This document shows, one piece after another, positions 1-64,000 of a DNA stretch of 64,000 nucleotides. The translations under genes and the position numbers were made by a program. The stretch comes from Nitrososphaerota archaeon (lineage in GTDB: Archaea; Thermoproteota; Nitrososphaeria_A; Caldarchaeales; Calditenuaceae), in NCBI GenBank assembly GCA_009889515.1, contig WUQR01000139.1, positions 682,001-746,000 of the forward strand, read 5' to 3'. The notes under the pieces are model-generated. The model had not been told where the DNA came from, searched no databases, and saw only the letters and a program-made list of their open reading frames with translations. The stretch's first letter is position 1, and every line of letters begins with the position of its first letter.

Positions 1-545
1 TAGCCTGTGGAGACGGTGAGACTTTCATAGCATCCAACGAGGTTTACGAGAAACGTATGCCCATAATGGTGGACAGGTATTGTCTAAACGTAGAAGGAGG
101 GACAGGTCATGGAAAATTTAGAGGAGGTTTTGGAGTGATAAAAGACTACCGCGTCCTATGCGACGAGGCCTACTTTACCGTCTCGATAGGTCGGAGCAAA
201 TTCCCGCCATGGGGGGTTGATGGGGGAATGAATGGCACACCCAACTATTGCGTAATCTTCAAGCACGGCGAGGAGCCCAAGGTTACCAGAAAGATTGCCG
301 CCCTCAGATTGAGAAAAGGCGAAGTAGTGAGTCTAAGGTCCGGTGGCGGTGGAGGATGGGGTGATCCGCTGGAAAGGGATCCAGAGAGGGTCAGGATGGA
401 TGTGAAGAACGAATACATAACAATCGAAGTGGCGAGAGAAATATATGGTGTAGTGCTGGATCCAAACACCTTGGAGATTAATTGGGACGCTACGAACGAG
501 TTGAGGCAGAAAAAGAAGAAGGAGAGGCAGAAGAAAACTGCATGA
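1..545 (+). CDS. hyuB: Hydantoinase B / oxoprolinase family protein, C-terminal part (gene enters from the left edge)
   Basis: The frame is open from base 3 to the TGA at 543-545, so the ATG at 57 is internal and the real start lies outside the window; about 180 residues are visible. The glycine-rich GHGKFRGGFG segment and the GGGGWGDPLERDP segment near the C-terminus are typical of the B subunit of ATP-dependent N-methylhydantoinase/5-oxoprolinase enzymes, which open hydantoin or oxoproline rings together with an A subunit. The lysine-rich tail (KKKKERQKK) is a charged end rather than a domain. The A subunit is not seen and is probably upstream. The nearby racemase and importer support a role in cyclic amide or amino acid derivative use; the exact substrate cannot be read from sequence. 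Confidence 0.85.
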   Translation, partial: ACGDGETFIASNEVYEKRMPIMVDRYCLNVEGGTGHGKFRGGFGVIKDYRVLCDEAYFTVSIGRSKFPPWGVDGGMNGTPNYCVIFKHGEEPKVTRKIAALRLRKGEVVSLRSGGGGGWGDPLERDPERVRMDVKNEYITIEVAREIYGVVLDPNTLEINWDATNELRQKKKKERQKKTA

Positions 546-613
546 TAGATGATTGACAGGCGGCCCTCCGGAGAATTATTTTTCTGAAGATCCTACCACT
601 TCTTAACCAACAA

Positions 614-621
614 TTTTATAG
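614..621 (+). promoter_or_regulatory. TATA box of the M24 peptidase gene
   Basis: TTTTATAG centred about 31 bp before the ATG at 649, which predicts a leader of only a few bases. Confidence 0.55.
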
Positions 622-648
622 CTTACCACCACGCTTTGATGATTCGCC

Positions 649-1752
649 ATGTACTTAGATAGGTTAAAGAGATTGAGGGAGAATATGGATCGCTTAAGCC
701 TCGACGCTGTCATGCTGACTTTCGAGCCTAACATGTATTATTTATCAGGCTATAGCGCAATTTCTCTAGAGCGTTTAGTCGCGCTATTGATATTCAGAGA
801 ACAAGAGACGGCGTGTCTAATAGTTCCTAAGCTTGAGAAGGATCGGGCGGAGGAGAATTGTAAGTTAAAAAACGCTGAGATTCTAGCTTATAGTGACGTG
901 GAAGACCCGATAAATGTAATGAGGGGACTTTTTTCAAAATACCATGTTGAAAACTTAGGCTTGGATGGAAGCACCCCATACAGATTTGTTTACCCAATAA
1001 TTTCTAGAGGCCTCGCTTCGAGTCTTTCGCTCGTTGATGATGTAATGTACTCTTTAAGGGTCGTTAAAGATGGTGAGGAGGTTAGATGTCTTGAAAGGGC
1101 TGCAGAGATCAACAATAAACTAATGGTAGAAAGTATCGGTCAGGTCAAGCAGGGCTTATCGGAGAAGCAGCTCGCCGCCTACGTAAGGACGAAGGCATTA
1201 GAGTTAGGTGCTGACGAGGTCGCATTCACTCTGATCCAGTCAGGAAGTAATTCAGCTCTCCCTCATCAGGAGCCAACTGATAGGAAAATTGGTGACGGAG
1301 AAATAGTGCTTCTCGATATTGGCATCAGGTATATGGGGTATTACTCGGACATTACTCGGACTATCACTTGCGGGAAGCCTTCGCAGCAGCAACAACAAAT
1401 CTTTGACATTGTGTATAAAGCCCAGTCAGCCGCCCTAGCGATGGCTAGGGAGGGCTCGAAGGCTGGCGACCTAGACAGGGAGGCTAGACAGACCATATCT
1501 AAAGCCGGGTATGGGGAATACTTCATTCACAGGACTGGGCATGGACTAGGATTAGAGGTTCATGAACCCCCCTACATTAAAGGTGATAACAGCCAAGAGT
1601 TGAGAAAAGGGATGACGTTCACAGTAGAGCCCGGAATATATTTACCGGGGAGGTTTGGAGTTAGGCTGGAAGACAACGTTATAATTACTGAAGACGGGCA
1701 CACAAACCTAACTAAATTGCCAAAGTCCCTCTCAATTGACGAATACCTATAG
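649..1752 (+). CDS. M24 family metallopeptidase (Xaa-Pro dipeptidase/aminopeptidase-like)
   Basis: A 367-residue protein with a creatinase-type N-terminal domain (about 1-140) and a pita-bread M24 domain (about 145-365). All five metal ligands of M24 peptidases are visible: D223 (LLDIG), D234 (YSDIT), H298 (RTGHGLGL), E327 (TVEPG) and E341 (RLEDN). The likely role is cytoplasmic removal of residues from X-Pro peptides. It lies between hydantoinase B and a peptide-type ABC importer, so a role in processing imported peptides or related amides is reasonable. Creatinase shares this fold, and sequence alone does not exclude a non-peptidase hydrolase. A run of five glutamines (about 246-250) is a local oddity. 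The start is well placed behind a TATA box. Confidence 0.88.
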   Translation: MYLDRLKRLRENMDRLSLDAVMLTFEPNMYYLSGYSAISLERLVALLIFREQETACLIVPKLEKDRAEENCKLKNAEILAYSDVEDPINVMRGLFSKYHVENLGLDGSTPYRFVYPIISRGLASSLSLVDDVMYSLRVVKDGEEVRCLERAAEINNKLMVESIGQVKQGLSEKQLAAYVRTKALELGADEVAFTLIQSGSNSALPHQEPTDRKIGDGEIVLLDIGIRYMGYYSDITRTITCGKPSQQQQQIFDIVYKAQSAALAMAREGSKAGDLDREARQTISKAGYGEYFIHRTGHGLGLEVHEPPYIKGDNSQELRKGMTFTVEPGIYLPGRFGVRLEDNVIITEDGHTNLTKLPKSLSIDEYL

Positions 1753-1759
1753 CCAAACT

Positions 1760-2737
1760 CTATTCATAAAGCCAGCATCTGACGACGTGTCCGCTATCTG
1801 CTACAACATCTGGTGGATCGCGCTCGCTACAAATAGGCTTTGCAAACGGGCATCTCGTGTGGAATCTACACCCCTTTGGCGGGCTTAGTGCACTCGGGAT
1901 TTCACCCACAGCCTCAACCCCCTTCGGTTTAATTTCTTCGTCCTGCCTAGTCAGTGTTGGGATTGAGGAGAGTAGCATCTGAGTGTATGGGTGTAGTGGT
2001 CCTCTGAAGAATTCGTCCGTAGGGGCCTCCTCGTATATTTTCCCTAAATACATTATCATCACTCGGTGCGATATATTTCGCACAACACCCAGATCATGGG
2101 TGATCAGGAGATAGCTAATGTCCCGTTCCTTCTGTATTCTGCTTAAGGTGTTAAGGACCTTCGCCTGTGATGAAACGTCTAGTGCGGAGGTAGGCTCGTC
2201 CAAGATTATAAAAGACGGGTTTGGGGCGAGGGCTCTAGCTATTGCGACGAGCTGCTTCTCTCCTCCACCGAGCTCATGAGGATACTTGAACATAAAATCT
2301 TCACCCAAACCCACAAACTCTAACAACTCCGCCACTTTACCATAAACACTCGACGAATCAGCTAGTCCGTGGATGCGTAATGGCAACCCTACGATATCCT
2401 TAACAATGTGCTTAGGATTAAGCGATGTGCCTGGGTCTTGGAAGACTATCTGAATCTCCCTCTTTAACTCAAGACTACGCCTCTTGATTGGTATTGAGAG
2501 GTCGTGTTTTCCCTTATAGAGTATTTTTCCGCTATCTGGTGGATAGAAGCCCATTATTAGATGCCCGGTGGTTGTCTTCCCTGAACCTGACTCTCCTACA
2601 AGTGCTAGAGTTTCACCATATTTTACCGAGAAGCTTACACCGTCTACAGCCTTTACGATTCCCTCTTTTATCTTAAAGTATTTTCTGACATCAGAAACTG
2701 TTAGGATAGAGTCCTTCTCCATATTAACTCCCCTCAC
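1760..2737 (-). CDS. Peptide/nickel-type ABC importer, ATPase subunit 2 (OppF/DppF-like)
   Basis: A 325-residue ATPase that powers import together with the OppD-like subunit just upstream. Walker A (GESGSGKTT, near residue 50), Walker B (FIILDEPTSALD) and the switch His (LLITHD) are intact. The signature reads LGGGEKQL instead of the usual LSGGQ-R-Q-R, which is unusual. The C-terminal oligopeptide-transporter extension carries the expected cysteines (GCRFHTRCPFAKPIC and a later VRCWL). It is the last gene of a six-gene operon and overlaps the OppD-like gene by 4 bp. A second ATG at residue 6 (MEKDSI) is an alternative start. Substrate is unknown; the family covers peptides, nickel and other solutes. 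Confidence 0.9.
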   Translation of the reverse strand: MRGVNMEKDSILTVSDVRKYFKIKEGIVKAVDGVSFSVKYGETLALVGESGSGKTTTGHLIMGFYPPDSGKILYKGKHDLSIPIKRRSLELKREIQIVFQDPGTSLNPKHIVKDIVGLPLRIHGLADSSSVYGKVAELLEFVGLGEDFMFKYPHELGGGEKQLVAIARALAPNPSFIILDEPTSALDVSSQAKVLNTLSRIQKERDISYLLITHDLGVVRNISHRVMIMYLGKIYEEAPTDEFFRGPLHPYTQMLLSSIPTLTRQDEEIKPKGVEAVGEIPSALSPPKGCRFHTRCPFAKPICSERDPPDVVADSGHVVRCWLYE

Positions 2738-3702
2738 TCATAGAGGTGACACGCCACGGCGTGGTCTGCATTGATGACAGTTCTCTTGGGCTTGACTGTA
2801 TGGCACTTGTCCATTGCATAAGGGCATCTCGGAGCGAATCGACAACCAGTAGGCGGGGATCTATAGTCTGGCAGCTTCCCTCTAATTCCTTCACCTATTT
2901 CCCGGGTACTTATCTTCGGGGCGCTGGAAATAAGCAAACTTGTATACGGGTGAGCCGGGTGGTCGAACAGTTCGCCCGTCCTAGCCTCTTCCATAATGTC
3001 TCCAGCATACAATACATAGGCTCTATCAGTCATTTGGCGCACCATACCTAAGGCGTGCGACACTAGTATCGTACTTAGTCCTCTCTGCTTCACCAACCTG
3101 TCGATCAGCTTCAATATCTGGTCTTGGATAGTAACGTCGATATTAGTGGTTGGCTCGTCTGCGAGCAAAAGTTTGCCTGCAGAAATTAAAGCCATGGCAA
3201 TCATCACCCTCTGCCTCATCCCACCGCTTAACTGGAAGGGAAAGGACTCCAAAACCCTCTCGTAGTCGGGGAGCTTCACATCATTTAACACCCTTACCGC
3301 ATGGTCGTGTAACTCTTCTTTAGTGGGGTTATGCCCCTCGGCCAGCAGCTTATACTTGATTATGTCGTATAACTGGTCCTTAATCTTAAACACCGGATTC
3401 AACGCAGCCATAGGGTCCTGGAATATCATTCCTATTTCTCGCCGTCTCACAATCGAAAGCTCTGCCTCGCCGGCCTTCAACACATCTATGTCCTTGAACT
3501 TTATCTCGCCACGGGGAATAATTGCGTTCTGAGGGAGTATCCTCAATATGGATTTGAGGAGGGTTGTTTTCCCGCTGCCCGTCTCGCCAATTATTCCTAC
3601 CCTCTCTCCCTCAGCCATTCTCAACCAAACCCCGTTTAATACTTTATGAACATACCAGTAGCTCTTATAATGAACATGAAGATCATGTATGTCAAGCAGC
3701 AT
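2734..3702 (-). CDS. Peptide/nickel-type ABC importer, ATPase subunit 1 (OppD/DppD-like)
   Basis: A 322-residue ABC ATPase. Walker A is GETGSGKTT, the signature LSGGMRQRV is canonical, and Walker B is LLLADEPTTNID. The C-terminal extension has the Cys motif GCRFAPRCPYAMDKC typical of Opp/Dpp ATPases. Its orthodox signature contrasts with the altered one in the partner ATPase, so ATP hydrolysis in the pair may be asymmetric. It is separated from the upstream permease by 2 bp and overlaps the downstream ATPase by 4 bp, so it is translationally coupled on both sides. Confidence 0.9.
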   Translation of the reverse strand: MLLDIHDLHVHYKSYWYVHKVLNGVWLRMAEGERVGIIGETGSGKTTLLKSILRILPQNAIIPRGEIKFKDIDVLKAGEAELSIVRRREIGMIFQDPMAALNPVFKIKDQLYDIIKYKLLAEGHNPTKEELHDHAVRVLNDVKLPDYERVLESFPFQLSGGMRQRVMIAMALISAGKLLLADEPTTNIDVTIQDQILKLIDRLVKQRGLSTILVSHALGMVRQMTDRAYVLYAGDIMEEARTGELFDHPAHPYTSLLISSAPKISTREIGEGIRGKLPDYRSPPTGCRFAPRCPYAMDKCHTVKPKRTVINADHAVACHLYE

Positions 3703-3704
3703 GC

Positions 3705-4613
3705 TTAATCACCCGCGAAGACGTCTCTAATACCGTCGCCGAGCAAATTAAATGAGAGTATTATCAGTACAATGCCGAGTGCAGGGCCCATGCTCATCCA
3801 CCAGTAACTCGGGAGGTACTTACTGTACTCGGATACCATTGTTCCAAGGTCTGGGGTCGGCGGCTGTGCCCCGAGGCCGACGAAACTAATAGCGGCCCCT
3901 ATCAGTACAACCCATCCAGCGTCCAGCGTAACTTTGGTAAGTATTATGCCTAGCTGGTTGGGCAGTAATTCGCGGAAGAGAATATGTAGGGTTGAGGCGC
4001 CTTGAGCCTCGGCGGCTAGGATGAATGGCTCATTCCTGAGAGAGGTAGTTACAGAGTGGGTTAGTTTAACATACCAGGGCCACCACATCAATGACACCGC
4101 CAGCATGGCGTTGTATATGTTGGGCTCCAGTATGGAGGCAATTGCTAGGGCTAAGACCAGATAGGGTATAGAGATGAATATGTCCGATAGCCTTATTATT
4201 ATTGTCTCTATTATGGTTCCTCTATAATACCCGGCAATGAGGCCCAAGACCACACCAGTAGGCACTACTAGAGACAAAACTATACCAATTAAGAGAAATG
4301 CGTATCTAAACCCGAAAATAACGCGACTTAACACATCCCGCCCATACATGTCAGTGCCAAACAGGTGCTCCATGCTTGGCGGCTTGTAGGCATCCTTAAA
4401 ATTGATGTATAGTCCAGCGTGCTCAGGATAGGGGGCGATAAACTCTGCTAGGCCAACAAAGAGAATTAGAAGACCGACAAGCGACAGGCCAATGAGAGAA
4501 AGTTTGCTCCTCTTAAATCTAAACCACACTCGCCTCAGATTCTCTCTCTTAACACTTCGCTCAAGCCCGAGATACCGCTTCTGTTCTTCGACTGTCCTAC
4601 CCACTCGTCTCAC
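3705..4613 (-). CDS. Peptide/nickel-type ABC importer permease (DppC-like)
   Basis: A 302-residue integral membrane protein. The N-terminal OppC-type segment (about 20-75) holds the first membrane helix, followed by a MetI-like transmembrane domain with further helices; the coupling-loop region EAQGASTLHILFRELLPN (about 201-218) contacts the ATPases. It forms the translocation channel with the DppB-like subunit, whose gene overlaps it by 4 bp. The short charged N-terminus before the first helix is usual for OppC-type subunits. Confidence 0.9.
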   Translation of the reverse strand: MRRVGRTVEEQKRYLGLERSVKRENLRRVWFRFKRSKLSLIGLSLVGLLILFVGLAEFIAPYPEHAGLYINFKDAYKPPSMEHLFGTDMYGRDVLSRVIFGFRYAFLLIGIVLSLVVPTGVVLGLIAGYYRGTIIETIIIRLSDIFISIPYLVLALAIASILEPNIYNAMLAVSLMWWPWYVKLTHSVTTSLRNEPFILAAEAQGASTLHILFRELLPNQLGIILTKVTLDAGWVVLIGAAISFVGLGAQPPTPDLGTMVSEYSKYLPSYWWMSMGPALGIVLIILSFNLLGDGIRDVFAGD

Positions 4614-5683
4614 CTCTTGTGTTTAATGCGTGGGTCCAAGTTCGAGATGAGCAAGTCTATGACGATAGACGCTAGAGTGTAGGCAAGGCCAATTATAAGA
4701 ACTACGCCAACGATCGCGTTTAGGTCCTTTCTCAACATAGCGGTTATGCCATATCTTGACAGGCCGGGCCAATTAAATATAAACTCGACTAGAAATGCGT
4801 TTCCTATTAGCGACGCCATGTCTAGGGTCATTATGGTTACGGTTGGGATCATGGAGGGTTTTAGTGCGTATTTAAAGAAGACGACAGAACTTGGAAGCCC
4901 GTGCGAGTACATGTTCAGAATATAGTCTTTATTCACATTCTCTATTAGGTTTGCCCTCAGGATTCTTGCCTCTTGGGCTATTGTTCCAATGGCGAGTGCT
5001 AGGGAGGGTATGATGAGGTGGCTCAAGGCGTCAAAGAATGCAGGTATATTCCCCTGCAGGAGGGAATCCAGTGTAACAAGCCCCGTTATCCTCTTTACTT
5101 CGAACCCTAGGCTCAGACGGCCATAGGCAGGTAGTAAGCCAAGCCAGCTCGCCAAGATTAGCTGTAGAATTATGGCCCAGACAAAGGAAGGAATCGCTAT
5201 TCCTGCATAAGCGAATACTCTCACAAAATTGTCTATGGCCGAGTTGGGTCTCCTGCCACTTAATACTCCTAGGCCAAACGCGCCGAATACGTCGATAACG
5301 AGCGCAAAAATTATGAGTTCGACTGTGGCTGGCAGGAATTCTATAATGTCCGTGGTTACATCCCTGAATGTGACTAAAGATATTCCCAGTCTGCCGTGGA
5401 ATACGTCTGTAAGCCATACGAAATATTGGACGTAAAGTGGTTCCTTTAGATGGAGCATCTGCCTATACTGTTCTACAACATCTTCAGGCGCGCGGGGGCC
5501 TAATGCGAGTCTAGCGGGATCACCTGGCAAGACGCGCGCTATGACAAAGATGAGTATAGAAATGCCTAGAAGAGTAACTATGCTATAGGCTATCTTTCTT
5601 ATGTAGTAGTTGTCGAACAAGTTAGACACTCTTGCAGCCATACTGGACCTAGGTGTATTCAGATTAGGCTCTTGGCTCGCCAT
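4610..5683 (-). CDS. Peptide/nickel-type ABC importer permease (DppB-like)
   Basis: A 357-residue permease. The opening helix (ITLLGISILIFVIARVLPGDPA, about 37-58) with its RxLPGDPA motif is diagnostic of DppB/OppB subunits, and EARILRANLIENVNKDY is the ATPase-coupling loop. About 35 extra N-terminal residues precede the first helix. It is the first transport subunit after the racemase gene, 38 bp downstream of it, and overlaps the DppC-like gene by 4 bp. Confidence 0.9.
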   Translation of the reverse strand: MASQEPNLNTPRSSMAARVSNLFDNYYIRKIAYSIVTLLGISILIFVIARVLPGDPARLALGPRAPEDVVEQYRQMLHLKEPLYVQYFVWLTDVFHGRLGISLVTFRDVTTDIIEFLPATVELIIFALVIDVFGAFGLGVLSGRRPNSAIDNFVRVFAYAGIAIPSFVWAIILQLILASWLGLLPAYGRLSLGFEVKRITGLVTLDSLLQGNIPAFFDALSHLIIPSLALAIGTIAQEARILRANLIENVNKDYILNMYSHGLPSSVVFFKYALKPSMIPTVTIMTLDMASLIGNAFLVEFIFNWPGLSRYGITAMLRKDLNAIVGVVLIIGLAYTLASIVIDLLISNLDPRIKHKR

Positions 5684-5721
5684 GGCCCCTCATTATCCAT
5701 GGATTCTCCCGCAAAGGCGGG

Positions 5722-6465
5722 TCATAACAGCTCCGTTAGGCCCCATTTCTGGAGCTCGGAAACCGGCGGGGGCTCATAGGTATATTTTCTGCTATGCGCC
5801 CAGCCGCATAATTCTTTGAGCCTTACACATTGTTCGGCGTGCTTAAGGGAAGCAATGATTGGGTCTATTACAGGTATTCCGAACCTTTTTTGCACCTCAC
5901 GGTAGAAGCCGAAAAAGACTGTGCACCCCAATATCACTACCTCAGCTCCTTCATCGACGCTCTCCTTGACAACTTCCATGAGTCTTCTCTCCGTTTCACT
6001 CTCATCCTTATGAAGGTCGTGGACTCCCATCTCTATGTCCTTAAAAGATACGAGCCTATCCTCTAAACCATATTCCTTAATTCTACTCATCATCAGCGGA
6101 ATCCACTTCTTACGACCCACTATAATTGAGAATTTGTCTCCCAGTGATAACGCCGTCGTTGTTGACGATTCGAGTGGTGCAGTTACGACGATATTGCTTA
6201 TTTCACGTGCCTCTCTTAGTCCAGGGTCGTAGAAGCAGCCTATTATGCAGGCATCGTACCCCTCTCTTTCAGCTTTTTTAACTTCACTCAATATGTGAGG
6301 CACCATTAATGCGTCGTAGGCATAGTATTCGAGATGGTGTGGACCCGATTTGAAGGAGACTACGTCTAACTTTGTTGACGGTTCTATGTATTCTTCTAAG
6401 TATTCTTTCATAGGTTTATCGAAGATTGAGGTCCCGACAGGGTTGATAAACAATACTCTAGCCAT
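5722..6465 (-). CDS. Asp/Glu/hydantoin racemase family protein
   Basis: A 247-residue enzyme with the two cysteines expected for cofactor-independent racemases: C77 (CIIGCFYDPGL) and C181 (VVILGCTVFFG). These spacings match hydantoin racemases, where the catalytic cysteines lie near residues 76 and 181. It sits inside the importer operon between the binding protein and the first permease, and a hydantoinase B gene lies 5 kb away, so racemisation of a hydantoin or amino acid derivative is the best reading. Maleate isomerases and Asp/Glu racemases share the fold, so the substrate stays open. Confidence 0.82.
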   Translation of the reverse strand: MARVLFINPVGTSIFDKPMKEYLEEYIEPSTKLDVVSFKSGPHHLEYYAYDALMVPHILSEVKKAEREGYDACIIGCFYDPGLREAREISNIVVTAPLESSTTTALSLGDKFSIIVGRKKWIPLMMSRIKEYGLEDRLVSFKDIEMGVHDLHKDESETERRLMEVVKESVDEGAEVVILGCTVFFGFYREVQKRFGIPVIDPIIASLKHAEQCVRLKELCGWAHSRKYTYEPPPVSELQKWGLTELL

Positions 6466-6518
6466 TTAATGACCACCCACAAAAATATCTGAGGTAAACG
6501 TCTGCATGAAGTGTCGCA

Positions 6519-8198
6519 TCACTTAGGGATTTTTTCGGGGAAGACTTGGAACCATCTGAAGTCCAGCTCGTATTCCGCTATTGGTAGAACCTCGCCCCTA
6601 GCAGCCGGGTAGTCAATATAGTCTGCCTGATAGGCTCTGAGGACTACGTGCTCGTAAACGAACACTGAGGGAGCCAGCTCATCAAGCTTTCTCTGTATCT
6701 CATAGTACTTCTGCATCCTCTGATTAAAGTCTATGGTAGCTAGGGCCTCCTCTATCATTTTATCAATTTCTGGGTTCATTAACCATTCACCCTGCTCCCA
6801 TGTTCCAGTAGCTGCCGAGTGGTATCGCGACATGAGTATGGATCCTGCCTCAGCATAATGTGCGATCACAAATATCGATACTGCGTTCGGCGTTGTCTCC
6901 ATCTTTGTCATACCCTCTACTACTGAGAGCCAGGGTACCTTCACTACGTTGACTTTAAGCCCTATCTCCTCCATGTTAAGCTTGAAGAGCAACGCCACCC
7001 TCTCCTCCCACGGGACTTCAGCAATCCACCAGAACTCGATTGGGTACTGGTCAAGCTGCCCCCAATACTTCGATTTCTTAAGCTCCTCCTTCGCAGCCTC
7101 TATATTCCTCTCCACTGGTTTTCTAGCCGGATCCGCACCTGGAAGCATGCTTGGTACAGGGCCTGAAGGACGCTTCTCGAAAGGCATTATGTCATTTATG
7201 GCCGTCTCATAGTCAAATGCTAGTGTAATTGCCCTCCTGACATGCACGTCATCAGTTGGTGGTTTCTTTGTATGGAGCATAATGTAGAAGACCATCGCTG
7301 AAGGCACTTTCGCGATCTTAACCCCAGGTATCTTTGCCATTGCGTCGTAGTTTTCCAATGGCTGCCACTGGTCAGTCACCTCCAGCTGCCTCTTCTCCAT
7401 CATTGTCCGTATTGTGGTGGGCTCTGTAAAGCCATACATTATGACTTTGGTCGGGGAATTTTGTGCGGTTTCTCCCCAGTACCCGTCAAACTTTACGAGT
7501 GTGACCGACTCGCCTCTCTTATGCTCGGCTAGCTTGTAGGGGCCTGACCCGGCATCTTGCTCGCCTGCCATCAGCCAGTTCTTCCCGTAATCTCCCATCT
7601 CGCCGTATGGGCCATCTGCTATGTGTTGTTTAACTAGCTCACTATCGACAATGTATAGCCGGACTAGAGTGATAAGGAATGGGCCGAATGGCTTTGTTAG
7701 GGCTATCCGAACAGTGTAGTCGTCCAGCGCCACTGTTTTTTCAAGGTCTACATAGGGTTTAAACAAGTAACCATAGCCTTCCCCTATCGTTATCATACGT
7801 TTCAGTGAGAAGACTACATCTTGTGCCTTGAGTTCTCGCCCACTGTGGAACTTAACTCCCTTCCTTAGGTGGAACGTCCAGACCATCCCATCTCCGGATA
7901 CCTCCCACTTCTCCGCAACATGTGGCTTGACGGTCCCATCTTTGTTTGGATAAACCAAGGTGTCATATACGTTTAGGAAGTAGACCGAGCTCGCCTCATC
8001 CGAGCCTACGGCCGGATCCATGTATGGAACATTGGCAAACGAGACCCTCAACAGCCTCTCTCTAGGCGGCGCCGTCTGACCCGGCAGAGTAGTACTCGTG
8101 AGAATGAACCCCACAGCAGCGACAACTGCTATCACAACAACGATGGCAGCAATAACAAGTTTCCTCCCACCTCTCATACTTGTTGTGCCCGTTGTCAT
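6519..8198 (-). CDS. Extracellular solute-binding protein, family 5 (peptide/nickel-type importer)
   Basis: A long periplasmic-type binding protein that captures substrate outside the membrane for the downstream permeases. The reading frame extends to a TTG at 8243, but a TATA box lies inside that extension (8221-8230) and places transcription start at about 8199, so the ATG at 8198 (MTTGTTSMRGG) is preferred, giving 559 residues; a further ATG at 8177 is possible. An N-terminal hydrophobic helix (LVIAAIVVVIAVVAAVGFIL) followed by a Thr/Pro-rich linker anchors it, as in archaeal membrane-tethered binding proteins. The SBP family 5 core follows, with the typical FHLRKGVKFHSGRELKAQDV segment. 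First gene of the operon. Confidence 0.88.
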   Translation of the reverse strand: MTTGTTSMRGGRKLVIAAIVVVIAVVAAVGFILTSTTLPGQTAPPRERLLRVSFANVPYMDPAVGSDEASSVYFLNVYDTLVYPNKDGTVKPHVAEKWEVSGDGMVWTFHLRKGVKFHSGRELKAQDVVFSLKRMITIGEGYGYLFKPYVDLEKTVALDDYTVRIALTKPFGPFLITLVRLYIVDSELVKQHIADGPYGEMGDYGKNWLMAGEQDAGSGPYKLAEHKRGESVTLVKFDGYWGETAQNSPTKVIMYGFTEPTTIRTMMEKRQLEVTDQWQPLENYDAMAKIPGVKIAKVPSAMVFYIMLHTKKPPTDDVHVRRAITLAFDYETAINDIMPFEKRPSGPVPSMLPGADPARKPVERNIEAAKEELKKSKYWGQLDQYPIEFWWIAEVPWEERVALLFKLNMEEIGLKVNVVKVPWLSVVEGMTKMETTPNAVSIFVIAHYAEAGSILMSRYHSAATGTWEQGEWLMNPEIDKMIEEALATIDFNQRMQKYYEIQRKLDELAPSVFVYEHVVLRAYQADYIDYPAARGEVLPIAEYELDFRWFQVFPEKIPK

Positions 8199-8220
8199 GT
8201 GGTCTAGACAACGTTCTTGC

Positions 8221-8230
8221 TCTATATATC
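8221..8230 (-). promoter_or_regulatory. TATA box of the importer operon
   Basis: On the reverse strand this reads GATATATAGA, centred 27 bp before the ATG at 8198, and argues for a leaderless start there. Confidence 0.6.
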
Positions 8231-8361
8231 TCTTTTCAGTCAAAGTGATTTACAAAAGAATTATAGATTTTGCAATTACGCGTCTTAGGACTTTTAGTAG
8301 AGTGGATTACCATTGAGTAAATCATCGGTGGGGTAGAAGCGGATAAGAGGTTTGGATGAAG

Positions 8362-8380
8362 GTTTAAAAACATATTTTAG
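8362..8380 (+). promoter_or_regulatory. Probable TATA region of the FAD oxidoreductase gene
   Basis: Two AT-rich elements, GTTTAAAAAC and CATATTTTAG, lie 40-57 bp before the TTG at 8419. Either would give a leader of about 15-26 bases. The rest of the roughly 220-bp divergent spacer (8199-8418) shows nothing else that I can name. Confidence 0.35.
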
Positions 8381-8418
8381 TGCATGTCATTATTTTTGAG
8401 AACGGTTGGTGTTTGTGA

Positions 8419-9684
8419 TTGGTGTATGACCTAGTGGTTGTTGGCGCGGGGATAGTTGGTTTGACCTCTGCCTATCATTTCGTCGAGAACAAGGGTGGCA
8501 GGGTGTTAATCATTGACGCCAATTCTGGCCCTGCTCAGGGGAATACAGCGAGGAGCGTGGGTGGGTTCCGTATGGGGCTGTTCACATCTCGGCTTAACAG
8601 GCTTATCTCAGAGACCACCGTCAAGTTCTACTTGGATGTCCAGAAAGGCGGCTATGACTTGGGGATTCACCAGCTGGGCTATCTAATCCTGCTAGACGTA
8701 GCCAAGTATGATCAATATGTTCAGCACGTCCAAGAGCTGCTCCAGGCCGGCTCCGCCATGCTTCTCTCCAAGGAAGATCTCAAGAAGAGAATAGGCTTTA
8801 TCGAGCTCGACTTGGATGACGAGGAGTCTAAGCTCCTAGAGCTGAAGCCTATCAAGGGCGCCATATTCTCTCCCCAAAGCGGATACTTGGATGTGGAGAA
8901 GCTGGCTCAGTTCTATTATGAAAAGCTCGTGGAGGCTGGTGTAGAGTTCCTCTTTAACACGAGGGTTGAGAGGCTTAGGCTGGCGCCGGTGAACAGGATT
9001 GGACACCCGAGGGAGCCTTTTGCCTGGCAGGAGAAGCAGGTAGAGTCGGTCGAGACATCGAAGGGCACTTTTGAGGCTGAGAGGTTCATTCTCGCAGCCG
9101 GGGCTTGGAGCCAAGAGCTGTTAGACCCGCTGGGGATTGACTCTTACATCAAGCCTAAAAAGAGGCAGATCTTCGCCTCTCCTGCCCGCGGAAGCCTTGA
9201 ATCCTTCTTTAACGTGGATGGGTTCAATGATTTCAACACACTCCCCATGACCTTTATTCCCAGGGGGCCATTTGTAGCCCCGCGTGTGAGGGATAGGAGC
9301 CTCTGGATGGGGCTGAGTGACGATATTGGGCGGAGGTGGGGTCTAGACTTCGAGGCCGAGGACCTCTTCTTCTACGACAATGTATACCCGCTCTTGAGGA
9401 AGATTTTCCCAGTAATTGAGGGTGTAAGGCCGCAGTCGAAGTGGGCTGGCTGCTACTCTATTAACACGATCGACGAGAACCCTGTGGCTTTCCGTGTGAT
9501 GAACCTAGTTGTGGCGACTGGGGGTAGTGGCAGCGGGGTCATGAAGGCGGACTCTCTGGGAAGGATTGCAGCCGCACTGGCTCTAGACCGGGGCGAAGTG
9601 GAGCTCTACGGAGGCGTAAAGGTGCCTTCGACGCTCCTAGGAATTAAGGAGAGGAGGATTGAGCCGGAGATGCTGGTCTTTTAA
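8419..9684 (+). CDS. FAD-dependent oxidoreductase, DAO family (glycine/sarcosine oxidase-like)
   Basis: A 421-residue flavoenzyme. The Rossmann motif GAGIVG lies at residues 9-14 directly after the start, and the C-terminal segment ATGGSGSGVMKADSLGRIAA is the second FAD-contact region of D-amino-acid-oxidase-fold enzymes. Such enzymes oxidise secondary or primary amines (sarcosine, glycine, D-amino acids, proline). The start is TTG at 8419 (a GTG follows at once); an in-frame TGA just upstream rules out longer forms. It is transcribed away from the importer operon, and a link with sarcosine or N-methyl amino acids from the hydantoin pathway is attractive but unproven. Confidence 0.85.
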   Translation: MVYDLVVVGAGIVGLTSAYHFVENKGGRVLIIDANSGPAQGNTARSVGGFRMGLFTSRLNRLISETTVKFYLDVQKGGYDLGIHQLGYLILLDVAKYDQYVQHVQELLQAGSAMLLSKEDLKKRIGFIELDLDDEESKLLELKPIKGAIFSPQSGYLDVEKLAQFYYEKLVEAGVEFLFNTRVERLRLAPVNRIGHPREPFAWQEKQVESVETSKGTFEAERFILAAGAWSQELLDPLGIDSYIKPKKRQIFASPARGSLESFFNVDGFNDFNTLPMTFIPRGPFVAPRVRDRSLWMGLSDDIGRRWGLDFEAEDLFFYDNVYPLLRKIFPVIEGVRPQSKWAGCYSINTIDENPVAFRVMNLVVATGGSGSGVMKADSLGRIAAALALDRGEVELYGGVKVPSTLLGIKERRIEPEMLVF

Positions 9685-9730
9685 ATGAGCGGCCTATACC
9701 TGATAATCTATAGCTTGTTTTGAAGGACAA

Positions 9731-9739
9731 CTTAAATAA
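9731..9739 (+). promoter_or_regulatory. TATA box of the Cdc48 gene
   Basis: CTTAAATAA centred about 32 bp before the ATG at 9767. Confidence 0.55.
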
Positions 9740-9766
9740 ACCCCTCTACATTTTGGGGTTGAGTCA

Positions 9767-11956
9767 ATGAGTAGTTCGATCCAACCAGTCCATGAGTTGA
9801 GGCTTAGGGTGGCAGAAGCGAGACAAAGGGATGTCGGATACGGGATAGCTAGGATTGACAGAGAGGTTGGGGCTTCCGCCGGCCTTGCTACAGGAGACGT
9901 GATTGAGATTCGCGGAAAAAAGCTGGCGGTTGCCACGCTCTGGCTGGGCTATCTTGAGGAGGAGAAGGACATTATCAGGATTGACGGCTACATAAGAAAT
10001 AATGCTGGCGTATCGCTTAATGACTATGTTCTGGTTAGGAAGGCACAGGTTAGGGAGGCGAAGCTTGTCACACTAGCACCTGTTAACAGCACCATTAAGC
10101 CTGATGAAAACTTCACGAAGCTTGTCAAGAGCCGCCTGATAGAGTATCCAGTCGTACAGAAGAACATTGTACCCGTACTCTTCTTTGGAAACCTCTTCAA
10201 CTTCGCAGTAATCCAGACAAGGCCTACCGGGGTTGTTAAGATTACCCCCAACACTAGAATCGTGATTCAGAGCAGGGCTGTGCAGGAGAAGTCCCTCAGC
10301 ACTCATGTGACATATGAGGACATCGGAGGGCTTGATGAGGAGATACAGAGGATTAGAGAGATGATTGAGCTCCCACTCAGGTTCCCCGAGCTCTTCCAGC
10401 GCCTCGGTATTGAGCCACCTAAGGGAGTGCTGCTCTATGGTCCGCCTGGCTGCGGTAAGACACTCCTAGCCAAGGCGGTGGCCACCGAGGCTGAGGCTAA
10501 CTTCATCCTGATTAACGGCCCTGAGATCATGAACAAGTACTATGGTGAGACTGAGGCTAAGTTGAGGGAGATTTTCAGGAGGGCTGAGGAGGAGGCCCCC
10601 AGCATAATATTCATTGACGAGATAGACGCGATCGCGCCTAAGAGGAGTGAGGTTACAGGAGAAGTGGAGAAGAGGGTTGTTGCCCAGCTCCTAGCACTGA
10701 TGGATGGTCTTGAAAGCAGGGGGCAGGTGATAGTTATCGGCGCGACTAACCGTCCTAACGCGCTGGACCCGGCTCTGAGGAGGCCTGGACGCTTTGATAG
10801 GGAGATCGAGATTGGTATACCTGATAAACGGGGTAGGAGAGAGATACTCCAGATCCACACGAGGGGTATGCCTCTTGCCTCTGATGTTGACCTTGACAAG
10901 CTCGCCGAGATGACTAAGGGATATACTGGCGCGGACATCGCCGCCCTATGCAGGGAGGCAGCGATGAAGTGTATCAGGAGAATACTCCCGAGCATCGACT
11001 TCAATGAGGAGAGGATATCGCCGGAGATACTTAACTCGCTGGAAGTGACCATGAAAGATTTCCACGAGGCTTACAGGGAGATTACTCCGACAGCCTTGAG
11101 GGAGGTTGAGATTGAGACGCCTACAGTCCGCTGGGAGGATGTGGGTGGACTCTCGGAGGTGAAGCAGAGGCTGGTCGAGGCCATTGAATGGCCGCTAAAG
11201 TATCCTGACAGATTCGAGAGGCTCGGCATCAGGCCTCCCAAGGGGATACTTCTCTACGGCCCACCCGGATGTGGCAAGACACTCCTAGCGAAGGCCATAG
11301 CTACCGAGGCTGAGGCGAACTTCGTAACCATTAAGGGACCAGAGATTTATTCAAAGTGGGTGGGTGAGTCAGAGAAGGCGATTAGGGAGGTCTTCAGGAA
11401 GGCTAGGCAAGCCGCACCCTGCATAGTGTTCCTGGACGAGATAGAGACCATCGCGCCGAGGAAGGATATCTTGGATGACAGCTCGGGCGTGACTCACAGA
11501 GTAGCCAGCCAGCTGCTGGCGGAGATGGACGGTATAGAGGAGCTGCGCGAAGTTGTGGTGATTGGGGCCACGAACAGGCCAGACCTAATGGACCCCTCAA
11601 TCCTGCGTCCTGGAAGGTTTGACAGGCTGATCTATGTTCCACCGCCCGATGATAAGGGAAGGTACGAGATACTGAGGATATATACTCGGTCCATGCCCCT
11701 GGCGGCGGATGTCGACCTCAAGAAGCTCGCGGCTATGACTGAGGGATACTCGGGGGCTGATTTAGAGTCTCTCTGCAGAGAGGCTGCCATGTCCGCATTG
11801 AGGAGGGATAAGGATGTCCAGCAAGTGTCGTGGAGCGACTTCCAAGAGGCTCTGAAGACGGTGAAGCCGAGTATAACTCCAAACATGCTCAAAGAGTATG
11901 AGAAGGTCGCGGAGCACCTGCGCGGCACAGAGAAGGCACTCCCAATGTTTGGATAA
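9767..11956 (+). CDS. cdc48: Cdc48/VCP-type AAA ATPase
   Basis: A 729-residue unfoldase with an N-terminal double-psi/beta-clam substrate domain (about 1-190) and two AAA modules. Walker A (GPPGCGKT) occurs near residues 225 and 498; the Walker B motifs are [12 protein letters not shown] and [12 protein letters not shown], and both modules carry arginine-finger segments (RPGRFDR). It acts as a hexamer that extracts and unfolds proteins for the proteasome or for remodelling. The length fits archaeal VAT/Cdc48. The C-terminus lacks a long acidic tail. A small winged-helix-like gene follows 8 bp later and is probably cotranscribed. Confidence 0.97.
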
Positions 11957-11964
11957 TCACCATT

Positions 11965-12168
11965 ATGGATCCACAAGACGTAGTCGAGGTTTTGAGGCGT
12001 AACAATAAGAAGATGATGGAGTCAGCCCTCTTGGAGGCTTTGAATACGAGGGGGAGGGTGACTAGCGCTAAGGAGCTTCGAGAGGCGCTAATCGTTCTCG
12101 AGGTGCGGGGGCTCGTAAGGGTTCATAGCCTCGATGAGGAGAGGAGGCTTATCATACTTCTAGAGTAG
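11965..12168 (+). CDS. Small hypothetical protein, winged-helix-like
   Basis: A 67-residue protein (MDPQDVVEVLRRNNKKM start) that begins 8 bp after cdc48 and ends 9 bp inside the converging fen1 gene. The predicted pattern is helix-helix-helix followed by a short beta hairpin (VRGLVRVHSLDEERRLIILLE), which resembles a minimal winged helix. I do not recognise a family. Tight spacing suggests cotranscription with cdc48, and an adaptor or regulator role is possible. The good codon pattern and position support a real gene. Confidence 0.6.
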   Translation: MDPQDVVEVLRRNNKKMMESALLEALNTRGRVTSAKELREALIVLEVRGLVRVHSLDEERRLIILLE

Positions 12169-13197
12169 CCATCGGTCGAGAGAGGTTACCTTCTTTTTCT
12201 CGGACACAGCTGCCTCGATCTCATTGAGCTCCTTCTCAACCCGCTCGGGGGAAAAGTCGTGCTCATCACACAGCATCTTTAGTACAGCTTCCTTGTCGAT
12301 GTCACGCCAATCCAGCTGGTAGTCCTTTTTTACTTCGGGCTCGAGGAAGAGTTGTCTGACAGCGTCTATGTCGATCTCGATAGATTTGTTGAGTGCAGCT
12401 AAGGCTTTTTCTACCGAGCCATGCTCCTTTATGAGTTCGTAGGCCTTTTTCGGCCCGATTCCCTTGACTCCCTCAAAGTAGTCTGTGCCTATCAGTATGG
12501 CCATTTCGATTAGCTCCCTCCTACCTATGCCCAGCGAGTTGAAGAGCTTGTCAGAGTAAACAACCTCGGGCTCTACGGTTATGTACTCGTCTTTCCGTGG
12601 GAGTTTTCTTTTCCCAACGATGGAGAGGTTTCGCACAAGCCTTGGCGTCCCGAAGAGTATTGAGTCGTAGTCCTGCGAGGCTGAAGCCCAAGCATCTCCG
12701 CGCATGGCCATGTATGCTGCTTGGGCTTCTCCCTCCGACGGCGCTATCACTGAGGGTATACCCATCGCCTCTAGGAGTTGTATGGAGGTCTCGACCATGT
12801 ATTTCTCCAGTGTTGCTGACTGTGTAGCGTATTTTCGCGCCTCCTCCACCTCGCCCGCCGCTAAGGCCGCCTCATACATCTTTTTAGCCCTCTCCCTCAG
12901 CTCTATCCTCTTCCTTATCGTCTCCCTCTTGAGCTGGGGAGGCTGGCCGTCAAAGACATAGACGACTTTAATCCCATTCTTGATGAAGTTTGCTGTCCTG
13001 AAGAATAGGCCGCTGAGGTGGCTGGTCACACGCCCCTTTCTGTCTTGGAGCGGTCTCCCATCAGGCCCCCTGATTATCGAGAGGAACTGGTAGAGGATGT
13101 TGTACCCGTCTATGGCTATTACTTTCCCGGATAAATCGCTGAGCTGGATTGTCTGGACGGCCTCCTGCGGTATTAGGTCTCCAAGCTTTACACCCAA
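12160..13197 (-). CDS. fen: Flap endonuclease 1
   Basis: A 345-residue structure-specific nuclease that removes 5' flaps during Okazaki fragment maturation and repair. The N-nuclease domain (IAIDGYNILYQFL at about 28-40), the I-domain with PSEGEAQAAYMA, and the helix-hairpin-helix segment (LIGTDYFEGVKGIGPKKAYELI) are all present. The C-terminal TSLDRWLL is a PCNA-binding peptide. The start is TTG, with AAGGGG a few bases upstream as a plausible ribosome site. It converges with the small gene at 11965 over 9 bp. Confidence 0.96.
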   Translation of the reverse strand: MGVKLGDLIPQEAVQTIQLSDLSGKVIAIDGYNILYQFLSIIRGPDGRPLQDRKGRVTSHLSGLFFRTANFIKNGIKVVYVFDGQPPQLKRETIRKRIELRERAKKMYEAALAAGEVEEARKYATQSATLEKYMVETSIQLLEAMGIPSVIAPSEGEAQAAYMAMRGDAWASASQDYDSILFGTPRLVRNLSIVGKRKLPRKDEYITVEPEVVYSDKLFNSLGIGRRELIEMAILIGTDYFEGVKGIGPKKAYELIKEHGSVEKALAALNKSIEIDIDAVRQLFLEPEVKKDYQLDWRDIDKEAVLKMLCDEHDFSPERVEKELNEIEAAVSEKKKVTSLDRWLL

Positions 13198-13256
13198 GCC
13201 CCTTCTAAGTATTAACTGCCCTCCCTAGATGGATAAACCTTTCTCCACCTCATGGG

Positions 13257-14333
13257 TCAACTGGTCCTAGCCGGCCTAGAGGAGCGAACCTCAATATCAG
13301 CTACCATGAGGCTTCTGCTGGGCGAGACCGGTTTGAGCCTTTTTACCATTATGTCGCAGGAAGCCCCCAATTCGGTCAGCCTCTCCAGTATTTTCGAGCG
13401 CCACTCCTCAGTGTCTTCTGCGAAGCCGTATAGGTGGATTACTCCGCGTCCACGTAGGATTTTGAGGGCTGTGTCGAGGAAGCTGAATGGGTCTGATGGA
13501 TAGTTCATGACGACCCTGTCCGCGGTAACCTGGTTATTAGAGAATGTCGTTCTGCAGTCGCCGAATAGTGGCACTACACGCCCAGTCAGCCTGTTGACCT
13601 GGATGTTTTTAACCAGCAAATCATAGGCTTCCGGGTTTATCTCCGAGGCGTAGACCCTGGCTCCCGCATGTTTAGCAATAGCCACCGCGAAGGGGCCGAC
13701 ACCGGCGAACATGTCGGCAACAACCTCATCACTCCTCGTCAACCCCGCTATCCTCATCCTCTCGCCTGCGAGCCGCGGATTGAAATAGACCTTCTCAAGG
13801 TCCACATGGAAGACGCAGCCATGCTCCTTGTGGGCAGTAAATGTACGCGCCTCTCCGGCGAGGTGTACGAGTCTCCTAGTCCTGTAGACCCCTTCCACAG
13901 GCCCTGCTTCTCCGAGGACAACTTTTACCGAAGGGTTGACCCGAATTATAGCCTCACCTATCTGCTCTCCAAGCTGTTCAAGACCCTCGGGTATATGCAC
14001 TACCGCTATATCACCCACAATGTCGTAGGATGAGGGGAGTTTTTCGAGTAGTTCATCGCGTACTAGGCCTGCTAGCGCCTCTCTAATGCTACGTGGGGTT
14101 GTGCGCCTCTCCTGAAACTCCTCCCACACCAGCTGGCACCCCAGATCTGGTGGTACGATCTCCTCCGCTTGGAGGATATCTGGCTTGAGGGGGAAGACAA
14201 CTTTGTCCCCTGTCCTCAGGGGCTTAAGGGAGGGCTCTATCGCGGACCTTTTCACCAAAATTTCTCTTATCCTCTCGGCGTAAATCGTTGGAACTGAAAC
14301 TCCCAGCCTCTTTACCTTCCGCGTGTCAAGCAT
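13257..14333 (-). CDS. trm5: tRNA (guanine(37)-N1)-methyltransferase, archaeal Trm5
   Basis: A 358-residue S-adenosylmethionine-dependent enzyme that makes m1G37 next to the anticodon and so prevents frameshifting. The methyltransferase core shows VADMFAGVGPFAVAIAK (SAM motif I) and VYASEINPEAYDLL, and VVMNYPSDPFSFLD corresponds to the Trm5 NxP motif. The N-terminal part matches the D1/D2 region of archaeal Trm5. The gene overlaps the end of the upstream GTPase gene by 8 bp. Confidence 0.92.
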   Translation of the reverse strand: MLDTRKVKRLGVSVPTIYAERIREILVKRSAIEPSLKPLRTGDKVVFPLKPDILQAEEIVPPDLGCQLVWEEFQERRTTPRSIREALAGLVRDELLEKLPSSYDIVGDIAVVHIPEGLEQLGEQIGEAIIRVNPSVKVVLGEAGPVEGVYRTRRLVHLAGEARTFTAHKEHGCVFHVDLEKVYFNPRLAGERMRIAGLTRSDEVVADMFAGVGPFAVAIAKHAGARVYASEINPEAYDLLVKNIQVNRLTGRVVPLFGDCRTTFSNNQVTADRVVMNYPSDPFSFLDTALKILRGRGVIHLYGFAEDTEEWRSKILERLTELGASCDIMVKRLKPVSPSRSLMVADIEVRSSRPARTS

Positions 14334-15900
14334 ATCGGAGTATTTTCTTTATTACCCCTATTCCCTTAGTCCGTCCCTCCCTCAAGACAAACCTGTCTTG
14401 CGGATAGACCAGCATCGGGCTGTATTTGAACTCGAGGACGGCGTTTCCCTGCTCTCCGGGCTTCACATACTCCCTATCCAGCTCCACAATTCTAACGCTC
14501 TGTGATATGGTGTGGCACTGCATGACAGGCTCATATCCGGGGGCGAACCTGCTAGGATTATTGAGTACTAGGACCTCAGCGGAAAAGCTCCAGACCGCGT
14601 GGGGCGAGAGCTCCTCATCGCAAAGGACCATCCCCCTGCGAATTTCGTCATGAGCGACGCCCCTAATCGCGACTCCGACGACATAGCCTGCGACGGCCTC
14701 CTCTACTCTGGTGTTGTGGATCTCTATGCTCCGCGCCTTGACCCGCTTGAACCCGCCGTCGGGGTAGGGGCCGAGTAGTAGTTCTGCGCCTGCCCTCAGC
14801 CTTCCCTGCCTAACGGTGCCAGAGACCACGCTCCCAACACCCTCGATGTCGTAGATTCTATCGATGTAGAGTAGGAATGGTTTGTCAAGTGGCTTTTCTC
14901 GCTGCGGCAGTAGGGCCAAAAGTCTGTACAGGTTCTCAAACCCCTCCAGAGTCCTCGCAGAGACCTCTAATATAGGCACAACAAGACCTGTCTTGTCGTA
15001 TACTACGTCTATGTCTGACGGCTCCCGTATGAGGAAGGGGATTCGGCCAACCCTCTTCAGGAGCTGGGCAACCCCCTCCCTAACCTCCACAACTCTACTC
15101 TGAGCTACTTTGTCTTTCTTCGTGATGCACACTATCACCGGAATTCCTAGGCCTAGCATGATACCCAGATGCTCGCGTGTAAGATGTGTAACCCCGTCAT
15201 CCGCAGCAACGACGAGTACTCCATAGTCCACTTCCTGCCCCACAAGGCCCCTGATTGTCGTCCTTAGCCAAGGCTCATGCCCCACAGTGTCCACGAAGCT
15301 GATAAGCTTCTCACCCTCCTCCACAATCCTCACACGCTCCATCTTGTCTAGGGGGTTGCTCATCGTCAAGGGCTTACCTCCTTTAAACCCTAGGACTGCG
15401 AGGTGGATATCGGCGGAGAGGTTCCTCTCAACCTCGTGGGGTAGTGTGTCGAGGTATAACCACTTTTTACCGTCGTCCGGCTGGTTTGTGAGGAGGCAGG
15501 CGATGAGTGTCGACTTGCCGTGGTTAACATGGCCCGCCACGGCCACAGTGATGTGCGGCTTAGCAGCCGTGGGGAGTGACTCTATCACAACCCTTGCTAT
15601 CAAGCCCTTCTCCGTCTCAAACCTCTCCACCCTCCTAATCCTAGCACCGCTCTCCGCCACCACTGCGGAGAGAACCGAGAGGCTCATCTCCAAATCATAC
15701 TCACTCAGCCCCACCACCACACCGTCATCATTTACCCCCAATAGATAGACCGCCACCCCGCCCCCCTCCAGCAGATGCGACTTAAGCTGAGTGCTTAGCT
15801 GCTGCCTCCTCTCGGGCTTCAAATGCACGAGCGGGATGAGCCTCTCCTTAAACTCGATATGCTGTCCCTCGTTGGGCGGGAGCTTAATGTGTCTCGACAC
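14326..15900 (-). CDS. GTPBP1-like translational GTPase
   Basis: A 524-residue protein of the EF-1A superfamily. A non-GTPase N-terminal region (about 1-115) precedes the G domain: G1 VAGHVNHGKST at 121-131, G3 FVDTVGHEPWL, G4 ITKKD. EF-Tu-like domains 2 and 3 follow (SVVSGTVRQGRL and the C-terminal barrel). This layout matches the GTPBP1/GTPBP2 group, which in eukaryotes is tied to ribosome rescue and mRNA turnover; archaeal function is not established. It begins with GTG and overlaps trm5 by 8 bp, so the two are coexpressed. Confidence 0.88.
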   Translation of the reverse strand: MSRHIKLPPNEGQHIEFKERLIPLVHLKPERRQQLSTQLKSHLLEGGGVAVYLLGVNDDGVVVGLSEYDLEMSLSVLSAVVAESGARIRRVERFETEKGLIARVVIESLPTAAKPHITVAVAGHVNHGKSTLIACLLTNQPDDGKKWLYLDTLPHEVERNLSADIHLAVLGFKGGKPLTMSNPLDKMERVRIVEEGEKLISFVDTVGHEPWLRTTIRGLVGQEVDYGVLVVAADDGVTHLTREHLGIMLGLGIPVIVCITKKDKVAQSRVVEVREGVAQLLKRVGRIPFLIREPSDIDVVYDKTGLVVPILEVSARTLEGFENLYRLLALLPQREKPLDKPFLLYIDRIYDIEGVGSVVSGTVRQGRLRAGAELLLGPYPDGGFKRVKARSIEIHNTRVEEAVAGYVVGVAIRGVAHDEIRRGMVLCDEELSPHAVWSFSAEVLVLNNPSRFAPGYEPVMQCHTISQSVRIVELDREYVKPGEQGNAVLEFKYSPMLVYPQDRFVLREGRTKGIGVIKKILRYA

Positions 15901-15933
15901 TCTAACCTTCAGTGTATCGAGGCGGATTTAGTT

Positions 15934-16452
15934 TTATCGCAGCTCCTCCCCCGCATGCCTCCTCTCATGCTGTATGAGCCTCCTCTTCAAGTCCAGACCT
16001 GCTGAGAACCCTCCAAGCCCTCCCTGAGCCTCAATAACCCTGTGACAGGGCACGACAAGCATGAGGTGGTTCGCTGACAGAGCCCTGCCCACAGGCCTAG
16101 GCGAAGAACAGCCAATCTCTTTCGCAACCCAAGAGTAGCTTCGCGTTGATCCGAAGGGGATCTCCATAGTCTTCTTCCAGACCCTGACTTGAAAATCGGT
16201 TCCAAAGAAGCTGACGGGCAGACTAAACGAGCTCCGCCTACCCTCAAAATACTCGATGAGCTGCGCCTCCGCCTCTTCAATCAACCCGCTCCCCCTTCCC
16301 GCTGGAGGTGGAAGCCCCCAGGCCCGCAAAAACTCAACCGCCTCCCCATCACCCACACCCACAAAGAGCAGGTGATCCTCACTTGCTGCAACCTCTACGC
16401 GGCCGAGCCAAGACCTGATCGAGCGGACAAAAGTCTTTACAACCAACCTCAC
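15934..16452 (-). CDS. ogt: Methylated-DNA--protein-cysteine S-methyltransferase
   Basis: A 172-residue suicidal repair protein that removes O6-alkyl groups from guanine. The acceptor cysteine is C136 in VVPCHRVI, and the supporting Asn lies in ALSANHLM (N128). The helix-turn-helix DNA-binding region (GSTRSYSWVAKEIG) is intact. The GTG at 16452 is leaderless relative to the shared AT-rich promoter at 16474-16484. Confidence 0.94.
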   Translation of the reverse strand: MRLVVKTFVRSIRSWLGRVEVAASEDHLLFVGVGDGEAVEFLRAWGLPPPAGRGSGLIEEAEAQLIEYFEGRRSSFSLPVSFFGTDFQVRVWKKTMEIPFGSTRSYSWVAKEIGCSSPRPVGRALSANHLMLVVPCHRVIEAQGGLGGFSAGLDLKRRLIQHERRHAGEELR

Positions 16453-16473
16453 TGAACACGTTCCCGCCCGACG

Positions 16474-16484
16474 ATATATTAATA
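16474..16484. promoter_or_regulatory. AT-rich box shared by divergent ogt and the dehydrogenase gene
   Basis: ATATATTAATA contains the palindromes ATATAT and TATTAATA. Read rightwards it lies about 25 bp before the ATG at 16502; read leftwards about 28 bp before the GTG at 16452. One composite box can serve both genes. Confidence 0.5.
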
Positions 16485-16501
16485 GTCTTGGCTACACCTC
16501 G

Positions 16502-17419
16502 ATGCCCGTGGCCAGGATAGGTTTCATCGGCCTCGGCTTGATGGGGAAGCCGATGGCTAAGAGGCTGCTGTCCGCGGGGCACGAGCTGAAGGTGTTTAAC
16601 AGGAGTAGGGGGCCGGTCGAGGAGCTTGTAAGACTGGGAGCGGAGGCGGCGGGCTCTCCCGCGGAGACTGCTAGTGAGTCCGACTACACGATCCTGATGC
16701 TCCCGGACTCCAAGGACGTGAGGCTTGTGGTGCTGGGTGAAAGGGGAGTCATTCAGGCAGCCAAGCCCGGCTCGACCGTCATAGACATGTCGACCATCTC
16801 GCCGGTGGTTGAGAGGGAGATATATGCGACTTTGAAAGAGAGGGGGGTAGGGTATCTTGACGCACCCGTGACAGGAGGGACAATAGGCGCTGAGCAGGGA
16901 ACACTCGCAATCATGGTCGGAGGAGACTACGCTGTCTTCAAGAAGGCCGAGCCGATACTACGAGTCCTCGGCCAGAGGATTGTCTACATGGGTCCAAGCG
17001 GCTCGGGTCAGATGACGAAGATATGCAACCAGATATCGGTAGCCCTCTCCCTACTCGGAGCTTGTGAAGCCCTCCTACTTGCCTCAAAATCGGGCCTAGA
17101 CCTCGACAAGGTAATAGAGATCATATCGTCTGGGGCGGGGGCCTCGTGGCAGCTAGCCAACCTCGGACCCGCAATTGTCAATAGAGATTTTAGACCTGGT
17201 TTCAAGGCAGAGCATCTGATGAAAGACCTCCGCATAGCTCTCGAAATAGGTCAGGAGCTCAACCTACCACTCCTTGGCACAGCGCTTGTACATCAGCTCT
17301 TCAAATCATTGGTTGCCAGAGGAGAAGGAGCGCTAGGCACGCAGGCGGTTGTCAAAGTATTGGAGGACTTGGCTCACCATATCGTATCAAGGTCACTTGG
17401 AGGCGCCGAGGAATCTTAG
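16502..17419 (+). CDS. NAD-binding beta-hydroxyacid dehydrogenase (3-hydroxyisobutyrate dehydrogenase/GlxR family)
   Basis: A 305-residue oxidoreductase. It has the Rossmann motif GFIGLGLMG at residues 7-15, the substrate-site motif DAPVTGGTIGAEQGTLAIMVGG at 120-141, and the catalytic lysine K173 in GQMTKICNQ. Family members act on 3-hydroxyisobutyrate, tartronate semialdehyde or succinic semialdehyde. The NAD/NADP choice is unclear; the residues after the second strand (NRSRGP) favour NADP as in GlxR/GHB types. It converges with the TatD gene over 27 bp. Confidence 0.88.
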   Translation: MPVARIGFIGLGLMGKPMAKRLLSAGHELKVFNRSRGPVEELVRLGAEAAGSPAETASESDYTILMLPDSKDVRLVVLGERGVIQAAKPGSTVIDMSTISPVVEREIYATLKERGVGYLDAPVTGGTIGAEQGTLAIMVGGDYAVFKKAEPILRVLGQRIVYMGPSGSGQMTKICNQISVALSLLGACEALLLASKSGLDLDKVIEIISSGAGASWQLANLGPAIVNRDFRPGFKAEHLMKDLRIALEIGQELNLPLLGTALVHQLFKSLVARGEGALGTQAVVKVLEDLAHHIVSRSLGGAEES

Positions 17420-18124
17420 ATAGTTTTCATAAATCTGGCTGGACACCTCCGCCACTGTCAGCCCCTTGACAGACGCTATTGTGTTGATGAGCCCAGGCAA
17501 GCTTTTCGGGGTCAGCTCTATTCCCCTATAGTTGTAGGGCCCGTCGCTCTCAGTAAGGATGATGTCCATATCGGCTTCCCGGAGAATCTGCATGTGCCTC
17601 GGCTGGATTGTCACGGCTGGATTGATCGAGATAAAGTAGCTCGCATCCTTGATCTCTTTGAGCAGCTCAGGCGGTCCTGTGTACCAATGTAGTAGGAGGG
17701 ACTTCACGCCTAGCTTTATGCAAGTCTTTACTACCGAGTCCCATCCTCCGAGGGCGTGGACATTTAGTGGGAGCCCGTTTTCAGCGGCTAGCTCACATAT
17801 TTCAGTGAAAACCTTTAACTGCTCCTTGAAAGATGCCTTGGCGAATCGCAAGTCGACGCCCACCTCGCCTAGACCCGACGCCCCGCCAGAAACCGCAAGC
17901 CTCTTTATGTTTTCCAGCTCATCAAAGTTCTTGTGAAGATTCCAAGGGTGCAGTCCAACGAAGGGGTCAATATTCCTAAACCTCTTCGCCAACTCGAGGG
18001 TAGCTCCAGAAGACTCTAAGTCCATTGCAACACCGGCGATCCTAATCTTCCCGAAACTCTTGATCTCCTCATCACTATACTCGTGGACGTGGCAGTGTGC
18101 GTCGACGAGGACTGTCTCGCTCAT
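17393..18124 (-). CDS. TatD-family metal-dependent hydrolase
   Basis: A 243-residue TIM-barrel amidohydrolase. The metal-ligand set is visible: H10 and H12 (DAHCHVH), E87 (LGEVGVD), H123 (NVHALGG), H146 (LLHWYTG) and D194 (TESDGPY). Members act as DNases or as deacylases. The start overlaps the stop of pyrG by 4 bp, so it is the second gene of a two-gene unit. Its last 27 bp run antisense to the converging dehydrogenase gene. Confidence 0.88.
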
Positions 18125-19746
18125 TGAACCTTAACTTGCATGTCTCTAATTTTAACTTCAGCCAGCGCCGCTGCAATCAGTCCACGGAAAACAGGTTCTG
18201 GTTTTCCTGGCCGCGACTTGAACTCCGGATGGTACTGTGTCGCTATGAAATATTTCTTACTGGGTAGCTCAATTATCTCAACCCTGTTACCGTCCGGGGA
18301 GAGGCCTGAGAACACCAGCCCAGCACCTGTTAATTTCTGGTGGTACGCGGGGTTTACCTCGTATCTATGCCGATGCCTCTGATGTATTAGCTCCGACTCG
18401 TATAGCCTGTATGCTAGCGTCCCCTTCTTGATAACTACTGGGAGCGAGCCGAGGCGCATGGTCCCGCCCTTCTGCTCCGTCTGGCGCTGCTCGGGCATAA
18501 GATCAATCACTGGGTGCGGAGTATCTTGATCATGTTCTGTCGAGTTGGCACCCTTCAGACCTAGCACGTTTCTCGCGAACTCGACAACGGCCATCTGTAG
18601 GCCAAAACATATCCCTAGGAACGGTTTATCCTGAGTCCTAGCGAGGTTTATTGCAATTATCTTTCCCTCAGACCCGCGCTTACCGAAGCCTCCGGGCACG
18701 AGTATCCCATGCGCTTCCTCGAGCTTGGAGATTTCCTCAATGCTGTCGCGCTCAACCTTCTCAGCATCAACCCATAGGATCTCAAGCCTCGCGTTATGGT
18801 ATGCGGAGGCATGCTTGAGGGCCTCCTTGATGCTGATGTATGAGTCAGTCAGCGCCGTGTATTTACCGCATACTGCTATCTTCACTAATGGGCCGTTCGA
18901 CTTGAAGGTCTCAACTATCCTGCGCCACTCAGACAAATCAGGCTGGGTATTACTCAGGGATAGGTGCTTCACAATAAAATCTCCTAGTCCTTGCTGGTCT
19001 AATATGAGGGGCACCTCATAGATTACGTCTGTGTCGTATGAGCAGAATACTGCCTCCTTTGGGAGCGTGCCGAAGAGTGCGATTTTCCTCCTGGTGGCCT
19101 CGTCGATGATTCTCTGGCTCCTAGCCACAATAATGTCGGGCTGTATACCAGCCCTCCTTAGCTCATTTACGCTGTGCTGGAGTGCCTTGGTCTTAAACTC
19201 GCCCGTGGTCTCGAGATATATGACGAGCGATACATGAACAAATAGCGTCTCCTCCTCCAGTTTCATCTGCCTGGCGGCCTCGTAAAAAGGCTGAGCCTCG
19301 ATGTCGCCAACAGTCCCTCCGATCTCTACTATGATTATATCTGCCCCCCTCCTCTCGGCGACCAGCCTTATTCTACGCTTTATCTCATCAGTTACGTGAG
19401 TAACAATCTGGACACATTGGCCAAGATACTCCCCAGCACGCTCTCTACGGATTACCTCTTGGAAGACCTGCCCGGTTGTGAGGTTGTTTAGCCTGCTCAT
19501 GGGTATGTCGAGGAACCTCTCATACCATCCAAGGTCTAGGTCTGTCTCGCCGCCATCATCTGTGACGAATACTTCGCCGTGGCTGTACGGGTTCAGCGTC
19601 CCAGCGTCTACATTGACGTACGGGTCTATCTTCAGAAAATCCACGTTGTATCCTCGGGATTGGAGTATCTTTCCAATGGAGGCTGCGACAGTCCCCTTCC
19701 CGACGGAGGATATTACGCCCCCCGTGACGAAGATGTATTTCGGCAC
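18121..19746 (-). CDS. pyrG: CTP synthase
   Basis: A 541-residue enzyme that aminates UTP to CTP. The synthetase half opens with [23 protein letters not shown]; the glutaminase half has its nucleophile in [10 protein letters not shown] (near residue 385) and the catalytic His in QYHPEF. Full length, no visible defects. It starts with GTG at 19746, about 25 bp after a reverse-strand TATA-like CTATAATAAC at 19767-19776. Confidence 0.97.
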
Positions 19747-19822
19747 ATTAAAAATAGAGTTTGCTGTTATTATAGCTTTTCCTTGGCCATCTCTTCTTTA
19801 TATCTGGCGGGAGATACGAGCC

Positions 19823-20146
19823 TCACAATTCTTCAATATAGATATCGCCTTCCTGAATCTTCACCTTGTAGGTTTTGAGGCTAGGTATTGATTCAGGCGG
19901 CTCCCCCTCCGGCCCTTCGACCACCGAGCCGTCGGCCAGTCGGAACATGGCTCCGTGAAGTGGGCACCTGACAATATCACCCTCTAGGAGTCCTAGGCTG
20001 AGGTCGCCCTCCTCATGCGTGCACCAGACGTCAGCAACGTAGACCCTCCCACCAACCTTTGCCACTAAAAGTCCCTTATCATTCAGGTCTACCCTTATCA
20101 TCCCGCCCTCCGGGACCTCCCTCAAGCTACAGACCCGAACTAGCAC
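19823..20146 (-). CDS. Rieske-type [2Fe-2S] ferredoxin
   Basis: A 107-residue soluble Rieske domain. The cluster ligands are C42/H44 (CTHEEGD) and C61/H64 (CPLHGAMF). No membrane helix is present, so it resembles the electron-transfer components of oxygenases or small assimilatory systems rather than a bc1 subunit. The start is GTG; GAGGAG lies about 10-15 bp upstream. No partner oxygenase or reductase is adjacent. Confidence 0.9.
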   Translation of the reverse strand: MLVRVCSLREVPEGGMIRVDLNDKGLLVAKVGGRVYVADVWCTHEEGDLSLGLLEGDIVRCPLHGAMFRLADGSVVEGPEGEPPESIPSLKTYKVKIQEGDIYIEEL

Positions 20147-20201
20147 GTGGGAGAATAGCTCCTCGAGTATTACTAAAACTTATCAATCCATCAAAGGTCT
20201 G

Positions 20202-20747
20202 TTATGGTGGTCCGGGGAGGAATTCTAGCTCTGGCCTGTGCTCTTCCTCCCTCTTGAGCTGCATCATAAGCTCCTTAGCCCTCCTCATGATCTGGAGGTT
20301 TTTGACCGGTATGATGGCTATTACGCGGTCGGCACCAGTTTGTAGCGTTTTTAGGGCAACGGCCCTGCACGGGAGGCTTGCAGTATCTATGACGGCGTTT
20401 TCGGGCTTCAACAGGTAGCTGAAGAAGCCTCCACCCTCTCTTCTCCCCTCCACCACCAGGCTGCCGTCTGGCGTCTCTCTGACAGACTCCACGGAGAGCT
20501 CGACCTGAGTTATATCAGGCAGGGTAAGGGAGAGCTTCAGCTCAGAGATTACGGAAGTTACTCCCTGCCTGCCAGGTATCTGCTCAATCTTACACGTGAT
20601 TTTAGAGCCTATCTCAAGCCAGTCGGGCGGGTCGTGGAGCACTGCCTCATAGCTTTCACCGGAGAGCGTAGAGATGGAGACTTCGACTACGATTGTTTTT
20701 CCCGCCCGCCGCGGCCTTATGCCGGACACGTAGCCGTTTATCTCCAT
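20202..20747 (-). CDS. Hypothetical protein with OB-like beta-rich N-terminus
   Basis: A 181-residue protein starting at the ATG at 20747 (a TTG at 20750 is also open). The first 60 residues form a beta-rich stretch (MEINGYVSGIRPRRAGKTI...) that looks like a small OB-type barrel. The middle is again beta-rich, and the end is a basic/acidic helix (LQIMRRAKELMMQLKREEE) with a proline-rich terminus. I do not recognise the family. A reverse-strand TATA-like GTATTTAG at 20767-20774 would make the ATG leaderless. Confidence 0.6.
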   Translation of the reverse strand: MEINGYVSGIRPRRAGKTIVVEVSISTLSGESYEAVLHDPPDWLEIGSKITCKIEQIPGRQGVTSVISELKLSLTLPDITQVELSVESVRETPDGSLVVEGRREGGGFFSYLLKPENAVIDTASLPCRAVALKTLQTGADRVIAIIPVKNLQIMRRAKELMMQLKREEEHRPELEFLPGPP

Positions 20748-20810
20748 CAATCGAGACTACCTGAGAGTATTTAGTTCTGGAGAGTTTAATAAGTTATGAT
20801 GGATTTGCAA

Positions 20811-20815
20811 GAGGT
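20811..20815 (+). promoter_or_regulatory. Ribosome binding site that fixes the TTG start of the DUF255 gene
   Basis: GAGGT lies 3 bp before the TTG at 20819. Upstream ATGs at 20796 and 20799 are out of frame, so this site decides the start. Confidence 0.45.
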
Positions 20816-20818
20816 AGA

Positions 20819-22858
20819 TTGTCTGGAGATGCTGCTCGGCGTAGGGTAAACAGGCTGGCAGACAGTAAGAGCCCGTATCTACAGCTCCACGCTGACGACC
20901 CGGTTGACTGGTACCCGTGGGGAGAGGAGGCCTTCAGGAAGGCGAGAGAGGAGGATAAACCCATCTTCCTAAGCATCGGATACCTCTCCTGCCATTGGTG
21001 CCACGTGATGCAGAGAGAGTCATTTAAGAACCGCACCATCAGCGACATCCTCAACAAGTATTTTGTACCTGTCAAGGTGGATAGGGAGGAGAGGCCGGAC
21101 ATCGACGCCATCTATATGAGGGCTGTGATATTGATGACGGGTCAGGGTGGCTGGCCGCTCACCGTCTTTCTAACACCCGATCTGAAGCCCTTCTTCGGCG
21201 GCACCTACTTTCCACCCGAGCCGCGATATAACTTACCGAGCTTCAAAGATGTGCTCTTAGCAGTCAAGGAGGCCTGGGAAAAGAGGAGGGCTGAGGTTCT
21301 GAACAGCGGTAGCAACCTCTTCGAGCTTGTCTCCAGCTCACTCTCCATCAGGGCGGGTGGAGAGGTGGAGGTGAATATGGATGCTTTGGACATGGCGTAC
21401 GACCAGCTTGTCCTCATATTTGATGACGAGAACGGTGGGATAAGAGGGGCTCCAAAATTCCCGACGCCCACAAACTACCTGTTCTTACTCCGCTACTGGA
21501 GGCTGAAGGGCGAGTCCATGGCTCTCAGGATAGTAGAGAGGACGCTTGACGCTATTTTCCTCGGCGGAATATACGACCACGTGGGGGGAGGATTCCACAG
21601 GTACGCGGTTGACAGTGCATGGACAATACCCCACTTCGAAAAGATGCTCTACGACAATGGAATGCTCCTCAGACTCTATGCTGAGGCTTGGGCCGCAACT
21701 AAGAGACCCCTGTACCGCTACGTTGTTAGGGATACCTCGCGCTGGCTCATCTCAGAACTAAGGTCGGAGGGGGGCGGCTTCTACTCCGCCCTGAGCGCCG
21801 AGAGCGGAGGAGTTGAAGGCGGATACTACCTGTATAGTTGGGATGAGGTTGCAGGGGCTCTGGGCGACGAGGTCGCGAGAATGCTTGGCTGCACCCCCGT
21901 TGGAAACTTTGGGCATGGACTGAATGTCATCAGGCTCCCCTCCAACCTTGAAAAACTCTCAGATACCCTAGGCATGGACCTTTTCAGCGCCCTAAACTAC
22001 ATCAGCAGAAAGCTGGGGGAGCTTAGGAGGGCGAAGCAAAGACCTGCGGTGGACGACAAGGTTATCGCATCATGGAATGGCATCCTCTTGAGCGGGCTCT
22101 CTTACGCCGCGGCAGCCACAGCAGACCAAGACCTGTCTAAAGCAGCAACGGATGCGGCGAACTTCATACTGAAGGAACTCTACTCTGACGGAGAGCTGAA
22201 GAGGTATTGGAGAGATGGGCCTTCAGAGGCTCGAGGGCTACTTGAGGACTATGCCCTGATGGGGTGGGGTCTTCTAGACCTCTATCAGTGGACCGGGAGA
22301 AACAGGTACCTCGACGCAGCCCTTAGCCTCGCGGACGACATCCTTGAAAAATTCGCCTCTCAGTCGGGAGGATTCTATGACACGCAGCCAGACCCTGACA
22401 CACCCATAAGACCCGTATCCATAGAGGACCACGCATACCCTAGCGGATACGCGGCTGCAGTCCACCTACTCGCCCAGCTCCATCTTCTGACAGGTGAGGA
22501 GAGGTTTTTCCAGCCCGCGCGTGAAGCATTGAAGGCGGCGTGGCAGAGGCTTCAAGACGACCCCCTAAGTCATATCTCACTCATATCCGCCATCCCCTAC
22601 ATATTAGATTCAGGAGGCCAGCTCGTGATAGCCACAACAGGTGATCCCTGGCAACACCTCTGCCAGCTCGCTTCAAAAATGTTTGAGCCATACGTCGTCA
22701 TCTCCGCTTCCAGGTCAGAGGCATTGAAGAGCTTATGGGAGGGGAAAGATGCAGTGGGGGAGGGCGCCACCTACTACTTCTGCCGTGGCTTCAAATGCCT
22801 GCTGCCCACCAGCAGTCTCGATGAGTTGGGGAAGAGTATGAGGCAAGTGTCTAGCTGA
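20819..22858 (+). CDS. DUF255 thioredoxin-domain / glucosidase-fold protein (YyaL/SPATA20-like)
   Basis: A 679-residue protein. The N-terminal thioredoxin-like DUF255 domain (about 5-170) opens with [21 protein letters not shown] and has a CHWCHVM motif as its redox-type pair. The remainder is a six-hairpin (alpha/alpha)-barrel like sugar-active enzymes ([26 protein letters not shown]). The family is widespread but has no established reaction. The full length matches homologues. The start is TTG behind GAGGT. Confidence 0.9.
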
Positions 22859-23720
22859 TGATTTTGTCGAAATTCTTCATCACCTTTGGAATCTTGTCTA
22901 TCAGGTCTGTGGGTAGAATGTGAAGCCCAAGCTCCGACGCAGCCATTTCACCGCATACCCCATTGATATATGCTGCAGCTGAGGCAGCCTCAAAGCCAGG
23001 AACCCCCTTGGCAACTAGCCCAGCCACCAGCCCAGTCAAGACGTCCCCCGTCCCCCCGACAGTCATTGCGCAGGTTCCAGTCCTATTCACCATCAACCTC
23101 TCGCCATCCGTAATGACATCGACCATCCCCTTCAACAGTATAACTACGCCATGCTTCTTAGCAGCCTCCTTTGAGGCCCTGCACCTCTCCTCTAGCGAGT
23201 TTCCCGGCTGGGTCCCGAAGAGCCTAGCGAACTCTCCCGCGTGTGGGGTGAGGACAACCTCGCGTCCGCCTATAATGTTGAGGATGTAGGGCTGCAGGGC
23301 TGAGGCATCCAGCACGAGCTTAACGCCTTTCTCCAAGAGCCCGCTCAGAAGTTTCGTAAGGGCAGACTCCTTAGCCACAGAGAGGCCCGGCCCTATCGCC
23401 GCGGCATGGGCTTGGGGAGAGTTTTTAACTATCTGCTCGCTGACCCTCGCGGTCAGTTTGACGTCTGTGAGCGGATTTACAATCAGGCTCGGCGATAAGG
23501 CTCTTATAGGCGCAGAAATCTTCTCCGGCACAAAGAGATAGACCAAGTCAACACCAGACCTCATCGCGGCCATAGCTGTCAAGAATGGTGCACCATGGTA
23601 CAGCCGGCTCCCACCCACTACTATGACTACTCCATTCTCTCCTTTACGCGAGCCTGACCTCCTCGGCGGGATGACTGAAGCAACCCAATCTGCACTCGTC
23701 TCCTCAATCTGAGGGGCCAT
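22851..23720 (-). CDS. nnrD: ADP/ATP-dependent NAD(P)H-hydrate dehydratase (YjeF C-terminal domain)
   Basis: A 289-residue ribokinase-fold enzyme that repairs hydrated NAD(P)H. Markers are [24 protein letters not shown] at about 20-44, [13 protein letters not shown], and the phosphate-binding [18 protein letters not shown]. The frame stays open to 24053, but that extension is antisense to dnaG, low in complexity and lacks any family match, so the ATG at 23720 ([12 protein letters not shown]) is the real start. The NnrE epimerase half, often fused, is absent here and should be elsewhere. Confidence 0.9.
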
Positions 23721-23776
23721 ACACCATTTTCTCTCATGCCCTCGAGTAGATAATGATGACCCCGCTGACCCGGTAT

Positions 23777-23786
23777 CATTTAAATA
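23777..23786. promoter_or_regulatory. Palindromic TATA box between nnrD and dnaG
   Basis: CATTTAAATA contains the perfect palindrome ATTTAAAT (23778-23785). It could serve dnaG (ATG at 23833, leader about 25 bp) and nnrD (ATG at 23720, leader about 35 bp). Both leaders are longer than is usual in this window. Confidence 0.4.
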
Positions 23787-23832
23787 CCAACCACCCAAAC
23801 ATAGATGGAGAGAGAAAGACGGGTGTATAAAC

Positions 23833-24999
23833 ATGGCTACTCCAACTGTTGCCACTAAATATGTGATTGAGGTTAAGATTGAGGTTGACGGAATAGTAGA
23901 TAGAAACGACGTTATCGGCGCAACCTTCGGGCAGACTGAAGGGATATTCAGCTCAGAACTGGATCTGAGAGAGTTGCAGAGGGCTGGCCGGATAGGGCGT
24001 ATCGATGTCTCTCTACAGGTGCAGGGCGGCAAGACTATTGGTAAGATAACCATACCCAGTGGTCTAGACAGGTTCTACACAGCTCTCATAGCCGCGATGA
24101 TAGAGTCTCTGGACAGGGTTGGACCATACCCCGCCAAGGTAACTATCGAGAAGATCGAGGACCTCCGAGCAGAGAAGAGGAGAAGGATAGTTGAGAGGGC
24201 GAGGGCTATTCTCTACGAGTGGGAGAGGAAGAAGATTCCGGAGGATGACGAGATATTGAAGGAGCTGGAGGAGTCGGTGCTTAAGGCGAAGGTCGTTGAA
24301 ATTGGGCCGGAAAAGATTGAGGCGGGCCCAGAAGCGCTCAGCTCTGAAGAAGTTATAGTAGTTGAGGGCCGGGCCGACATAATCAACCTCATGCGCTATG
24401 GCTACAGAAACGTAATAGCTGTTGGAGGTGTTAAGATACCTCCAACCCTACAAGACCTACTAGCAAAGAAGAAGAAAGTCATTGCCTTCCTCGACGGAGA
24501 CCGCGGAGGGGACATGGTGCTCAGAGAACTAGCACAGTCAATAAAGATAGACCTTGTGGCTCGAGCACCCTACGGGAAAGAGGTTGAAGAACTCAACGCA
24601 AAGGAGGTTGAAGACGCGTTGAGGGACGCCCAGCCTCTAGGAGAAGCGCTAAGGAAGATCAAGGCAGAGCCAGTGCAGGCGGCTGAGCCTATCCCCCCAG
24701 AGTTCACAGACAAGCTGACAAAGTATATAGGAGAGATTGAGGGGACATTGATGTCAGTAGCCTTTGATAGTGGGTTCAACGAGCTGTGGCGCAAACCTGT
24801 GAGCGAGCTGGCCCAGCAGCTTTCAGAATCGAGAGACTACAAGTACGTCCTATTCGACGGAGTCGTCACACAGAGGCTTATCGACATAGCATCCTCGAGC
24901 GGTGGAGAGGTCTACCTAATCGGCGCTAGGCTTGGAGATAATTTATCATTCAAGCCAGGTGTAAAAGTGCTCACAATGGATAAGCTGAAACAACACTAA
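23833..24999 (+). CDS. dnaG: Archaeal DnaG-type primase/exosome-associated protein
   Basis: A 388-residue protein. The N-terminal archaeal DnaG region (ATFGQTEGIFSSELDLRELQ) is followed by a TOPRIM domain at about 170-250 with the catalytic glutamate in VIVVEGRADI and the acidic pair in IAFLDGDRGGDM. Archaeal DnaG is found as a subunit of the RNA exosome and has primase activity in vitro. The C-terminal 130 residues are the variable tail. Starts at ATG 23833. Confidence 0.95.
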   Translation: MATPTVATKYVIEVKIEVDGIVDRNDVIGATFGQTEGIFSSELDLRELQRAGRIGRIDVSLQVQGGKTIGKITIPSGLDRFYTALIAAMIESLDRVGPYPAKVTIEKIEDLRAEKRRRIVERARAILYEWERKKIPEDDEILKELEESVLKAKVVEIGPEKIEAGPEALSSEEVIVVEGRADIINLMRYGYRNVIAVGGVKIPPTLQDLLAKKKKVIAFLDGDRGGDMVLRELAQSIKIDLVARAPYGKEVEELNAKEVEDALRDAQPLGEALRKIKAEPVQAAEPIPPEFTDKLTKYIGEIEGTLMSVAFDSGFNELWRKPVSELAQQLSESRDYKYVLFDGVVTQRLIDIASSSGGEVYLIGARLGDNLSFKPGVKVLTMDKLKQH

Positions 25000-25012
25000 T
25001 TCAACACCCCAG

Positions 25013-26074
25013 TCACCCTTCCAATATTTTCTTTTCAAGACATATTATGCCGCCCAGAGAATTTATCTTATCCGATGCTTCAGTGTCCGAGAGTATGGCC
25101 CTAAACTTGATTATTCCCCTTTCCGCCCTTGATAAAATCTCATCCAGGAGAGTGTTATCCATGTTCTCCCAGATAAAGTCCTCGGTCGCGAGGACAAGGG
25201 CTCCGCGTGAAGCCCTACAAGCCCTCGCAACTTCTTCTAAACCCATGTGTATGTGTTCAGGGTGCTTTAGGATTGCACTCATAGCCTTCTCAACTTGAAT
25301 AGCGTCGGCCAGAGGCTTAAGCTCCTCCCCTAGGACTCCTCGTCTGAGGGCTTCTCGGATTCCGTCAACGCCCCCGACGTTTACCTGAATCCTCCTTGAA
25401 ATTAGGTTGGAGAGCCTGACATCTCGGCTCTTTATCTCATTCGCGATTATGTCGGCGTGAACGGTAGTTCCCATGAGCACTAGCTTCGGCTTGGATTTCG
25501 AGGTTAGCTCCTTGAGCTGCTGTACCAGTTCATCAAACACTTTCTCGCGCTGCTCCTCCACGTTGTAGCCGATACGCTTCGACCCTCCGTCGACCTTCCA
25601 AGTCTTCAACACTTTAATACCGTCTACATCTATTTTCACCAATGCCAGCTCCTCGTCATCGCCTGAGATAACAACCATCTCCCTAACCCTCTCCTCCCCC
25701 TCCTCCCCAAGCCTTAGAAGATAGGGGAGCCTCTCACGGCTTTCAATTTCAATAACGTCTCCTCTACTGACCTGAATTGTATGATATTTCTTCAGGATAT
25801 CTAGGTCCCTGTCTGTGAAGACTATTTTCCCCTGAAACCTTATCCTTTTCATTAGAGGGTCTACTGACTTCTTCTCGACGGCTATGCCGATCTTTAGGCT
25901 TACGCGTTCGCTATCAACCTCTCCCGACGCCCTCTCCTTCTTAACCTCTCTGCTCGTCTCTTGGTAGACCACGTCGCCGGGTCTTATGAGGCGATGTAGG
26001 TTCACGAGATCCATATTGTTTGTGATGGCGAGCCTGGCCCAGCCTCTAAGCTTGTCCACTGCGAGGAGCTTCAA
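25013..26074 (-). CDS. pelA: Pelota (Dom34) mRNA surveillance factor
   Basis: A 353-residue eRF1-like protein that recognises stalled ribosomes with an EF-1A/ABCE1 partner. The N-terminal Sm-like domain (LRRLIRPGDVVYQETSREV-type segment near 28-46), the central domain and the C-terminal eRF1 domain 3 (ALVLATEDFIWENMDN region) follow in order. No GGQ motif is expected or seen. The TTG start overlaps the TGA of the upstream nucleotidyltransferase gene (bases 26071-26074), which couples their translation. Confidence 0.93.
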   Translation of the reverse strand: MKLLAVDKLRGWARLAITNNMDLVNLHRLIRPGDVVYQETSREVKKERASGEVDSERVSLKIGIAVEKKSVDPLMKRIRFQGKIVFTDRDLDILKKYHTIQVSRGDVIEIESRERLPYLLRLGEEGEERVREMVVISGDDEELALVKIDVDGIKVLKTWKVDGGSKRIGYNVEEQREKVFDELVQQLKELTSKSKPKLVLMGTTVHADIIANEIKSRDVRLSNLISRRIQVNVGGVDGIREALRRGVLGEELKPLADAIQVEKAMSAILKHPEHIHMGLEEVARACRASRGALVLATEDFIWENMDNTLLDEILSRAERGIIKFRAILSDTEASDKINSLGGIICLEKKILEG

Positions 26075-26778
26075 CCACGTATCCGCCTCCTAATGCGTGG
26101 GTTCCTGTCTAAGAGCTGGTTAAGGACGCTCGAGAAGCTCTCGCCCTCCCCTAACACGATTTTACTATAGACGCCTGTCTTACCATGCTCCCTCCTCCTC
26201 ATCAATACGCTAATCCTCTTTCTGAGGTCGAGTGGGTCTACACCTATCAGATTTGCTGCGAGTTCTGGGTCCTTTTCAGCGGGGAATTCTGAGTGGCCAT
26301 AGCTTGTGGGGATTATTACTTTTAGCGCCTTGTTCATTCCTGCAACCCTATCCCTCCTCCTGACACCTTCGAGGTCTAGCCTCCCCGCTATATCGTAGAA
26401 AACCGCCTCTGTCTTCAACGTCTCCACCAGCGGAAACGAGACTATCGACAGCTCGTCTATGTAAATGTAGCCTTTAGGCACGTAGCTGGGGGTTGCTTGG
26501 ACGACCTCGCGCCTAACCCACCCCCCAAACTCCCGCTCAATAATGGTCTCGGCGAGGACCGGGTTGACCGGCCGAGGTATGTAGACCTCAACATCACTCA
26601 ACCTGTGAACGTCGCCCCGAGCCACGCTGCCATAAACTATCGAGTCGATACCAACCCTCAGGAGAGCCTCCATGATCCTTTGCGCTATAGCCCTCTTCTC
26701 CCAAAGAATAGCCCACCTATCCTCGTCATAGATAACCTCTGTGTAAAGCCCTTCACCGCCGCCCCCTGAAACACCCAC
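26071..26778 (-). CDS. Predicted nucleotidyltransferase (archaeal, Pol-beta-type)
   Basis: The frame opens at a TTG at 26799, but the TATA box at 26803-26810 is only a few bases from it; the GTG at 26778 sits 28 bp from the box and is the better leaderless start (235 residues). The NT signature YGSVARGDVHRLSDVEVYI (about 50-68 of this form) has the G-S and the D-x-E pair of Pol-beta-type nucleotidyltransferases. The C-terminus is a basic helix (LLDRNPRIRRRIRG). Pelota follows with a 4-bp overlap, so a role with RNA or translation quality control is plausible. The substrate is unknown. Confidence 0.75.
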   Translation of the reverse strand: MGVSGGGGEGLYTEVIYDEDRWAILWEKRAIAQRIMEALLRVGIDSIVYGSVARGDVHRLSDVEVYIPRPVNPVLAETIIEREFGGWVRREVVQATPSYVPKGYIYIDELSIVSFPLVETLKTEAVFYDIAGRLDLEGVRRRDRVAGMNKALKVIIPTSYGHSEFPAEKDPELAANLIGVDPLDLRKRISVLMRRREHGKTGVYSKIVLGEGESFSSVLNQLLDRNPRIRRRIRG

Positions 26779-26802
26779 GCTATCGTAATATAGATTCAAC
26801 CA

Positions 26803-26810
26803 TTATATAG
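26803..26810. promoter_or_regulatory. Symmetric TATA box shared by nucleotidyltransferase-pelA and acyP
   Basis: TTATATAG with the palindromic core TATATA at 26804-26809. It lies about 29 bp before the acyP ATG (26836) and about 28 bp before the GTG at 26778 on the other strand. Confidence 0.6.
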
Positions 26811-26835
26811 TCATACCCGCGGAGACGAGATCGGC

Positions 26836-27114
26836 ATGGCGAATGTCAGGGTTCATGTTTTCGTCTCTGGACTTGTTCAGGGCGTATTTTTCAGGCAGAA
26901 TGCTAAGCGGGTTGCAGACTCGCTGGGTCTTCGCGGCTGGGTTAGAAACCTCAGCGATGGCAGAGTTGAGGCCGTGATTGAGGGCCCGGAAGAAAAGGTT
27001 GCTGAGATGATTGAATGGTTAAAGAGGGGGCCTCCACTAGCCCGCGTGGAGAGAGTAGAGGTGATTCGTGAGGAGTATAAGGGCGAGTATCGGGACTTTA
27101 AGATCACCTATTGA
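26836..27114 (+). CDS. acyP: Acylphosphatase
   Basis: A 92-residue enzyme that hydrolyses acyl phosphates. The catalytic residues are R20 in GLVQGVFFRQNA and N38 in GWVRNLSDG. Length and fold are standard. The gene is monocistronic and starts about 30 bp from the shared TATA box. Confidence 0.95.
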   Translation: MANVRVHVFVSGLVQGVFFRQNAKRVADSLGLRGWVRNLSDGRVEAVIEGPEEKVAEMIEWLKRGPPLARVERVEVIREEYKGEYRDFKITY

Positions 27115-27122
27115 CTGTGAAG

Positions 27123-28160
27123 CTAAGTTGTTATTGATGCCAAGCTGTCTAAGAGTGCCGCAGGGGCGATGCCCTGTTCTATCCCAGCGGCAAGAGCAAC
27201 CAGCTGGGCCACTTCCTCCTCGACGAGAAGCACGGTGGCTAGGGCGAGTGAGGGCTCGTCAAATGGTTTGAGAAAACATTTGTGTGCCCGTGTGAGGAGC
27301 ATGCCCCTGTAACCCCTCTCGAGTAATTGGATTATACCTGTTAGCGTGTCGGATTCACCAATGGAGGGTACGGAACCCTTAGGCATGACCGAAAATGCTT
27401 TTTTTACCTCCTCAACAATATTGGACTCAATCACAACCGACACAACAGGCCTGAGGCGTTCATCTAAGACGCCCTCAATCATTCCGCCGATCTCCTTAGG
27501 CCCCAGCCCCCACACCTTCCCCCGCAGAATCGAGGTGAATATGAATCTGAGATATATCGGAGTTACTAAATAAGATAGGCTGCTCCTCCAACTCCTTGGA
27601 GTCTTTTTCAGGGCCTGCCTCACTCTATTCACCTGCCACCTATCTATCTCAACCTCGATTGCCACTGGGTCCAACACCTTCTCGAATATGGGGACGAAGG
27701 CCTCGTCGCCCATGTAGTTCCTGATTATTTTCAAGGCATCCTCAACACTCTCTGCCCCCAACACCCTCGCAATTACGTCCCTAGCCCCTATCAACTCCTC
27801 AGCGTAAGTGTCTATTAGTCTCCTGAGCTCCTCACCCTTGATCCCTGCTTGGAGCGCGCGTATTATTGTTTTGAAGTTTCTAGCAGTATGACGGGTATAG
27901 AGGGCGCTAAGGACGTAATTCTTCCTATTGAGAGTCATCAGCGTGTGGTGAATCTTTATTAGCCGTCTTCTGAGGGCGTGCTCAACCTTTAACGCGCTGT
28001 ATGGGGGTGTAATCTGCTGTGCCTCCTGGGAATATGGCGTTGCTTTTATGGCGTCGATAAACTCTGAGAGGCTCCGTGAGGCGGCCAATTCCTGAATAAA
28101 GGATCTTGGAAGTAGCATTCCTCGCCATGCGTAGGTCTTTGCGAGTAGGTAGGGCTGCAA
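27123..28160 (-). CDS. atpC: A/V-type ATPase subunit C
   Basis: A 345-residue helical protein of the AC39/subunit C family, the funnel that joins the central stalk to the membrane ring of archaeal ATP synthase. Recognisable parts are the N-terminal YLLAKTYAWRGMLLP and repeated ARDVIARVLG / LRGKVWGLGPKEIGGMI segments. The TTG start is 9 bp after the subunit H gene. The catalytic subunits are not in the window, so this pair is split from, or at the end of, the main ATPase operon. Confidence 0.85.
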   Translation of the reverse strand: MQPYLLAKTYAWRGMLLPRSFIQELAASRSLSEFIDAIKATPYSQEAQQITPPYSALKVEHALRRRLIKIHHTLMTLNRKNYVLSALYTRHTARNFKTIIRALQAGIKGEELRRLIDTYAEELIGARDVIARVLGAESVEDALKIIRNYMGDEAFVPIFEKVLDPVAIEVEIDRWQVNRVRQALKKTPRSWRSSLSYLVTPIYLRFIFTSILRGKVWGLGPKEIGGMIEGVLDERLRPVVSVVIESNIVEEVKKAFSVMPKGSVPSIGESDTLTGIIQLLERGYRGMLLTRAHKCFLKPFDEPSLALATVLLVEEEVAQLVALAAGIEQGIAPAALLDSLASITT

Positions 28161-28169
28161 GCTGGAGGC

Positions 28170-28493
28170 TCACCCAGTTGGCAAAAGGGTCTGAAGAACG
28201 AACCTGACCAGCTCCTCCTTCTTGGAGTTGAGTTGGCTCATCACTTTTTCTGCCCGCTTCCTGTATTCTTCCCGGATTCTGGCCCCCTCTTCCTGCGCGG
28301 CTTTAGCCGCATCCTCTAGCATATTCTTCTTCTCCTCTTCGACGATTTTTGAGAAAAGTGCCCGCGCCTCCTCCAGGTACGCATCAACCTCTCTGACTAG
28401 CTCTGTCCTCGCCCTTGCCACCTTCTCCTCGACTGATCTTAGCCCCTCCTCGAACTCTTCAACAACTTTTAGGACGTCCTCCACCCTCTCCAT
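28170..28493 (-). CDS. atpH: A/V-type ATPase subunit H-like coiled-coil protein
   Basis: A 107-residue, almost wholly helical protein rich in Glu, Lys and Ala (VEEKVARARTELVREVDAYL; EEEKKNMLEDAAKAAQEE), consistent with the peripheral stalk subunit H (G-like) of archaeal ATPases. Starts at GTG 28502 or ATG 28493 are both open; the ATG is preferred because a TATA box lies 28 bp before it. Position just before atpC supports the call; by sequence alone it could be any coiled-coil stalk protein. Confidence 0.75.
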   Translation of the reverse strand: MERVEDVLKVVEEFEEGLRSVEEKVARARTELVREVDAYLEEARALFSKIVEEEKKNMLEDAAKAAQEEGARIREEYRKRAEKVMSQLNSKKEELVRFVLQTLLPTG

Positions 28494-28517
28494 CTCCACC
28501 ACCCTATGTCCACCCCT

Positions 28518-28525
28518 GATTTAAC
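28518..28525 (-). promoter_or_regulatory. TATA box of atpH-atpC
   Basis: Reverse strand GTTAAATC centred 28 bp before the ATG at 28493. Confidence 0.45.
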
Positions 28526-28570
28526 CCTTGAGGGGCTTAGGGGTTATCGGCCGCCGGTCTGAGAAGACAA

Positions 28571-28580
28571 GTTTAATATT
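28571..28580 (+). promoter_or_regulatory. TATA box of the L12/P1 gene
   Basis: GTTTAATATT centred 34 bp before the ATG at 28610. The box lies where an extended reading of the gene would begin, which rules out the longer form. Confidence 0.55.
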
Positions 28581-28609
28581 TGGACCCGACTTCTCTCTCC
28601 GAGAGATTC

Positions 28610-28924
28610 ATGGAGTACATCTACGCGGCACTCCTGCTTCACAGGCTTGGAAAGGAGGTTAACGAGGAGAACATAGCAAATGTCATAAAGGCTGCTGGAG
28701 GTACTGTCGACGAGGTCAGGGTGAAATCTCTAGTCGCAGCACTACAGGGCGTCAATATTGATGAGGCTATCAAGTCTGCCAGCTACGCCGCCCCAGTAGC
28801 AGCCCCCTCCCAGCCCGCGGCCGAGGCACCTAAGCAGAAGCCGGCTGCAGAGGCTAAGAAGGAGGAGGCCGAGGAGAAGAAGGAAGAGGAGGCGCTTGCA
28901 GGGCTCAGCGCGCTGTTTGGCTAA
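28610..28924 (+). CDS. rpl12: Ribosomal stalk protein P1/L12
   Basis: A 104-residue protein that dimerises on L10 and recruits translation factors. The start is ATG 28610 ([17 protein letters not shown]), as in other archaeal P1 proteins. A helical dimerisation domain (1-60) is followed by an Ala/Pro hinge and a charged stretch ([13 protein letters not shown]) ending in the conserved GLSALFG factor-binding tail. It is alone here rather than after L10. Confidence 0.96.
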
Positions 28925-28937
28925 CAGTTGCTGATGA

Positions 28938-28945
28938 CTATATAG
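28938..28945 (+). promoter_or_regulatory. TATA box of alaS
   Basis: CTATATAG centred about 38 bp before the TTG at 28979, predicting a leader near 11 bases. Confidence 0.45.
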
Positions 28946-28978
28946 GGCAGGCTTAGGGAATAATTTCTCGGGAAAGGG

Positions 28979-31777
28979 TTGGAGTTCGGCGAAGAACACT
29001 ACGCGATCGAGTATTTCGCTAGTCGTGGGTATAGGAGGCGGCGGTGCAAAACTTGTGGCAAATATTTTTGGGCTCTTGTTGACAGGGAGACGTGTGGGGA
29101 GGCGCCCTGTGAGCCCTACACTTTTATAGGATCGCCACCAGTCGATAAGCCCTACAACGTTCCAGAGATGAGGAGGGCTTTCCTAGGATTTTTTGAGAGT
29201 AAAGGGCATAGGGTCATAGCGCCCTACCCTGTTGTCCCTAGGTGGAGGAAGGACCTCTACCTCGTCTCGGCAAGCATAGTGGACTTCCAACCCCACGTGA
29301 CTTCCGGATCTACGGAGCCTCCCGCAAACCCTCTCGTAATCAGCCAGCCCTGCATTAGGATGGTTGACATAGATAAGGTGGGGCCAACGCTGGGTCGGCA
29401 TCTGACAATCTTCGAGATGGGCGGGGCCCATGCTTTCAACTTCCCCGAAAAGGAGGTGTACTGGAAGGATAGGACCGTTGAGCTCTGTGTAGAGTTTATG
29501 GAGGGTCTAGGGCTGAGGGAGGAGGATACCGTATTCAAGGAGGGTATATGGTCTGGGGGCGGGAACGCAGGCCCCTGCTACGAGGTAATTCACAGCGGCT
29601 TGGAGGTAGCCACCCTAGTCTTCATGAATTATAGGACTATAAACGGTGTGCTGGAGGAGCTCCCTGTAAGGACTGTGGACACTGGCTATGGGATAGAGCG
29701 GTTTAGCTGGCTCTCGCAGGGAACACCATCAGCCTTCCAGGTAATCTACTCGGGTATACTCGACAAAGTATCAGAACTGATCGAAATACCCACCCTCGAG
29801 GATGAGCCCTTCATAAGATATGCCAGGTACTCGGCCTGGATTCAGCCTACATCAAGTCTAAGCCTCGCAGAGGCCAGGCGTAAGGCGGCCACACTAGCAG
29901 GTGTAGATCTGGAGCGGCTTCAACCGGTCTTAGAGAGGCTTGAACAGATTTACAAGATACTGGACCACACCAAGTCGATTGTATTTATTCTTGCGGACGG
30001 GGTAGTGCCCTCTAACTCGAAGGTGGGATACCTCGCCCGTCTATTGTTGAGGAAGTCCCAGAGAATCCTTGAACTGCTCGGAAAGAAAGACATACTTCCA
30101 GAGCTTGCAGCCCTCCAGATCGACTATTGGGGCAGAGACTTTCCAAGGCTCTTAGAGATGAGGGACGAAATACTCGAGCTCATCACCTATGAGGTCAAAA
30201 AGTTTAATGAGTCTATCCTGCGCGGATTGGCGCAGCTGGAAAAGGAGCTGGCAGTCATCAGCAAGAGCAGGCGTGAGATAGATGCCGAATACATCGCAAA
30301 AATCTACGAGGAGAGGGGTCTGACGCCTGACTTGGTAGTATCTGCCGCCAAGAGGTTGGGGATCAAGGCTCCCCCCATGGAGGAGGTCGAGGAGCGGATG
30401 ATCAGTAGACACATAGAATCTCCCCAACGAGAGAAGGAAGATGAGCGGCTAATTGAGGCTGCCCAGCTCACAAAAGACCTTCCTAAAACCGAGAAGCTAT
30501 ACTACGCCGACCCGTACGCCGCCAAATTCACCGCAACTGTCTTGGCATCCACCCCCAAAATTGTCGTCCTCGACCGTACACTATTCTATCCAGAGGGCGG
30601 GGGCCAGGTGGGCGATACGGGAGTATTAAGATGGCGTGGACTTGAGGCAAGAGTTATCGACACACAGATCGTGGACGGTGTGATCGTCCACTACATCGAG
30701 GGCGACCAGCCCCCAGTTGGGGAGGTGGTATGGGGGGAGATAGACTATGAGCGCCGCCTAAGCATCATGAGACACCACACAGCTACTCACATCCTCATCG
30801 GCGCTGCGAGAAGGGTCTTGGGGAAGCATGCCTGGCAGATGGGTGCGAAGAAGGAGGCCGAGTCAGCCCGCCTCGACATCAGCCACCACGCGCCACTGTC
30901 GAGAGACGATGTACTAAAGATTGAGAGACTTGCAAATGAAGTCGTCTCAAAGAGGCTGCCAGTCAAGATATCTTGGCTTCCCAGAAGCGTGGCGGAGGAG
31001 AGATACGGATTCACCCTCTACCAGGGTGGTGAAGCCCCCCTCGGAGAGATACGCGTCGTAGAGATAGAGGGGTGGGATGCTGAGGCGTGTGGCGGTACTC
31101 ACTGCGCTAACACTGCTGAGGTGGGTTTCGTAAAGATCCTGAAGGTTGAGAGGATACAGGATGGTGTGGTCCGGCTGGTCTACGCAGCGGGCCCCGCAGC
31201 CCACCGATACGTGAGCGAGTCGATGAGAGAGCTTGAGAGTAGATTGGAGAAGGTTGAGGAAGAGCTTAGACAGCTAAAACTCGGATACAGCAGGCTCATC
31301 GAAAACTACCAAGAAACAGTACTGAGGGAATTTGAGCATGCAGCCCCTGCCTCCACCCAAAAGCTCGAGAAGGTTGAGCGCGTAGTAGCCGACCTAGCAG
31401 CGAGGATATGGAGCTACTCTAAAAGCTACCAAAAAGAGGAGGTGGTTAAGAACACGCGGATAATATTCGACTTCAGACCAGTTACAAATGTTGTATACTT
31501 CGCCTCTATGGCTAGGGAGGCCATCAAGCATAACTCACCTGCCGCAGGGCTTATCAGCGGGAGGTCGAAGACTGGCATGTTGATAGCCGCTGGAGTTAAC
31601 CGTCATCTCTCCAGACAGGGTCTCTCGCCCAAGGGTGTAGCGGAAAGGCTTGGCGCCGCGAAGATTCAGTACATCGATGACGAGGTGGTGGTCTTCGAGG
31701 TTGAGGGAAAAGATGTCAGAACGATATACAACGATTTCAAGAGGCTGATCGAGAATCTACAATCTTCTGAAGGGTAG
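28979..31777 (+). CDS. alaS: Alanyl-tRNA synthetase, archaeal type
   Basis: A 932-residue enzyme. The archaeal N-terminal zinc-ribbon (CKTCGKYFWALVDRETCG, about 20-37) precedes the class II catalytic core; the editing domain has HHTATHIL and the distal CGGTHC motif, and a coiled-coil/C-Ala region ends the protein. The start is TTG at 28979; the sequence from EFGEEHYAIEYF onwards aligns with the usual archaeal N-terminus, so this start is sound. Its last 41 bp overlap the 3' end of the oppositely oriented L10 gene. Confidence 0.96.
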   Translation: MEFGEEHYAIEYFASRGYRRRRCKTCGKYFWALVDRETCGEAPCEPYTFIGSPPVDKPYNVPEMRRAFLGFFESKGHRVIAPYPVVPRWRKDLYLVSASIVDFQPHVTSGSTEPPANPLVISQPCIRMVDIDKVGPTLGRHLTIFEMGGAHAFNFPEKEVYWKDRTVELCVEFMEGLGLREEDTVFKEGIWSGGGNAGPCYEVIHSGLEVATLVFMNYRTINGVLEELPVRTVDTGYGIERFSWLSQGTPSAFQVIYSGILDKVSELIEIPTLEDEPFIRYARYSAWIQPTSSLSLAEARRKAATLAGVDLERLQPVLERLEQIYKILDHTKSIVFILADGVVPSNSKVGYLARLLLRKSQRILELLGKKDILPELAALQIDYWGRDFPRLLEMRDEILELITYEVKKFNESILRGLAQLEKELAVISKSRREIDAEYIAKIYEERGLTPDLVVSAAKRLGIKAPPMEEVEERMISRHIESPQREKEDERLIEAAQLTKDLPKTEKLYYADPYAAKFTATVLASTPKIVVLDRTLFYPEGGGQVGDTGVLRWRGLEARVIDTQIVDGVIVHYIEGDQPPVGEVVWGEIDYERRLSIMRHHTATHILIGAARRVLGKHAWQMGAKKEAESARLDISHHAPLSRDDVLKIERLANEVVSKRLPVKISWLPRSVAEERYGFTLYQGGEAPLGEIRVVEIEGWDAEACGGTHCANTAEVGFVKILKVERIQDGVVRLVYAAGPAAHRYVSESMRELESRLEKVEEELRQLKLGYSRLIENYQETVLREFEHAAPASTQKLEKVERVVADLAARIWSYSKSYQKEEVVKNTRIIFDFRPVTNVVYFASMAREAIKHNSPAAGLISGRSKTGMLIAAGVNRHLSRQGLSPKGVAERLGAAKIQYIDDEVVVFEVEGKDVRTIYNDFKRLIENLQSSEG

Positions 31778-32609
31778 CTGCCTCTGAGGCGGCCTTCGCA
31801 AGTAGGACACCTATAGTTTCCTTGGTTGTGTAACCCGCTGCAAGAGAGACGCTAACCGCTGCGCGGTGTGCCTTCACCAGCATAGGAACAATTGTCTCTG
31901 GAGTAGCATACCCAATCTCTATTGCGAGTGCTAGAGACGTTGAGTGGGCCTCTGAGAGCATCTTTCTTGTTCCTTCGACATCGATGGCTAAAAGCTCGGA
32001 GGGGATGAGCAGGTCGCCGTCAAAGGCTACTGTGAGGTTTATGCTCCGATAAACAGCGCCTATCTCCAGCTTTGTGAGGAGTGATGCCAGGGTTGGCTGG
32101 ATCACATCGCCCTTCTTGGCGACTGTGGTTTCCTTAGCAATCCATATTGTCCCACCCTCAATCCTTGTGGGGATCTTGAGTTTCCCGAACTCAGAGAGTA
32201 TGGGGCCTGGCTGTAGCCCTGTGTTGATTGGCGGAACAACCACGTCTATATCGGCTGTCTCGCCGGGTCTTGGTGGTGTGAGAACCCTTCCCCTATCGAG
32301 CTCAAGTTTCAGGAGGAAGGGGTTAATGTTAGTGAATATGAGTGCTATGGGCCTTTTCTCCTTCTCCAAGTATTCCGCTATTTTTTCTCTCCCAGCCTCC
32401 CTAGCCGCCCTTATCACCAGCGTCTTTCTAGCCACCTTGATGACGGCTTGGCCCCTAAACTTGCTCCGGAATAGGTGGATAAGATCTGCCGAGGACCTGA
32501 AGAGGTCTATGAGACCTATCACGCGATAGGTCTGGAACAGGTTCTTCAGCTCCTCTATCCGCTTAGCCTTTAACTCCCTCGGCCTCAGCAACAGGGCAGC
32601 CCTGACCAT
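31737..32609 (-). CDS. rpl10: Ribosomal stalk base protein L10/P0, without the usual acidic tail
   Basis: A 290-residue protein from ATG 32609; a TTG at 32636 is open but lies about 7 bp from the TATA box and is unlikely to be transcribed. The rRNA-binding domain (RVIGLIDLFRSSADLIHLFR) and the P1-binding helical region (PETIVPMLVKAHRAAVSVSLAAGYTTKE-type segments) are present. The reading frame ends at KIVDSRSAS, so the charged hinge and the GALFG-like factor-binding tail found in most archaeal P0 proteins are missing. The last 41 bp are antisense to alaS. Confidence 0.9.
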   Translation of the reverse strand: MVRAALLLRPRELKAKRIEELKNLFQTYRVIGLIDLFRSSADLIHLFRSKFRGQAVIKVARKTLVIRAAREAGREKIAEYLEKEKRPIALIFTNINPFLLKLELDRGRVLTPPRPGETADIDVVVPPINTGLQPGPILSEFGKLKIPTRIEGGTIWIAKETTVAKKGDVIQPTLASLLTKLEIGAVYRSINLTVAFDGDLLIPSELLAIDVEGTRKMLSEAHSTSLALAIEIGYATPETIVPMLVKAHRAAVSVSLAAGYTTKETIGVLLAKAASEAATLQKIVDSRSAS

Positions 32610-32638
32610 GGCTTTGAATAATGCAATCTTAGCCAACT

Positions 32639-32646
32639 ATTTAAAT
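32639..32646. promoter_or_regulatory. Perfectly palindromic TATA box shared by rpl10 and the HhH protein gene
   Basis: ATTTAAAT, its own reverse complement, centred at 32642.5. It is 33.5 bp from the rpl10 ATG (32609) and 33.5 bp from the TTG (32676) on the other strand. Confidence 0.6.
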
Positions 32647-32675
32647 GCCATCCAGCCCTACTATCAAGGCATGGA

Positions 32676-33374
32676 TTGGGAAGCCTAGACCTGCTGAGAG
32701 AGAGGATTCTTAGGATCATGTCTTCCCTCCCCTACCTCAAGCTGGCCTGTGATAGGTGTCTGAGGACAGAGCGGTGGGGTGGGAGCGTAGTTCTCATGGT
32801 CGTTGACGCGGCGCTTACCTCCAGCGGCCTAAGCTATTTCGATGTCGTGGTTCCTCGAGTGAAGCTCTTCGCGGATAGGTTCGTGGAAAATGGACACGTA
32901 GTGGGGCTCCGGCAGCTCTCGCGTCTGGACATCAGACGGGTTAAAAATATCTGGAGAAATACCCGCCTTTGGAGGGTCGCAAAGAACATCGCAGCCAACC
33001 TAACCTACTATGGGGATGATGATAGAGAGGCCTTAAGAAACTGGGCTTCTCGGTCAAGTCTTCATAATTGGAGACGCGACCCTATAGGCTCCATAAAGGG
33101 GGTTGGGCTCGTTACCTATCAGTACCTCAGGATGATGGGCGGGGTCGACACCATAATGCCCGATAGAGTGGTGAAGAAAGTGGTAAACAGGCTTCTAGCA
33201 GACTCAGGCTTCAAGCCATTTGAGAAGGACATGGATTTCATTGAGAATGTCACCGAGATTTGCGAGAAGATCGGTGTACGGCCCACGGAGCTCTGCTGGA
33301 TGACTTGGCTGATTGAGGGCGAGGAGGAGAAGATGAGGACGCTAAAGGATCCCGAGCTACTGCTGAAGATATAG
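32676..33374 (+). CDS. Helix-hairpin-helix protein related to HhH-GPD DNA glycosylases
   Basis: A 232-residue, mostly helical protein. Residues 139-165 (SIKGVGLVTYQYLRMMGG...MPDRVVKK) resemble the HhH-GPD core of endonuclease III-type glycosylases, with D163 at the position of the catalytic aspartate. No catalytic lysine motif and no C-terminal four-cysteine FeS cluster are seen, so a monofunctional glycosylase or a non-catalytic DNA-binding protein is possible. The start is TTG; an ATG at residue 15 is an alternative. It has its own promoter shared with rpl10. Confidence 0.6.
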   Translation: MGSLDLLRERILRIMSSLPYLKLACDRCLRTERWGGSVVLMVVDAALTSSGLSYFDVVVPRVKLFADRFVENGHVVGLRQLSRLDIRRVKNIWRNTRLWRVAKNIAANLTYYGDDDREALRNWASRSSLHNWRRDPIGSIKGVGLVTYQYLRMMGGVDTIMPDRVVKKVVNRLLADSGFKPFEKDMDFIENVTEICEKIGVRPTELCWMTWLIEGEEEKMRTLKDPELLLKI

Positions 33375-33390
33375 GGGTGTCCGACACACG

Positions 33391-33399
33391 ATTATAAAC
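33391..33399 (+). promoter_or_regulatory. TATA box of rpl1
   Basis: ATTATAAAC centred 37 bp before the ATG at 33432. Confidence 0.5.
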
Positions 33400-33431
33400 C
33401 TATTAAACAGCCAATAGGTCGTTTACTAAGG

Positions 33432-34097
33432 ATGTCTACTGTCATAGACTTGGAAAGGGGAGTTCGTGAGGCGCTGGAGAAGAGGCAGAAGCGGAACTGT
33501 ACTCAATCGGTAGAGCTTGTGATAAACTTGAAGGATGTCGATGTGAGCAAGCCGGAGAAGCGTTTCAGCGAAATGATAGAGCTGCCCCATGGCCTTGGGT
33601 CTGCATCCAAGCGCATAGCAGTTGTAGCCACCGGCGAGTTAGCTCTGAGGGCGTCTAGGTCTCAACACGTTGACAGGGTCTTTGAGAGACAGGAGATAGA
33701 GGGGTTGGTGGGGAATAAGAAGGCTGCCAAGAGGCTTGTACGAGAGTTTGACCATTTCCTTATCGAGCCTCAGCTCGTCCCCGTTGCTGCGCGAGCACTC
33801 GGCGCCGCTCTAGGAGGGGTGGGGAAGACGCCTATCCCCATACCGGCTAACGTAGATATCGACGAGTTTGCAGCGAGATACAAGAGAACAGTAGTAGCTA
33901 GAGTGCGTAAGGTCCCTCAGGTCATGTGCATCATCGGGACAGAGGAGATGAGTGTAGATCAGATCTTGGATAATGCCAGGGCTGTGGTGGAGAGGGTTGT
34001 TTCGAGACTTGAAAACGGGTGGGCTAACATCAAGTCCATTGTCTTGAAGTTAAGCATGAGCCCACCAGTTAAGATTAAGCCTGAGAAGAAGAGATAG
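33432..34097 (+). CDS. rpl1: Ribosomal protein L1
   Basis: A 221-residue L1 stalk protein that binds 23S rRNA near the E site. The sequence is colinear with archaeal L1, including the IDLERGVREALEKRQKRNC start region and the MGTEEMS-like IIGTEEMSVDQI segment, and the basic tail KIKPEKKR. It is transcribed towards rpl11, and their 3' ends overlap by 23 bp, unlike the common L11-L1 tandem. Confidence 0.96.
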   Translation: MSTVIDLERGVREALEKRQKRNCTQSVELVINLKDVDVSKPEKRFSEMIELPHGLGSASKRIAVVATGELALRASRSQHVDRVFERQEIEGLVGNKKAAKRLVREFDHFLIEPQLVPVAARALGAALGGVGKTPIPIPANVDIDEFAARYKRTVVARVRKVPQVMCIIGTEEMSVDQILDNARAVVERVVSRLENGWANIKSIVLKLSMSPPVKIKPEKKR

Positions 34098-34578
34098 TCG
34101 CGGAGAGCAATTCATCGTATTTACCCATCCTAACCTCCTCTATGAACTCCTTCGGGTTCTTCCCATCAATTGTTACACCCATGCTCACACACGTCCCTGC
34201 CACAGAGAGCACGGCAGCCTTTAGAGAGGTAGACCTCAACTGCTCCATCTTCAGTTTAGCGATCTTAATTAGACTGTCCAGCGAGAGGTTTCCCACAGGC
34301 TGTTTATGAGCTGTGCTCGATCCCTTCTCAATACCTGCCTCCTTCGCGATAAGGGCTATGGTGCTTGGTACACCCACCTCGACGCTGAAAGACTTAGTAT
34401 CCGAGTCTACTTTCACAATCACTGTAACGTGCATTCCTTTGAACTCCGCGGTCTTCCGATTTATCTCCTCTATAAGCTGTAGTACATTGATTCCTAGGGG
34501 TGTAAGTGTAGGCCCTATCGGAGGCCCTGCAGTCGCTTTGCCGCCCTCTACCAAGAACTTGTATGTCCTTTCAGCCAC
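34075..34578 (-). CDS. rpl11: Ribosomal protein L11
   Basis: A 167-residue protein of the GTPase-associated centre. The N-terminal GGKATAGPPIGPTLTPLGIN motif is canonical, and the C-terminal rRNA-binding domain carries AGTCVSMGVTIDGKNPKE. The GTG at 34578 lies about 28 bp after a TATA box, so it is leaderless and need not depend on nusG. Tail-to-tail with rpl1. Confidence 0.97.
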   Translation of the reverse strand: MAERTYKFLVEGGKATAGPPIGPTLTPLGINVLQLIEEINRKTAEFKGMHVTVIVKVDSDTKSFSVEVGVPSTIALIAKEAGIEKGSSTAHKQPVGNLSLDSLIKIAKLKMEQLRSTSLKAAVLSVAGTCVSMGVTIDGKNPKEFIEEVRMGKYDELLSATISSSQA

Positions 34579-34601
34579 GCTTAATCCCTATTCGGAATCC
34601 A

Positions 34602-34611
34602 CAATAAATAC
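34602..34611 (-). promoter_or_regulatory. TATA box of rpl11
   Basis: Reverse strand GTATTTATTG centred 28 bp before the GTG at 34578; it gives rpl11 a promoter separate from secE-nusG. Confidence 0.5.
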
Positions 34612-34632
34612 TTGTAAAATCTAGAGGGAGGG

Positions 34633-35106
34633 TTAGCGGGTCTCCTGCTGCTGTCGAATCGGCCTGAGCTGTCGAGCCGGGACAGAGATTGGGAGAGGAT
34701 ATATACTCTCGGTTAACTCTATCGTGACCGAGTTCTTCTGCCTGTCGATGCGTAGAACCTTGCCAGTCACACCCCTGAGTGGCCCGGCAATAACCTCGAC
34801 CATCTCACCCTCGTTGATAGTGTCTATCACGGGCCTCTCGACGATGTGTTGCTTCAGCTCTTCTATAGAGACTGATGTGATCGGCCTCGATTTAACATGC
34901 ATCATTCCTTGGGTGAGGAGGGCTATTCGGTCCTTGTCCACCCCCTCTATAAACACGTAACCCTTAAGCATCGGGAGAATGAATATTGACGCTATGTCCC
35001 CAGCCTCAGTGTCTATCCTGTTTGAGAGGAGCCTTGCCACGTTCTTCTCCTGTCCCACTGTGGTTCTTATCGCGAAGATCTGAAACTTCTTCTCAGTCTG
35101 GCTCAT
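34633..35106 (-). CDS. spt5: Transcription elongation factor Spt5/NusG
   Basis: A 157-residue protein with an NGN domain (FQIFAIRTTVGQEKNVARLL...LKGYVFIEG) and one KOW domain (EMVEVIAGPLRGVTGKVLRID). It binds the RNA polymerase clamp with Spt4. GTG 35109 is open, but the ATG at 35106 forms a TGATG junction with the secE stop and is the better start. A Gln-rich tail (QQQETR) ends it. Confidence 0.95.
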   Translation of the reverse strand: MSQTEKKFQIFAIRTTVGQEKNVARLLSNRIDTEAGDIASIFILPMLKGYVFIEGVDKDRIALLTQGMMHVKSRPITSVSIEELKQHIVERPVIDTINEGEMVEVIAGPLRGVTGKVLRIDRQKNSVTIELTESIYPLPISVPARQLRPIRQQQETR

Positions 35107-35279
35107 CACACCCCACCTTGGAGAGCTATCATCAGGAATCTAACAAGAAAGGAGATGACGCCAAGTAATAGCACTCCTATTAGGGCTATTCGGGCAAAGG
35201 TGAGGTATGTCTCTTTGGTGGGCTTCTGAGCGACCCTAAACACTGTGATGACCGATCTGGCGAACTCTCTAATCCCCAT
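35106..35279 (-). CDS. secE: Preprotein translocase subunit SecE (Sec61 gamma)
   Basis: A 57-residue protein: MGIREFARSVITVFRVAQKP, then TKETYLTFARIA and one membrane helix (LIGVLLLGVISFLVRFLM), ending in QGGV. A short amphipathic helix plus a single C-terminal helix is the SecE/Sec61gamma layout, and a gene directly before nusG is the classic place for it. It ends in TGA at 35106-35108, overlapping the nusG ATG by one base. It is under 60 codons and easily missed. The start is leaderless behind a TATA box. Confidence 0.9.
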   Translation of the reverse strand: MGIREFARSVITVFRVAQKPTKETYLTFARIALIGVLLLGVISFLVRFLMIALQGGV

Positions 35280-35304
35280 CTAACTCTTATCAGCCTAAAG
35301 AACC

Positions 35305-35313
35305 CTATATATG
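35305..35313 (-). promoter_or_regulatory. TATA box of secE-nusG
   Basis: Reverse strand CATATATAG centred 30 bp before the secE ATG at 35279. Confidence 0.6.
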
Positions 35314-35324
35314 TTTAGACGCGC

Positions 35325-37226
35325 TTATAGGATGCCCGCAAGCCCCACTAAGAGAAGAAGTAGCAAGATTACTAGGCCTATAGCTACGCCGCTAATGTTG
35401 AGGTTGCTGCTCCCCGTCTGTATGTATCGGATCACGTCTACTATCTTCTGGAACCCCCTTGCCGCTGCATAGTTTATGCCATCTATCACCTTCTCCTCCA
35501 ACCCCCTTCTTATCAGTGCTGATAGCCTTGTAAACCCGTCCACAAAGACCATCTTGTACGCCGCGTCAATGTAGTATCTGTTCACTAGGAGCGAGTGGAT
35601 TGCAGACATGAGGGGGGCTTGGCGTACAGCCTCTGGACTCCATGCCCGCCTAATATAGAATAGATAGGCAATGGTGAAGCCGGTAACGACGATTCCCGCC
35701 GAGATGGCGTACGTTGCTGGGGGTATTTTGATTTCCTCGTGGATTCCTATAAAGTCGTGTAGAACTTCTTCGAATGGTGGTAAACCCGTCAGGGTGAGCG
35801 CCGCAAGGATTACCAATGGTGTTGTCATGGTTTTATACGACTCGGCGTGGCCGTGCTCCCCTCCATGATGCCTCATCTCCCCTAGGAAAACCTTGGCCAG
35901 CCAACGGAAGCTATAGATCACCGTTAGGATTGAAGCCGAGGCCACAAACAGGAGTGGGATCCAAGCACCACTCTCCAAGAGCGCTCCCAACACAATGTCC
36001 TTGCTGAAAAAGCCGTTGAAGGGTGGAATTCCTGAAAGAGCTAAAACGCCAACCGTAGCAGTGTAGAATGTAATGGGCATAACCCTTCTCAATCCGCCCA
36101 TCTCATCGATGTTGTTCGTGCCAAGGTAGTGTATTACTACCCCCGATGCGAGGAAGAGTAGCGCCTTGAATATCGAGTGGCTGACCAGGTGGAAAACACC
36201 TCCGAACCATCCCGCAGCAGTCCCGACCCCAAGTGCGGTGAACATGAGGGCCAGCTGGCTGATCGTCGAGTAGGCGATAACGCGCTTAATATCGTTGGTG
36301 ACGAGTCCCATGCTCGCTGCGAAGAGAGCTGTGAAACCTCCTATCGTCGCTATCATAGTATACCAGCTTGAGAGCTGTGCGGGGGTGAAATGCTCGAAGG
36401 GAACCATTGTGAAGCTGTATCTGGCCACCAAGTAGACACCCGCCTTCACCATAGTGGCTGCATGTATTAGAGCGGAGACGGGTGTGGGGCCCTCCATGGC
36501 GTCTGGAAGCCATACGTGGAGTGGGAACTGGGCAGACTTCCCCATGGCCCCCCCGAAGGCGAGTAGGAGGATCAGCGTCAAGAGTCCCATGTCAAGATGT
36601 CCGGCCGCCGCCCTCTCCTCAATAGCCAGTCTTAGCTCGGTAAATTCCAACGTATTAAATACGGCAAATGTGATGAGAATGGAGGCGAAAAGAAGAACAT
36701 CACCAATCCTAGTAGTTATGAAGGCTTTGATAGCGGCCTCTCTAGCCTCCCTCCTGTGGACATAGTATCCGATCAGGGCATAGCTACAGATTCCAACAAT
36801 CTCCCAGCCAATATACATGCCAAGCAGGTTTGACGAGGTGACTAGAAGAACCATACCACCTATGAAGAGTGTCATGAAGAAGAAGTATCGGCCAACCCCC
36901 TCCTCATGGTTCATGTAGCCGATCGAGTAAAGCATGATGAGGGTCCCTATACCCGTGGCAATAAGTGCCATGACGACTGATAGCGGGTCAAGGAGAACCC
37001 CTAGTCGGACTGAGCCGCCCCCAGGTAGGCCTATCCATGCTATGTCAGTCTGGATACTCTTTCCTCCCCAGACGCGAGGGAGTAGTGTGATTGTTAGAAT
37101 AGCTGAGGTAGCTACCACAAGAACGGAGAAAACCTCCCCAGCCCTCCTCGATATCTTAACGAGGCCTGGGACAAGGAAGGCAGCTGTCATCGGTAACAAC
37201 CAGATTAGCCACGCCTCAAGCATCAT
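35325..37226 (-). CDS. nuoL: NADH-quinone oxidoreductase subunit L-like antiporter (complex I NuoL)
   Basis: A 633-residue membrane protein with about 15-16 helices. The subunit-5 N-terminal block (LLDPLSVVMALIATGIGTLIMLYS; YIGWEIVGICSYALIGYY) and the proton channel block (KSAQFPLHVWLPDAMEGPTPVSALIHAATMV) are diagnostic, including the channel lysine and histidines. The C-terminal part contains the long lateral region and a final helix (GVAIGLVILLLLLLVGLAGIL). No other complex I genes lie nearby, so this is an isolated copy. A stand-alone Mrp-type antiporter role is the main alternative. ATGs at 37226 and 37223 are both possible. Confidence 0.88.
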   Translation of the reverse strand: MMLEAWLIWLLPMTAAFLVPGLVKISRRAGEVFSVLVVATSAILTITLLPRVWGGKSIQTDIAWIGLPGGGSVRLGVLLDPLSVVMALIATGIGTLIMLYSIGYMNHEEGVGRYFFFMTLFIGGMVLLVTSSNLLGMYIGWEIVGICSYALIGYYVHRREAREAAIKAFITTRIGDVLLFASILITFAVFNTLEFTELRLAIEERAAAGHLDMGLLTLILLLAFGGAMGKSAQFPLHVWLPDAMEGPTPVSALIHAATMVKAGVYLVARYSFTMVPFEHFTPAQLSSWYTMIATIGGFTALFAASMGLVTNDIKRVIAYSTISQLALMFTALGVGTAAGWFGGVFHLVSHSIFKALLFLASGVVIHYLGTNNIDEMGGLRRVMPITFYTATVGVLALSGIPPFNGFFSKDIVLGALLESGAWIPLLFVASASILTVIYSFRWLAKVFLGEMRHHGGEHGHAESYKTMTTPLVILAALTLTGLPPFEEVLHDFIGIHEEIKIPPATYAISAGIVVTGFTIAYLFYIRRAWSPEAVRQAPLMSAIHSLLVNRYYIDAAYKMVFVDGFTRLSALIRRGLEEKVIDGINYAAARGFQKIVDVIRYIQTGSSNLNISGVAIGLVILLLLLLVGLAGIL

Positions 37227-37245
37227 TAGAGAACACGAAATGTCA

Positions 37246-37255
37246 GTATTTTAAC
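37246..37255 (-). promoter_or_regulatory. TATA box of nuoL
   Basis: Reverse strand GTTAAAATAC centred 24-27 bp before the tandem ATGs at 37226 and 37223, so nuoL need not be read through from sco1. Confidence 0.5.
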
Positions 37256-37283
37256 CCGCTTATTCTGGCCTATCGAGTCGCGG

Positions 37284-37898
37284 CTAAGACCGGTGGATCT
37301 CTTCAAGGACCTGCCTGAAAGCCTCCGTATCCATCTCCGGGGTTAGGATATATCGAAGCACGTGGTTGCGGTCCGCCACATATATGACTGCGCTATGGCT
37401 GATGTAGTATGTGTCGCCACTCTTAGCAGCCGACCCATAGTCATCGGGGTTGGCAGCTCCATAAGCCCTCCATACCCTACCCAACTCCTCCAGATCACCT
37501 GTAAGGGCTATCGTCCCGGGATAGTATTGTGAGACCCACTTGGCTAGGATGGAGGGGGTGTCGCGCACCGGATCCACGGTTATGAAAATGACCGCGAAGT
37601 CCCCCCTCTCGGGGCCTAGAGCTTTTAGCGACGCCGCGATTTTTCTCATGGCTAGGGGGCAGACGTCGGGGCAGCTTGTGTATCCGAAGAAGAGGATAAC
37701 TGGTCTTCCCGCAACTTTTTGTAGGCTGAAGCTCTGATTGTCTTGGCTAACTAGTGAGAAATCTGGTAGTGGTTTACCGCTTACAACAACACCTGTCTGC
37801 GGCTCTGTTGGTGATCTGAATGATGACAATGCGGTATAAAACATAAAAGCGGAGGTTAAGAAGAGTATTATTGTTGCGTAGAAGTATTTTCTGGTCAT
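37284..37898 (-). CDS. sco1: SCO1/SenC-type copper chaperone
   Basis: A 204-residue membrane-anchored thioredoxin-fold protein. An N-terminal helix (residues 5-24) anchors it outside the membrane; the copper ligands C76 and C80 (GYTSCPDVCPLAM) and H168 (YYISHSAV) are all present. SCO proteins load or reduce copper sites of oxidases and related enzymes. Its ATG overlaps the stop of the upstream copper protein by 4 bp, which points to that protein as its client. Confidence 0.93.
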   Translation of the reverse strand: MTRKYFYATIILFLTSAFMFYTALSSFRSPTEPQTGVVVSGKPLPDFSLVSQDNQSFSLQKVAGRPVILFFGYTSCPDVCPLAMRKIAASLKALGPERGDFAVIFITVDPVRDTPSILAKWVSQYYPGTIALTGDLEELGRVWRAYGAANPDDYGSAAKSGDTYYISHSAVIYVADRNHVLRYILTPEMDTEAFRQVLEEIHRS

Positions 37899-39379
37899 TT
37901 GGTCTCTTGTCTTGTCCGGCTCCTCCGGCCGAGGTCAATCGCCATAATGATAATCCCTATTCCTATAATAAATGCGAGGATGGATGTCAGGTCTATCGTC
38001 GGACCAACTCCGCCTAACGCCGCTGCCTTGTAGACAATTATCTCGCCCTTCATGTAGGGGTGTATTCCGCAGATATAGCTGTAGGTACCCTCTTTCGTGG
38101 GTGTGAAAGCAAACTTCTCAGCATTCTTAAGTATCTCTGAAGTGAAAGTCTCGGGTCCTGAGACAGTCGCCACGTTGTGTTGGCCAGTAACCTCGCCTGA
38201 GCCTATGCTCAAGACATCCTCATTCACCCAGACAATCTTTGAGCCTGTAGGAACTCGCGCAACCTTGGGGTAGAAACTGTTACCCACTATCCGCACCACA
38301 ACTGTGTCGCCGGGATAGAAGGTGGTGGGTGCTTCACGCTCCTCGGGGGTTGGCTCGAAGGGGGCTATTACCCTCTTTGCGGATTGGATTTGTGGAGGCG
38401 GTAACGGGCCGTTCGGCAAAACCATACTAACCCTCTCGTTGCCCACCTTCGAGGAAAGGAAGCCCGCCGCTCCTTTAAGCGTCTGTGTTCCAAAGGCATG
38501 TGTCACTAGCAGGAAGTTCCCTTCAGAGGGCACTCTCCACTCTATGACATAGGAGTCTGTTGGCCCTACTGTGACTGTCTGCAGCCCCTCCTCAACATTG
38601 TTTGGGTTTCCGCCGTGGTACACGTATTCCCAGATCCCACCCACGGCGTGGAAACTGGACACTAGGTTCGGTCCTACGTTCAAGAAGTAGAATCTCACGT
38701 AGTCTCCGGGTCGCGCCTTGATCGGCTCAGTCAAATATCTGAACATTCTCCCGTTGAACATTACGTATACTGGGCTACCATCGGTGAAGTCCTTACCATT
38801 AGCGTAGACCTCGTGTTGGACTAGAAAGACCTTTATGTCTGGCTCTTTTCCTAACTGCTCCTCCAACTTGTACTTCACCTTCTTAGGTTCAACGACAATC
38901 ATTCCATACATCCCCGCTAGTGTGTGGGTTAGGATTCCATGGCCACCCGGCGCGCAGTGGTACATGTATACGCCGGGGAAGTCTGCCTTGAAGACTAGCT
39001 TACGCGACTCACCTGGCGGGATGCTGCCGACGAAGAGGGATGTCTGAGTATTTGCAGCGTGAATGGAGGCGCCATGCGTATACTTGCCCTCATTCTTCAC
39101 GGTTATCTCGACAACATCACCCTCCTCCACCAAGATCAGCGGCCCTGGGACAGTGCCGTTGAAGGTCCAAGCCTTGAAGACTACACCATCATCTATCAGG
39201 ACATCATTTTCAGACGTGATTAGGAGGAATCGCTTATTGGGTGTGGCACCCGGTGGCGGATTCCCCGGAACATCTGCGTAAACAATTTGCTGCTGGGCAT
39301 AGGCTGCAACGGTCAGAATGGCAGTGCAGAAGAAGATGGCGACGCAGACGCTGTAGATTCTAGTCTTGGGACTTCTCAT
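37895..39379 (-). CDS. NirK-like multicopper protein with extra C-terminal cupredoxin domain and membrane anchor
   Basis: A 494-residue protein from ATG 39379 with a signal peptide (residues 1-28, ending VAAYAQ); an upstream extension to 39478 is unlikely. Domains 1 and 2 match copper nitrite reductase: type 1 ligands H102, C142, H152 and M157, type 2 ligands H107, H141 and a later THAFGTQTLKGAAG His, and the catalytic-type His in SSFHAVGG. The aspartate between the two first His ligands of NirK is replaced by S105 (THGASIH). A third cupredoxin (about 380-465; GQHNVATV, CGIHPYM) and a final helix (ILAFIIGIGIIIMAIDLG) follow. It could be a tethered nitrite reductase or another multicopper oxidase. 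First gene of an operon with sco1. Confidence 0.85.
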   Translation of the reverse strand: MRSPKTRIYSVCVAIFFCTAILTVAAYAQQQIVYADVPGNPPPGATPNKRFLLITSENDVLIDDGVVFKAWTFNGTVPGPLILVEEGDVVEITVKNEGKYTHGASIHAANTQTSLFVGSIPPGESRKLVFKADFPGVYMYHCAPGGHGILTHTLAGMYGMIVVEPKKVKYKLEEQLGKEPDIKVFLVQHEVYANGKDFTDGSPVYVMFNGRMFRYLTEPIKARPGDYVRFYFLNVGPNLVSSFHAVGGIWEYVYHGGNPNNVEEGLQTVTVGPTDSYVIEWRVPSEGNFLLVTHAFGTQTLKGAAGFLSSKVGNERVSMVLPNGPLPPPQIQSAKRVIAPFEPTPEEREAPTTFYPGDTVVVRIVGNSFYPKVARVPTGSKIVWVNEDVLSIGSGEVTGQHNVATVSGPETFTSEILKNAEKFAFTPTKEGTYSYICGIHPYMKGEIIVYKAAALGGVGPTIDLTSILAFIIGIGIIIMAIDLGRRSRTRQETK

Positions 39380-39415
39380 CAAACAATAGTATAGCCGGGA
39401 CAGCCTTAACCACGA

Positions 39416-39475
39416 TATGCAACACTGATTCCCTTTATCACCGATTTTCTGCATATTTTTGCATACTTTTGCATA
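39416..39475. promoter_or_regulatory. Operator-like TGCATA repeats in the divergent spacer
   Basis: TGCATA occurs at 39450-39455, 39460-39465 and 39470-39475, exactly 10 bp apart and so on one DNA face, separated by T-rich tetramers. An inverted copy (TATGCA) lies at 39416-39421. The cluster sits between the copper operon and its divergent regulator gene, as expected for a binding site controlling one or both. Confidence 0.6.
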
Positions 39476-39523
39476 CAATTTAATAGAGCGAGCGGGTCAA
39501 AAATCGTCGATTAGAGGGAGGAA

Positions 39524-39531
39524 TTAAATAT
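39524..39531 (+). promoter_or_regulatory. TATA box of the Cys-rich regulator gene
   Basis: TTAAATAT centred 27 bp before the ATG at 39555, implying a leaderless transcript. Confidence 0.55.
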
Positions 39532-39554
39532 TCCACCCCTTATATAGGGTCCAG

Positions 39555-40208
39555 ATGACCGGTTACCCCTTTCGGACCTTGATCCTAGTCCGTAATACCG
39601 ACTGTAAAGTTTGCCGCCTTCTCGAGACGGGGTCGATTGAGGGGGTTTTTAAGCATCTGAGATGTGGTGAGACCTGCTCCACCCATCTTATCCAGCTAAC
39701 CCGGAGCGACGGGGGTGTGAAGGGACGGAATCTTAAGGTCCCCGGCTCTTCTGTATATCGCCTCTCGAGCGGCCTCCTGCTTATCGAGTCACCCAGCTGC
39801 ACGGCCTGTAAAGTAATCTCCAAGACACCCTGCATACCGAGGCAGGCCATTTACATACCGAAGACTGGGATAATCTTTAACCTGATAACGCCTAGCCCAC
39901 GCGTTTCTAAAAGGATTTTGCAGAGTCTGGCCGCGGCCGGGAAAGATGTTGAAGTGGTGGAGGAGTCTAACCTCATTCTTCCGAGAGATCTTACACGAAA
40001 GCAGTATCTCGTGCTTGTCACAGCTATGAAGATGGGCTACTTCAACAGCCCGCGTGAGTGTACTCTCTCGGAAGTTGCATCTGAACTCGGTCTCTCAAAG
40101 TCCACAGTATACAGATACTTGAAGGCAGCCCTCAAGAAACTGGCACTAGAGGCACTGCTCCAGTATGAGACTATCCGTGAACGTGGTAGAGCATCATTAA
40201 TATATTGA
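39555..40208 (+). CDS. Cys-rich HTH_10 (bacterio-opsin activator-type) transcription regulator
   Basis: A 217-residue protein. Residues 155-205 are an HTH_10 domain (LTRKQYLVLVTAMKMGYFNSPRECTLSEVASELGLSKSTVYRYLKAA in parts). The N-terminal sensor region has seven cysteines, C17/C20, C37/C41, C82/C85 and C93, arranged as CxxC, CxxxC and CxxC pairs, which suggests metal or redox sensing. It is divergent from the NirK-like/sco1 operon across a spacer with phased repeats, so it probably regulates copper or nitrogen-oxide genes. The ligand is inferred only. Confidence 0.82.
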   Translation: MTGYPFRTLILVRNTDCKVCRLLETGSIEGVFKHLRCGETCSTHLIQLTRSDGGVKGRNLKVPGSSVYRLSSGLLLIESPSCTACKVISKTPCIPRQAIYIPKTGIIFNLITPSPRVSKRILQSLAAAGKDVEVVEESNLILPRDLTRKQYLVLVTAMKMGYFNSPRECTLSEVASELGLSKSTVYRYLKAALKKLALEALLQYETIRERGRASLIY

Positions 40209-40230
40209 AGCCCGACAATTTCCCAATGTC

Positions 40231-40899
40231 ATGATAATACTGCAGGTAAGCGATATTCACGGGTCTAGTAGAGGTGCGGCAATGGTGGGGAGGAAGGCAA
40301 AGCAAGTGGGGGCTGACGCTGTTCTTGCTGTAGGCGACATCACTAACTTCGGCTCAGTAGAAGAGGCTGAAAAGATCTTATCAGCGATCGCGGAAGACGC
40401 GGGCGCGCCTGTCCTCTTTGTGCCTGGCAACTGCGACCCCCCACAGTTGATCACCCACAGCCCTAGATCCCAAAACCTCTTCAACATACACGCCAAGAAA
40501 ACCCAGCTTTCAGGCTACACATTCGTGGGGGTTGGTGGTAGTAAAACTACACCACACCGAGGTACGTGGATTGAGTTCAGTGAGGATGAGCTTGAGGAAC
40601 TATTGAGGGGGTTGGTGGGTGAGGGGTTGACTGACTGGGTTCTCGTCTCACATAACCCTCCGACAGGTGTTGAGGTCTCAAGGGCAGGGTCAGGCGTGGA
40701 CTTGGGGAGCGCGTCCATTAGAAGGTTCATTGAGCGTTATAAGCCGATCGTCGTATGCTGCGGACATGTCCACGAGGCGAGGGGGATATCATATCTGGGT
40801 GAAATACCCGTCGTAAATGCCGGCCCAGCCAAAGAGGGATACTGCGCCCTCGTAGAGCTACATGAAAGACACGCCCACGTTCATTTAGACACGCTCTAG
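40231..40899 (+). CDS. Calcineurin-like metallophosphoesterase
   Basis: A 222-residue hydrolase with the full motif series: DIHGSSRGA, GDITNFG, GNCDPP, VSHNPPTG and GHVHEA. It is a stand-alone YfcE/Icc-like domain; the substrate (phosphodiester or phosphomonoester) cannot be told. It starts at ATG 40231, 22 bp after the regulator gene, so the two may be cotranscribed. It converges with the CbiX-like gene over 4 bp. Confidence 0.88.
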   Translation: MIILQVSDIHGSSRGAAMVGRKAKQVGADAVLAVGDITNFGSVEEAEKILSAIAEDAGAPVLFVPGNCDPPQLITHSPRSQNLFNIHAKKTQLSGYTFVGVGGSKTTPHRGTWIEFSEDELEELLRGLVGEGLTDWVLVSHNPPTGVEVSRAGSGVDLGSASIRRFIERYKPIVVCCGHVHEARGISYLGEIPVVNAGPAKEGYCALVELHERHAHVHLDTL

Positions 40900-41411
40900 G
40901 CAGACAGGTTTCTCGTCAAGGCCTTCTCAACTTGGCTTAGAAGGAATTGCGCGAAGTCTGTCGGGTCAATAGGCCAGACATAGATTATCGGCTTCTTACA
41001 GAATGTCTTGGCCTGCTCAATGGTGGAAGGTATTTCCTCCTCAGAGTGGTGTCCGCCCCGCGTCAACATGACAGTAGCCACAACTATTACGTCAACTTCC
41101 GATTCGCATGCCTCTCTGAGGGCCTCCAGCAGCGTAGGTCTACAGAATTCATTGAAGGCAACCCAAACTTGTTTGAATCTCTGCAACCTCTTCAGCTCTT
41201 CTGCTACCGCCACTAAGCCATAGAAGTAAGGGTCGTTCTCAGGCGTCCTCTGCCTATTGACTATCTCCTCCTCCAGACGTTGGAAAAGCTTATCCTCCTC
41301 TTCCGTTCGCCTCTTCTCTAACAGCTCGAAATACTTCCTAATAGTGTGTCGGGGGAGGTCTCTCGGCGGCTCGCCATGCCCCACTAGGATTAGCCCAACG
41401 CGGGGGACCAT
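40896..41411 (-). CDS. CbiX-like protein (sirohydrochlorin cobaltochelatase family)
   Basis: A 171-residue protein from ATG 41411 (a TTG at 41423 is also open). The N-terminal LILVGHGEP carries the histidine seen in chelatases, and TRGGHHSEEEIPSTIEQA resembles the second metal-site region. Archaeal short CbiX enzymes insert cobalt or nickel into sirohydrochlorin, but the long charged insert (RRTEEEDKLFQRLEEEIV) is unlike minimal CbiX. The chelatase call is therefore tentative. It follows top6B by 39 bp. Confidence 0.65.
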   Translation of the reverse strand: MVPRVGLILVGHGEPPRDLPRHTIRKYFELLEKRRTEEEDKLFQRLEEEIVNRQRTPENDPYFYGLVAVAEELKRLQRFKQVWVAFNEFCRPTLLEALREACESEVDVIVVATVMLTRGGHHSEEEIPSTIEQAKTFCKKPIIYVWPIDPTDFAQFLLSQVEKALTRNLSA

Positions 41412-41450
41412 GTCTAGACCCAAGCCAACACCTTCAACGAGTCCTACTAC

Positions 41451-43037
41451 CTAGCTTGGAGTAGACTCGTATAGCTGCTCTGCCTCTTCAGCCTCAAGCC
41501 TCGCAGCCTCCTTCAACATCTCGTCTGTCACTCCAATTTTCTTCAGAAGGTTCTTTATCTGAGGCGGCTCTTTATCTGCAAGCTCTGCAGAGAATTTCGC
41601 AATTTTGGGGAGGTATCTGGCGTAAATGTTCAGCCTCTTCTTCACAGCCTCCTTCTTCTCAAGTCTGCTTAGGTAGCCTCTAAGGAATCTGGCACACTCT
41701 CTTACCGCGAGTGTCAGTTCCCTCTCGATCTCAGGCCTGTCGGCTATCGCCTCCTTACCTACCGTCTTGTAGGGGACTTTGGGCGAGCATATACTAGTTA
41801 TAACCGCGAGCGGGGCCTGTTTAGGCACCTTGTAGGCAGCCCAGTCGATTTTCTCAGATATCACCTTCCATGAGACATCTGCCCTCTCATCGTAGAGGAG
41901 TGGGATCTTATTGGCGAAGCGGTACAGGTGTATATCTTCCGTGGGCGGTATTGTGCCACCCCATGCCACTGCCACCTCTACGATAAAAGGTATCCCCGAA
42001 TAGCTCGATGGTGGTCTCTGGACAATGTGGTAGAACTCGGGCTTAAACAGGGACTTTACACCAGCCTCAAGGAAAGACACTCCCACTGGAGATAGGGAGG
42101 ACGTGTCAGGGGCCCTAAAGCCCTGATAGTTCCTCATCACGTTAACGAGCTGGGCAACCTGTTCATGCGTCAGATCCCGAGGTCTCGTATGAGGGTCTAC
42201 GCCCGCAAGCTTCAGGACATCCATCGCGGTTTTCTCACCAACCCTCTGGAACTCCTCAACAAGCATCCTCAACACGCTCCTAGCCTTAGTCTCGGCCGCA
42301 ATCCTGCTCACCGTCTCCGCGTCCACCCCCTGTGGATGTGGCTTAGCCTCCTTAGGCGGCTCTGGAACCTGTTCGGTGACGCGCCTAAAGAAGTAGAAGC
42401 GACCCTTAGGGTCTATGAAGGAGATGTTAGCGTGTGGATTAATGAGAGAAGTCATCTTTAGATACTCTACTATCTTGGGTTTACTCGTACTATAGTCCGC
42501 CTCCAGTGTGAAGTCTACAATAGTTCCATGCCAGCCATCATTGTTCTCGATGACTTTTTTATCGATTATACGGGGCTCGTTGGAAACGATGTCAATCATT
42601 AATTGGTACTCGTATATCTTCCCCTTCCCCCGGCTCGAGATTATCTTGAAGGGCCTGTTAGTAGTTATCTGCCCGTATAGTAGAGCCATTGTCCCGCCAA
42701 CGCCGAATGTCCCCCTAGACTGCTTGAAGCCGTATTTACTTCCGTAGAGGATTGTGCCAAAGGCTTTGGGAATATTGTCTCCATCTACACCTATACCGTT
42801 GTCCCTGACAACCAGACGGTATATCTCGTTTCCACTCTCACCCTCGCCACCCTCTGAAGTTAGCTCGATCGAGATCTCGGGAAGTATTTTACCCACCTCA
42901 CATGCATCTAGGGAGTTCTCTACAAGCTCCCTGATGCTCATGTACAGAGATCTGGCCGGACTGCTGAACCCCGCTATGTCTCGGTTACGGTAGAAGAAGT
43001 CTGCCGGCGAGATCTGCTCAAACTTTACTTCAACCAT
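41451..43037 (-). CDS. top6B: DNA topoisomerase VI subunit B
   Basis: A 528-residue ATPase subunit of the type IIB topoisomerase that relaxes and decatenates DNA. The GHKL fold shows RELVENSLDA (about 37-45), DNGIGV (79-84) and SRGTFGVGGTMALLYG (108-123); the H2TH region and the transducer domain follow, with the switch lysine segment in PKQAPLAVI. The catalytic A subunit, usually next to it, is not in this window. Confidence 0.95.
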   Translation of the reverse strand: MVEVKFEQISPADFFYRNRDIAGFSSPARSLYMSIRELVENSLDACEVGKILPEISIELTSEGGEGESGNEIYRLVVRDNGIGVDGDNIPKAFGTILYGSKYGFKQSRGTFGVGGTMALLYGQITTNRPFKIISSRGKGKIYEYQLMIDIVSNEPRIIDKKVIENNDGWHGTIVDFTLEADYSTSKPKIVEYLKMTSLINPHANISFIDPKGRFYFFRRVTEQVPEPPKEAKPHPQGVDAETVSRIAAETKARSVLRMLVEEFQRVGEKTAMDVLKLAGVDPHTRPRDLTHEQVAQLVNVMRNYQGFRAPDTSSLSPVGVSFLEAGVKSLFKPEFYHIVQRPPSSYSGIPFIVEVAVAWGGTIPPTEDIHLYRFANKIPLLYDERADVSWKVISEKIDWAAYKVPKQAPLAVITSICSPKVPYKTVGKEAIADRPEIERELTLAVRECARFLRGYLSRLEKKEAVKKRLNIYARYLPKIAKFSAELADKEPPQIKNLLKKIGVTDEMLKEAARLEAEEAEQLYESTPS

Positions 43038-43147
43038 CTAACAATATTTTCTCCGACCTCCTAATAGATTCATGCCCATCGGGAAGCGGCGAAAATACCC
43101 TTTGAGCCAATAGGGCTGGTTCTGCCGTTTAGTGGGGCATAGACCGC

Positions 43148-43714
43148 TCAGTAGAACCGTGTGAACTTCCTCTTCTGGGCGTACCCATCTAGGAACTTGT
43201 ATACCGAGCTGTGGGGTGCGCCGTTGATCAGCATCTCGACCGCCTCCTTAGCAGCCTCCACATCCCTCGTACTCCCTATGATGGCTACAGTGTCTTGACC
43301 AACCGAGACGTAGACATGCGCCGTCTCTTCAATTATTCTTCGAGTCTTCCCTCCGGAGCCTATTATCCGAGCCTTAATTCTTGTCATGTCTTCCTTATCT
43401 TTGCCCGTGTAGGTCGTTAAATCAATGACTGATAGGACCATGTCGTCCTGTGCCAGAGCCATCGCTCGGTCAGGGCTGAAGCCGAAGCCGATGGCCTCAA
43501 CAATGTCTCTCGCCTTGAAGAGGTTTACCGGGTCCCAATTCCTGCCGGCCTCGGGCTTCGGTGCTATCTCAACTATGCCCTCCCTAGAGTCTATTTTGAG
43601 CGACACGCCCAGCCTCTCCTCGATCTCTTTCTTTACCCGTCCTCCAGTCCCAACTAATACTGCGACCCTCTCCAGCGGGATACGTGATATGAATCGTGTC
43701 TGAGGGCTTGACAA
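43148..43714 (-). CDS. KH-domain rRNA-processing protein (Dim2/Pno1-like)
   Basis: A 188-residue protein with two KH domains. The first has VLVGTGGRVKKEIEERLG (about 20-37) and the second RIIGSGGKTRRIIEETAH with the GxxG loop. The C-terminus KFLDGYAQKRKFTRFY is typical of archaeal Dim2/Pno1 homologues, which act in small-subunit maturation. It starts at TTG. It is often found beside aIF1A and topoisomerase VI genes in archaea; here aIF1A is 6 kb away. Confidence 0.88.
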   Translation of the reverse strand: MSSPQTRFISRIPLERVAVLVGTGGRVKKEIEERLGVSLKIDSREGIVEIAPKPEAGRNWDPVNLFKARDIVEAIGFGFSPDRAMALAQDDMVLSVIDLTTYTGKDKEDMTRIKARIIGSGGKTRRIIEETAHVYVSVGQDTVAIIGSTRDVEAAKEAVEMLINGAPHSSVYKFLDGYAQKRKFTRFY

Positions 43715-43774
43715 CTCCTATCCTGCCGTGTTGAACTCGTGTATTTGGTGCCTGATAGATTTATTCCCCCAGCT

Positions 43775-44359
43775 CTAGGGATTATTTCCTTCACCGGTTG
43801 TTGGCTGGTCTGCTGGTTGAGGCATGGCCTCCTGTATCTTCCGCCTTATGGCGGCGGGGTTGTCCTCCACGCCTAAAAGCTCTGCGAAGAGCTTTGTCGT
43901 CCTTAGCAGGGATGTGCGACCCTTCTTCTCTATCTCGACTAACCCGCGCTCAACCAACTCTCTGATCTGGGCATAAGCCCGGCCGCCCCTAACCGCGGCC
44001 ACGGTAGCCTTGTCCACGGGCTGGTGATAGGCAATGAATGAGAGCGTCCTGAGAACCCCAACACCCAGCACCGCCCTGCCCACATGCCTTTTCACCAGTG
44101 CAAGCCATTCGGGCTTAACATGCATCATAAACCTCTCCCCCCTAAACCTAGAGATTGTGAACGCCCTCCCAGACTCTTCATACTCCCTTCTCAGCTCCTC
44201 GAGGACCGCCTCCACGCTCTTCCTACTCTTTAAGCCAGAGAGCGATCGGAGCCTCTCCAGTGTAAGTGGCCTGTCACTCAGGAATAGAGCTGCCTCTATT
44301 ATGGGCTTGGCGAGCGCCTCACTCCGCCCCTCGGCCTCATGCCTGGCTTTCTTGGACAT
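43775..44359 (-). CDS. scpB: Segregation and condensation protein B
   Basis: A 194-residue protein with two winged-helix domains (IIEAALFLSDRPLTLERLRSL; AVLGVGVLRTLSFIAYHQPVDKATVAAVRGG). It binds ScpA as part of the SMC-kleisin complex. The C-terminal tail is Pro/Gln-rich and disordered. It overlaps scpA by 23 bp, the third gene of the smc-scpA-scpB unit. Confidence 0.9.
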   Translation of the reverse strand: MSKKARHEAEGRSEALAKPIIEAALFLSDRPLTLERLRSLSGLKSRKSVEAVLEELRREYEESGRAFTISRFRGERFMMHVKPEWLALVKRHVGRAVLGVGVLRTLSFIAYHQPVDKATVAAVRGGRAYAQIRELVERGLVEIEKKGRTSLLRTTKLFAELLGVEDNPAAIRRKIQEAMPQPADQPTTGEGNNP

Positions 44360-45014
44360 TAGCCCCCCTCCACCTCAAGAATATACGGCCTGTCTGCTCA
44401 TCCTCGTAAAGCTCCACCACACCCCGACCAGCTGCGATGAGTAGGAAGATAAACCTCCTAGCGGCCTCAAGCCTATCCACCCCTCGGAAGAGCTCGACTA
44501 ACGGGAGGGTATCAGCCTCGGAGAGGAGGTTTTCGAGGAATTTTATGAAGTCTTCGATCTCCTCCTCAATCTTGACCAGATATCTGTCCAGGTTTATGTC
44601 GGTCTGTAGCATACTTGTGGTCGCCGGCGTGGGTGTAGCAGACTCCATGACCGCTCTCAGGGCGCTGACTATCTCTAGGATGGTCGTTGAGAGCATTCCG
44701 GGTTTAACCGGAATGTCTATTAAGGGCGGCACAATTAGGTTGGGCTTCGGCCTATCCTCAGACTCCCTCGCGGGCTGGAAAAGGTGCTCAGACCTCAGGC
44801 GGTGGATGTATGAAGCCCCCCAGAGCGCCACTCCCTCCTGCGGAAGGGTTAGCTGCTCGGAGGAAACCACCTCTCTAAACTGCGCGAGGATTGAAATCAG
44901 GTTAAGCCGGAGTATAATTGACTTACTGAGCAGATGAACTGCTAAAAGAATATGCCAGTCAATATCCTCAGGCTTGACTTTCCTCGAACCTCGTGACAAC
45001 AATTCTAGACTCAC
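44337..45014 (-). CDS. scpA: Segregation and condensation protein A (kleisin)
   Basis: A 225-residue kleisin that bridges the SMC heads. The N-terminal helical domain (DIDWHILLAVHLLSKSI) and the C-terminal winged helix (LVELFRGVDRLEAARRFIFLLIAAGRGVVELYED) are clear. The GTG at 45014 lies 47 bp inside smc; TTGs at 45002 and 44999 are alternative starts with smaller overlap. It is coupled to smc and scpB. Confidence 0.88.
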   Translation of the reverse strand: MSLELLSRGSRKVKPEDIDWHILLAVHLLSKSIILRLNLISILAQFREVVSSEQLTLPQEGVALWGASYIHRLRSEHLFQPARESEDRPKPNLIVPPLIDIPVKPGMLSTTILEIVSALRAVMESATPTPATTSMLQTDINLDRYLVKIEEEIEDFIKFLENLLSEADTLPLVELFRGVDRLEAARRFIFLLIAAGRGVVELYEDEQTGRIFLRWRGANVQESQA

Positions 45015-48000
45015 CCCCCTGATTATAGACCCCTATAAGCTGATCCCCCTTCTCAGCGATAACATCCTTCAGACTGACCGCTATGACCTGCGCCCTCTTG
45101 GAGAACTCCTTCAAAAGGGAGGCCAAGTTCTTGCTATAGTTTGCATCCATGTGGGCGTCAACCTCATCCATTATTAAGAAGTCAGCCGGAGTTAGACCTT
45201 GGAACGCCATTAGGAGTGCTACTGCCGCGACCGATTTCTCCCCTCCGCTAATACTCTTGGAGGGCCTGGGGGATTTGCCGGGGAAAGCGACAACCATTTC
45301 AACCCCTGACTGGAGGGGGTTTTCTGGGTCTGAGAACTCGAGCCACGCCGTGCCACCAGTTAGGGCCGTGAAATACTTGCCAAACCCTTCAGAGACCTTG
45401 TTGAACGTCTTCATGAAGACCTCCAGCTTCTTCGCATCAAGCATCTCCAATATCTCGAGTATCTTCCTCCTCTCCTCCTCGAGCAGAGCCACGTTCCCCG
45501 AGCGGCTCCTATACTCTACTATTTGCTCTGAATACTGCATAGATGCGAGCTGATTCACCATACCTATTTCACTCAACTCGACCTCTAACTCCTTCTCAAT
45601 GCTCTCTTTAAGCTCGCGGGGGAGAAGCGATAAATCCTCTAGAGGTGGCTCAGTCATAGAGGATAGCCGCTCAAATATAGAGTTCCTCCTCATGCTCAGC
45701 TCCACACGAGCTACTGCAAGGTTCCGTGCCCGCGTCTCGATCGATAGTAGCCTTGTCCTCCCCTCTTCAATCCTGTTCTCGAGGACGGCCAGCTCTTCGC
45801 TTAAAGCCCCCCGAACTTTAAGCAGCTCAGAAACCCTCCTTGACAATACGCTGAGCTCATCACCCTCTTCTGAGGACTTTCTCCAAGACTCCAAGTAGAG
45901 CCGCGCATAACTAGCCAATCTCCTCTTAGACTCCTCAGCCTCTCGCCACAACCTCTCAAGATCCCTCTCAGCTTGTCCTATCCTAACGACTATCTGGTTG
46001 CGACTATTCTCATTCCTTTCTAGCCGCTCTCTGAGAGACCTGATAGTAGAGCTCACTTCCCCAACCCTACGCTCGAGGGCGTTAATCTTGGAGTTTAGAT
46101 CTTCTAGCTGGGCTTGGAGGGTTCCGGTCTCAACGGATTCGGGCTCTTTAATCTCGTCTAACCTCTTTCTAACCTTCTCAAGATTCTCGAAGAGATTGTT
46201 CCGTTGACCCTCTAGGTTTGACAGCTCGCTTCTCAGGCCCTTAACCCTCTCTGTCACCCTCTTTTCCTCTTCGCGTAGCTCCTCAAGCCTCTGGGACAGG
46301 CTTCTTATACGCGCCTCAGCCTCTCGTCTCTGAATGATGGTATTCGCTACCTCTTCCTCAGCCAGTCTATACTCCTCCCTCAACTTGCTGAGGGTGGCAG
46401 CACACTCCGCTCCCACCTCTTCAACAGCCTTTATGGTCTCCTCTAATTCTGCCCGGAGCTTATCTAACCTCTTCTTTAAGCCCACCTCTGCTAGAACCGT
46501 GAACACCCCAAACCCGTTATAGTGTATGCCATCCTGAGTTACGGTTGGCTGACCTTGCTCGGGCACACTATCAGCGCTTAGAACATGTCTTGGAAAGATT
46601 GAGTGGAGTATATCTCTCAGCCGGGTGTTTTGTCCCGCAAGCGTGCAGGCTAGGCAGTTGGTGCCGCCGCAGCCTCTTTTCCCGGCTCCTTCGAGGCTAA
46701 TCACTGACAGCCTAACACCCTTTGCAGCCGCAGTTTTAGCGAGGGCTAAGGCGAGCCTATCTTCCTCAACGACCAACGCGTCCAGATAGTCTAGAATGTA
46801 TGTTGAGAGTTCCAAGCGTTGAGGGTTGAGGCTCTGGATTAGGTCTCTGAGCCTTAAGGGTTTAGAGTGGATTGGAGATGATCCATCTTTAGAATTGTCT
46901 TCAAGCATTTCACCTAGGCCTACAGCCGCCAGAGCACCCTCAACCTCCGCTCTCATCTTCAACAGATCCTCAACGCGAGTCCTGATCTCGTTATCTAAGG
47001 CCTCATAGCCCTGTATCCTTCTTGAGAGCATCTGTAGGTTATTGTTTAACTGTGCTAAACGATTGCCAAGTTCCTCAAGAGTCTCACGACTACGGCTAAG
47101 CTCGGCTTCTATAACACTCCTATCAGACGAGATTCTCTCGAGTGTTTTTTCATATTCTGCAATTCTTTGAGAGACTTCGCTGATTCTCTGCTCGGTCAGA
47201 GATATTTTGGCCTCTATTTGGTTTAACTCTTTCATCAAGTTAGATCGCTGAGCCTCAACAGAGGTGATCGCATCCCGCCATTTCTTCAGCGAGTTAAGTA
47301 GCCCAGATCTCTGATCTTTAAGATCCTTCAAGAGACGTTCTAGTTCTTCAAGTTCGCTTAGGTTTTGGCGGTAGCTCTTTTCAACTTCTACATATTCCTG
47401 TTCAAGCACATTGATTTCCAGCTTCATTGCCTGGATTCTTTTCGAGTATTCGCGAATCTCTTGTTTCAACTTGGAGTATCTGGTGCCATCATTCCTGATG
47501 GATGACTTGATGGATTCAAGGGATGTTCCTTGACCTTGGTGTGTTAGCCTCATGCTGTTTATCCTGTTTTGAATCTCGGCTAGCTCGGCCTCCACGTTTT
47601 TAGCTTGCAGGAGCTTGTCCTGTCTCTCCCTTAGCAGGTTTTCAACGTCTCGTGAAACTCTTGCCCGCTCCTCTTCGAGTGCGCGCTCCTCGTCTTCTAG
47701 GGATAAAACCTTGCCGTCCAGTTCTTTGAGTTCTTCCAGAAGCTTCTGCCTTCTGAGCTGTGAGAGGTATCTCGAGATGAGCTGGTTTCTAGATAGCCTG
47801 CTCATCTCCAGCTCTAGCTGCTTAACCCTGCTCCGCAACTCGCTCAGGCCCGCCCGCGCAATGGCCACATTCTTCTCAGCGACCTCAAGCTCCTTCATAG
47901 CCTCTGCCTTGCGGCGATCAAACTCTGAGACGCCCGCGACCTCGTCTATAATTTTACGCAACTCTTCTGGGCTTTTTTCAGCGATGCTTAGAACCGCCCC

Positions 48001-48429
48001 TTGGGTTATGATGTTGAACCCGCTAGGCCTGATGTTTGCCGCGGCTAAGATGGATAGAAGCTCGTTCCTTGAAACAGTCTTTCCATTAACCCTGTAGACG
48101 CTCTCTCCGCTGCTGAGAATCGTTCTGGAGATGGTCACCTCATCGGTGTCTAGGGGAAGCGCCCTGTCTGTGTTGTCGAGCGCTAGGGTTACTGTGGCTT
48201 GGCCTAGGCGCCGGCCATTATTCTCGTGTATGAGGTCTGAGAGCTTTCCCACCCTCAGGGCGTTGTTGCTCAGCTCCCCGAGGCTAAACTTTATCGCGTC
48301 TAAAACGTTGCTTTTACCGCCGCCATTAGGTCCCGTGATGACAACGAACCCCTTCTCAGGCTTTATAACGACCCTCTTAGGACCAAAGGACTTAAAACCC
48401 TGAATCGTGATTCGCTTGATGTAAACCAT
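44968..48429 (-). CDS. smc: Chromosome segregation ATPase SMC
   Basis: A 1153-residue SMC. The head halves carry Walker A GPNGGGKSNVLDAI (about 33-46), the signature KSISGGEKSVAAVALL and Walker B ADFLIMDEVDAHMD. Two long coiled coils flank a hinge at about 500-690. The hinge contains a cysteine cluster KRGCGGTNCLACT near residue 586, which is not a usual SMC feature. It is the first gene of smc-scpA-scpB, starts at ATG 48429 and is preceded by a good TATA box. Rad50 is excluded by length, the kleisin neighbours and the hinge. Confidence 0.96.
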   Translation of the reverse strand: MVYIKRITIQGFKSFGPKRVVIKPEKGFVVITGPNGGGKSNVLDAIKFSLGELSNNALRVGKLSDLIHENNGRRLGQATVTLALDNTDRALPLDTDEVTISRTILSSGESVYRVNGKTVSRNELLSILAAANIRPSGFNIITQGAVLSIAEKSPEELRKIIDEVAGVSEFDRRKAEAMKELEVAEKNVAIARAGLSELRSRVKQLELEMSRLSRNQLISRYLSQLRRQKLLEELKELDGKVLSLEDEERALEEERARVSRDVENLLRERQDKLLQAKNVEAELAEIQNRINSMRLTHQGQGTSLESIKSSIRNDGTRYSKLKQEIREYSKRIQAMKLEINVLEQEYVEVEKSYRQNLSELEELERLLKDLKDQRSGLLNSLKKWRDAITSVEAQRSNLMKELNQIEAKISLTEQRISEVSQRIAEYEKTLERISSDRSVIEAELSRSRETLEELGNRLAQLNNNLQMLSRRIQGYEALDNEIRTRVEDLLKMRAEVEGALAAVGLGEMLEDNSKDGSSPIHSKPLRLRDLIQSLNPQRLELSTYILDYLDALVVEEDRLALALAKTAAAKGVRLSVISLEGAGKRGCGGTNCLACTLAGQNTRLRDILHSIFPRHVLSADSVPEQGQPTVTQDGIHYNGFGVFTVLAEVGLKKRLDKLRAELEETIKAVEEVGAECAATLSKLREEYRLAEEEVANTIIQRREAEARIRSLSQRLEELREEEKRVTERVKGLRSELSNLEGQRNNLFENLEKVRKRLDEIKEPESVETGTLQAQLEDLNSKINALERRVGEVSSTIRSLRERLERNENSRNQIVVRIGQAERDLERLWREAEESKRRLASYARLYLESWRKSSEEGDELSVLSRRVSELLKVRGALSEELAVLENRIEEGRTRLLSIETRARNLAVARVELSMRRNSIFERLSSMTEPPLEDLSLLPRELKESIEKELEVELSEIGMVNQLASMQYSEQIVEYRSRSGNVALLEEERRKILEILEMLDAKKLEVFMKTFNKVSEGFGKYFTALTGGTAWLEFSDPENPLQSGVEMVVAFPGKSPRPSKSISGGEKSVAAVALLMAFQGLTPADFLIMDEVDAHMDANYSKNLASLLKEFSKRAQVIAVSLKDVIAEKGDQLIGVYNQGGESRIVVTRFEESQA

Positions 48430-48459
48430 TATCCGTTTTTCGTCATTGAATGGTGTGGG

Positions 48460-48468
48460 TTTATATAG
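48460..48468 (-). promoter_or_regulatory. TATA box of smc-scpA-scpB
   Basis: Reverse strand CTATATAAA centred 35 bp before the ATG at 48429. Confidence 0.55.
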
Positions 48469-48517
48469 ACATTACTCGTATCCGCGGTGAGAATAATATC
48501 TGTCGCGTGAGGCAGGT

Positions 48518-49903
48518 CTAACCTTTACCATACACATACTTGTAGTGCGTTCCGAAGATGTCTTCGGGTTTCTTCCCTACATCTTCGGGCTCGACATATA
48601 TGTCCATCAGCGTTTCCAAGTCTATTTCTTTCTCGCCACGCCTCTGCCATTTGTTCTCGAGCATGTGCCTCATGCTCCACCTGACCTCCGAGACGTCTAT
48701 CTGGCTTATTACAGGCTCAAAGAAGCCCATTGCAATCAGTCTGACCGCCTCCTCTTGGCTTAAGCCCCGCGTCATCAGATACCAGACGTGGTCTGGGTCC
48801 ACCTGACTCACGCTCGCCGAGTGTGTTGCTTTAACATTGTCGCTCTCTATCTCGAGTCCTGGTATCGCGTCTGCTCTAGCGCCGGGGCTGAGGAGCATTG
48901 CGTGCTCAGCCAGATAAGCGCTTGTGTTCTTAGCGCTCCTCTCAATCCTGATGATGCCTTTGAAGATTATTCGCGAAGTGTCAAGCCCCAATCCCTTCAC
49001 CATCACCCTGCCGGTCGTCCCCTCTCCTTTATGAATCAAGTTCGCTGTTACATCGAACCTCTGAGACCCTGAAGCCATTGTAACCTCTAGAGTATCGGCA
49101 CGAGCCCCATTACCCAACAATATGTTGTCGATGTGGGATTTGGTGACGCCGCCCCCAAGGTTTGCGCCAATCCACGTCTGGGAGGCATAGTTCATGATGT
49201 ATGAGCGCCTGTATATTGCCACCTCTGTGTTGCTTGAGAGGTTGTTGAAGAGCGCGTGTTTAACTGAGGAGTTTTCTCCTCCGAAGATTGCGATGATATG
49301 GCCCACAAAGGACTTCTCACCACTCCCATACGAGTAATGCTCCTCCAACACAGATACTTGCGAGTCAGCCCCGGCATGGATTAGAGTAATAGCGGAGGTT
49401 ACCCCCTTATCTTCTCCAGTTAACCAAATGAGCCTGACCTTCACCTCTTCGCTCAACTTATCGGGGATATGTACCACCATGCCAGAGTTTATCGCGCTGT
49501 AGATTAGTCCCACCAGCTTATCCTCCTCAGGCCTAATGCAATATTCTGACAACATCTTCTCAACCAGCTCGGGTCGACGTCTTAGAGCATCCCACAAAGT
49601 CTCCACCACAACACCTTTCTCGGCCAACTCCTCAGGAACATTCACTGTAACTGTCCTTCCTGTTAAGTGGATTGCAACCGGTTCGTCATGCTTCTCTAGA
49701 AGGGGTTTAAAACGTTCGGGAAGTTTGTCATCCCTCGAACCTCTTATGGACCTAATCCACTCATCATCTACTGACAACTTCTCGTGGTGTTTAACATATA
49801 GCGGGTTAGTCACATATTCAAGAGTCCTATAGCTCTTCAGCCCCCTGACTCTCAGATCCTCGAGCAGCATCTGATACTCCCTTGATTCACTAGCCTCGGA
49901 CAT
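48518..49903 (-). CDS. SufB/SufD family Fe-S cluster scaffold protein
   Basis: A 461-residue protein with the right-handed beta-helix core of SufBD. The conserved C-terminal block ESDNVKATHSASVSQVDPDHVWYLMTRGLSQEEAVRLI includes the usual histidine. The lack of a SufB-type cysteine near the end of the core makes SufD the better fit, but I have not aligned it. No SufC ATPase is adjacent, so the complex partners are encoded elsewhere. ATG 49903 is leaderless behind a TATA box. Confidence 0.88.
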   Translation of the reverse strand: MSEASESREYQMLLEDLRVRGLKSYRTLEYVTNPLYVKHHEKLSVDDEWIRSIRGSRDDKLPERFKPLLEKHDEPVAIHLTGRTVTVNVPEELAEKGVVVETLWDALRRRPELVEKMLSEYCIRPEEDKLVGLIYSAINSGMVVHIPDKLSEEVKVRLIWLTGEDKGVTSAITLIHAGADSQVSVLEEHYSYGSGEKSFVGHIIAIFGGENSSVKHALFNNLSSNTEVAIYRRSYIMNYASQTWIGANLGGGVTKSHIDNILLGNGARADTLEVTMASGSQRFDVTANLIHKGEGTTGRVMVKGLGLDTSRIIFKGIIRIERSAKNTSAYLAEHAMLLSPGARADAIPGLEIESDNVKATHSASVSQVDPDHVWYLMTRGLSQEEAVRLIAMGFFEPVISQIDVSEVRWSMRHMLENKWQRRGEKEIDLETLMDIYVEPEDVGKKPEDIFGTHYKYVYGKG

Positions 49904-49930
49904 TCTACCGGATAATTTTTCACCCAGCCC

Positions 49931-49940
49931 TATTTAAATT
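49931..49940 (-). promoter_or_regulatory. TATA box of the SufBD gene
   Basis: Reverse strand AATTTAAATA centred 33 bp before the ATG at 49903. Confidence 0.5.
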
Positions 49941-49962
49941 AAGAACAACTAACCACTCTGGG

Positions 49963-50295
49963 CTACTTTTCTATCCGAGCCCTAAGAAACTCCGGCAGAA
50001 CACCTTTCTGCGCGAGGCTGAGGGCCTGATTCTTCGTGAACCTCCACCAGATGTCCCCTCGCGTGTCCCTCTGGAAGTCCCAGGGGCTGACAAGGACCAG
50101 GTCGCCCTCCTTAACCCATATCTTCCTCTTGAGCTGACCTCGAATCCTACAAAGCCTCTGCTTGCCATCCGAACAGTCGACGATTACTTTGTCATATCCC
50201 ACCATCTTAGATATCACTCCGTATACATCGTCTGGCCCGGGCTCAGGCATATTCTCTAACTCCTTTGGCTCAGCGATTATCTTCCTTTTACCCAC
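49963..50295 (-). CDS. eif1A: Translation initiation factor aIF1A
   Basis: A 110-residue OB-fold factor. The frame is open to 50385, but the family starts at GKRK and a TATA box at 50319-50326 points to the GTG at 50295 as a leaderless start. The OB core shows VYGVISKMVGYDKVIVDCSDGKQRLCRIRGQLKRK and the basic/aromatic VSPWDFQRDTRGDIWWRFTK. It binds the ribosomal A site in initiation. Confidence 0.94.
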   Translation of the reverse strand: MGKRKIIAEPKELENMPEPGPDDVYGVISKMVGYDKVIVDCSDGKQRLCRIRGQLKRKIWVKEGDLVLVSPWDFQRDTRGDIWWRFTKNQALSLAQKGVLPEFLRARIEK

Positions 50296-50318
50296 GGCCA
50301 ATATATATGCAGCCCGCG

Positions 50319-50326
50319 ATTTAAAG
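50319..50326 (-). promoter_or_regulatory. TATA box that sets the GTG start of aIF1A
   Basis: Reverse strand CTTTAAAT centred 27 bp before the GTG at 50295. Confidence 0.6.
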
Positions 50327-50355
50327 ATGGATAAATCGAGCCATCTTCTCCAAAA

Positions 50356-50363
50356 GTTTAAAG
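50356..50363 (+). promoter_or_regulatory. TATA box of the PspC gene
   Basis: GTTTAAAG centred 26 bp before the GTG at 50386, which is therefore leaderless. Confidence 0.55.
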
Positions 50364-50385
50364 GCAGTGAAGACATGGGTGGCAC

Positions 50386-50805
50386 GTGGGTCTAAATACG
50401 TCTAAAGCCCTAGAGCGATCGGCTAGGGACAGGGTCTTGGCAGGGGTTTTCGGCGGACTGGGCGAGTACTTCAACGTAGACCCCAACATCCTGAGGCTGG
50501 TGGGCGTTGTTCTCGCCGTGTTGGCCCCCATACCCATGATTGCGCTTTATTGTGTAGCTGCCCTGATCATACCGCGGAAGGGCGGAGTGTCCCCTCTTTC
50601 ACCACCTTCCGATATCGCTCAGCTCTTACCTCTTGCCGCCGGCCTCATCCTGCTTATAGTAGGCATTGGGATCATGGGTGTCAGGCCTTGGGAGTGGTTT
50701 GTGTGGAGATATCCGTCGTTTTCCTCTCTTTTTTCGAGTCTATTCGGCTTGCTTGTGGCTATTATAGGTCTGGGTATTCTGGTTGGCGAGCTGAGAAGGC
50801 TATAG
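50386..50805 (+). CDS. PspC-domain membrane protein
   Basis: A 139-residue protein. The N-terminal PspC domain (RVLAGVFGGLGEYFNVDPNILRLVGVVLAVL) is canonical and includes a membrane helix; two more helices follow (LLPLAAGLILLIVGIGIMGV and SLFGLLVAIIGLGILVGEL). PspC domains occur in envelope-stress systems of bacteria; the archaeal role is not known. Starts at GTG 50386. Confidence 0.88.
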   Translation: MGLNTSKALERSARDRVLAGVFGGLGEYFNVDPNILRLVGVVLAVLAPIPMIALYCVAALIIPRKGGVSPLSPPSDIAQLLPLAAGLILLIVGIGIMGVRPWEWFVWRYPSFSSLFSSLFGLLVAIIGLGILVGELRRL

Positions 50806-50885
50806 CCGCACGCACCAATCATATTACCCGCTAGGTCTCTTATTAGACAGTAAACCTTATTTCACACAATTTTCGGTTTGAGTCT

Positions 50886-51566
50886 ATGCCGCTCTCCACG
50901 CCCACACCGACGGAGTTTATCTACGTGACTGCCTTATTCGGGTGGGTGTTGTTTGTAAGCCATTACCTCTGCAAGAGAGTTTACAACGCACTCTTAAACA
51001 GGGGGTATGAGCACCATGTAGCTGTTTACTACAACAGGAAAATAATCCATATACTGGCTGGGGGATTAGTATCCGTCCTCGTTCCCTTACTGTTTAAGAG
51101 TTTCATATTAATCGCTGTACTCGTAGCGGTGCTTGCCATCGGAAACTATCTCCCCCACCGGAGTGGAAAGATTTGGTATTGGTATCAGGTGAAGGAAAAC
51201 ATGTACGAGGTCCACTTCATAATAATGTGGGGATTGATGATGGGTCTAGGATTTCTCTTAGGGAACTTAGCTATCGGCGTCTTACCCATCCTCTTCATGA
51301 GCGTTGGCGACGGCATTACTGGAATTGTTAGAAATATGATCTACCAGCGGCGAACAAAGTCTTGGTGGGGTAACTTGGCCATGGCCCTCTTCTGCATCCC
51401 CACCGGCTTTCTCTTGCTCGGAGTATCGGGCGCCGTGGCGGGGGCTGCCGCCTCGATTATAGAGAAACTTGAATTCCGGTGGGTTGACGATAATATTACT
51501 GTTCCCCTTGTCTCGTTCATAACTCTCATATCACTACCTATGGGCGTGGTACCGTTTTTCGTTTGA
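50886..51566 (+). CDS. Dolichol/phytol kinase-like CTP-dependent membrane kinase
   Basis: A 226-residue polytopic protein with about 7 helices. NRKIIHILAGG resembles the RK..H motif near the N-terminus of the Sec59/VTE5 family, and VGDGITGIVRN the GD..A.ivG motif in the catalytic region. In archaea this family may phosphorylate polyprenols or geranylgeraniol for lipids or glycan carriers. The specific substrate cannot be judged. It starts at ATG 50886. Confidence 0.75.
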   Translation: MPLSTPTPTEFIYVTALFGWVLFVSHYLCKRVYNALLNRGYEHHVAVYYNRKIIHILAGGLVSVLVPLLFKSFILIAVLVAVLAIGNYLPHRSGKIWYWYQVKENMYEVHFIIMWGLMMGLGFLLGNLAIGVLPILFMSVGDGITGIVRNMIYQRRTKSWWGNLAMALFCIPTGFLLLGVSGAVAGAAASIIEKLEFRWVDDNITVPLVSFITLISLPMGVVPFFV

Positions 51567-51630
51567 ACCAGTTATTGTAGCCCGCCTCCGTGTGTGAAAA
51601 ATTTATTTTGGCGCAGGTGGGTTATCACTT

Positions 51631-51635
51631 GGAGG
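51631..51635 (+). promoter_or_regulatory. Shine-Dalgarno site of the DUF424 gene
   Basis: GGAGG ends 6 bp before the ATG at 51642 and selects it over the upstream ORF start at 51594. Confidence 0.55.
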
Positions 51636-51641
51636 CCCTGT

Positions 51642-51941
51642 ATGTCCTACTGGCTGAAGATGCATAGGTCGTTGACGGGCGAGGTAGTTGTCGCGGTCTG
51701 TGACTCCGAGCTGTTAGGATCTAGGTTGAAGGTTCGTGATGGGTATGAAGTCTCTGTTAGCCCCGACTTCTACATGGGTAGAATGGTTGATTGGGAGGGG
51801 GTCAAAAAAGCCATAGAGGGTGCGACGATCATAAACTTGTTGGGGAATGACGTGGTCGGGAAGGCTATATCAGATGGGCTGGTGTGCGAGTCTGCCTGCA
51901 TCGAGGTCGGCGGGATAAAGCATGTCCAGCTTTTCAGGTAG
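51642..51941 (+). CDS. DUF424 family protein
   Basis: A 99-residue small archaeal protein. The core VVVAVCDSELLGSRLKVRDGYEVSVSPDFY and CIEVGGIKHVQLFR match the DUF424 pattern of archaeal proteins with unknown function. The ORF extends upstream to 51594, but the ATG at 51642 has a good GGAGG. The 3' end overlaps the converging gene by 8 bp. Confidence 0.8.
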   Translation: MSYWLKMHRSLTGEVVVAVCDSELLGSRLKVRDGYEVSVSPDFYMGRMVDWEGVKKAIEGATIINLLGNDVVGKAISDGLVCESACIEVGGIKHVQLFR

Positions 51942-53076
51942 TTCCTCGCGTCAGATTAACGAATTCCTCGACTGTCCCTAGAATCTTCGGCCTCTCGCGC
52001 CCCCGTATAGCTAATATCTTCTCCTCGAGGGCGGTTATTTCTTCAACTCCCTCTAAAACGCTCAGCTCGATCTCAATTTCCCTGCTCTCGCGCGGAGCTA
52101 AGAATTGAAGTGTCCCGAAACGCCTCTCAACATCTCTCCCCAAAACTAGTGCATTCGCCGGCTCTATTCCAAGAACGTACGTCCCCTCGCCCATCATCTT
52201 CCACTCGATTAGCCTGTTTAGGCTCGACTTTCTGAACCGGAGAACCACGGCCAAGCCATTATAGAGCCTCTTATTAACGAGGGCTGCATAAGCGTATCCA
52301 TCAGGATCCACGGCTAGGTCGTGGAAATAGACCTTCTCTCTATATCTTGGCTGGGGGTCCTCAAAACTGTCGAAATATTCGGCCCCTTCAGCTGCGTCCG
52401 CGTCTCTAGGGACGACGAGGCGAGAGGTTGACACTAGTCTCGAATCCTTGCTCAATAGTGGGTATCCGAAGTTGAAGTGGTAGAGTATCATGAAGGGCTG
52501 TGGATACCATCCATTATTGACTATCGTGTCCTTTATCAGTATTCGGCTCTCTCCGAGCCGGGTCTCTATTCTCCTGTGGAGTGAGATGTTGGGCTCAAAG
52601 ACTTTCACCTCCCTCACCTCCCCCTCAATCTCAAGAATGTAGTCGTCTCCTTCCCATCTTCCCCTGCAGACCTTCAGCCTAGCTGGGATGTATGATACCC
52701 GTCCATGGAGACCCAGTTGTTCGCCCTCGTCAACGGTCGGCCTCCCGAAGTATGTTAGCCCACATGTCGTTAGGGCGCCTCCGAAAAACCCTCTCAGCCA
52801 GTTTAGGCCTTCAGGCTCGTAGAATGAGGGGGACTGTATGCCGGTTGGGCTTATCCATGCCAGTGGAATGCCCTTGTACTCGAGGTTGGCGATGTCGAGT
52901 GCCCGGTCCACCACTATGGTCGCGCTCAGAAGCCCCGTCCTGAGGTTAATGCATCTAACACCGCTCTCCGGCCCGTCTATTAGCTGGCTGAGAGATACTC
53001 CACCTACCTGTGAAATGTCTCCGACATACCTCTCAAGCCTATCCCGACTTATCCGCTCACCGAAAAGGGTGGCCAC
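51934..53076 (-). CDS. DUF4432 family aldose-epimerase-like protein
   Basis: A 380-residue protein with a galactose-mutarotase-like fold. Markers are SGVRCINLRTGLLSATIVVDRALDIANLEYKG in parts, LHGRVSYIPA and ILYHFNFGYPLL. The frame is open to 53172, but a TATA box at 53099-53108 makes the GTG at 53076 (MATLFGERISRDRL) leaderless, and the extra N-terminal 32 residues overlap the aminotransferase gene. The DUF4432 substrate is unknown; a sugar anomer is likely. Confidence 0.8.
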   Translation of the reverse strand: MATLFGERISRDRLERYVGDISQVGGVSLSQLIDGPESGVRCINLRTGLLSATIVVDRALDIANLEYKGIPLAWISPTGIQSPSFYEPEGLNWLRGFFGGALTTCGLTYFGRPTVDEGEQLGLHGRVSYIPARLKVCRGRWEGDDYILEIEGEVREVKVFEPNISLHRRIETRLGESRILIKDTIVNNGWYPQPFMILYHFNFGYPLLSKDSRLVSTSRLVVPRDADAAEGAEYFDSFEDPQPRYREKVYFHDLAVDPDGYAYAALVNKRLYNGLAVVLRFRKSSLNRLIEWKMMGEGTYVLGIEPANALVLGRDVERRFGTLQFLAPRESREIEIELSVLEGVEEITALEEKILAIRGRERPKILGTVEEFVNLTRGTT

Positions 53077-53098
53077 AAAAAAATCTATGCGTGCGATG

Positions 53099-53108
53099 GC
53101 TATATTTT
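53099..53108 (-). promoter_or_regulatory. TATA box of the DUF4432 gene, at the 3' edge of the aminotransferase gene
   Basis: Reverse strand AAAAATATAG centred 27 bp before the GTG at 53076; it overlaps the stop of the upstream aminotransferase gene. Confidence 0.55.
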
Positions 53109-54311
53109 TTACCCAGCCTGCGATTTTCCCAGGCCTTTGTAAAAAGCGTCTATTGCATCTCCTGTCGAGCATGTTTGATATCCCAGTGATCTTATAGTCT
53201 CAGATAGTGCGGCGAGTGTTGGGGTGAGAAAGCGTGGGCTAGCTGTGTAGCCCATATGGCCCACTCTTATGGCAGTTTCTTCTGTGGCTGCTATCCCTTT
53301 ACTTATCATGATTCTGTGGTCGCGTAGCATCTTACCCACTATTTGGTCAATCTTGCCCCGCAGGTCGGGAGGCAGCTCTATCGCTGTGATGGTGGGCGAG
53401 GCATACTCCTCATTCCTGCTAACCAGCCCCAGCCCCATGGCCTTAACCGCGGCCCTGAAGGCCGCTGCCACCCTTCGATGTCGCTCGTACCTCTTTTCCA
53501 ACCCCTCCTCCAACGCCACCTCCGCCGCCACCTTCAAGGCCAAATAAGCATACGTGTTGATTGTTGTCGGGTAAGGGTGGCCATGATCGGCCCAGTTCTT
53601 CCTATACCATCTCCAAACCCGGAGATTTGTCATCCAAGTTGCAGGATTTACAAGCCCCCTCTCCACCCTCTCCCATACCTCGTTGCTTATCGAGACTGGA
53701 AGGGCTCCCGGAATCCCGCTTAAACACTTGTTTGGATACCCAACGCACACGTCAATACCCCAGCCATCAACATCAAGCTCGGCTCCCCCAAAGGATGAGA
53801 TGGAGTCGACGACGGTGAAAAGACCGCGCTTCTTAGCTATCTCAACATACTGCCGTATCGGGTTGAGTATACCTGTGGCAGACTCGTTCTGCACGACTAT
53901 CAGTGCGACAGCATCGGGGTGTTTGTCCAGACACTCCTTGAGGGCCTCGGTGGAGACTACGTACCCGGGGGGTGAGCTGAGTGTCACAACCTCAGCCGCA
54001 CAGTAACTAGCTATTTCTGCAAACCTATCCCCGAAGAATCCGTTAGTCAGTGCGACCACCTTCTCTCCACGGTTAGCCACGTTAACAATCCCCAGCTCCA
54101 GGCCGAGACACCCCGGTCCAGGCATCACTATAACCTCGTTTTTTGTCCTGAAGATCTTCCGGACAGCCTCCTCGACCCCCCAGTATATCTCACCCCACTC
54201 GGAGCCGTAGTGCGGATAGAACCTGCCCGTCAAGACCTGCCTAACCCTCGGATGCAGCTCAGACGGTCCCGGAATCATCAATACAGGATCGTCAGGCCAG
54301 TTCAGGCTCAT
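53109..54311 (-). CDS. Class V aminotransferase (serine/alanine--glyoxylate aminotransferase-like)
   Basis: A 400-residue PLP enzyme. LMIPGPSELHPRV at the N-terminus, VVDSISSFGGAELDVD for the cofactor aspartate and the lysine motif VGYPNKCLSGIPG mark the AGXT/phosphoserine-type group of fold-type I class V. The ATG at 54311 (MSLNWPDDP) is preferred over the TTG at 54326 because the TATA box at 54334-54343 makes it leaderless. Possible roles are serine-glyoxylate transamination or aspartate-type reactions; sequence alone does not choose. Confidence 0.88.
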   Translation of the reverse strand: MSLNWPDDPVLMIPGPSELHPRVRQVLTGRFYPHYGSEWGEIYWGVEEAVRKIFRTKNEVIVMPGPGCLGLELGIVNVANRGEKVVALTNGFFGDRFAEIASYCAAEVVTLSSPPGYVVSTEALKECLDKHPDAVALIVVQNESATGILNPIRQYVEIAKKRGLFTVVDSISSFGGAELDVDGWGIDVCVGYPNKCLSGIPGALPVSISNEVWERVERGLVNPATWMTNLRVWRWYRKNWADHGHPYPTTINTYAYLALKVAAEVALEEGLEKRYERHRRVAAAFRAAVKAMGLGLVSRNEEYASPTITAIELPPDLRGKIDQIVGKMLRDHRIMISKGIAATEETAIRVGHMGYTASPRFLTPTLAALSETIRSLGYQTCSTGDAIDAFYKGLGKSQAG

Positions 54312-54333
54312 CACCCCTACTATCAAAACATTA

Positions 54334-54343
54334 TCATAAAAAT
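54334..54343 (-). promoter_or_regulatory. TATA box of the aminotransferase gene
   Basis: Reverse strand TTTTTATGAT centred 27 bp before the ATG at 54311. Confidence 0.5.
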
Positions 54344-54353
54344 CTCGCCCTTC

Positions 54354-55319
54354 TCAGGTGAGGTCGCTGAGATCAAGCTCGCCGCGCTTTAGGAGCCCGA
54401 GGAAAAACTCCGCTGTCTTCGCCACTCCTTCTCGGGCAGAAGTCTTCTTGAGGGGGCCTAGGTCTCTCTCTGTCTCAGAGTCGTCTAAGTAGGCGGGTAT
54501 TGGTAGCGGTTTATCCTCAAACGTTATGAGTCCTTTTGCACCAGTGGCCTCCTCTATGAGTTTCACGAGCTCAGCTACGCTGATTACATCCCCTCTCACG
54601 TTATAGACTCGGGCTCCATCCAAGTCCTTAATTGCAGAGACAGCAAACAGGTGCGCAACATCCTCTACATACTGCATATCTATCAAGCCGCCAAACCTTA
54701 TCTTGTAGGGCCTACGGGCTATGGCTGCCTTTATCGCGCGCGAGGCATCGGAGGTCACCCCCACATCACGTCCATAACCGTAGACCACCTGGGGCCTGAG
54801 ACCGACACTAGGGATGCCGGACTCATGCCAGTAGGCGTTTGCGGTCAGCTCATTGCAGACTTTATAGGCGCCGTAATGGGTTGTCGGTTTTAGAGGGGCG
54901 TTTACCGCCACTGGCCCCTCACCATAGAGTTCTGGAGGCCCGAAAACGGCGGCCGAGCTCGCATAGACGACACGCCTAACTTTGTCTCGATTCTTTTTAG
55001 CCGCTTCAAAGACCCTCAAAGTACCTATCACATTCACGAGCGCGCCCTTCACAGGATCCGCCCTGCACTGCGGTATCTGGAAAGCGGCTAGGTGTATTAT
55101 TGCATCGACACCATAGTTCCTAACTATGTTATCTATGAAGCCCTCCTCAACAATATCCCCCCTAACAAATGGAAGCCTATCAGCCCCATCAACAACATAT
55201 CTGAGCCTCGATAAGTCGCCTGAAACATCGGTCAGAACCACCTTCTCCCCCAGCTCTAAAAGCCTCCTCACAGTCCACGCACCGATGAAGCCACATGCAC
55301 CGGTAACAAGTATTGGCAT
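54354..55319 (-). CDS. NAD-dependent nucleotide-sugar epimerase/dehydratase
   Basis: A 321-residue short-chain dehydrogenase of the extended type. The NAD motif GACGFIGAW is near residues 7-15, the catalytic pair is YxxxK in HYGAYKVCNE, and GDIVEEGF precedes the substrate site. It is similar to UDP-glucose 4-epimerase or dTDP-glucose dehydratase; the substrate cannot be set. It starts at ATG 55319, with a TATA-like GTTTAAATCC at 55352-55361. Confidence 0.88.
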   Translation of the reverse strand: MPILVTGACGFIGAWTVRRLLELGEKVVLTDVSGDLSRLRYVVDGADRLPFVRGDIVEEGFIDNIVRNYGVDAIIHLAAFQIPQCRADPVKGALVNVIGTLRVFEAAKKNRDKVRRVVYASSAAVFGPPELYGEGPVAVNAPLKPTTHYGAYKVCNELTANAYWHESGIPSVGLRPQVVYGYGRDVGVTSDASRAIKAAIARRPYKIRFGGLIDMQYVEDVAHLFAVSAIKDLDGARVYNVRGDVISVAELVKLIEEATGAKGLITFEDKPLPIPAYLDDSETERDLGPLKKTSAREGVAKTAEFFLGLLKRGELDLSDLT

Positions 55320-55411
55320 CTAACCCTCAGTGTATCAAGCACATTTGAGAGGATTTAAACAGTAACGCGGGATAAGGGCAGTCCAGAAGTATGGAAAACT
55401 TGTGGAAGTTT

Positions 55412-55485
55412 AGCCCCGGGCGGGGTTTGAACCCGCGACCTGCCGCTTACAAGGCGGCCGCTCTACCGGGCTGAGCTACCGGGGC
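55412..55485 (-). tRNA. tRNA-Thr (TGT)
   Basis: A complete cloverleaf of 74 nt on the reverse strand: acceptor GCCCCGG/CCGGGGC, D-arm GCTC/GAGC, anticodon stem GCCGC/GCGGC with loop CTTGTAA (anticodon TGT at plus positions 55449-55451), T-arm GCGGG/CCCGC with TTCAAAC, discriminator T. No intron, and CCA is not encoded. A TATA-like element lies near 55511-55517. Confidence 0.97.
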
Positions 55486-55562
55486 AGCAACTGTTACCCT
55501 CATACTCCTCTATTTAGCCATCAAATTAAGGGTTACATAGTAAGCCTGGCAATTGCTATGTC

Positions 55563-56141
55563 GTGATAGAAGAGGTTCTGAAGAGCACTATTGTCCTTTT
55601 CGTGGTCGTGGACCCAATCGGGAATATTCCGATACTCGTCAAGCTCACCCATGGTCTCAGCTCCGACGGTCGTAAAAAGGTCTCCAACCTTGCGACCCTT
55701 GTGGGTTCTGCCCTCTTACTCCTCTTCGCATTTGCGGGTCACCAGATTCTTTCACTCTTTAACGTCTCACTTTACAGCTTCAAGATTGCAGGAGGTATCC
55801 TTTTCCTCTTCTTATCTCTTCAAATCCTCGTCTATGGGGGTGAGAAACTTTTGGCAAAGACCGGGGATGTGGGTGTCTTCCCTATAGGCTTTCCACTACT
55901 GGTAGGGCCGGGCGCAATAACCACGACCATGATTACCATAAACACATCCGGCCAGCTCGTGGCAATAGTTTCTGTGCTAATAGTGATGCTATTCAGCTGG
56001 GTCATTCTCAGGAAACTTGAAACTCTTCATCGCCTTTTAGGTGAAGTGGGCGCTGATGTCGTTGCACGCGTAATGGCCATACTCTTGGCTGCCATCGCCA
56101 TCGAGTATATCTTATCAGGCGCTAGGGAGGCTCTCGGATAA
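55563..56141 (+). CDS. MarC family integral membrane protein
   Basis: A 192-residue protein with six predicted helices. The opening IVLFVVVDPIGNIPILVKLT is the MarC signature, and VGPGAITTTMITINTSG is the second conserved loop. Function of the family is unknown. The start is GTG 55563. It lies between the two tRNA genes and is transcribed away from tRNA-Thr. Confidence 0.9.
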   Translation: MIEEVLKSTIVLFVVVDPIGNIPILVKLTHGLSSDGRKKVSNLATLVGSALLLLFAFAGHQILSLFNVSLYSFKIAGGILFLFLSLQILVYGGEKLLAKTGDVGVFPIGFPLLVGPGAITTTMITINTSGQLVAIVSVLIVMLFSWVILRKLETLHRLLGEVGADVVARVMAILLAAIAIEYILSGAREALG

Positions 56142-56197
56142 CTTGTTTCAGAGAGGATTAGGCTTTAATACGGGGACTCCAGGGGATTTAGTGAGAA

Positions 56198-56318
56198 CCC
56201 GGCGTAGCTCAGCCTGGTAGAGCATCCGGCTGTAGAGGCCGGCATCCTGCCGCGCCTTTGCCAGCCTACCGGGCTAACAGAAACCGGAGGGCCGCAGGTT
56301 CAAATCCTGCCGCCGGGA
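56198..56318 (+). tRNA. tRNA-Tyr (GTA), intron-containing
   Basis: Acceptor CCCGGCG (56198-56204) pairs with CGCCGGG (56311-56317); the D-arm is GCTC/GAGC; the anticodon stem TCCGG (56225-56229) pairs with CCGGA (56284-56288). The loop reads C-T-GTA before the intron. T-arm GCAGG/CCTGC with TTCAAAT; discriminator A at 56318. A TATA-like GCTTTAATAC lies about 31 bp upstream. CCA is not encoded. Confidence 0.95.
56236..56282 (+). other. Bulge-helix-bulge intron in tRNA-Tyr, 47 nt, canonical 37/38 position
   Basis: The central helix is CTGT (56230-56233) with ACAG (56277-56280), flanked by the bulges AGA (56234-56236) and AAA (56281-56283). Cutting after the second base of each bulge gives a 47-nt intron and rejoins the anticodon loop. 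The inner helix has an extra A (56276), so the motif is slightly relaxed. Confidence 0.85.
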
Positions 56319-56386
56319 CACGCTCCCCCTCTCACCCGGGACCTCTTTCGGTAAGAGGCTAGGCTATGTGACGTGTAGAGATGGAG

Positions 56387-56397
56387 GTTAAATAATT
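56387..56397 (+). promoter_or_regulatory. TATA box of rps12
   Basis: GGTTAAATAAT lies only 22-23 bp before the ATG at 56414, so a second ATG at 56423 is the better leaderless start by distance. Confidence 0.5.
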
Positions 56398-56413
56398 CAA
56401 CCCTCAATAATCT

Positions 56414-56851
56414 ATGGCAGAAATGGGGAATGGAGAGTTCGCTGCTAGGCAGCTGATTAAGGTTAGGAAGAGGTTTAGGTGGAGTCAGAGGAGGTACAAG
56501 ATTAGGATGCTTAACCTCAAGGAGAAGTTCGACCCCCTTGAGGGCGCTCCTATGGCTAAGGGAATCGTAATAGAGAAGAAGGGAATAGAGTCGCGGCAGC
56601 CTAACAGCGCAGTTAGGAAGTGTGTCCGGGTGCAGCTGACGAAGAATGGTAAGGTTGTGACCGCCTTCCTGCCCGGCGACGGTGCCCTTAATGTAGTTGA
56701 CGAGCATGACGAGGTTATTATCCAGGGGATAGGGGGGACTTTGGGAAAGAGCTACGGCGACTTGCCTGGTGTCAGATATGAGGTCGTTACTGTCAACGGC
56801 GTTCCTCTAAAACTACTTGTTCTGGGTAAGGCTAAGAAGCCGAGGCGCTAG
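56414..56851 (+). CDS. rps12: Ribosomal protein S12
   Basis: A 145-residue decoding-centre protein (142 from the second ATG, 56423). The conserved [25 protein letters not shown] loop and the C-terminal [13 protein letters not shown] are archaeal S12. It is monocistronic here, without S7 or EF-1A. It follows tRNA-Tyr, and its 3' end overlaps a converging gene by 4 bp. Confidence 0.97.
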
Positions 56852-59442
56852 AACCTCCTATAAGCCTGTATCGCAGACGTAGTGATCAGTATAGCAGATG
56901 CTAGGAGGAGGGTATAGAAGCTTATGGGGACCCTAACCTGTATTCTCTGCGAGCCCAGCTCTCCAGAGGCTTCAAAACCCATCCATCTAGCCTCCACCCT
57001 GCTAACCGATGGGCTGACAGCGTCCAGCCTAGCTAGCCCAGAAGAATCTGAAATGGCGCGGGATTCTATAATGGTGTCGGGGCGAAGGGCTTGGACCTCG
57101 TAGAAGGGTGCGGGCATGCCGAGCATGTCTAAAACCTCAACGTTCAAGCTCCTCACGGCGAGCCTAACCGGGTAGATGCCCGCCCCGTTTACATATACTT
57201 CTGAGGCATTCTTAACATCAAGGCCCTTCCAATACACCCCCCGAATTGCTAGGCTGCCCTCAGGCAGCCATATCGACTCGCCGCTCCACACCCTGTAGGG
57301 CCTGCCCGACCCTTCCTGAAACAGTAGCTCAACATCGAGAGGAGGTACGGTGTTGAAAATGACGCGATATACGCGCCTATACTCGGGTCTGAGTTCAATG
57401 CTTCCATTAACTATGAATGAGATGGTCCTCTCTCTGGACTCGAGGCTGCCGGTCCATTTAACGAACTCGAGCGCCTCATCGGGGCTGACGGGTATTATGG
57501 AGGGGGTATCCAGCTGGATAACCTGGTTTATGGGGGCCCAGATTACTTTATCCACCCCTCCCACCGGATTCTTGACAGTTATTCTCGCCTCTTCTCTCCA
57601 ATACATCACTACGACCCTGGGCCCCTTGACCACAAACCTCAGAGTTCTCTCAGCACCTTCGGAGGTGCCAATGAATACTGCCCTCAATCCTTCATCCAGC
57701 TCCACAGAGTTGGGGGCCTCAAACTCTAAGACCTCCCCACGCCTATACCACTTTGTCGGCGTATCAACCTTCCAAGCGGAGACAAATTCCACGAGATAAT
57801 ACCTCTCGTAGAAAGGGGCTAAAACTCTAGGACCGGTAATAGTCAGACTCTGCGTGGGCTCTGGGGCCAGACCTGGATTTAGCCACCCCTCGAAGACAGC
57901 CTTTGATCCATTATCCCAGAATATCTCTCTAGGCACGGCGACTGTTATCTTGGATGCGTTGTCCGCCCACACGTGTTCCTGTATCTCTCCCCCAGGACTA
58001 CTGACAGTCACGAGAAACTGCTGTTTCCATACTGCTGAGAGGTGTACTGGTTCGGTTAGGTTGATGAGGAGGTGGGGGGTTAGGGCGGGGTGGGAGCCGT
58101 TGAACCCACTGAGCACCATCCTCGCATCCTCTGAGAGGTATACGACACTGGGGTTGATGGTTATGTTGAGGAGCGACCCCTCAGGCCACCAGCCTGAGAC
58201 TGAGGGCTCCCCGTAGTCCGATACAACATCTACGAGGAACTCCCTTCTATAAACCGCATAAAGGCGGATAGGCGACTCTACGACAAGCTCAAGCCTTACG
58301 CTGGTGCTGTTTATCGCGCCCCTCCAACCGACAAAGACCAGCCTCTCATCGGTAGATAGATATATCACCTCCGTTGCGTTAACTAACACCCTACCACCCC
58401 TTCTAATCCAGCCGTCGAGAATAGTGCTGTTGAGATATTCAACAACCACCCTGTACTCGACGTCGTACACCGCGATAAAGTCTGTGTGGCCTGTCGGCTT
58501 GAGTGTTAGCGAAGTGCTTGTAGAGAGTGTTTGTCCCGACCCTCTCGTCCTCCAACCGGTGAAGACGTATCTCTCCCAAGCGTCCTCTGCGTATTGAATC
58601 ATGGTGTTGACGTTTATGGTGAAGCTCTGGCCTGCGGGTACGAATATTGTCCTGTAGAGGAGCTCGTTGTCTCCGAGCAGAAGGTATATCCTTACCCTGA
58701 ATTTGACGGGTTCTCCGTTAGCGTCTAGTAGCTGAATATACTCTATGCCCTCTGGAAGGGATACACTATCTGGGGGACTTTTGAAAATTCCCCGCTCGAG
58801 CCATCTGTAAATCACCGCTAAGGCATAGAGGTTTAGGGTTGAGGGTCTGGAGCCGGGGACTAGGTAATCATACATCAAGTCCGCCGAGTTGTTAGTGTGC
58901 CCTAACCCTAGTGCATGACCGAACTCATGCATTCCAACTACCAACGCATACTCTTCCCGACCTCTGATACATTCCAGCGATAGCTGGATCGATGCTTGTC
59001 TAATCTCCCCATCAACTACGCTGACATATGTAATCCCACATACCCGCTCTCCCAAGCTTTCCACGTATTCTATAACGATGTCTCCCGATGTGCCATTTAC
59101 GCCTCGAACCAGCTTCACAAACTCAAGCCTATTCAAAAATTCATAGCCGTGAAGTGCTGTAAAAGTCTCTTTGGCTCTCTTCCACCAGTCGACAGACCTG
59201 CCTACCCAACTCGTCAAACGTTCGTCCACACTAGGGACAATGAGGACTGTTAGGGTGGATTTACCCCACCCCCCAATTATCTCGATGCTTTCCTCAGCGG
59301 ATAACTCGATTCTTTGCTGTGAGCTGTAACCTACCCCGTCGTACTGGAGCCGATGCGCCTCTATGTTGGGAAGAGGCAGCCCAGCCCATATTATGGTGCA
59401 TAGAAAAAGGACCAGCAGGGTGCCGGCGGCCCAGTATCCCAT
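56848..59442 (-). CDS. Large secreted metzincin-type zinc peptidase with tandem beta repeats and C-terminal anchor
   Basis: An 864-residue protein. An N-terminal signal helix (about 4-22) is followed by a metzincin core at about 60-200 with the zinc motif [11 protein letters not shown] (H172, H176, H182) and a Met-turn M190, matching matrixin-type peptidases. From about 240 to 760 there are about six repeats of 65-75 residues with a shared YxVxVxxxxG ... IxxxxxVFxGW pattern and many N-glycosylation-type sites. A Fn3/CarboxypepD-like segment and a C-terminal helix ([19 protein letters not shown]) with basic end anchor it. Probably cell-surface; substrate unknown. Confidence 0.8.
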
Positions 59443-59547
59443 GCGTCTGCTTTAGGCCACTATGCATCGCCGTATATATCAGTTGGCAAAAAGTCCAGAT
59501 AAGAGACTACAAGCTAACCCCAGATACTCCGAGCGTATAAAGAATCC

Positions 59548-60072
59548 TTAGTCTATCTGAGTTCCAAACTCGTTTCTAACGAACTCTATACCTTCCTCCC
59601 GTGTAAGCCTGTGAGATTTGCCAATCCGCGACCGTTTAATCCGTCGCGTTGAAACCCTCAGCCCAGGCCTAGCCAGATGCACTATAACATCCATCCCGAT
59701 TATCCCCAGTTCGGGATCGTACCTCGTACCTGGAAACTCGAGGTGCTCTTTTATGCCAAAAGCAAAGTTTCCGTATTCATCGAAATTGTCGCGGGATAGT
59801 CTATTACCTACTGCCGCGAGGGCCTTTCTGAGAAACTCTACTGCCCTCACACCCCGCAGCGTAACTACCGCGGCAATCGGCTCTCCCTTCCTAATACCAA
59901 ATCCGCGGATTGTCTTCTTCGCCTTTCTGACTGAAGGCTTCTGGCCGGTCAACATCTCGAGTATCTTTACCGCACGCTCTAGCTTTACTCCACCCTCTCC
60001 TATGGAAGAGTTGACAACCACCTTGCTGACCCTGATTCTACGCATTGGGTTCTCTAGAATAGCGCTATCCAT
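59548..60072 (-). CDS. rpl5: Ribosomal protein L5
   Basis: A 174-residue protein that contacts 5S rRNA and the P-site tRNA. The conserved MRRIRVSKVVVNSSIGEGG start and the basic RIKRSRIGKSHRLTREEGIEFV region are archaeal L5. The ATG at 60072 overlaps the S4e gene by 19 bp; an ATG at 60045 is an alternative. It is the last gene of the ribosomal operon, although S14 usually follows. Confidence 0.96.
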   Translation of the reverse strand: MDSAILENPMRRIRVSKVVVNSSIGEGGVKLERAVKILEMLTGQKPSVRKAKKTIRGFGIRKGEPIAAVVTLRGVRAVEFLRKALAAVGNRLSRDNFDEYGNFAFGIKEHLEFPGTRYDPELGIIGMDVIVHLARPGLRVSTRRIKRSRIGKSHRLTREEGIEFVRNEFGTQID

Positions 60073-60770
60073 GGCTTATCCTCACCAACAGGCATGAAGT
60101 AGTCGAGTATAGTGGTTATCCTGCCCATGCTAGACTCTATGACCGCGTGCCTCTTAGCGGGATATCTTCTCTCAGCATCCATTGAGATAAGCCTCCCGTG
60201 AAGCCCCATCCTAGAACCCGAGGTAATCAGGCAGTATGCACCCTCAACCCTCTTGATAACTCCCTTCACAGCCTGACTCGGCAACTCTATCACAAATGTA
60301 TCACCAGTCTTTATCGAGCTGACCTCTGGGCTGTTGGGCGGGAACTGAAGATTCCTACCATCGTGGAGAGTAAACTGGATATAGCCACCGTTTACATGCT
60401 GTTTACGCTTCACCTGGCAAGGCTTAATCGTCGCCTCATCCTCACCTATCTCCAAGAGTTCGAGCCCCCGTTTAAATCGGGGTAGGACACGAAATGTCTT
60501 CCCAAGTGAAGGAATTGATATTACGTCCATAAGGCCTACTCCAAACCTCGGCTCAGTTATAACCTCCCCATCAACTAGGACCTTGCCTAAGTGGACAATT
60601 TTCTTCGCCTCAGCATAAGTTGCCGCAACCCCCAGATAATCCCTAACTATAACCGCGAGCGGGATGGACGCCTCTAACGGATGCCTGCCAGGCTTTGGTC
60701 TCGGCGCAAACTTGTATCCCTTCCTAGGAATTTTGTAAACACTTGGTGCGGCAAGTCTCTTCAGATGCAT
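60054..60770 (-). CDS. rps4e: Ribosomal protein S4e
   Basis: A 238-residue archaeal/eukaryotic ribosomal protein. It opens HLKRLAAPSVYKIPRKGYKFAPRPKPGRH in parts; an S4-like RNA-binding segment (AKKIVHLGKVLVDGEVI) and a KOW region follow. Marker of archaea as against bacteria. Confidence 0.96.
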   Translation of the reverse strand: MHLKRLAAPSVYKIPRKGYKFAPRPKPGRHPLEASIPLAVIVRDYLGVAATYAEAKKIVHLGKVLVDGEVITEPRFGVGLMDVISIPSLGKTFRVLPRFKRGLELLEIGEDEATIKPCQVKRKQHVNGGYIQFTLHDGRNLQFPPNSPEVSSIKTGDTFVIELPSQAVKGVIKRVEGAYCLITSGSRMGLHGRLISMDAERRYPAKRHAVIESSMGRITTILDYFMPVGEDKPWIALF

Positions 60771-60776
60771 GCCCCC

Positions 60777-61145
60777 CTACCCCTCACCCAACTTCTCCTT
60801 CCTAAGCTTATCGTCGAGATTCAACGCTATAATCATTAGATTTGATGCGTGGACAGGTATGTCGACAACCCTTCCATCGGCGCGCTTCCTCGTAAGCCCC
60901 TCAATATACACCACTTGCCTCTCTCTGTTGACTCTTTTAACCTTTCCCTGAACACCACTATACTCACCACGCATCACTTTCACCGTATCCCCCACCCTGA
61001 GTGGGAGAGACCGCCTCCCATACTTTTCCCTCAATTCCTTAGAGAGGTGAGCTGACATTAGCTTGGGGAGGATATGCTTGGGTGCATTATGTAGCATGAG
61101 CCTTTGCTTGGAAGGATCTTTTGGTTGGGATACCTGCTTCATCAT
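60777..61145 (-). CDS. rpl24: Ribosomal protein L24
   Basis: A 122-residue KOW-domain protein (PLRVGDTVKVMRGEYSGVQGKVKRV) that starts rRNA folding of the large subunit. An N-terminal helical extension is typical of archaeal L24. It is 6 bp from the S4e gene. Confidence 0.96.
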   Translation of the reverse strand: MMKQVSQPKDPSKQRLMLHNAPKHILPKLMSAHLSKELREKYGRRSLPLRVGDTVKVMRGEYSGVQGKVKRVNRERQVVYIEGLTRKRADGRVVDIPVHASNLMIIALNLDDKLRKEKLGEG

Positions 61146-61152
61146 CTCACCA

Positions 61153-61587
61153 TCACACTATTATCGATGCAATATTTGCGATCTTTGACCATCTCTCAGC
61201 CGCCTCGCGGGCAACCGGCCCCTTAATCTCAGACCCCTTCACATCTCCCTCAGGCGTTACAAGGACAGCTGCAGTGTCCTCGAACGCTATCCAAGTCCCG
61301 TCTGGACGCCTGTAGGGCTTTTTCTGCCTAATGATGACGGCGTGCATCACCTTCTTCCTCAAGTCGATAGGCCCTTTCTTCACAGTTACTGCCACTAGGT
61401 CGCCTACCCCCGCGGCTGGCTGTCTTCGCAGCCTCTGTTTAAGCCCAATCACCTGAATTACCTTGAGAACCTGCGCCCCCGTGTTATCCGCACACAGCAC
61501 GTAAGCTCCCTTATTGATGGTCCTAGGTATGTTTGGTCTCCGAAGCAGAACACCTACCTCAGCAACAGCCCTAGACCGCTTAGACAC
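61153..61587 (-). CDS. rpl14: Ribosomal protein L14
   Basis: A 144-residue protein with the signature GAYVLCADNTGAQVLKVIQV and VTVKKGPIDLRKKVMHAVIIRQKKPYRR in parts. Overlaps the S17 gene by 8 bp. Confidence 0.97.
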   Translation of the reverse strand: MSKRSRAVAEVGVLLRRPNIPRTINKGAYVLCADNTGAQVLKVIQVIGLKQRLRRQPAAGVGDLVAVTVKKGPIDLRKKVMHAVIIRQKKPYRRPDGTWIAFEDTAAVLVTPEGDVKGSEIKGPVAREAAERWSKIANIASIIV

Positions 61588-61933
61588 TTACCCCACCCCT
61601 CCCCAAGTTTTCAATAACAACAAAACTGATGGTCTTCGAGATAGGCCTAGTCTCCGCAATCCTCACAATATCGCCTACCTCTACATTAATGCAGGGTGGT
61701 AAGTGTGCCGAGATCCTTGACCGCCTCCTCATGTATCGCTTATACTTCTTGACGTAAATAGTTATGATCCTCTCCACGACTATAGCCTTGTGCATTAGCT
61801 TTTTATGAACCCTCCCGGTGAGAATTATGCCCCGTACCCTCAGTGAGCCGTGAAATGGGCAGTTCTCGTCATCACACTCTCCCTGTGGGGGCTTAACTTC
61901 GATGCCTATGTTCGCAACCTGTCTCCCCGACAT
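61580..61933 (-). CDS. rps17: Ribosomal protein S17
   Basis: A 117-residue OB-fold protein. GIILTGRVHKKLMHKAIVV is the conserved core; the N-terminal CDDENCPFHG with two cysteines is an archaeal form. The start overlaps no neighbour; 75 bp separate it from the upstream RNase P gene and hold nothing recognisable. Confidence 0.95.
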   Translation of the reverse strand: MSGRQVANIGIEVKPPQGECDDENCPFHGSLRVRGIILTGRVHKKLMHKAIVVERIITIYVKKYKRYMRRRSRISAHLPPCINVEVGDIVRIAETRPISKTISFVVIENLGRGGVSV

Positions 61934-62008
61934 TTCTGCTCAGCCAGCCTTTTACAAATCAGAACAATATCCGTTTTAATAAGGATAAACGCTCGGACTC
62001 TACCCCCG

Positions 62009-62284
62009 TTAGGAGCGTTTAAGCCAGTTATGCCTAATCCGTTTAAGATTCTGTGCAGGTCTTCCCACCAGATCCTCCCCATTAGCGATAAACTTCACAC
62101 CCCCAACCACGACCTCGAAAAGATGCTCCCTCTTAGGGATCCGCTTCAGGCCCTTCCAAGTTTGTAATAAAACAGTGTTAGCGGTCTCCCCTACTATAAG
62201 GCCCTCGAAACGACTACTGCCAGACTTTTTAATCACTGTGCAGTGGTATCCGATAAGCGAAACTATTCTTTTACTTCTTTTCAA
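62009..62284 (-). CDS. rnp1: RNase P protein component 1 (Rpp29/Pop4)
   Basis: A 91-residue Sm-like barrel: LIGYHCTVIKKSGSSRFEGLIVGETANTVLLQ matches Rpp29. The C-terminus is basic (NLKRIRHNWLKRS). It is part of the usual L29-rnp1-S17 order. The start is TTG 62284, overlapping L29 by 14 bp. Confidence 0.9.
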   Translation of the reverse strand: MKRSKRIVSLIGYHCTVIKKSGSSRFEGLIVGETANTVLLQTWKGLKRIPKREHLFEVVVGGVKFIANGEDLVGRPAQNLKRIRHNWLKRS

Positions 62285-62483
62285 GCTGTTTTTCCTTGAG
62301 TATTGTCAGTATCCTCGCTATTCTCCTCTTGAGATTTCGGATGTTTGAAGTGTTTTCTCCTTGTCCCGCCATAGATAGCTTGACTTTGAGGTTACGGAGT
62401 TCTGTACGCGCAGCCTCAAGCTCCTCCCTCAGCTCATCAACACTCTTCTCCCTCAGCTCCCTAACCTCCCTCACCATACTCAC
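62271..62483 (-). CDS. rpl29: Ribosomal protein L29
   Basis: A 70-residue two-helix protein (REKSVDELREELEAARTELRNLKVK ... RNLKRRIARILTIL). Overlaps S3 by 4 bp and rnp1 by 14 bp. Confidence 0.94.
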   Translation of the reverse strand: MSMVREVRELREKSVDELREELEAARTELRNLKVKLSMAGQGENTSNIRNLKRRIARILTILKEKQLEKK

Positions 62484-63103
62484 CCACCACCGGATTCCTC
62501 TGCTTCCTTTTTCACAGATACAGATACTTGTTCAGGCAGGGGGGCGTCAGGCGGATATATTTTAACCTTCACGCCGTATATTCCTGTAGCAAGCTGGACA
62601 TGAGCTACCCCCACCCGAACATATTTTGCAAACTCGCCGGACTTGGGCATAAGCCCGGCGGTGAATTTCTCCGACCTTGAACGGGCCGAGGTTAGCTTAC
62701 CAGATATTATCGTCTCTGCGCCTATCGCCCCAGCGTCCATTATCCTCCTTAGAGCCCAGAAGGCAACTCTCCTCCACCGAACCCCGCTCGCAATGGCCTG
62801 AGCTATCCTCTGAGCCATAACCTCAGGGTTAAGCTCAGGGACCTCAATCTCAGAGACAGAAATCTGAACATTCTCGAGACCAAACCTCTTCTCAACCTCC
62901 TCTTGGAGAGACTTTATCGTTTTACCTCGTGTCCCTATAACGAGGCCGGGCTTCATGCAGTAGATTATAATGTTTGTCCCAATCGGTGAGGTTGTTATCG
63001 ACACGTCGCCAATAAGGGCGTCCTTCAGACGATTCTTGATAAACTCTATTACCTCAGCACGCTTGATATTCTTCTGAAGGATCTTCGCCGTTGTAGTGAC
63101 CAA
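62480..63103 (-). CDS. rps3: Ribosomal protein S3
   Basis: A 207-residue protein with the KH domain (CMKPGLVIGTRGKTIKSLQEEVEKRFG) and the C-terminal S3 domain (IMDAGAIGAETIISGKLTSARSRSEKF). The start is TTG 63103; an ATG a few bases upstream is followed at once by a stop, so no longer form exists. Confidence 0.96.
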   Translation of the reverse strand: MVTTTAKILQKNIKRAEVIEFIKNRLKDALIGDVSITTSPIGTNIIIYCMKPGLVIGTRGKTIKSLQEEVEKRFGLENVQISVSEIEVPELNPEVMAQRIAQAIASGVRWRRVAFWALRRIMDAGAIGAETIISGKLTSARSRSEKFTAGLMPKSGEFAKYVRVGVAHVQLATGIYGVKVKIYPPDAPLPEQVSVSVKKEAEESGGG

Positions 63104-63158
63104 TCTACATCATTGTGCATTTCCTACTCTATTTAAGGATTGATCCCGGGGAAAAGGT

Positions 63159-63617
63159 TCAAGGCGCTTGGACCGCCGCAACCTCGATGTGAACAAATGT
63201 CCTGTTATGTGGTGTCGCCCTGCCGAAGGCCCTCGGGAAAAACTTCTTGATCACCCTGGCCTTATGAGCCTGAGCGTGCACCAGCACTAGCCTGTCAGTG
63301 TCTAGGCCTTTGAACTCGGCGTTAGCTTCTAGAGAGTCTAAGAGCTTTAGTAGATGCTTGGCAACCTTGACGGGATATCCGCCAGGCCCTTTTGTCTGGG
63401 AGTGATGCGCCCTCAGCTTCCTATATCGCCGGTATGGTATCATCCTCTTCCTCTTCACCACGTCCTCAAGAAGCCTCCTGGCTTCTTTGAGCTTCAGCCC
63501 CTTTATTGCGGCACAGACCTCCCGACTCCACTTAGGAGATAAATCAACCTCCCTAAGAGAGGCTTTGACCGACGTAGCTGGGTCAAGTCCTTTCACAGAG
63601 TACTCCCAGTGAGGCAT
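63159..63617 (-). CDS. rpl22: Ribosomal protein L22
   Basis: A 152-residue protein of the exit tunnel. VKASLREVDLSPKWSREVCAAIKGLKLKEARRLL and the C-terminal RATPHNRTFVHIEVAA are typical. It is the first gene of the operon here, with its own TATA box; S19 and L2, which usually precede it, are absent. ATG 63617. Confidence 0.96.
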   Translation of the reverse strand: MPHWEYSVKGLDPATSVKASLREVDLSPKWSREVCAAIKGLKLKEARRLLEDVVKRKRMIPYRRYRKLRAHHSQTKGPGGYPVKVAKHLLKLLDSLEANAEFKGLDTDRLVLVHAQAHKARVIKKFFPRAFGRATPHNRTFVHIEVAAVQAP

Positions 63618-63643
63618 CTTCTGAGCAGCTCATCTGTGGAAGC

Positions 63644-63658
63644 AATATAAAAATTATA
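63644..63658. promoter_or_regulatory. AT-rich promoter between rpl22 operon and the ferritin-like gene
   Basis: Leftwards TTTTTATATT lies about 31 bp before the rpl22 ATG (63617); rightwards AAATTATA lies about 27 bp before the TTG at 63681. Overlapping TATA boxes thus serve both directions. Confidence 0.5.
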
Positions 63659-63680
63659 CCTCGCATCTTTTCAGAAATAG

Positions 63681-64000
63681 TTGAAGTCAGAGCTTAAGAA
63701 GTATGTTGTAGACGAATTCAAAGACTACGTCATATATAGGTCTCTCGCGGATGCAGAGAGGGATACTACCCGTAGAGAGATACTCTCAAACCTCTCCAAA
63801 AAAGAATACGAGCACTACATGTTCTGGCTTCAACTCACAAATTATCAGCCTAAGCCCCCTTCAAGGCTTAGGATCGGACTAATGATAACACTCAGAAGAC
63901 TGCTGGGCCTAGTCTTCATAACAAGGCTCTTGGAAAGGCACGAGAGGTCGGTTGTAAGATGGTATCGCGAGCTCAGCGACGCCCTCCCCCCTAAGGAGAG
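63681..64000 (+). CDS. Ferritin-like/rubrerythrin domain protein, probable VIT1/CCC1-type transporter (partial, runs off the right edge)
   Basis: The frame is open from TTG 63681 to the window end (106 residues). It reads MKSELKKYVVDEFKDYVIYR and continues with SLADAERDTTRREILSNLSK, EYEHYMFW and LERHERSVVRWYREL. Paired E/H residues in helices (E44, H46 and the LERHERSV helix) resemble the rubrerythrin-like N-terminal domain found in some VIT1/CCC1 iron transporters. The membrane part, if present, lies outside. Divergent from rpl22 with a leaderless TTG. Confidence 0.7.
   Translation, partial: MKSELKKYVVDEFKDYVIYRSLADAERDTTRREILSNLSKKEYEHYMFWLQLTNYQPKPPSRLRIGLMITLRRLLGLVFITRLLERHERSVVRWYRELSDALPPKE

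Follow-up and report, generated by a model that had tools for sequence, protein, structure and literature searches.

The closest described system is TsNirK, the copper nitrite reductase of Thermus scotoductus SA-01 (PDB 6hbe), which Opperman et al. (2019, PMC6400189) placed in a new subgroup among the three-domain NirKs of class III. TsNirK carries a third, C-terminal cupredoxin and a serine (SerCAT) that replaces the catalytic Asp, and it reduces nitrite with a turnover of 65 s-1 and a KM of 27 uM. Its T2Cu EPR signal shifts with nitrite, and the T1CuC to T1CuN to T2Cu distances of 14.1 and 12.6 A are compatible with transfer in that order (PMC6400189). Ile221 blocks the primary proton channel of this enzyme, its authors proposed that Ser acts instead of Asp in proton delivery, and further members of the same kind were named from Crenothrix and Fraserbacteria (PMC6400189).

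The presence of nirK has also been reported for Caldarchaeales/Aigarchaeota MAGs (PMC10547907, PMC5877337), and the parts of these two papers that were available do not mention the SerCAT loop, the fused domain or the anchor together with nirK. The gene is therefore already known in Caldarchaeales by name, the SerCAT three-domain kind is known by structure, and no new reaction is described here. What is new is the link between the two: as judged from their alignment, the archaeal nirK genes are of the SerCAT three-domain kind but encode Met where TsNirK has Gln, and a membrane anchor in addition.

The window analysed here is a stretch of 64,000 nucleotides from a member of the Caldarchaeales (contig WUQR01000139.1). 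Its nirK frame was confirmed as an ORF of 494 aa that begins at ATG 39379; a longer frame on the same strand opens at TTG 39478, and the alignment of homologues favours ATG 39379 as the start. The features of the locus are as follows.

37284-37898, minus strand: sco1/SenC copper chaperone with an intact CPDVC motif and distal His (PF02630, E 4.7e-34; motif; synteny)
37895-39379, minus strand: nirK, putative copper nitrite reductase with three domains, of the SerCAT kind known from TsNirK (PDB 6hbe best match and fold match rank 1)
37901-37990, minus strand: predicted C-terminal membrane helix, residues 464-493, with basic tail (hydropathy, KD 2.44; AlphaFold model)
38030-38308, minus strand: domain III, amicyanin-like cupredoxin, residues about 358-450, with H401, C437, H440 and M443 (PF13473/PF00127, amicyanin model, TsNirK alignment)
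38450-38848, minus strand: domain II, cupredoxin, residues about 178-310, with HisCAT H244, V246, I249, Q267, T268 and T2Cu ligand H294 (alignment)
38882-39238, minus strand: domain I, cupredoxin, residues about 48-166, with T1CuN ligands H102/C142/H152/M157 and T2Cu ligands H107/H141 (TsNirK alignment)
39065-39067, minus strand: Ser105 codon, at the SerCAT position equivalent to Asp98 in the classical NirK (alignment)
39290-39379, minus strand: predicted signal peptide of the Sec type, covering residues 1 to about 30, with a probable cleavage site at AYAQ (KD 2.33 at residue 8; helix 4-26 in the model)
39380-39554, no strand assigned: intergenic candidate operator (TATGCA repeats and GTTGCATA half-site)
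39555-40208, plus strand: divergent HTH_10 regulator with a conserved N-terminal Cys (CxxC-type) and His (PF04967, E 2.6e-18)

Domain anatomy and kinship with TsNirK

Pfam matched Cu-oxidase_3/_2 to the NirK core, within residues 1-300, and a separate cupredoxin (Cupredoxin_1/Copper-bind) to residues 358-449. The general ligand set of NirK is complete (T1Cu His2-Cys-Met, T2Cu His3, the Cys-His bridge and the catalytic His), as is the His-Cys-His-Met set of the third domain, where Glu396 lies on the path to T1CuN according to the TsNirK alignment. A comparison of hydropathy placed the C-terminal helix in all Caldarchaeales rows and in none of the Thermus NirK sequences. A preliminary description of the locus, made without database searches, had proposed this anatomy, including all type 1 and type 2 copper ligands, the catalytic His, the fused cupredoxin and the anchor, and it was borne out by the alignment, Pfam and hydropathy.

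As a sequence match in the PDB, 6hbe was the best hit (residues 43-452, E 5.5e-135), followed at E 3e-49 by a two-domain NirK of the Geobacillus type. The structure prediction and comparison with NirK that had been suggested earlier gave the same first match, with 6hbe at rank 1 in Foldseek (E 1.7e-50, 50% identity, TM 0.78 to target) for an AlphaFold monomer that was built only from the window and relative-locus sequences and is of medium confidence (pLDDT 73, pTM 0.62), weak around the copper-site loops. When the functional residues named in PMC6400189 were aligned, 21 of 24 were identical in the window's NirK, a count that omits "Ile121" because its numbering is off the alignment register. 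The identical residues include SerCAT, HisCAT, ValCAT, Ile221, Gln239, Thr240, Thr86, Ser87 and Glu385 (TsNirK numbering). The three differences, from TsNirK to the window, are Gln130 to Met157 (the axial T1CuN ligand), Arg389 to Gln400 and Asn92 to Ser119.

The window's protein thus shares with TsNirK a core followed by a C-terminal amicyanin-like cupredoxin, the His-Gly-x-Ser-Ile-His loop with SerCAT, HisCAT, ValCAT, an Ile at the place of the primary-channel His, the Gln/Thr pair and all T2Cu and T1CuC ligands, at about 50% identity. It differs in the three residues above, in its membrane helix, in its archaeal host and in its partner genes, which are sco1 and the HTH_10 regulator and not a nirS/nor cluster. 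Since Met157 and Gln400 are unlike TsNirK, the redox potentials may differ. The core T1Cu axial ligand is Met in all Caldarchaeales rows and Gln only in Thermus; on this alignment the Gln is a feature of the Thermus enzymes that is not treated as defining the TsNirK subgroup, and the Met is what makes the archaeal core T1Cu appear similar to the classical one. The archaeal proteins may therefore allow the effect of the Ser to be separated from that of the Gln, unlike the natural Thermus enzymes.

Other solved structures are more distant. The Geobacillus two-domain NirKs (3wia, 3x1e and others) have the same core fold, T1Cu His2-Cys-Met set, T2Cu ligands and His/Val of the nitrite pocket, but they have Asp98, are without the third cupredoxin and are 33-36% identical. 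The heme- or cupredoxin-fused class III NirKs of Ralstonia (3ziy) and Hyphomicrobium (2dv6) also tether an electron donor, but the tethered domain is either a cytochrome c at the C-terminus or a cupredoxin at the N-terminus, and the identity is about 31%.

The NCBIfam equivalog model for NirK, TIGR02376, scored 169 bits for the window, 156 for a Caldarchaeum member and 154 for a Thermus member, against a cut-off of 296. Because the Thermus homologue fails as well, the cut-off evidently misses the whole subgroup, which would explain the annotation of such proteins as multicopper oxidases, and annotations of geothermal archaea may underreport nitrite reduction as a consequence.

The possibility suggested by those annotations, that an extra cupredoxin has been joined to a multicopper oxidase of two domains, either a laccase or a metal oxidase, with a trinuclear cluster, is scarcely credible. 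Thermus homologues are publicly annotated as "multicopper oxidase domain-containing protein", and the Nitrosopumilus multicopper oxidase 9cck, which is likewise archaeal with a core and then a C-terminal cupredoxin, was the fold match at rank 3. However, 9cck is of the distant AOA type with just 23% identity in the fold alignment, and the HxH and HCH motifs of the trinuclear cluster are missing, with HGASIH and HCAP in the window's protein as opposed to HTMHFH and HCH in the distant AOA-family proteins. A multicopper oxidase or laccase identity was rejected on these motifs.

The serine at the Asp98 position and the proposed reaction

The loop from H102 to H107 reads HGASIH, with Ser105 at the place of Asp98, and Ser105 aligns to Ser78 of TsNirK. 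Two-domain bacterial and haloarchaeal NirKs carry Asp at this position, and one Chloroflexi sequence carries Asn. The preliminary description had claimed the replacement of Asp98 by Ser105 and had named an Asp shifted to a neighbouring residue as the case that would speak against it. That case was looked for by alignment and was not found: the loop aligns without gaps to ten two-domain bacterial NirKs, there is no Asp in or beside it, and neither Asp nor Glu occurs between residues 98 and 123. The serine is invariant in every aligned Caldarchaeales homologue (eight relatives; 66-85% identity) and in three Thermus sequences, so a sequencing error does not account for it, and all copper ligands are invariant together with it across the Caldarchaeales rows. 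AspCAT marks the classical enzymes only, since TsNirK is active with Ser. The alternative that the catalytic His is missing, which arises if the second His of PHLIGGH (Ile here) is taken as HisCAT, was also ruled out; HisCAT is the first His, H216 in TsNirK and H244 here. The Ile at the second place is the normal TsNirK feature Ile221 (PMC6400189).

Given this comparison, the window's protein is probably a copper nitrite reductase of the TsNirK subgroup that reduces NO2- to NO on the outer membrane face, a reading to which we assign a probability of roughly 0.87. Sequence, homology, residue identity and gene order were observed at the locus itself; structure, nitrite reduction and copper distances are carried over from TsNirK, and we infer catalysis, trimer, anchoring orientation, donor and regulation. 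The protein would be exported by its Sec signal and would then stay attached to the outer side of the cytoplasmic membrane through the C-terminal helix, with an outward orientation suggested by the basic tail that follows the helix. An external donor, such as a small cupredoxin or another membrane carrier, would reduce the copper of the fused third cupredoxin, and the electron would move on to the type 1 copper of the core. From there it would reach the type 2 copper by way of the Cys142-His141 bridge, and nitrite would be bound and reduced at this second site, which lies at the interface of a presumed trimer. Ser105 and His244, with Gln267/Thr268 and water, may take the proton-relay role of the classical Asp98 and His255. 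Copper would be supplied or maintained by Sco1, and expression is probably under the control of the divergent HTH_10 protein with its Cys residues.

The earlier suggestion that the fused cupredoxin is a built-in electron donor agrees with the reading given for TsNirK, in which electrons pass from T1CuC to T1CuN to T2Cu (PMC6400189). It had further been proposed that the Ser indicates either altered nitrite chemistry or another reaction. The former holds in a narrow sense only, as Ser for Asp in proton delivery, which the TsNirK authors had already proposed; the latter was not upheld, as nitrite is reduced by TsNirK, whose loop likewise carries this Ser.

In one form, another reaction would be the oxidation of hydroxylamine to NO as the main physiological activity. 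The NirK of the ammonia oxidiser Nitrososphaera viennensis has this activity in addition to nitrite reduction (PMC6308003), and the replacement of Asp by Ser could shift the preference for substrates. However, the closest characterised relative, TsNirK, reduces nitrite at normal rates, and archaeal AmoA was found neither in the window's genome nor in any Caldarchaeales searched, whereas two AOA-type controls score about 390 bits, so that there is no obvious source of hydroxylamine. This possibility is judged very improbable. The comparison with thaumarchaeal NirK that had been suggested at the outset did not reveal near kin, as the AOA-family copper proteins that were retrieved are only 28-30% identical to the window's NirK.

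Gene order, regulation and the respiratory setting

The start of sco1 and the stop of nirK share the 4 nt ATGA (37895-37898), and the order nirK-sco1 was found in nine of nine Caldarchaeales loci with flanks, even where the surrounding synteny is lost, which confirms the earlier observation that sco1 is coupled downstream. The HTH_10 regulator adjoins nirK in 7 of these 9 loci. Near relatives match the whole surroundings of the window (NuoL and other housekeeping genes), so their synteny says little.

The Cys motif of the regulator is PSC-x-AC, accompanied by a His; the protein is possibly a metal, redox or NO sensor. The intergenic region contains direct repeats of TATGCA with 10-base spacing (39450-39455, 39460-39465 and 39470-39475) and the GTTGCATA half-site, TGCATA at 39416-39421. 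The full palindrome TGCAACNNNGTTGCA (TGCAAC-N3-GTTGCA) lies upstream of nirK in two relatives (L147 and L148); across 44 genomes this pattern occurs at four places, two of which are the ones upstream of nirK. We take NarO to be a Cys-bearing HTH_10 protein, and its likeness to the regulator serves as a lead, not as a test. NarO is described as an archaeal denitrification regulator of Haloferax volcanii (Hattori et al. 2016, as cited in the part of PMC10062603 that was available).

NarG-family proteins gave no match in the window's genome, and NosZ gave none above the cut-off, while NosZ is present in two relatives with NirK (G002 and G006). The pathway is therefore incomplete and must depend on an external source of nitrite. 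The genome encodes one aa3-type oxidase and two heme-copper subunits in which the active-site Tyr is replaced. At the first of these (L114, G000:C139:1226000-1236000; 4387-5973 and 5967-6587, minus strand), helix VI of subunit I reads WWGLDLIADG, with both the His and the Tyr replaced by Asp, and subunit II is without the CuA ligands; the motif also occurs in six other Caldarchaeales genomes. In the second (L115, G000:C139:298000-309000; 4425-6507, plus strand), AHNLMEAMG replaces HPEVY and subunit II bears CuA, and oxidases of this type are also present in G002, G004 and G006. A residue other than Tyr at this place marks NO reductases, with Asp for gNOR and Glu, Asn or Gln for others (table in PMC8756737). 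By that table both proteins are candidate NO reductases, the first gNOR-like and the second of the sNOR or CuA-NOR type. The available part of PMC10547907 reports NO reductase as not found in Caldarchaeales MAGs.

These genes bear on a further possibility, which concerns the role and not the chemistry, namely that the reduction of nitrite to NO proceeds at a low rate and serves signalling or the relief of nitrite stress, not respiration. The lack of NarG and NosZ matches in the genome would fit such a role, as would the lack of nirK in one genus member whose genome is 92% complete. The anchor and tethered carrier, the linked Sco1 and the divergent regulator look instead like a branch of a respiratory chain, and the genome holds the candidate NO reductases; the low-rate role is thus considered unlikely.

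Distribution and phylogeny

Within the window's genus, five of six genomes carry the gene, and it also occurs in further genera and families of Caldarchaeales, at 68-85% identity, with HR01, HR02, Calditenuis fumarioli and Caldarchaeum subterraneum among the named relatives. Across 300 Thermoproteota genomes, full-length matches were present only in Caldarchaeales. The Ser-type subgroup, known from structure, is here extended to uncultivated archaea of hot springs in several families, and the Ser is a stable, conserved trait and not an oddity of Thermus.

Ten plasmid records of Thermus thermophilus carry a homologue at about 50-57% identity. The Thermus genes lie near cbb3/NO-reductase-type and cytochrome genes and, in strain NAR1, also near a second nitrite reductase. 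In strain HB5018, the annotation splits the copy on plasmid pHB5018b (L145, 2953-4328) into a core ORF and a separate cupredoxin ORF that overlap, and the three-domain nirK of the other plasmid copy (L093) is a single frame. A search at E 1e-60 for further bacterial SerCAT members found none in two sets of 350 and 395 genomes from two phyla, centred on a Chloroflexi locus and a proteobacterial locus respectively and holding no positive control.

In a tree of the core, built without the Crenothrix and Fraserbacteria sequences, Caldarchaeales and Thermus formed one 13-row clade with support of 100/99, apart from the two-domain NirKs. The best tree puts Thermus inside the archaeal rows, and archaeal monophyly was not rejected by the AU test (p 0.40; 0.35 without the long row L133). 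It is conceivable, although doubtful, that the SerCAT three-domain NirK was a Caldarchaeales invention with Met and the anchor, which Thermus obtained by transfer before acquiring Gln and losing the anchor.

The long row L133 (G213:C1:390072-391001) is a two-domain NirK with Asp from another Thermoproteota family, and it has the longer HCAPGG linker that is common to the SerCAT group. This long branch is possibly the sister of the three-domain clade.

Elsewhere in the window, an Rfam tRNA match of 121 bases (56198-56318, plus strand) was missed by ARAGORN and is probably an intron-bearing tRNA gene.
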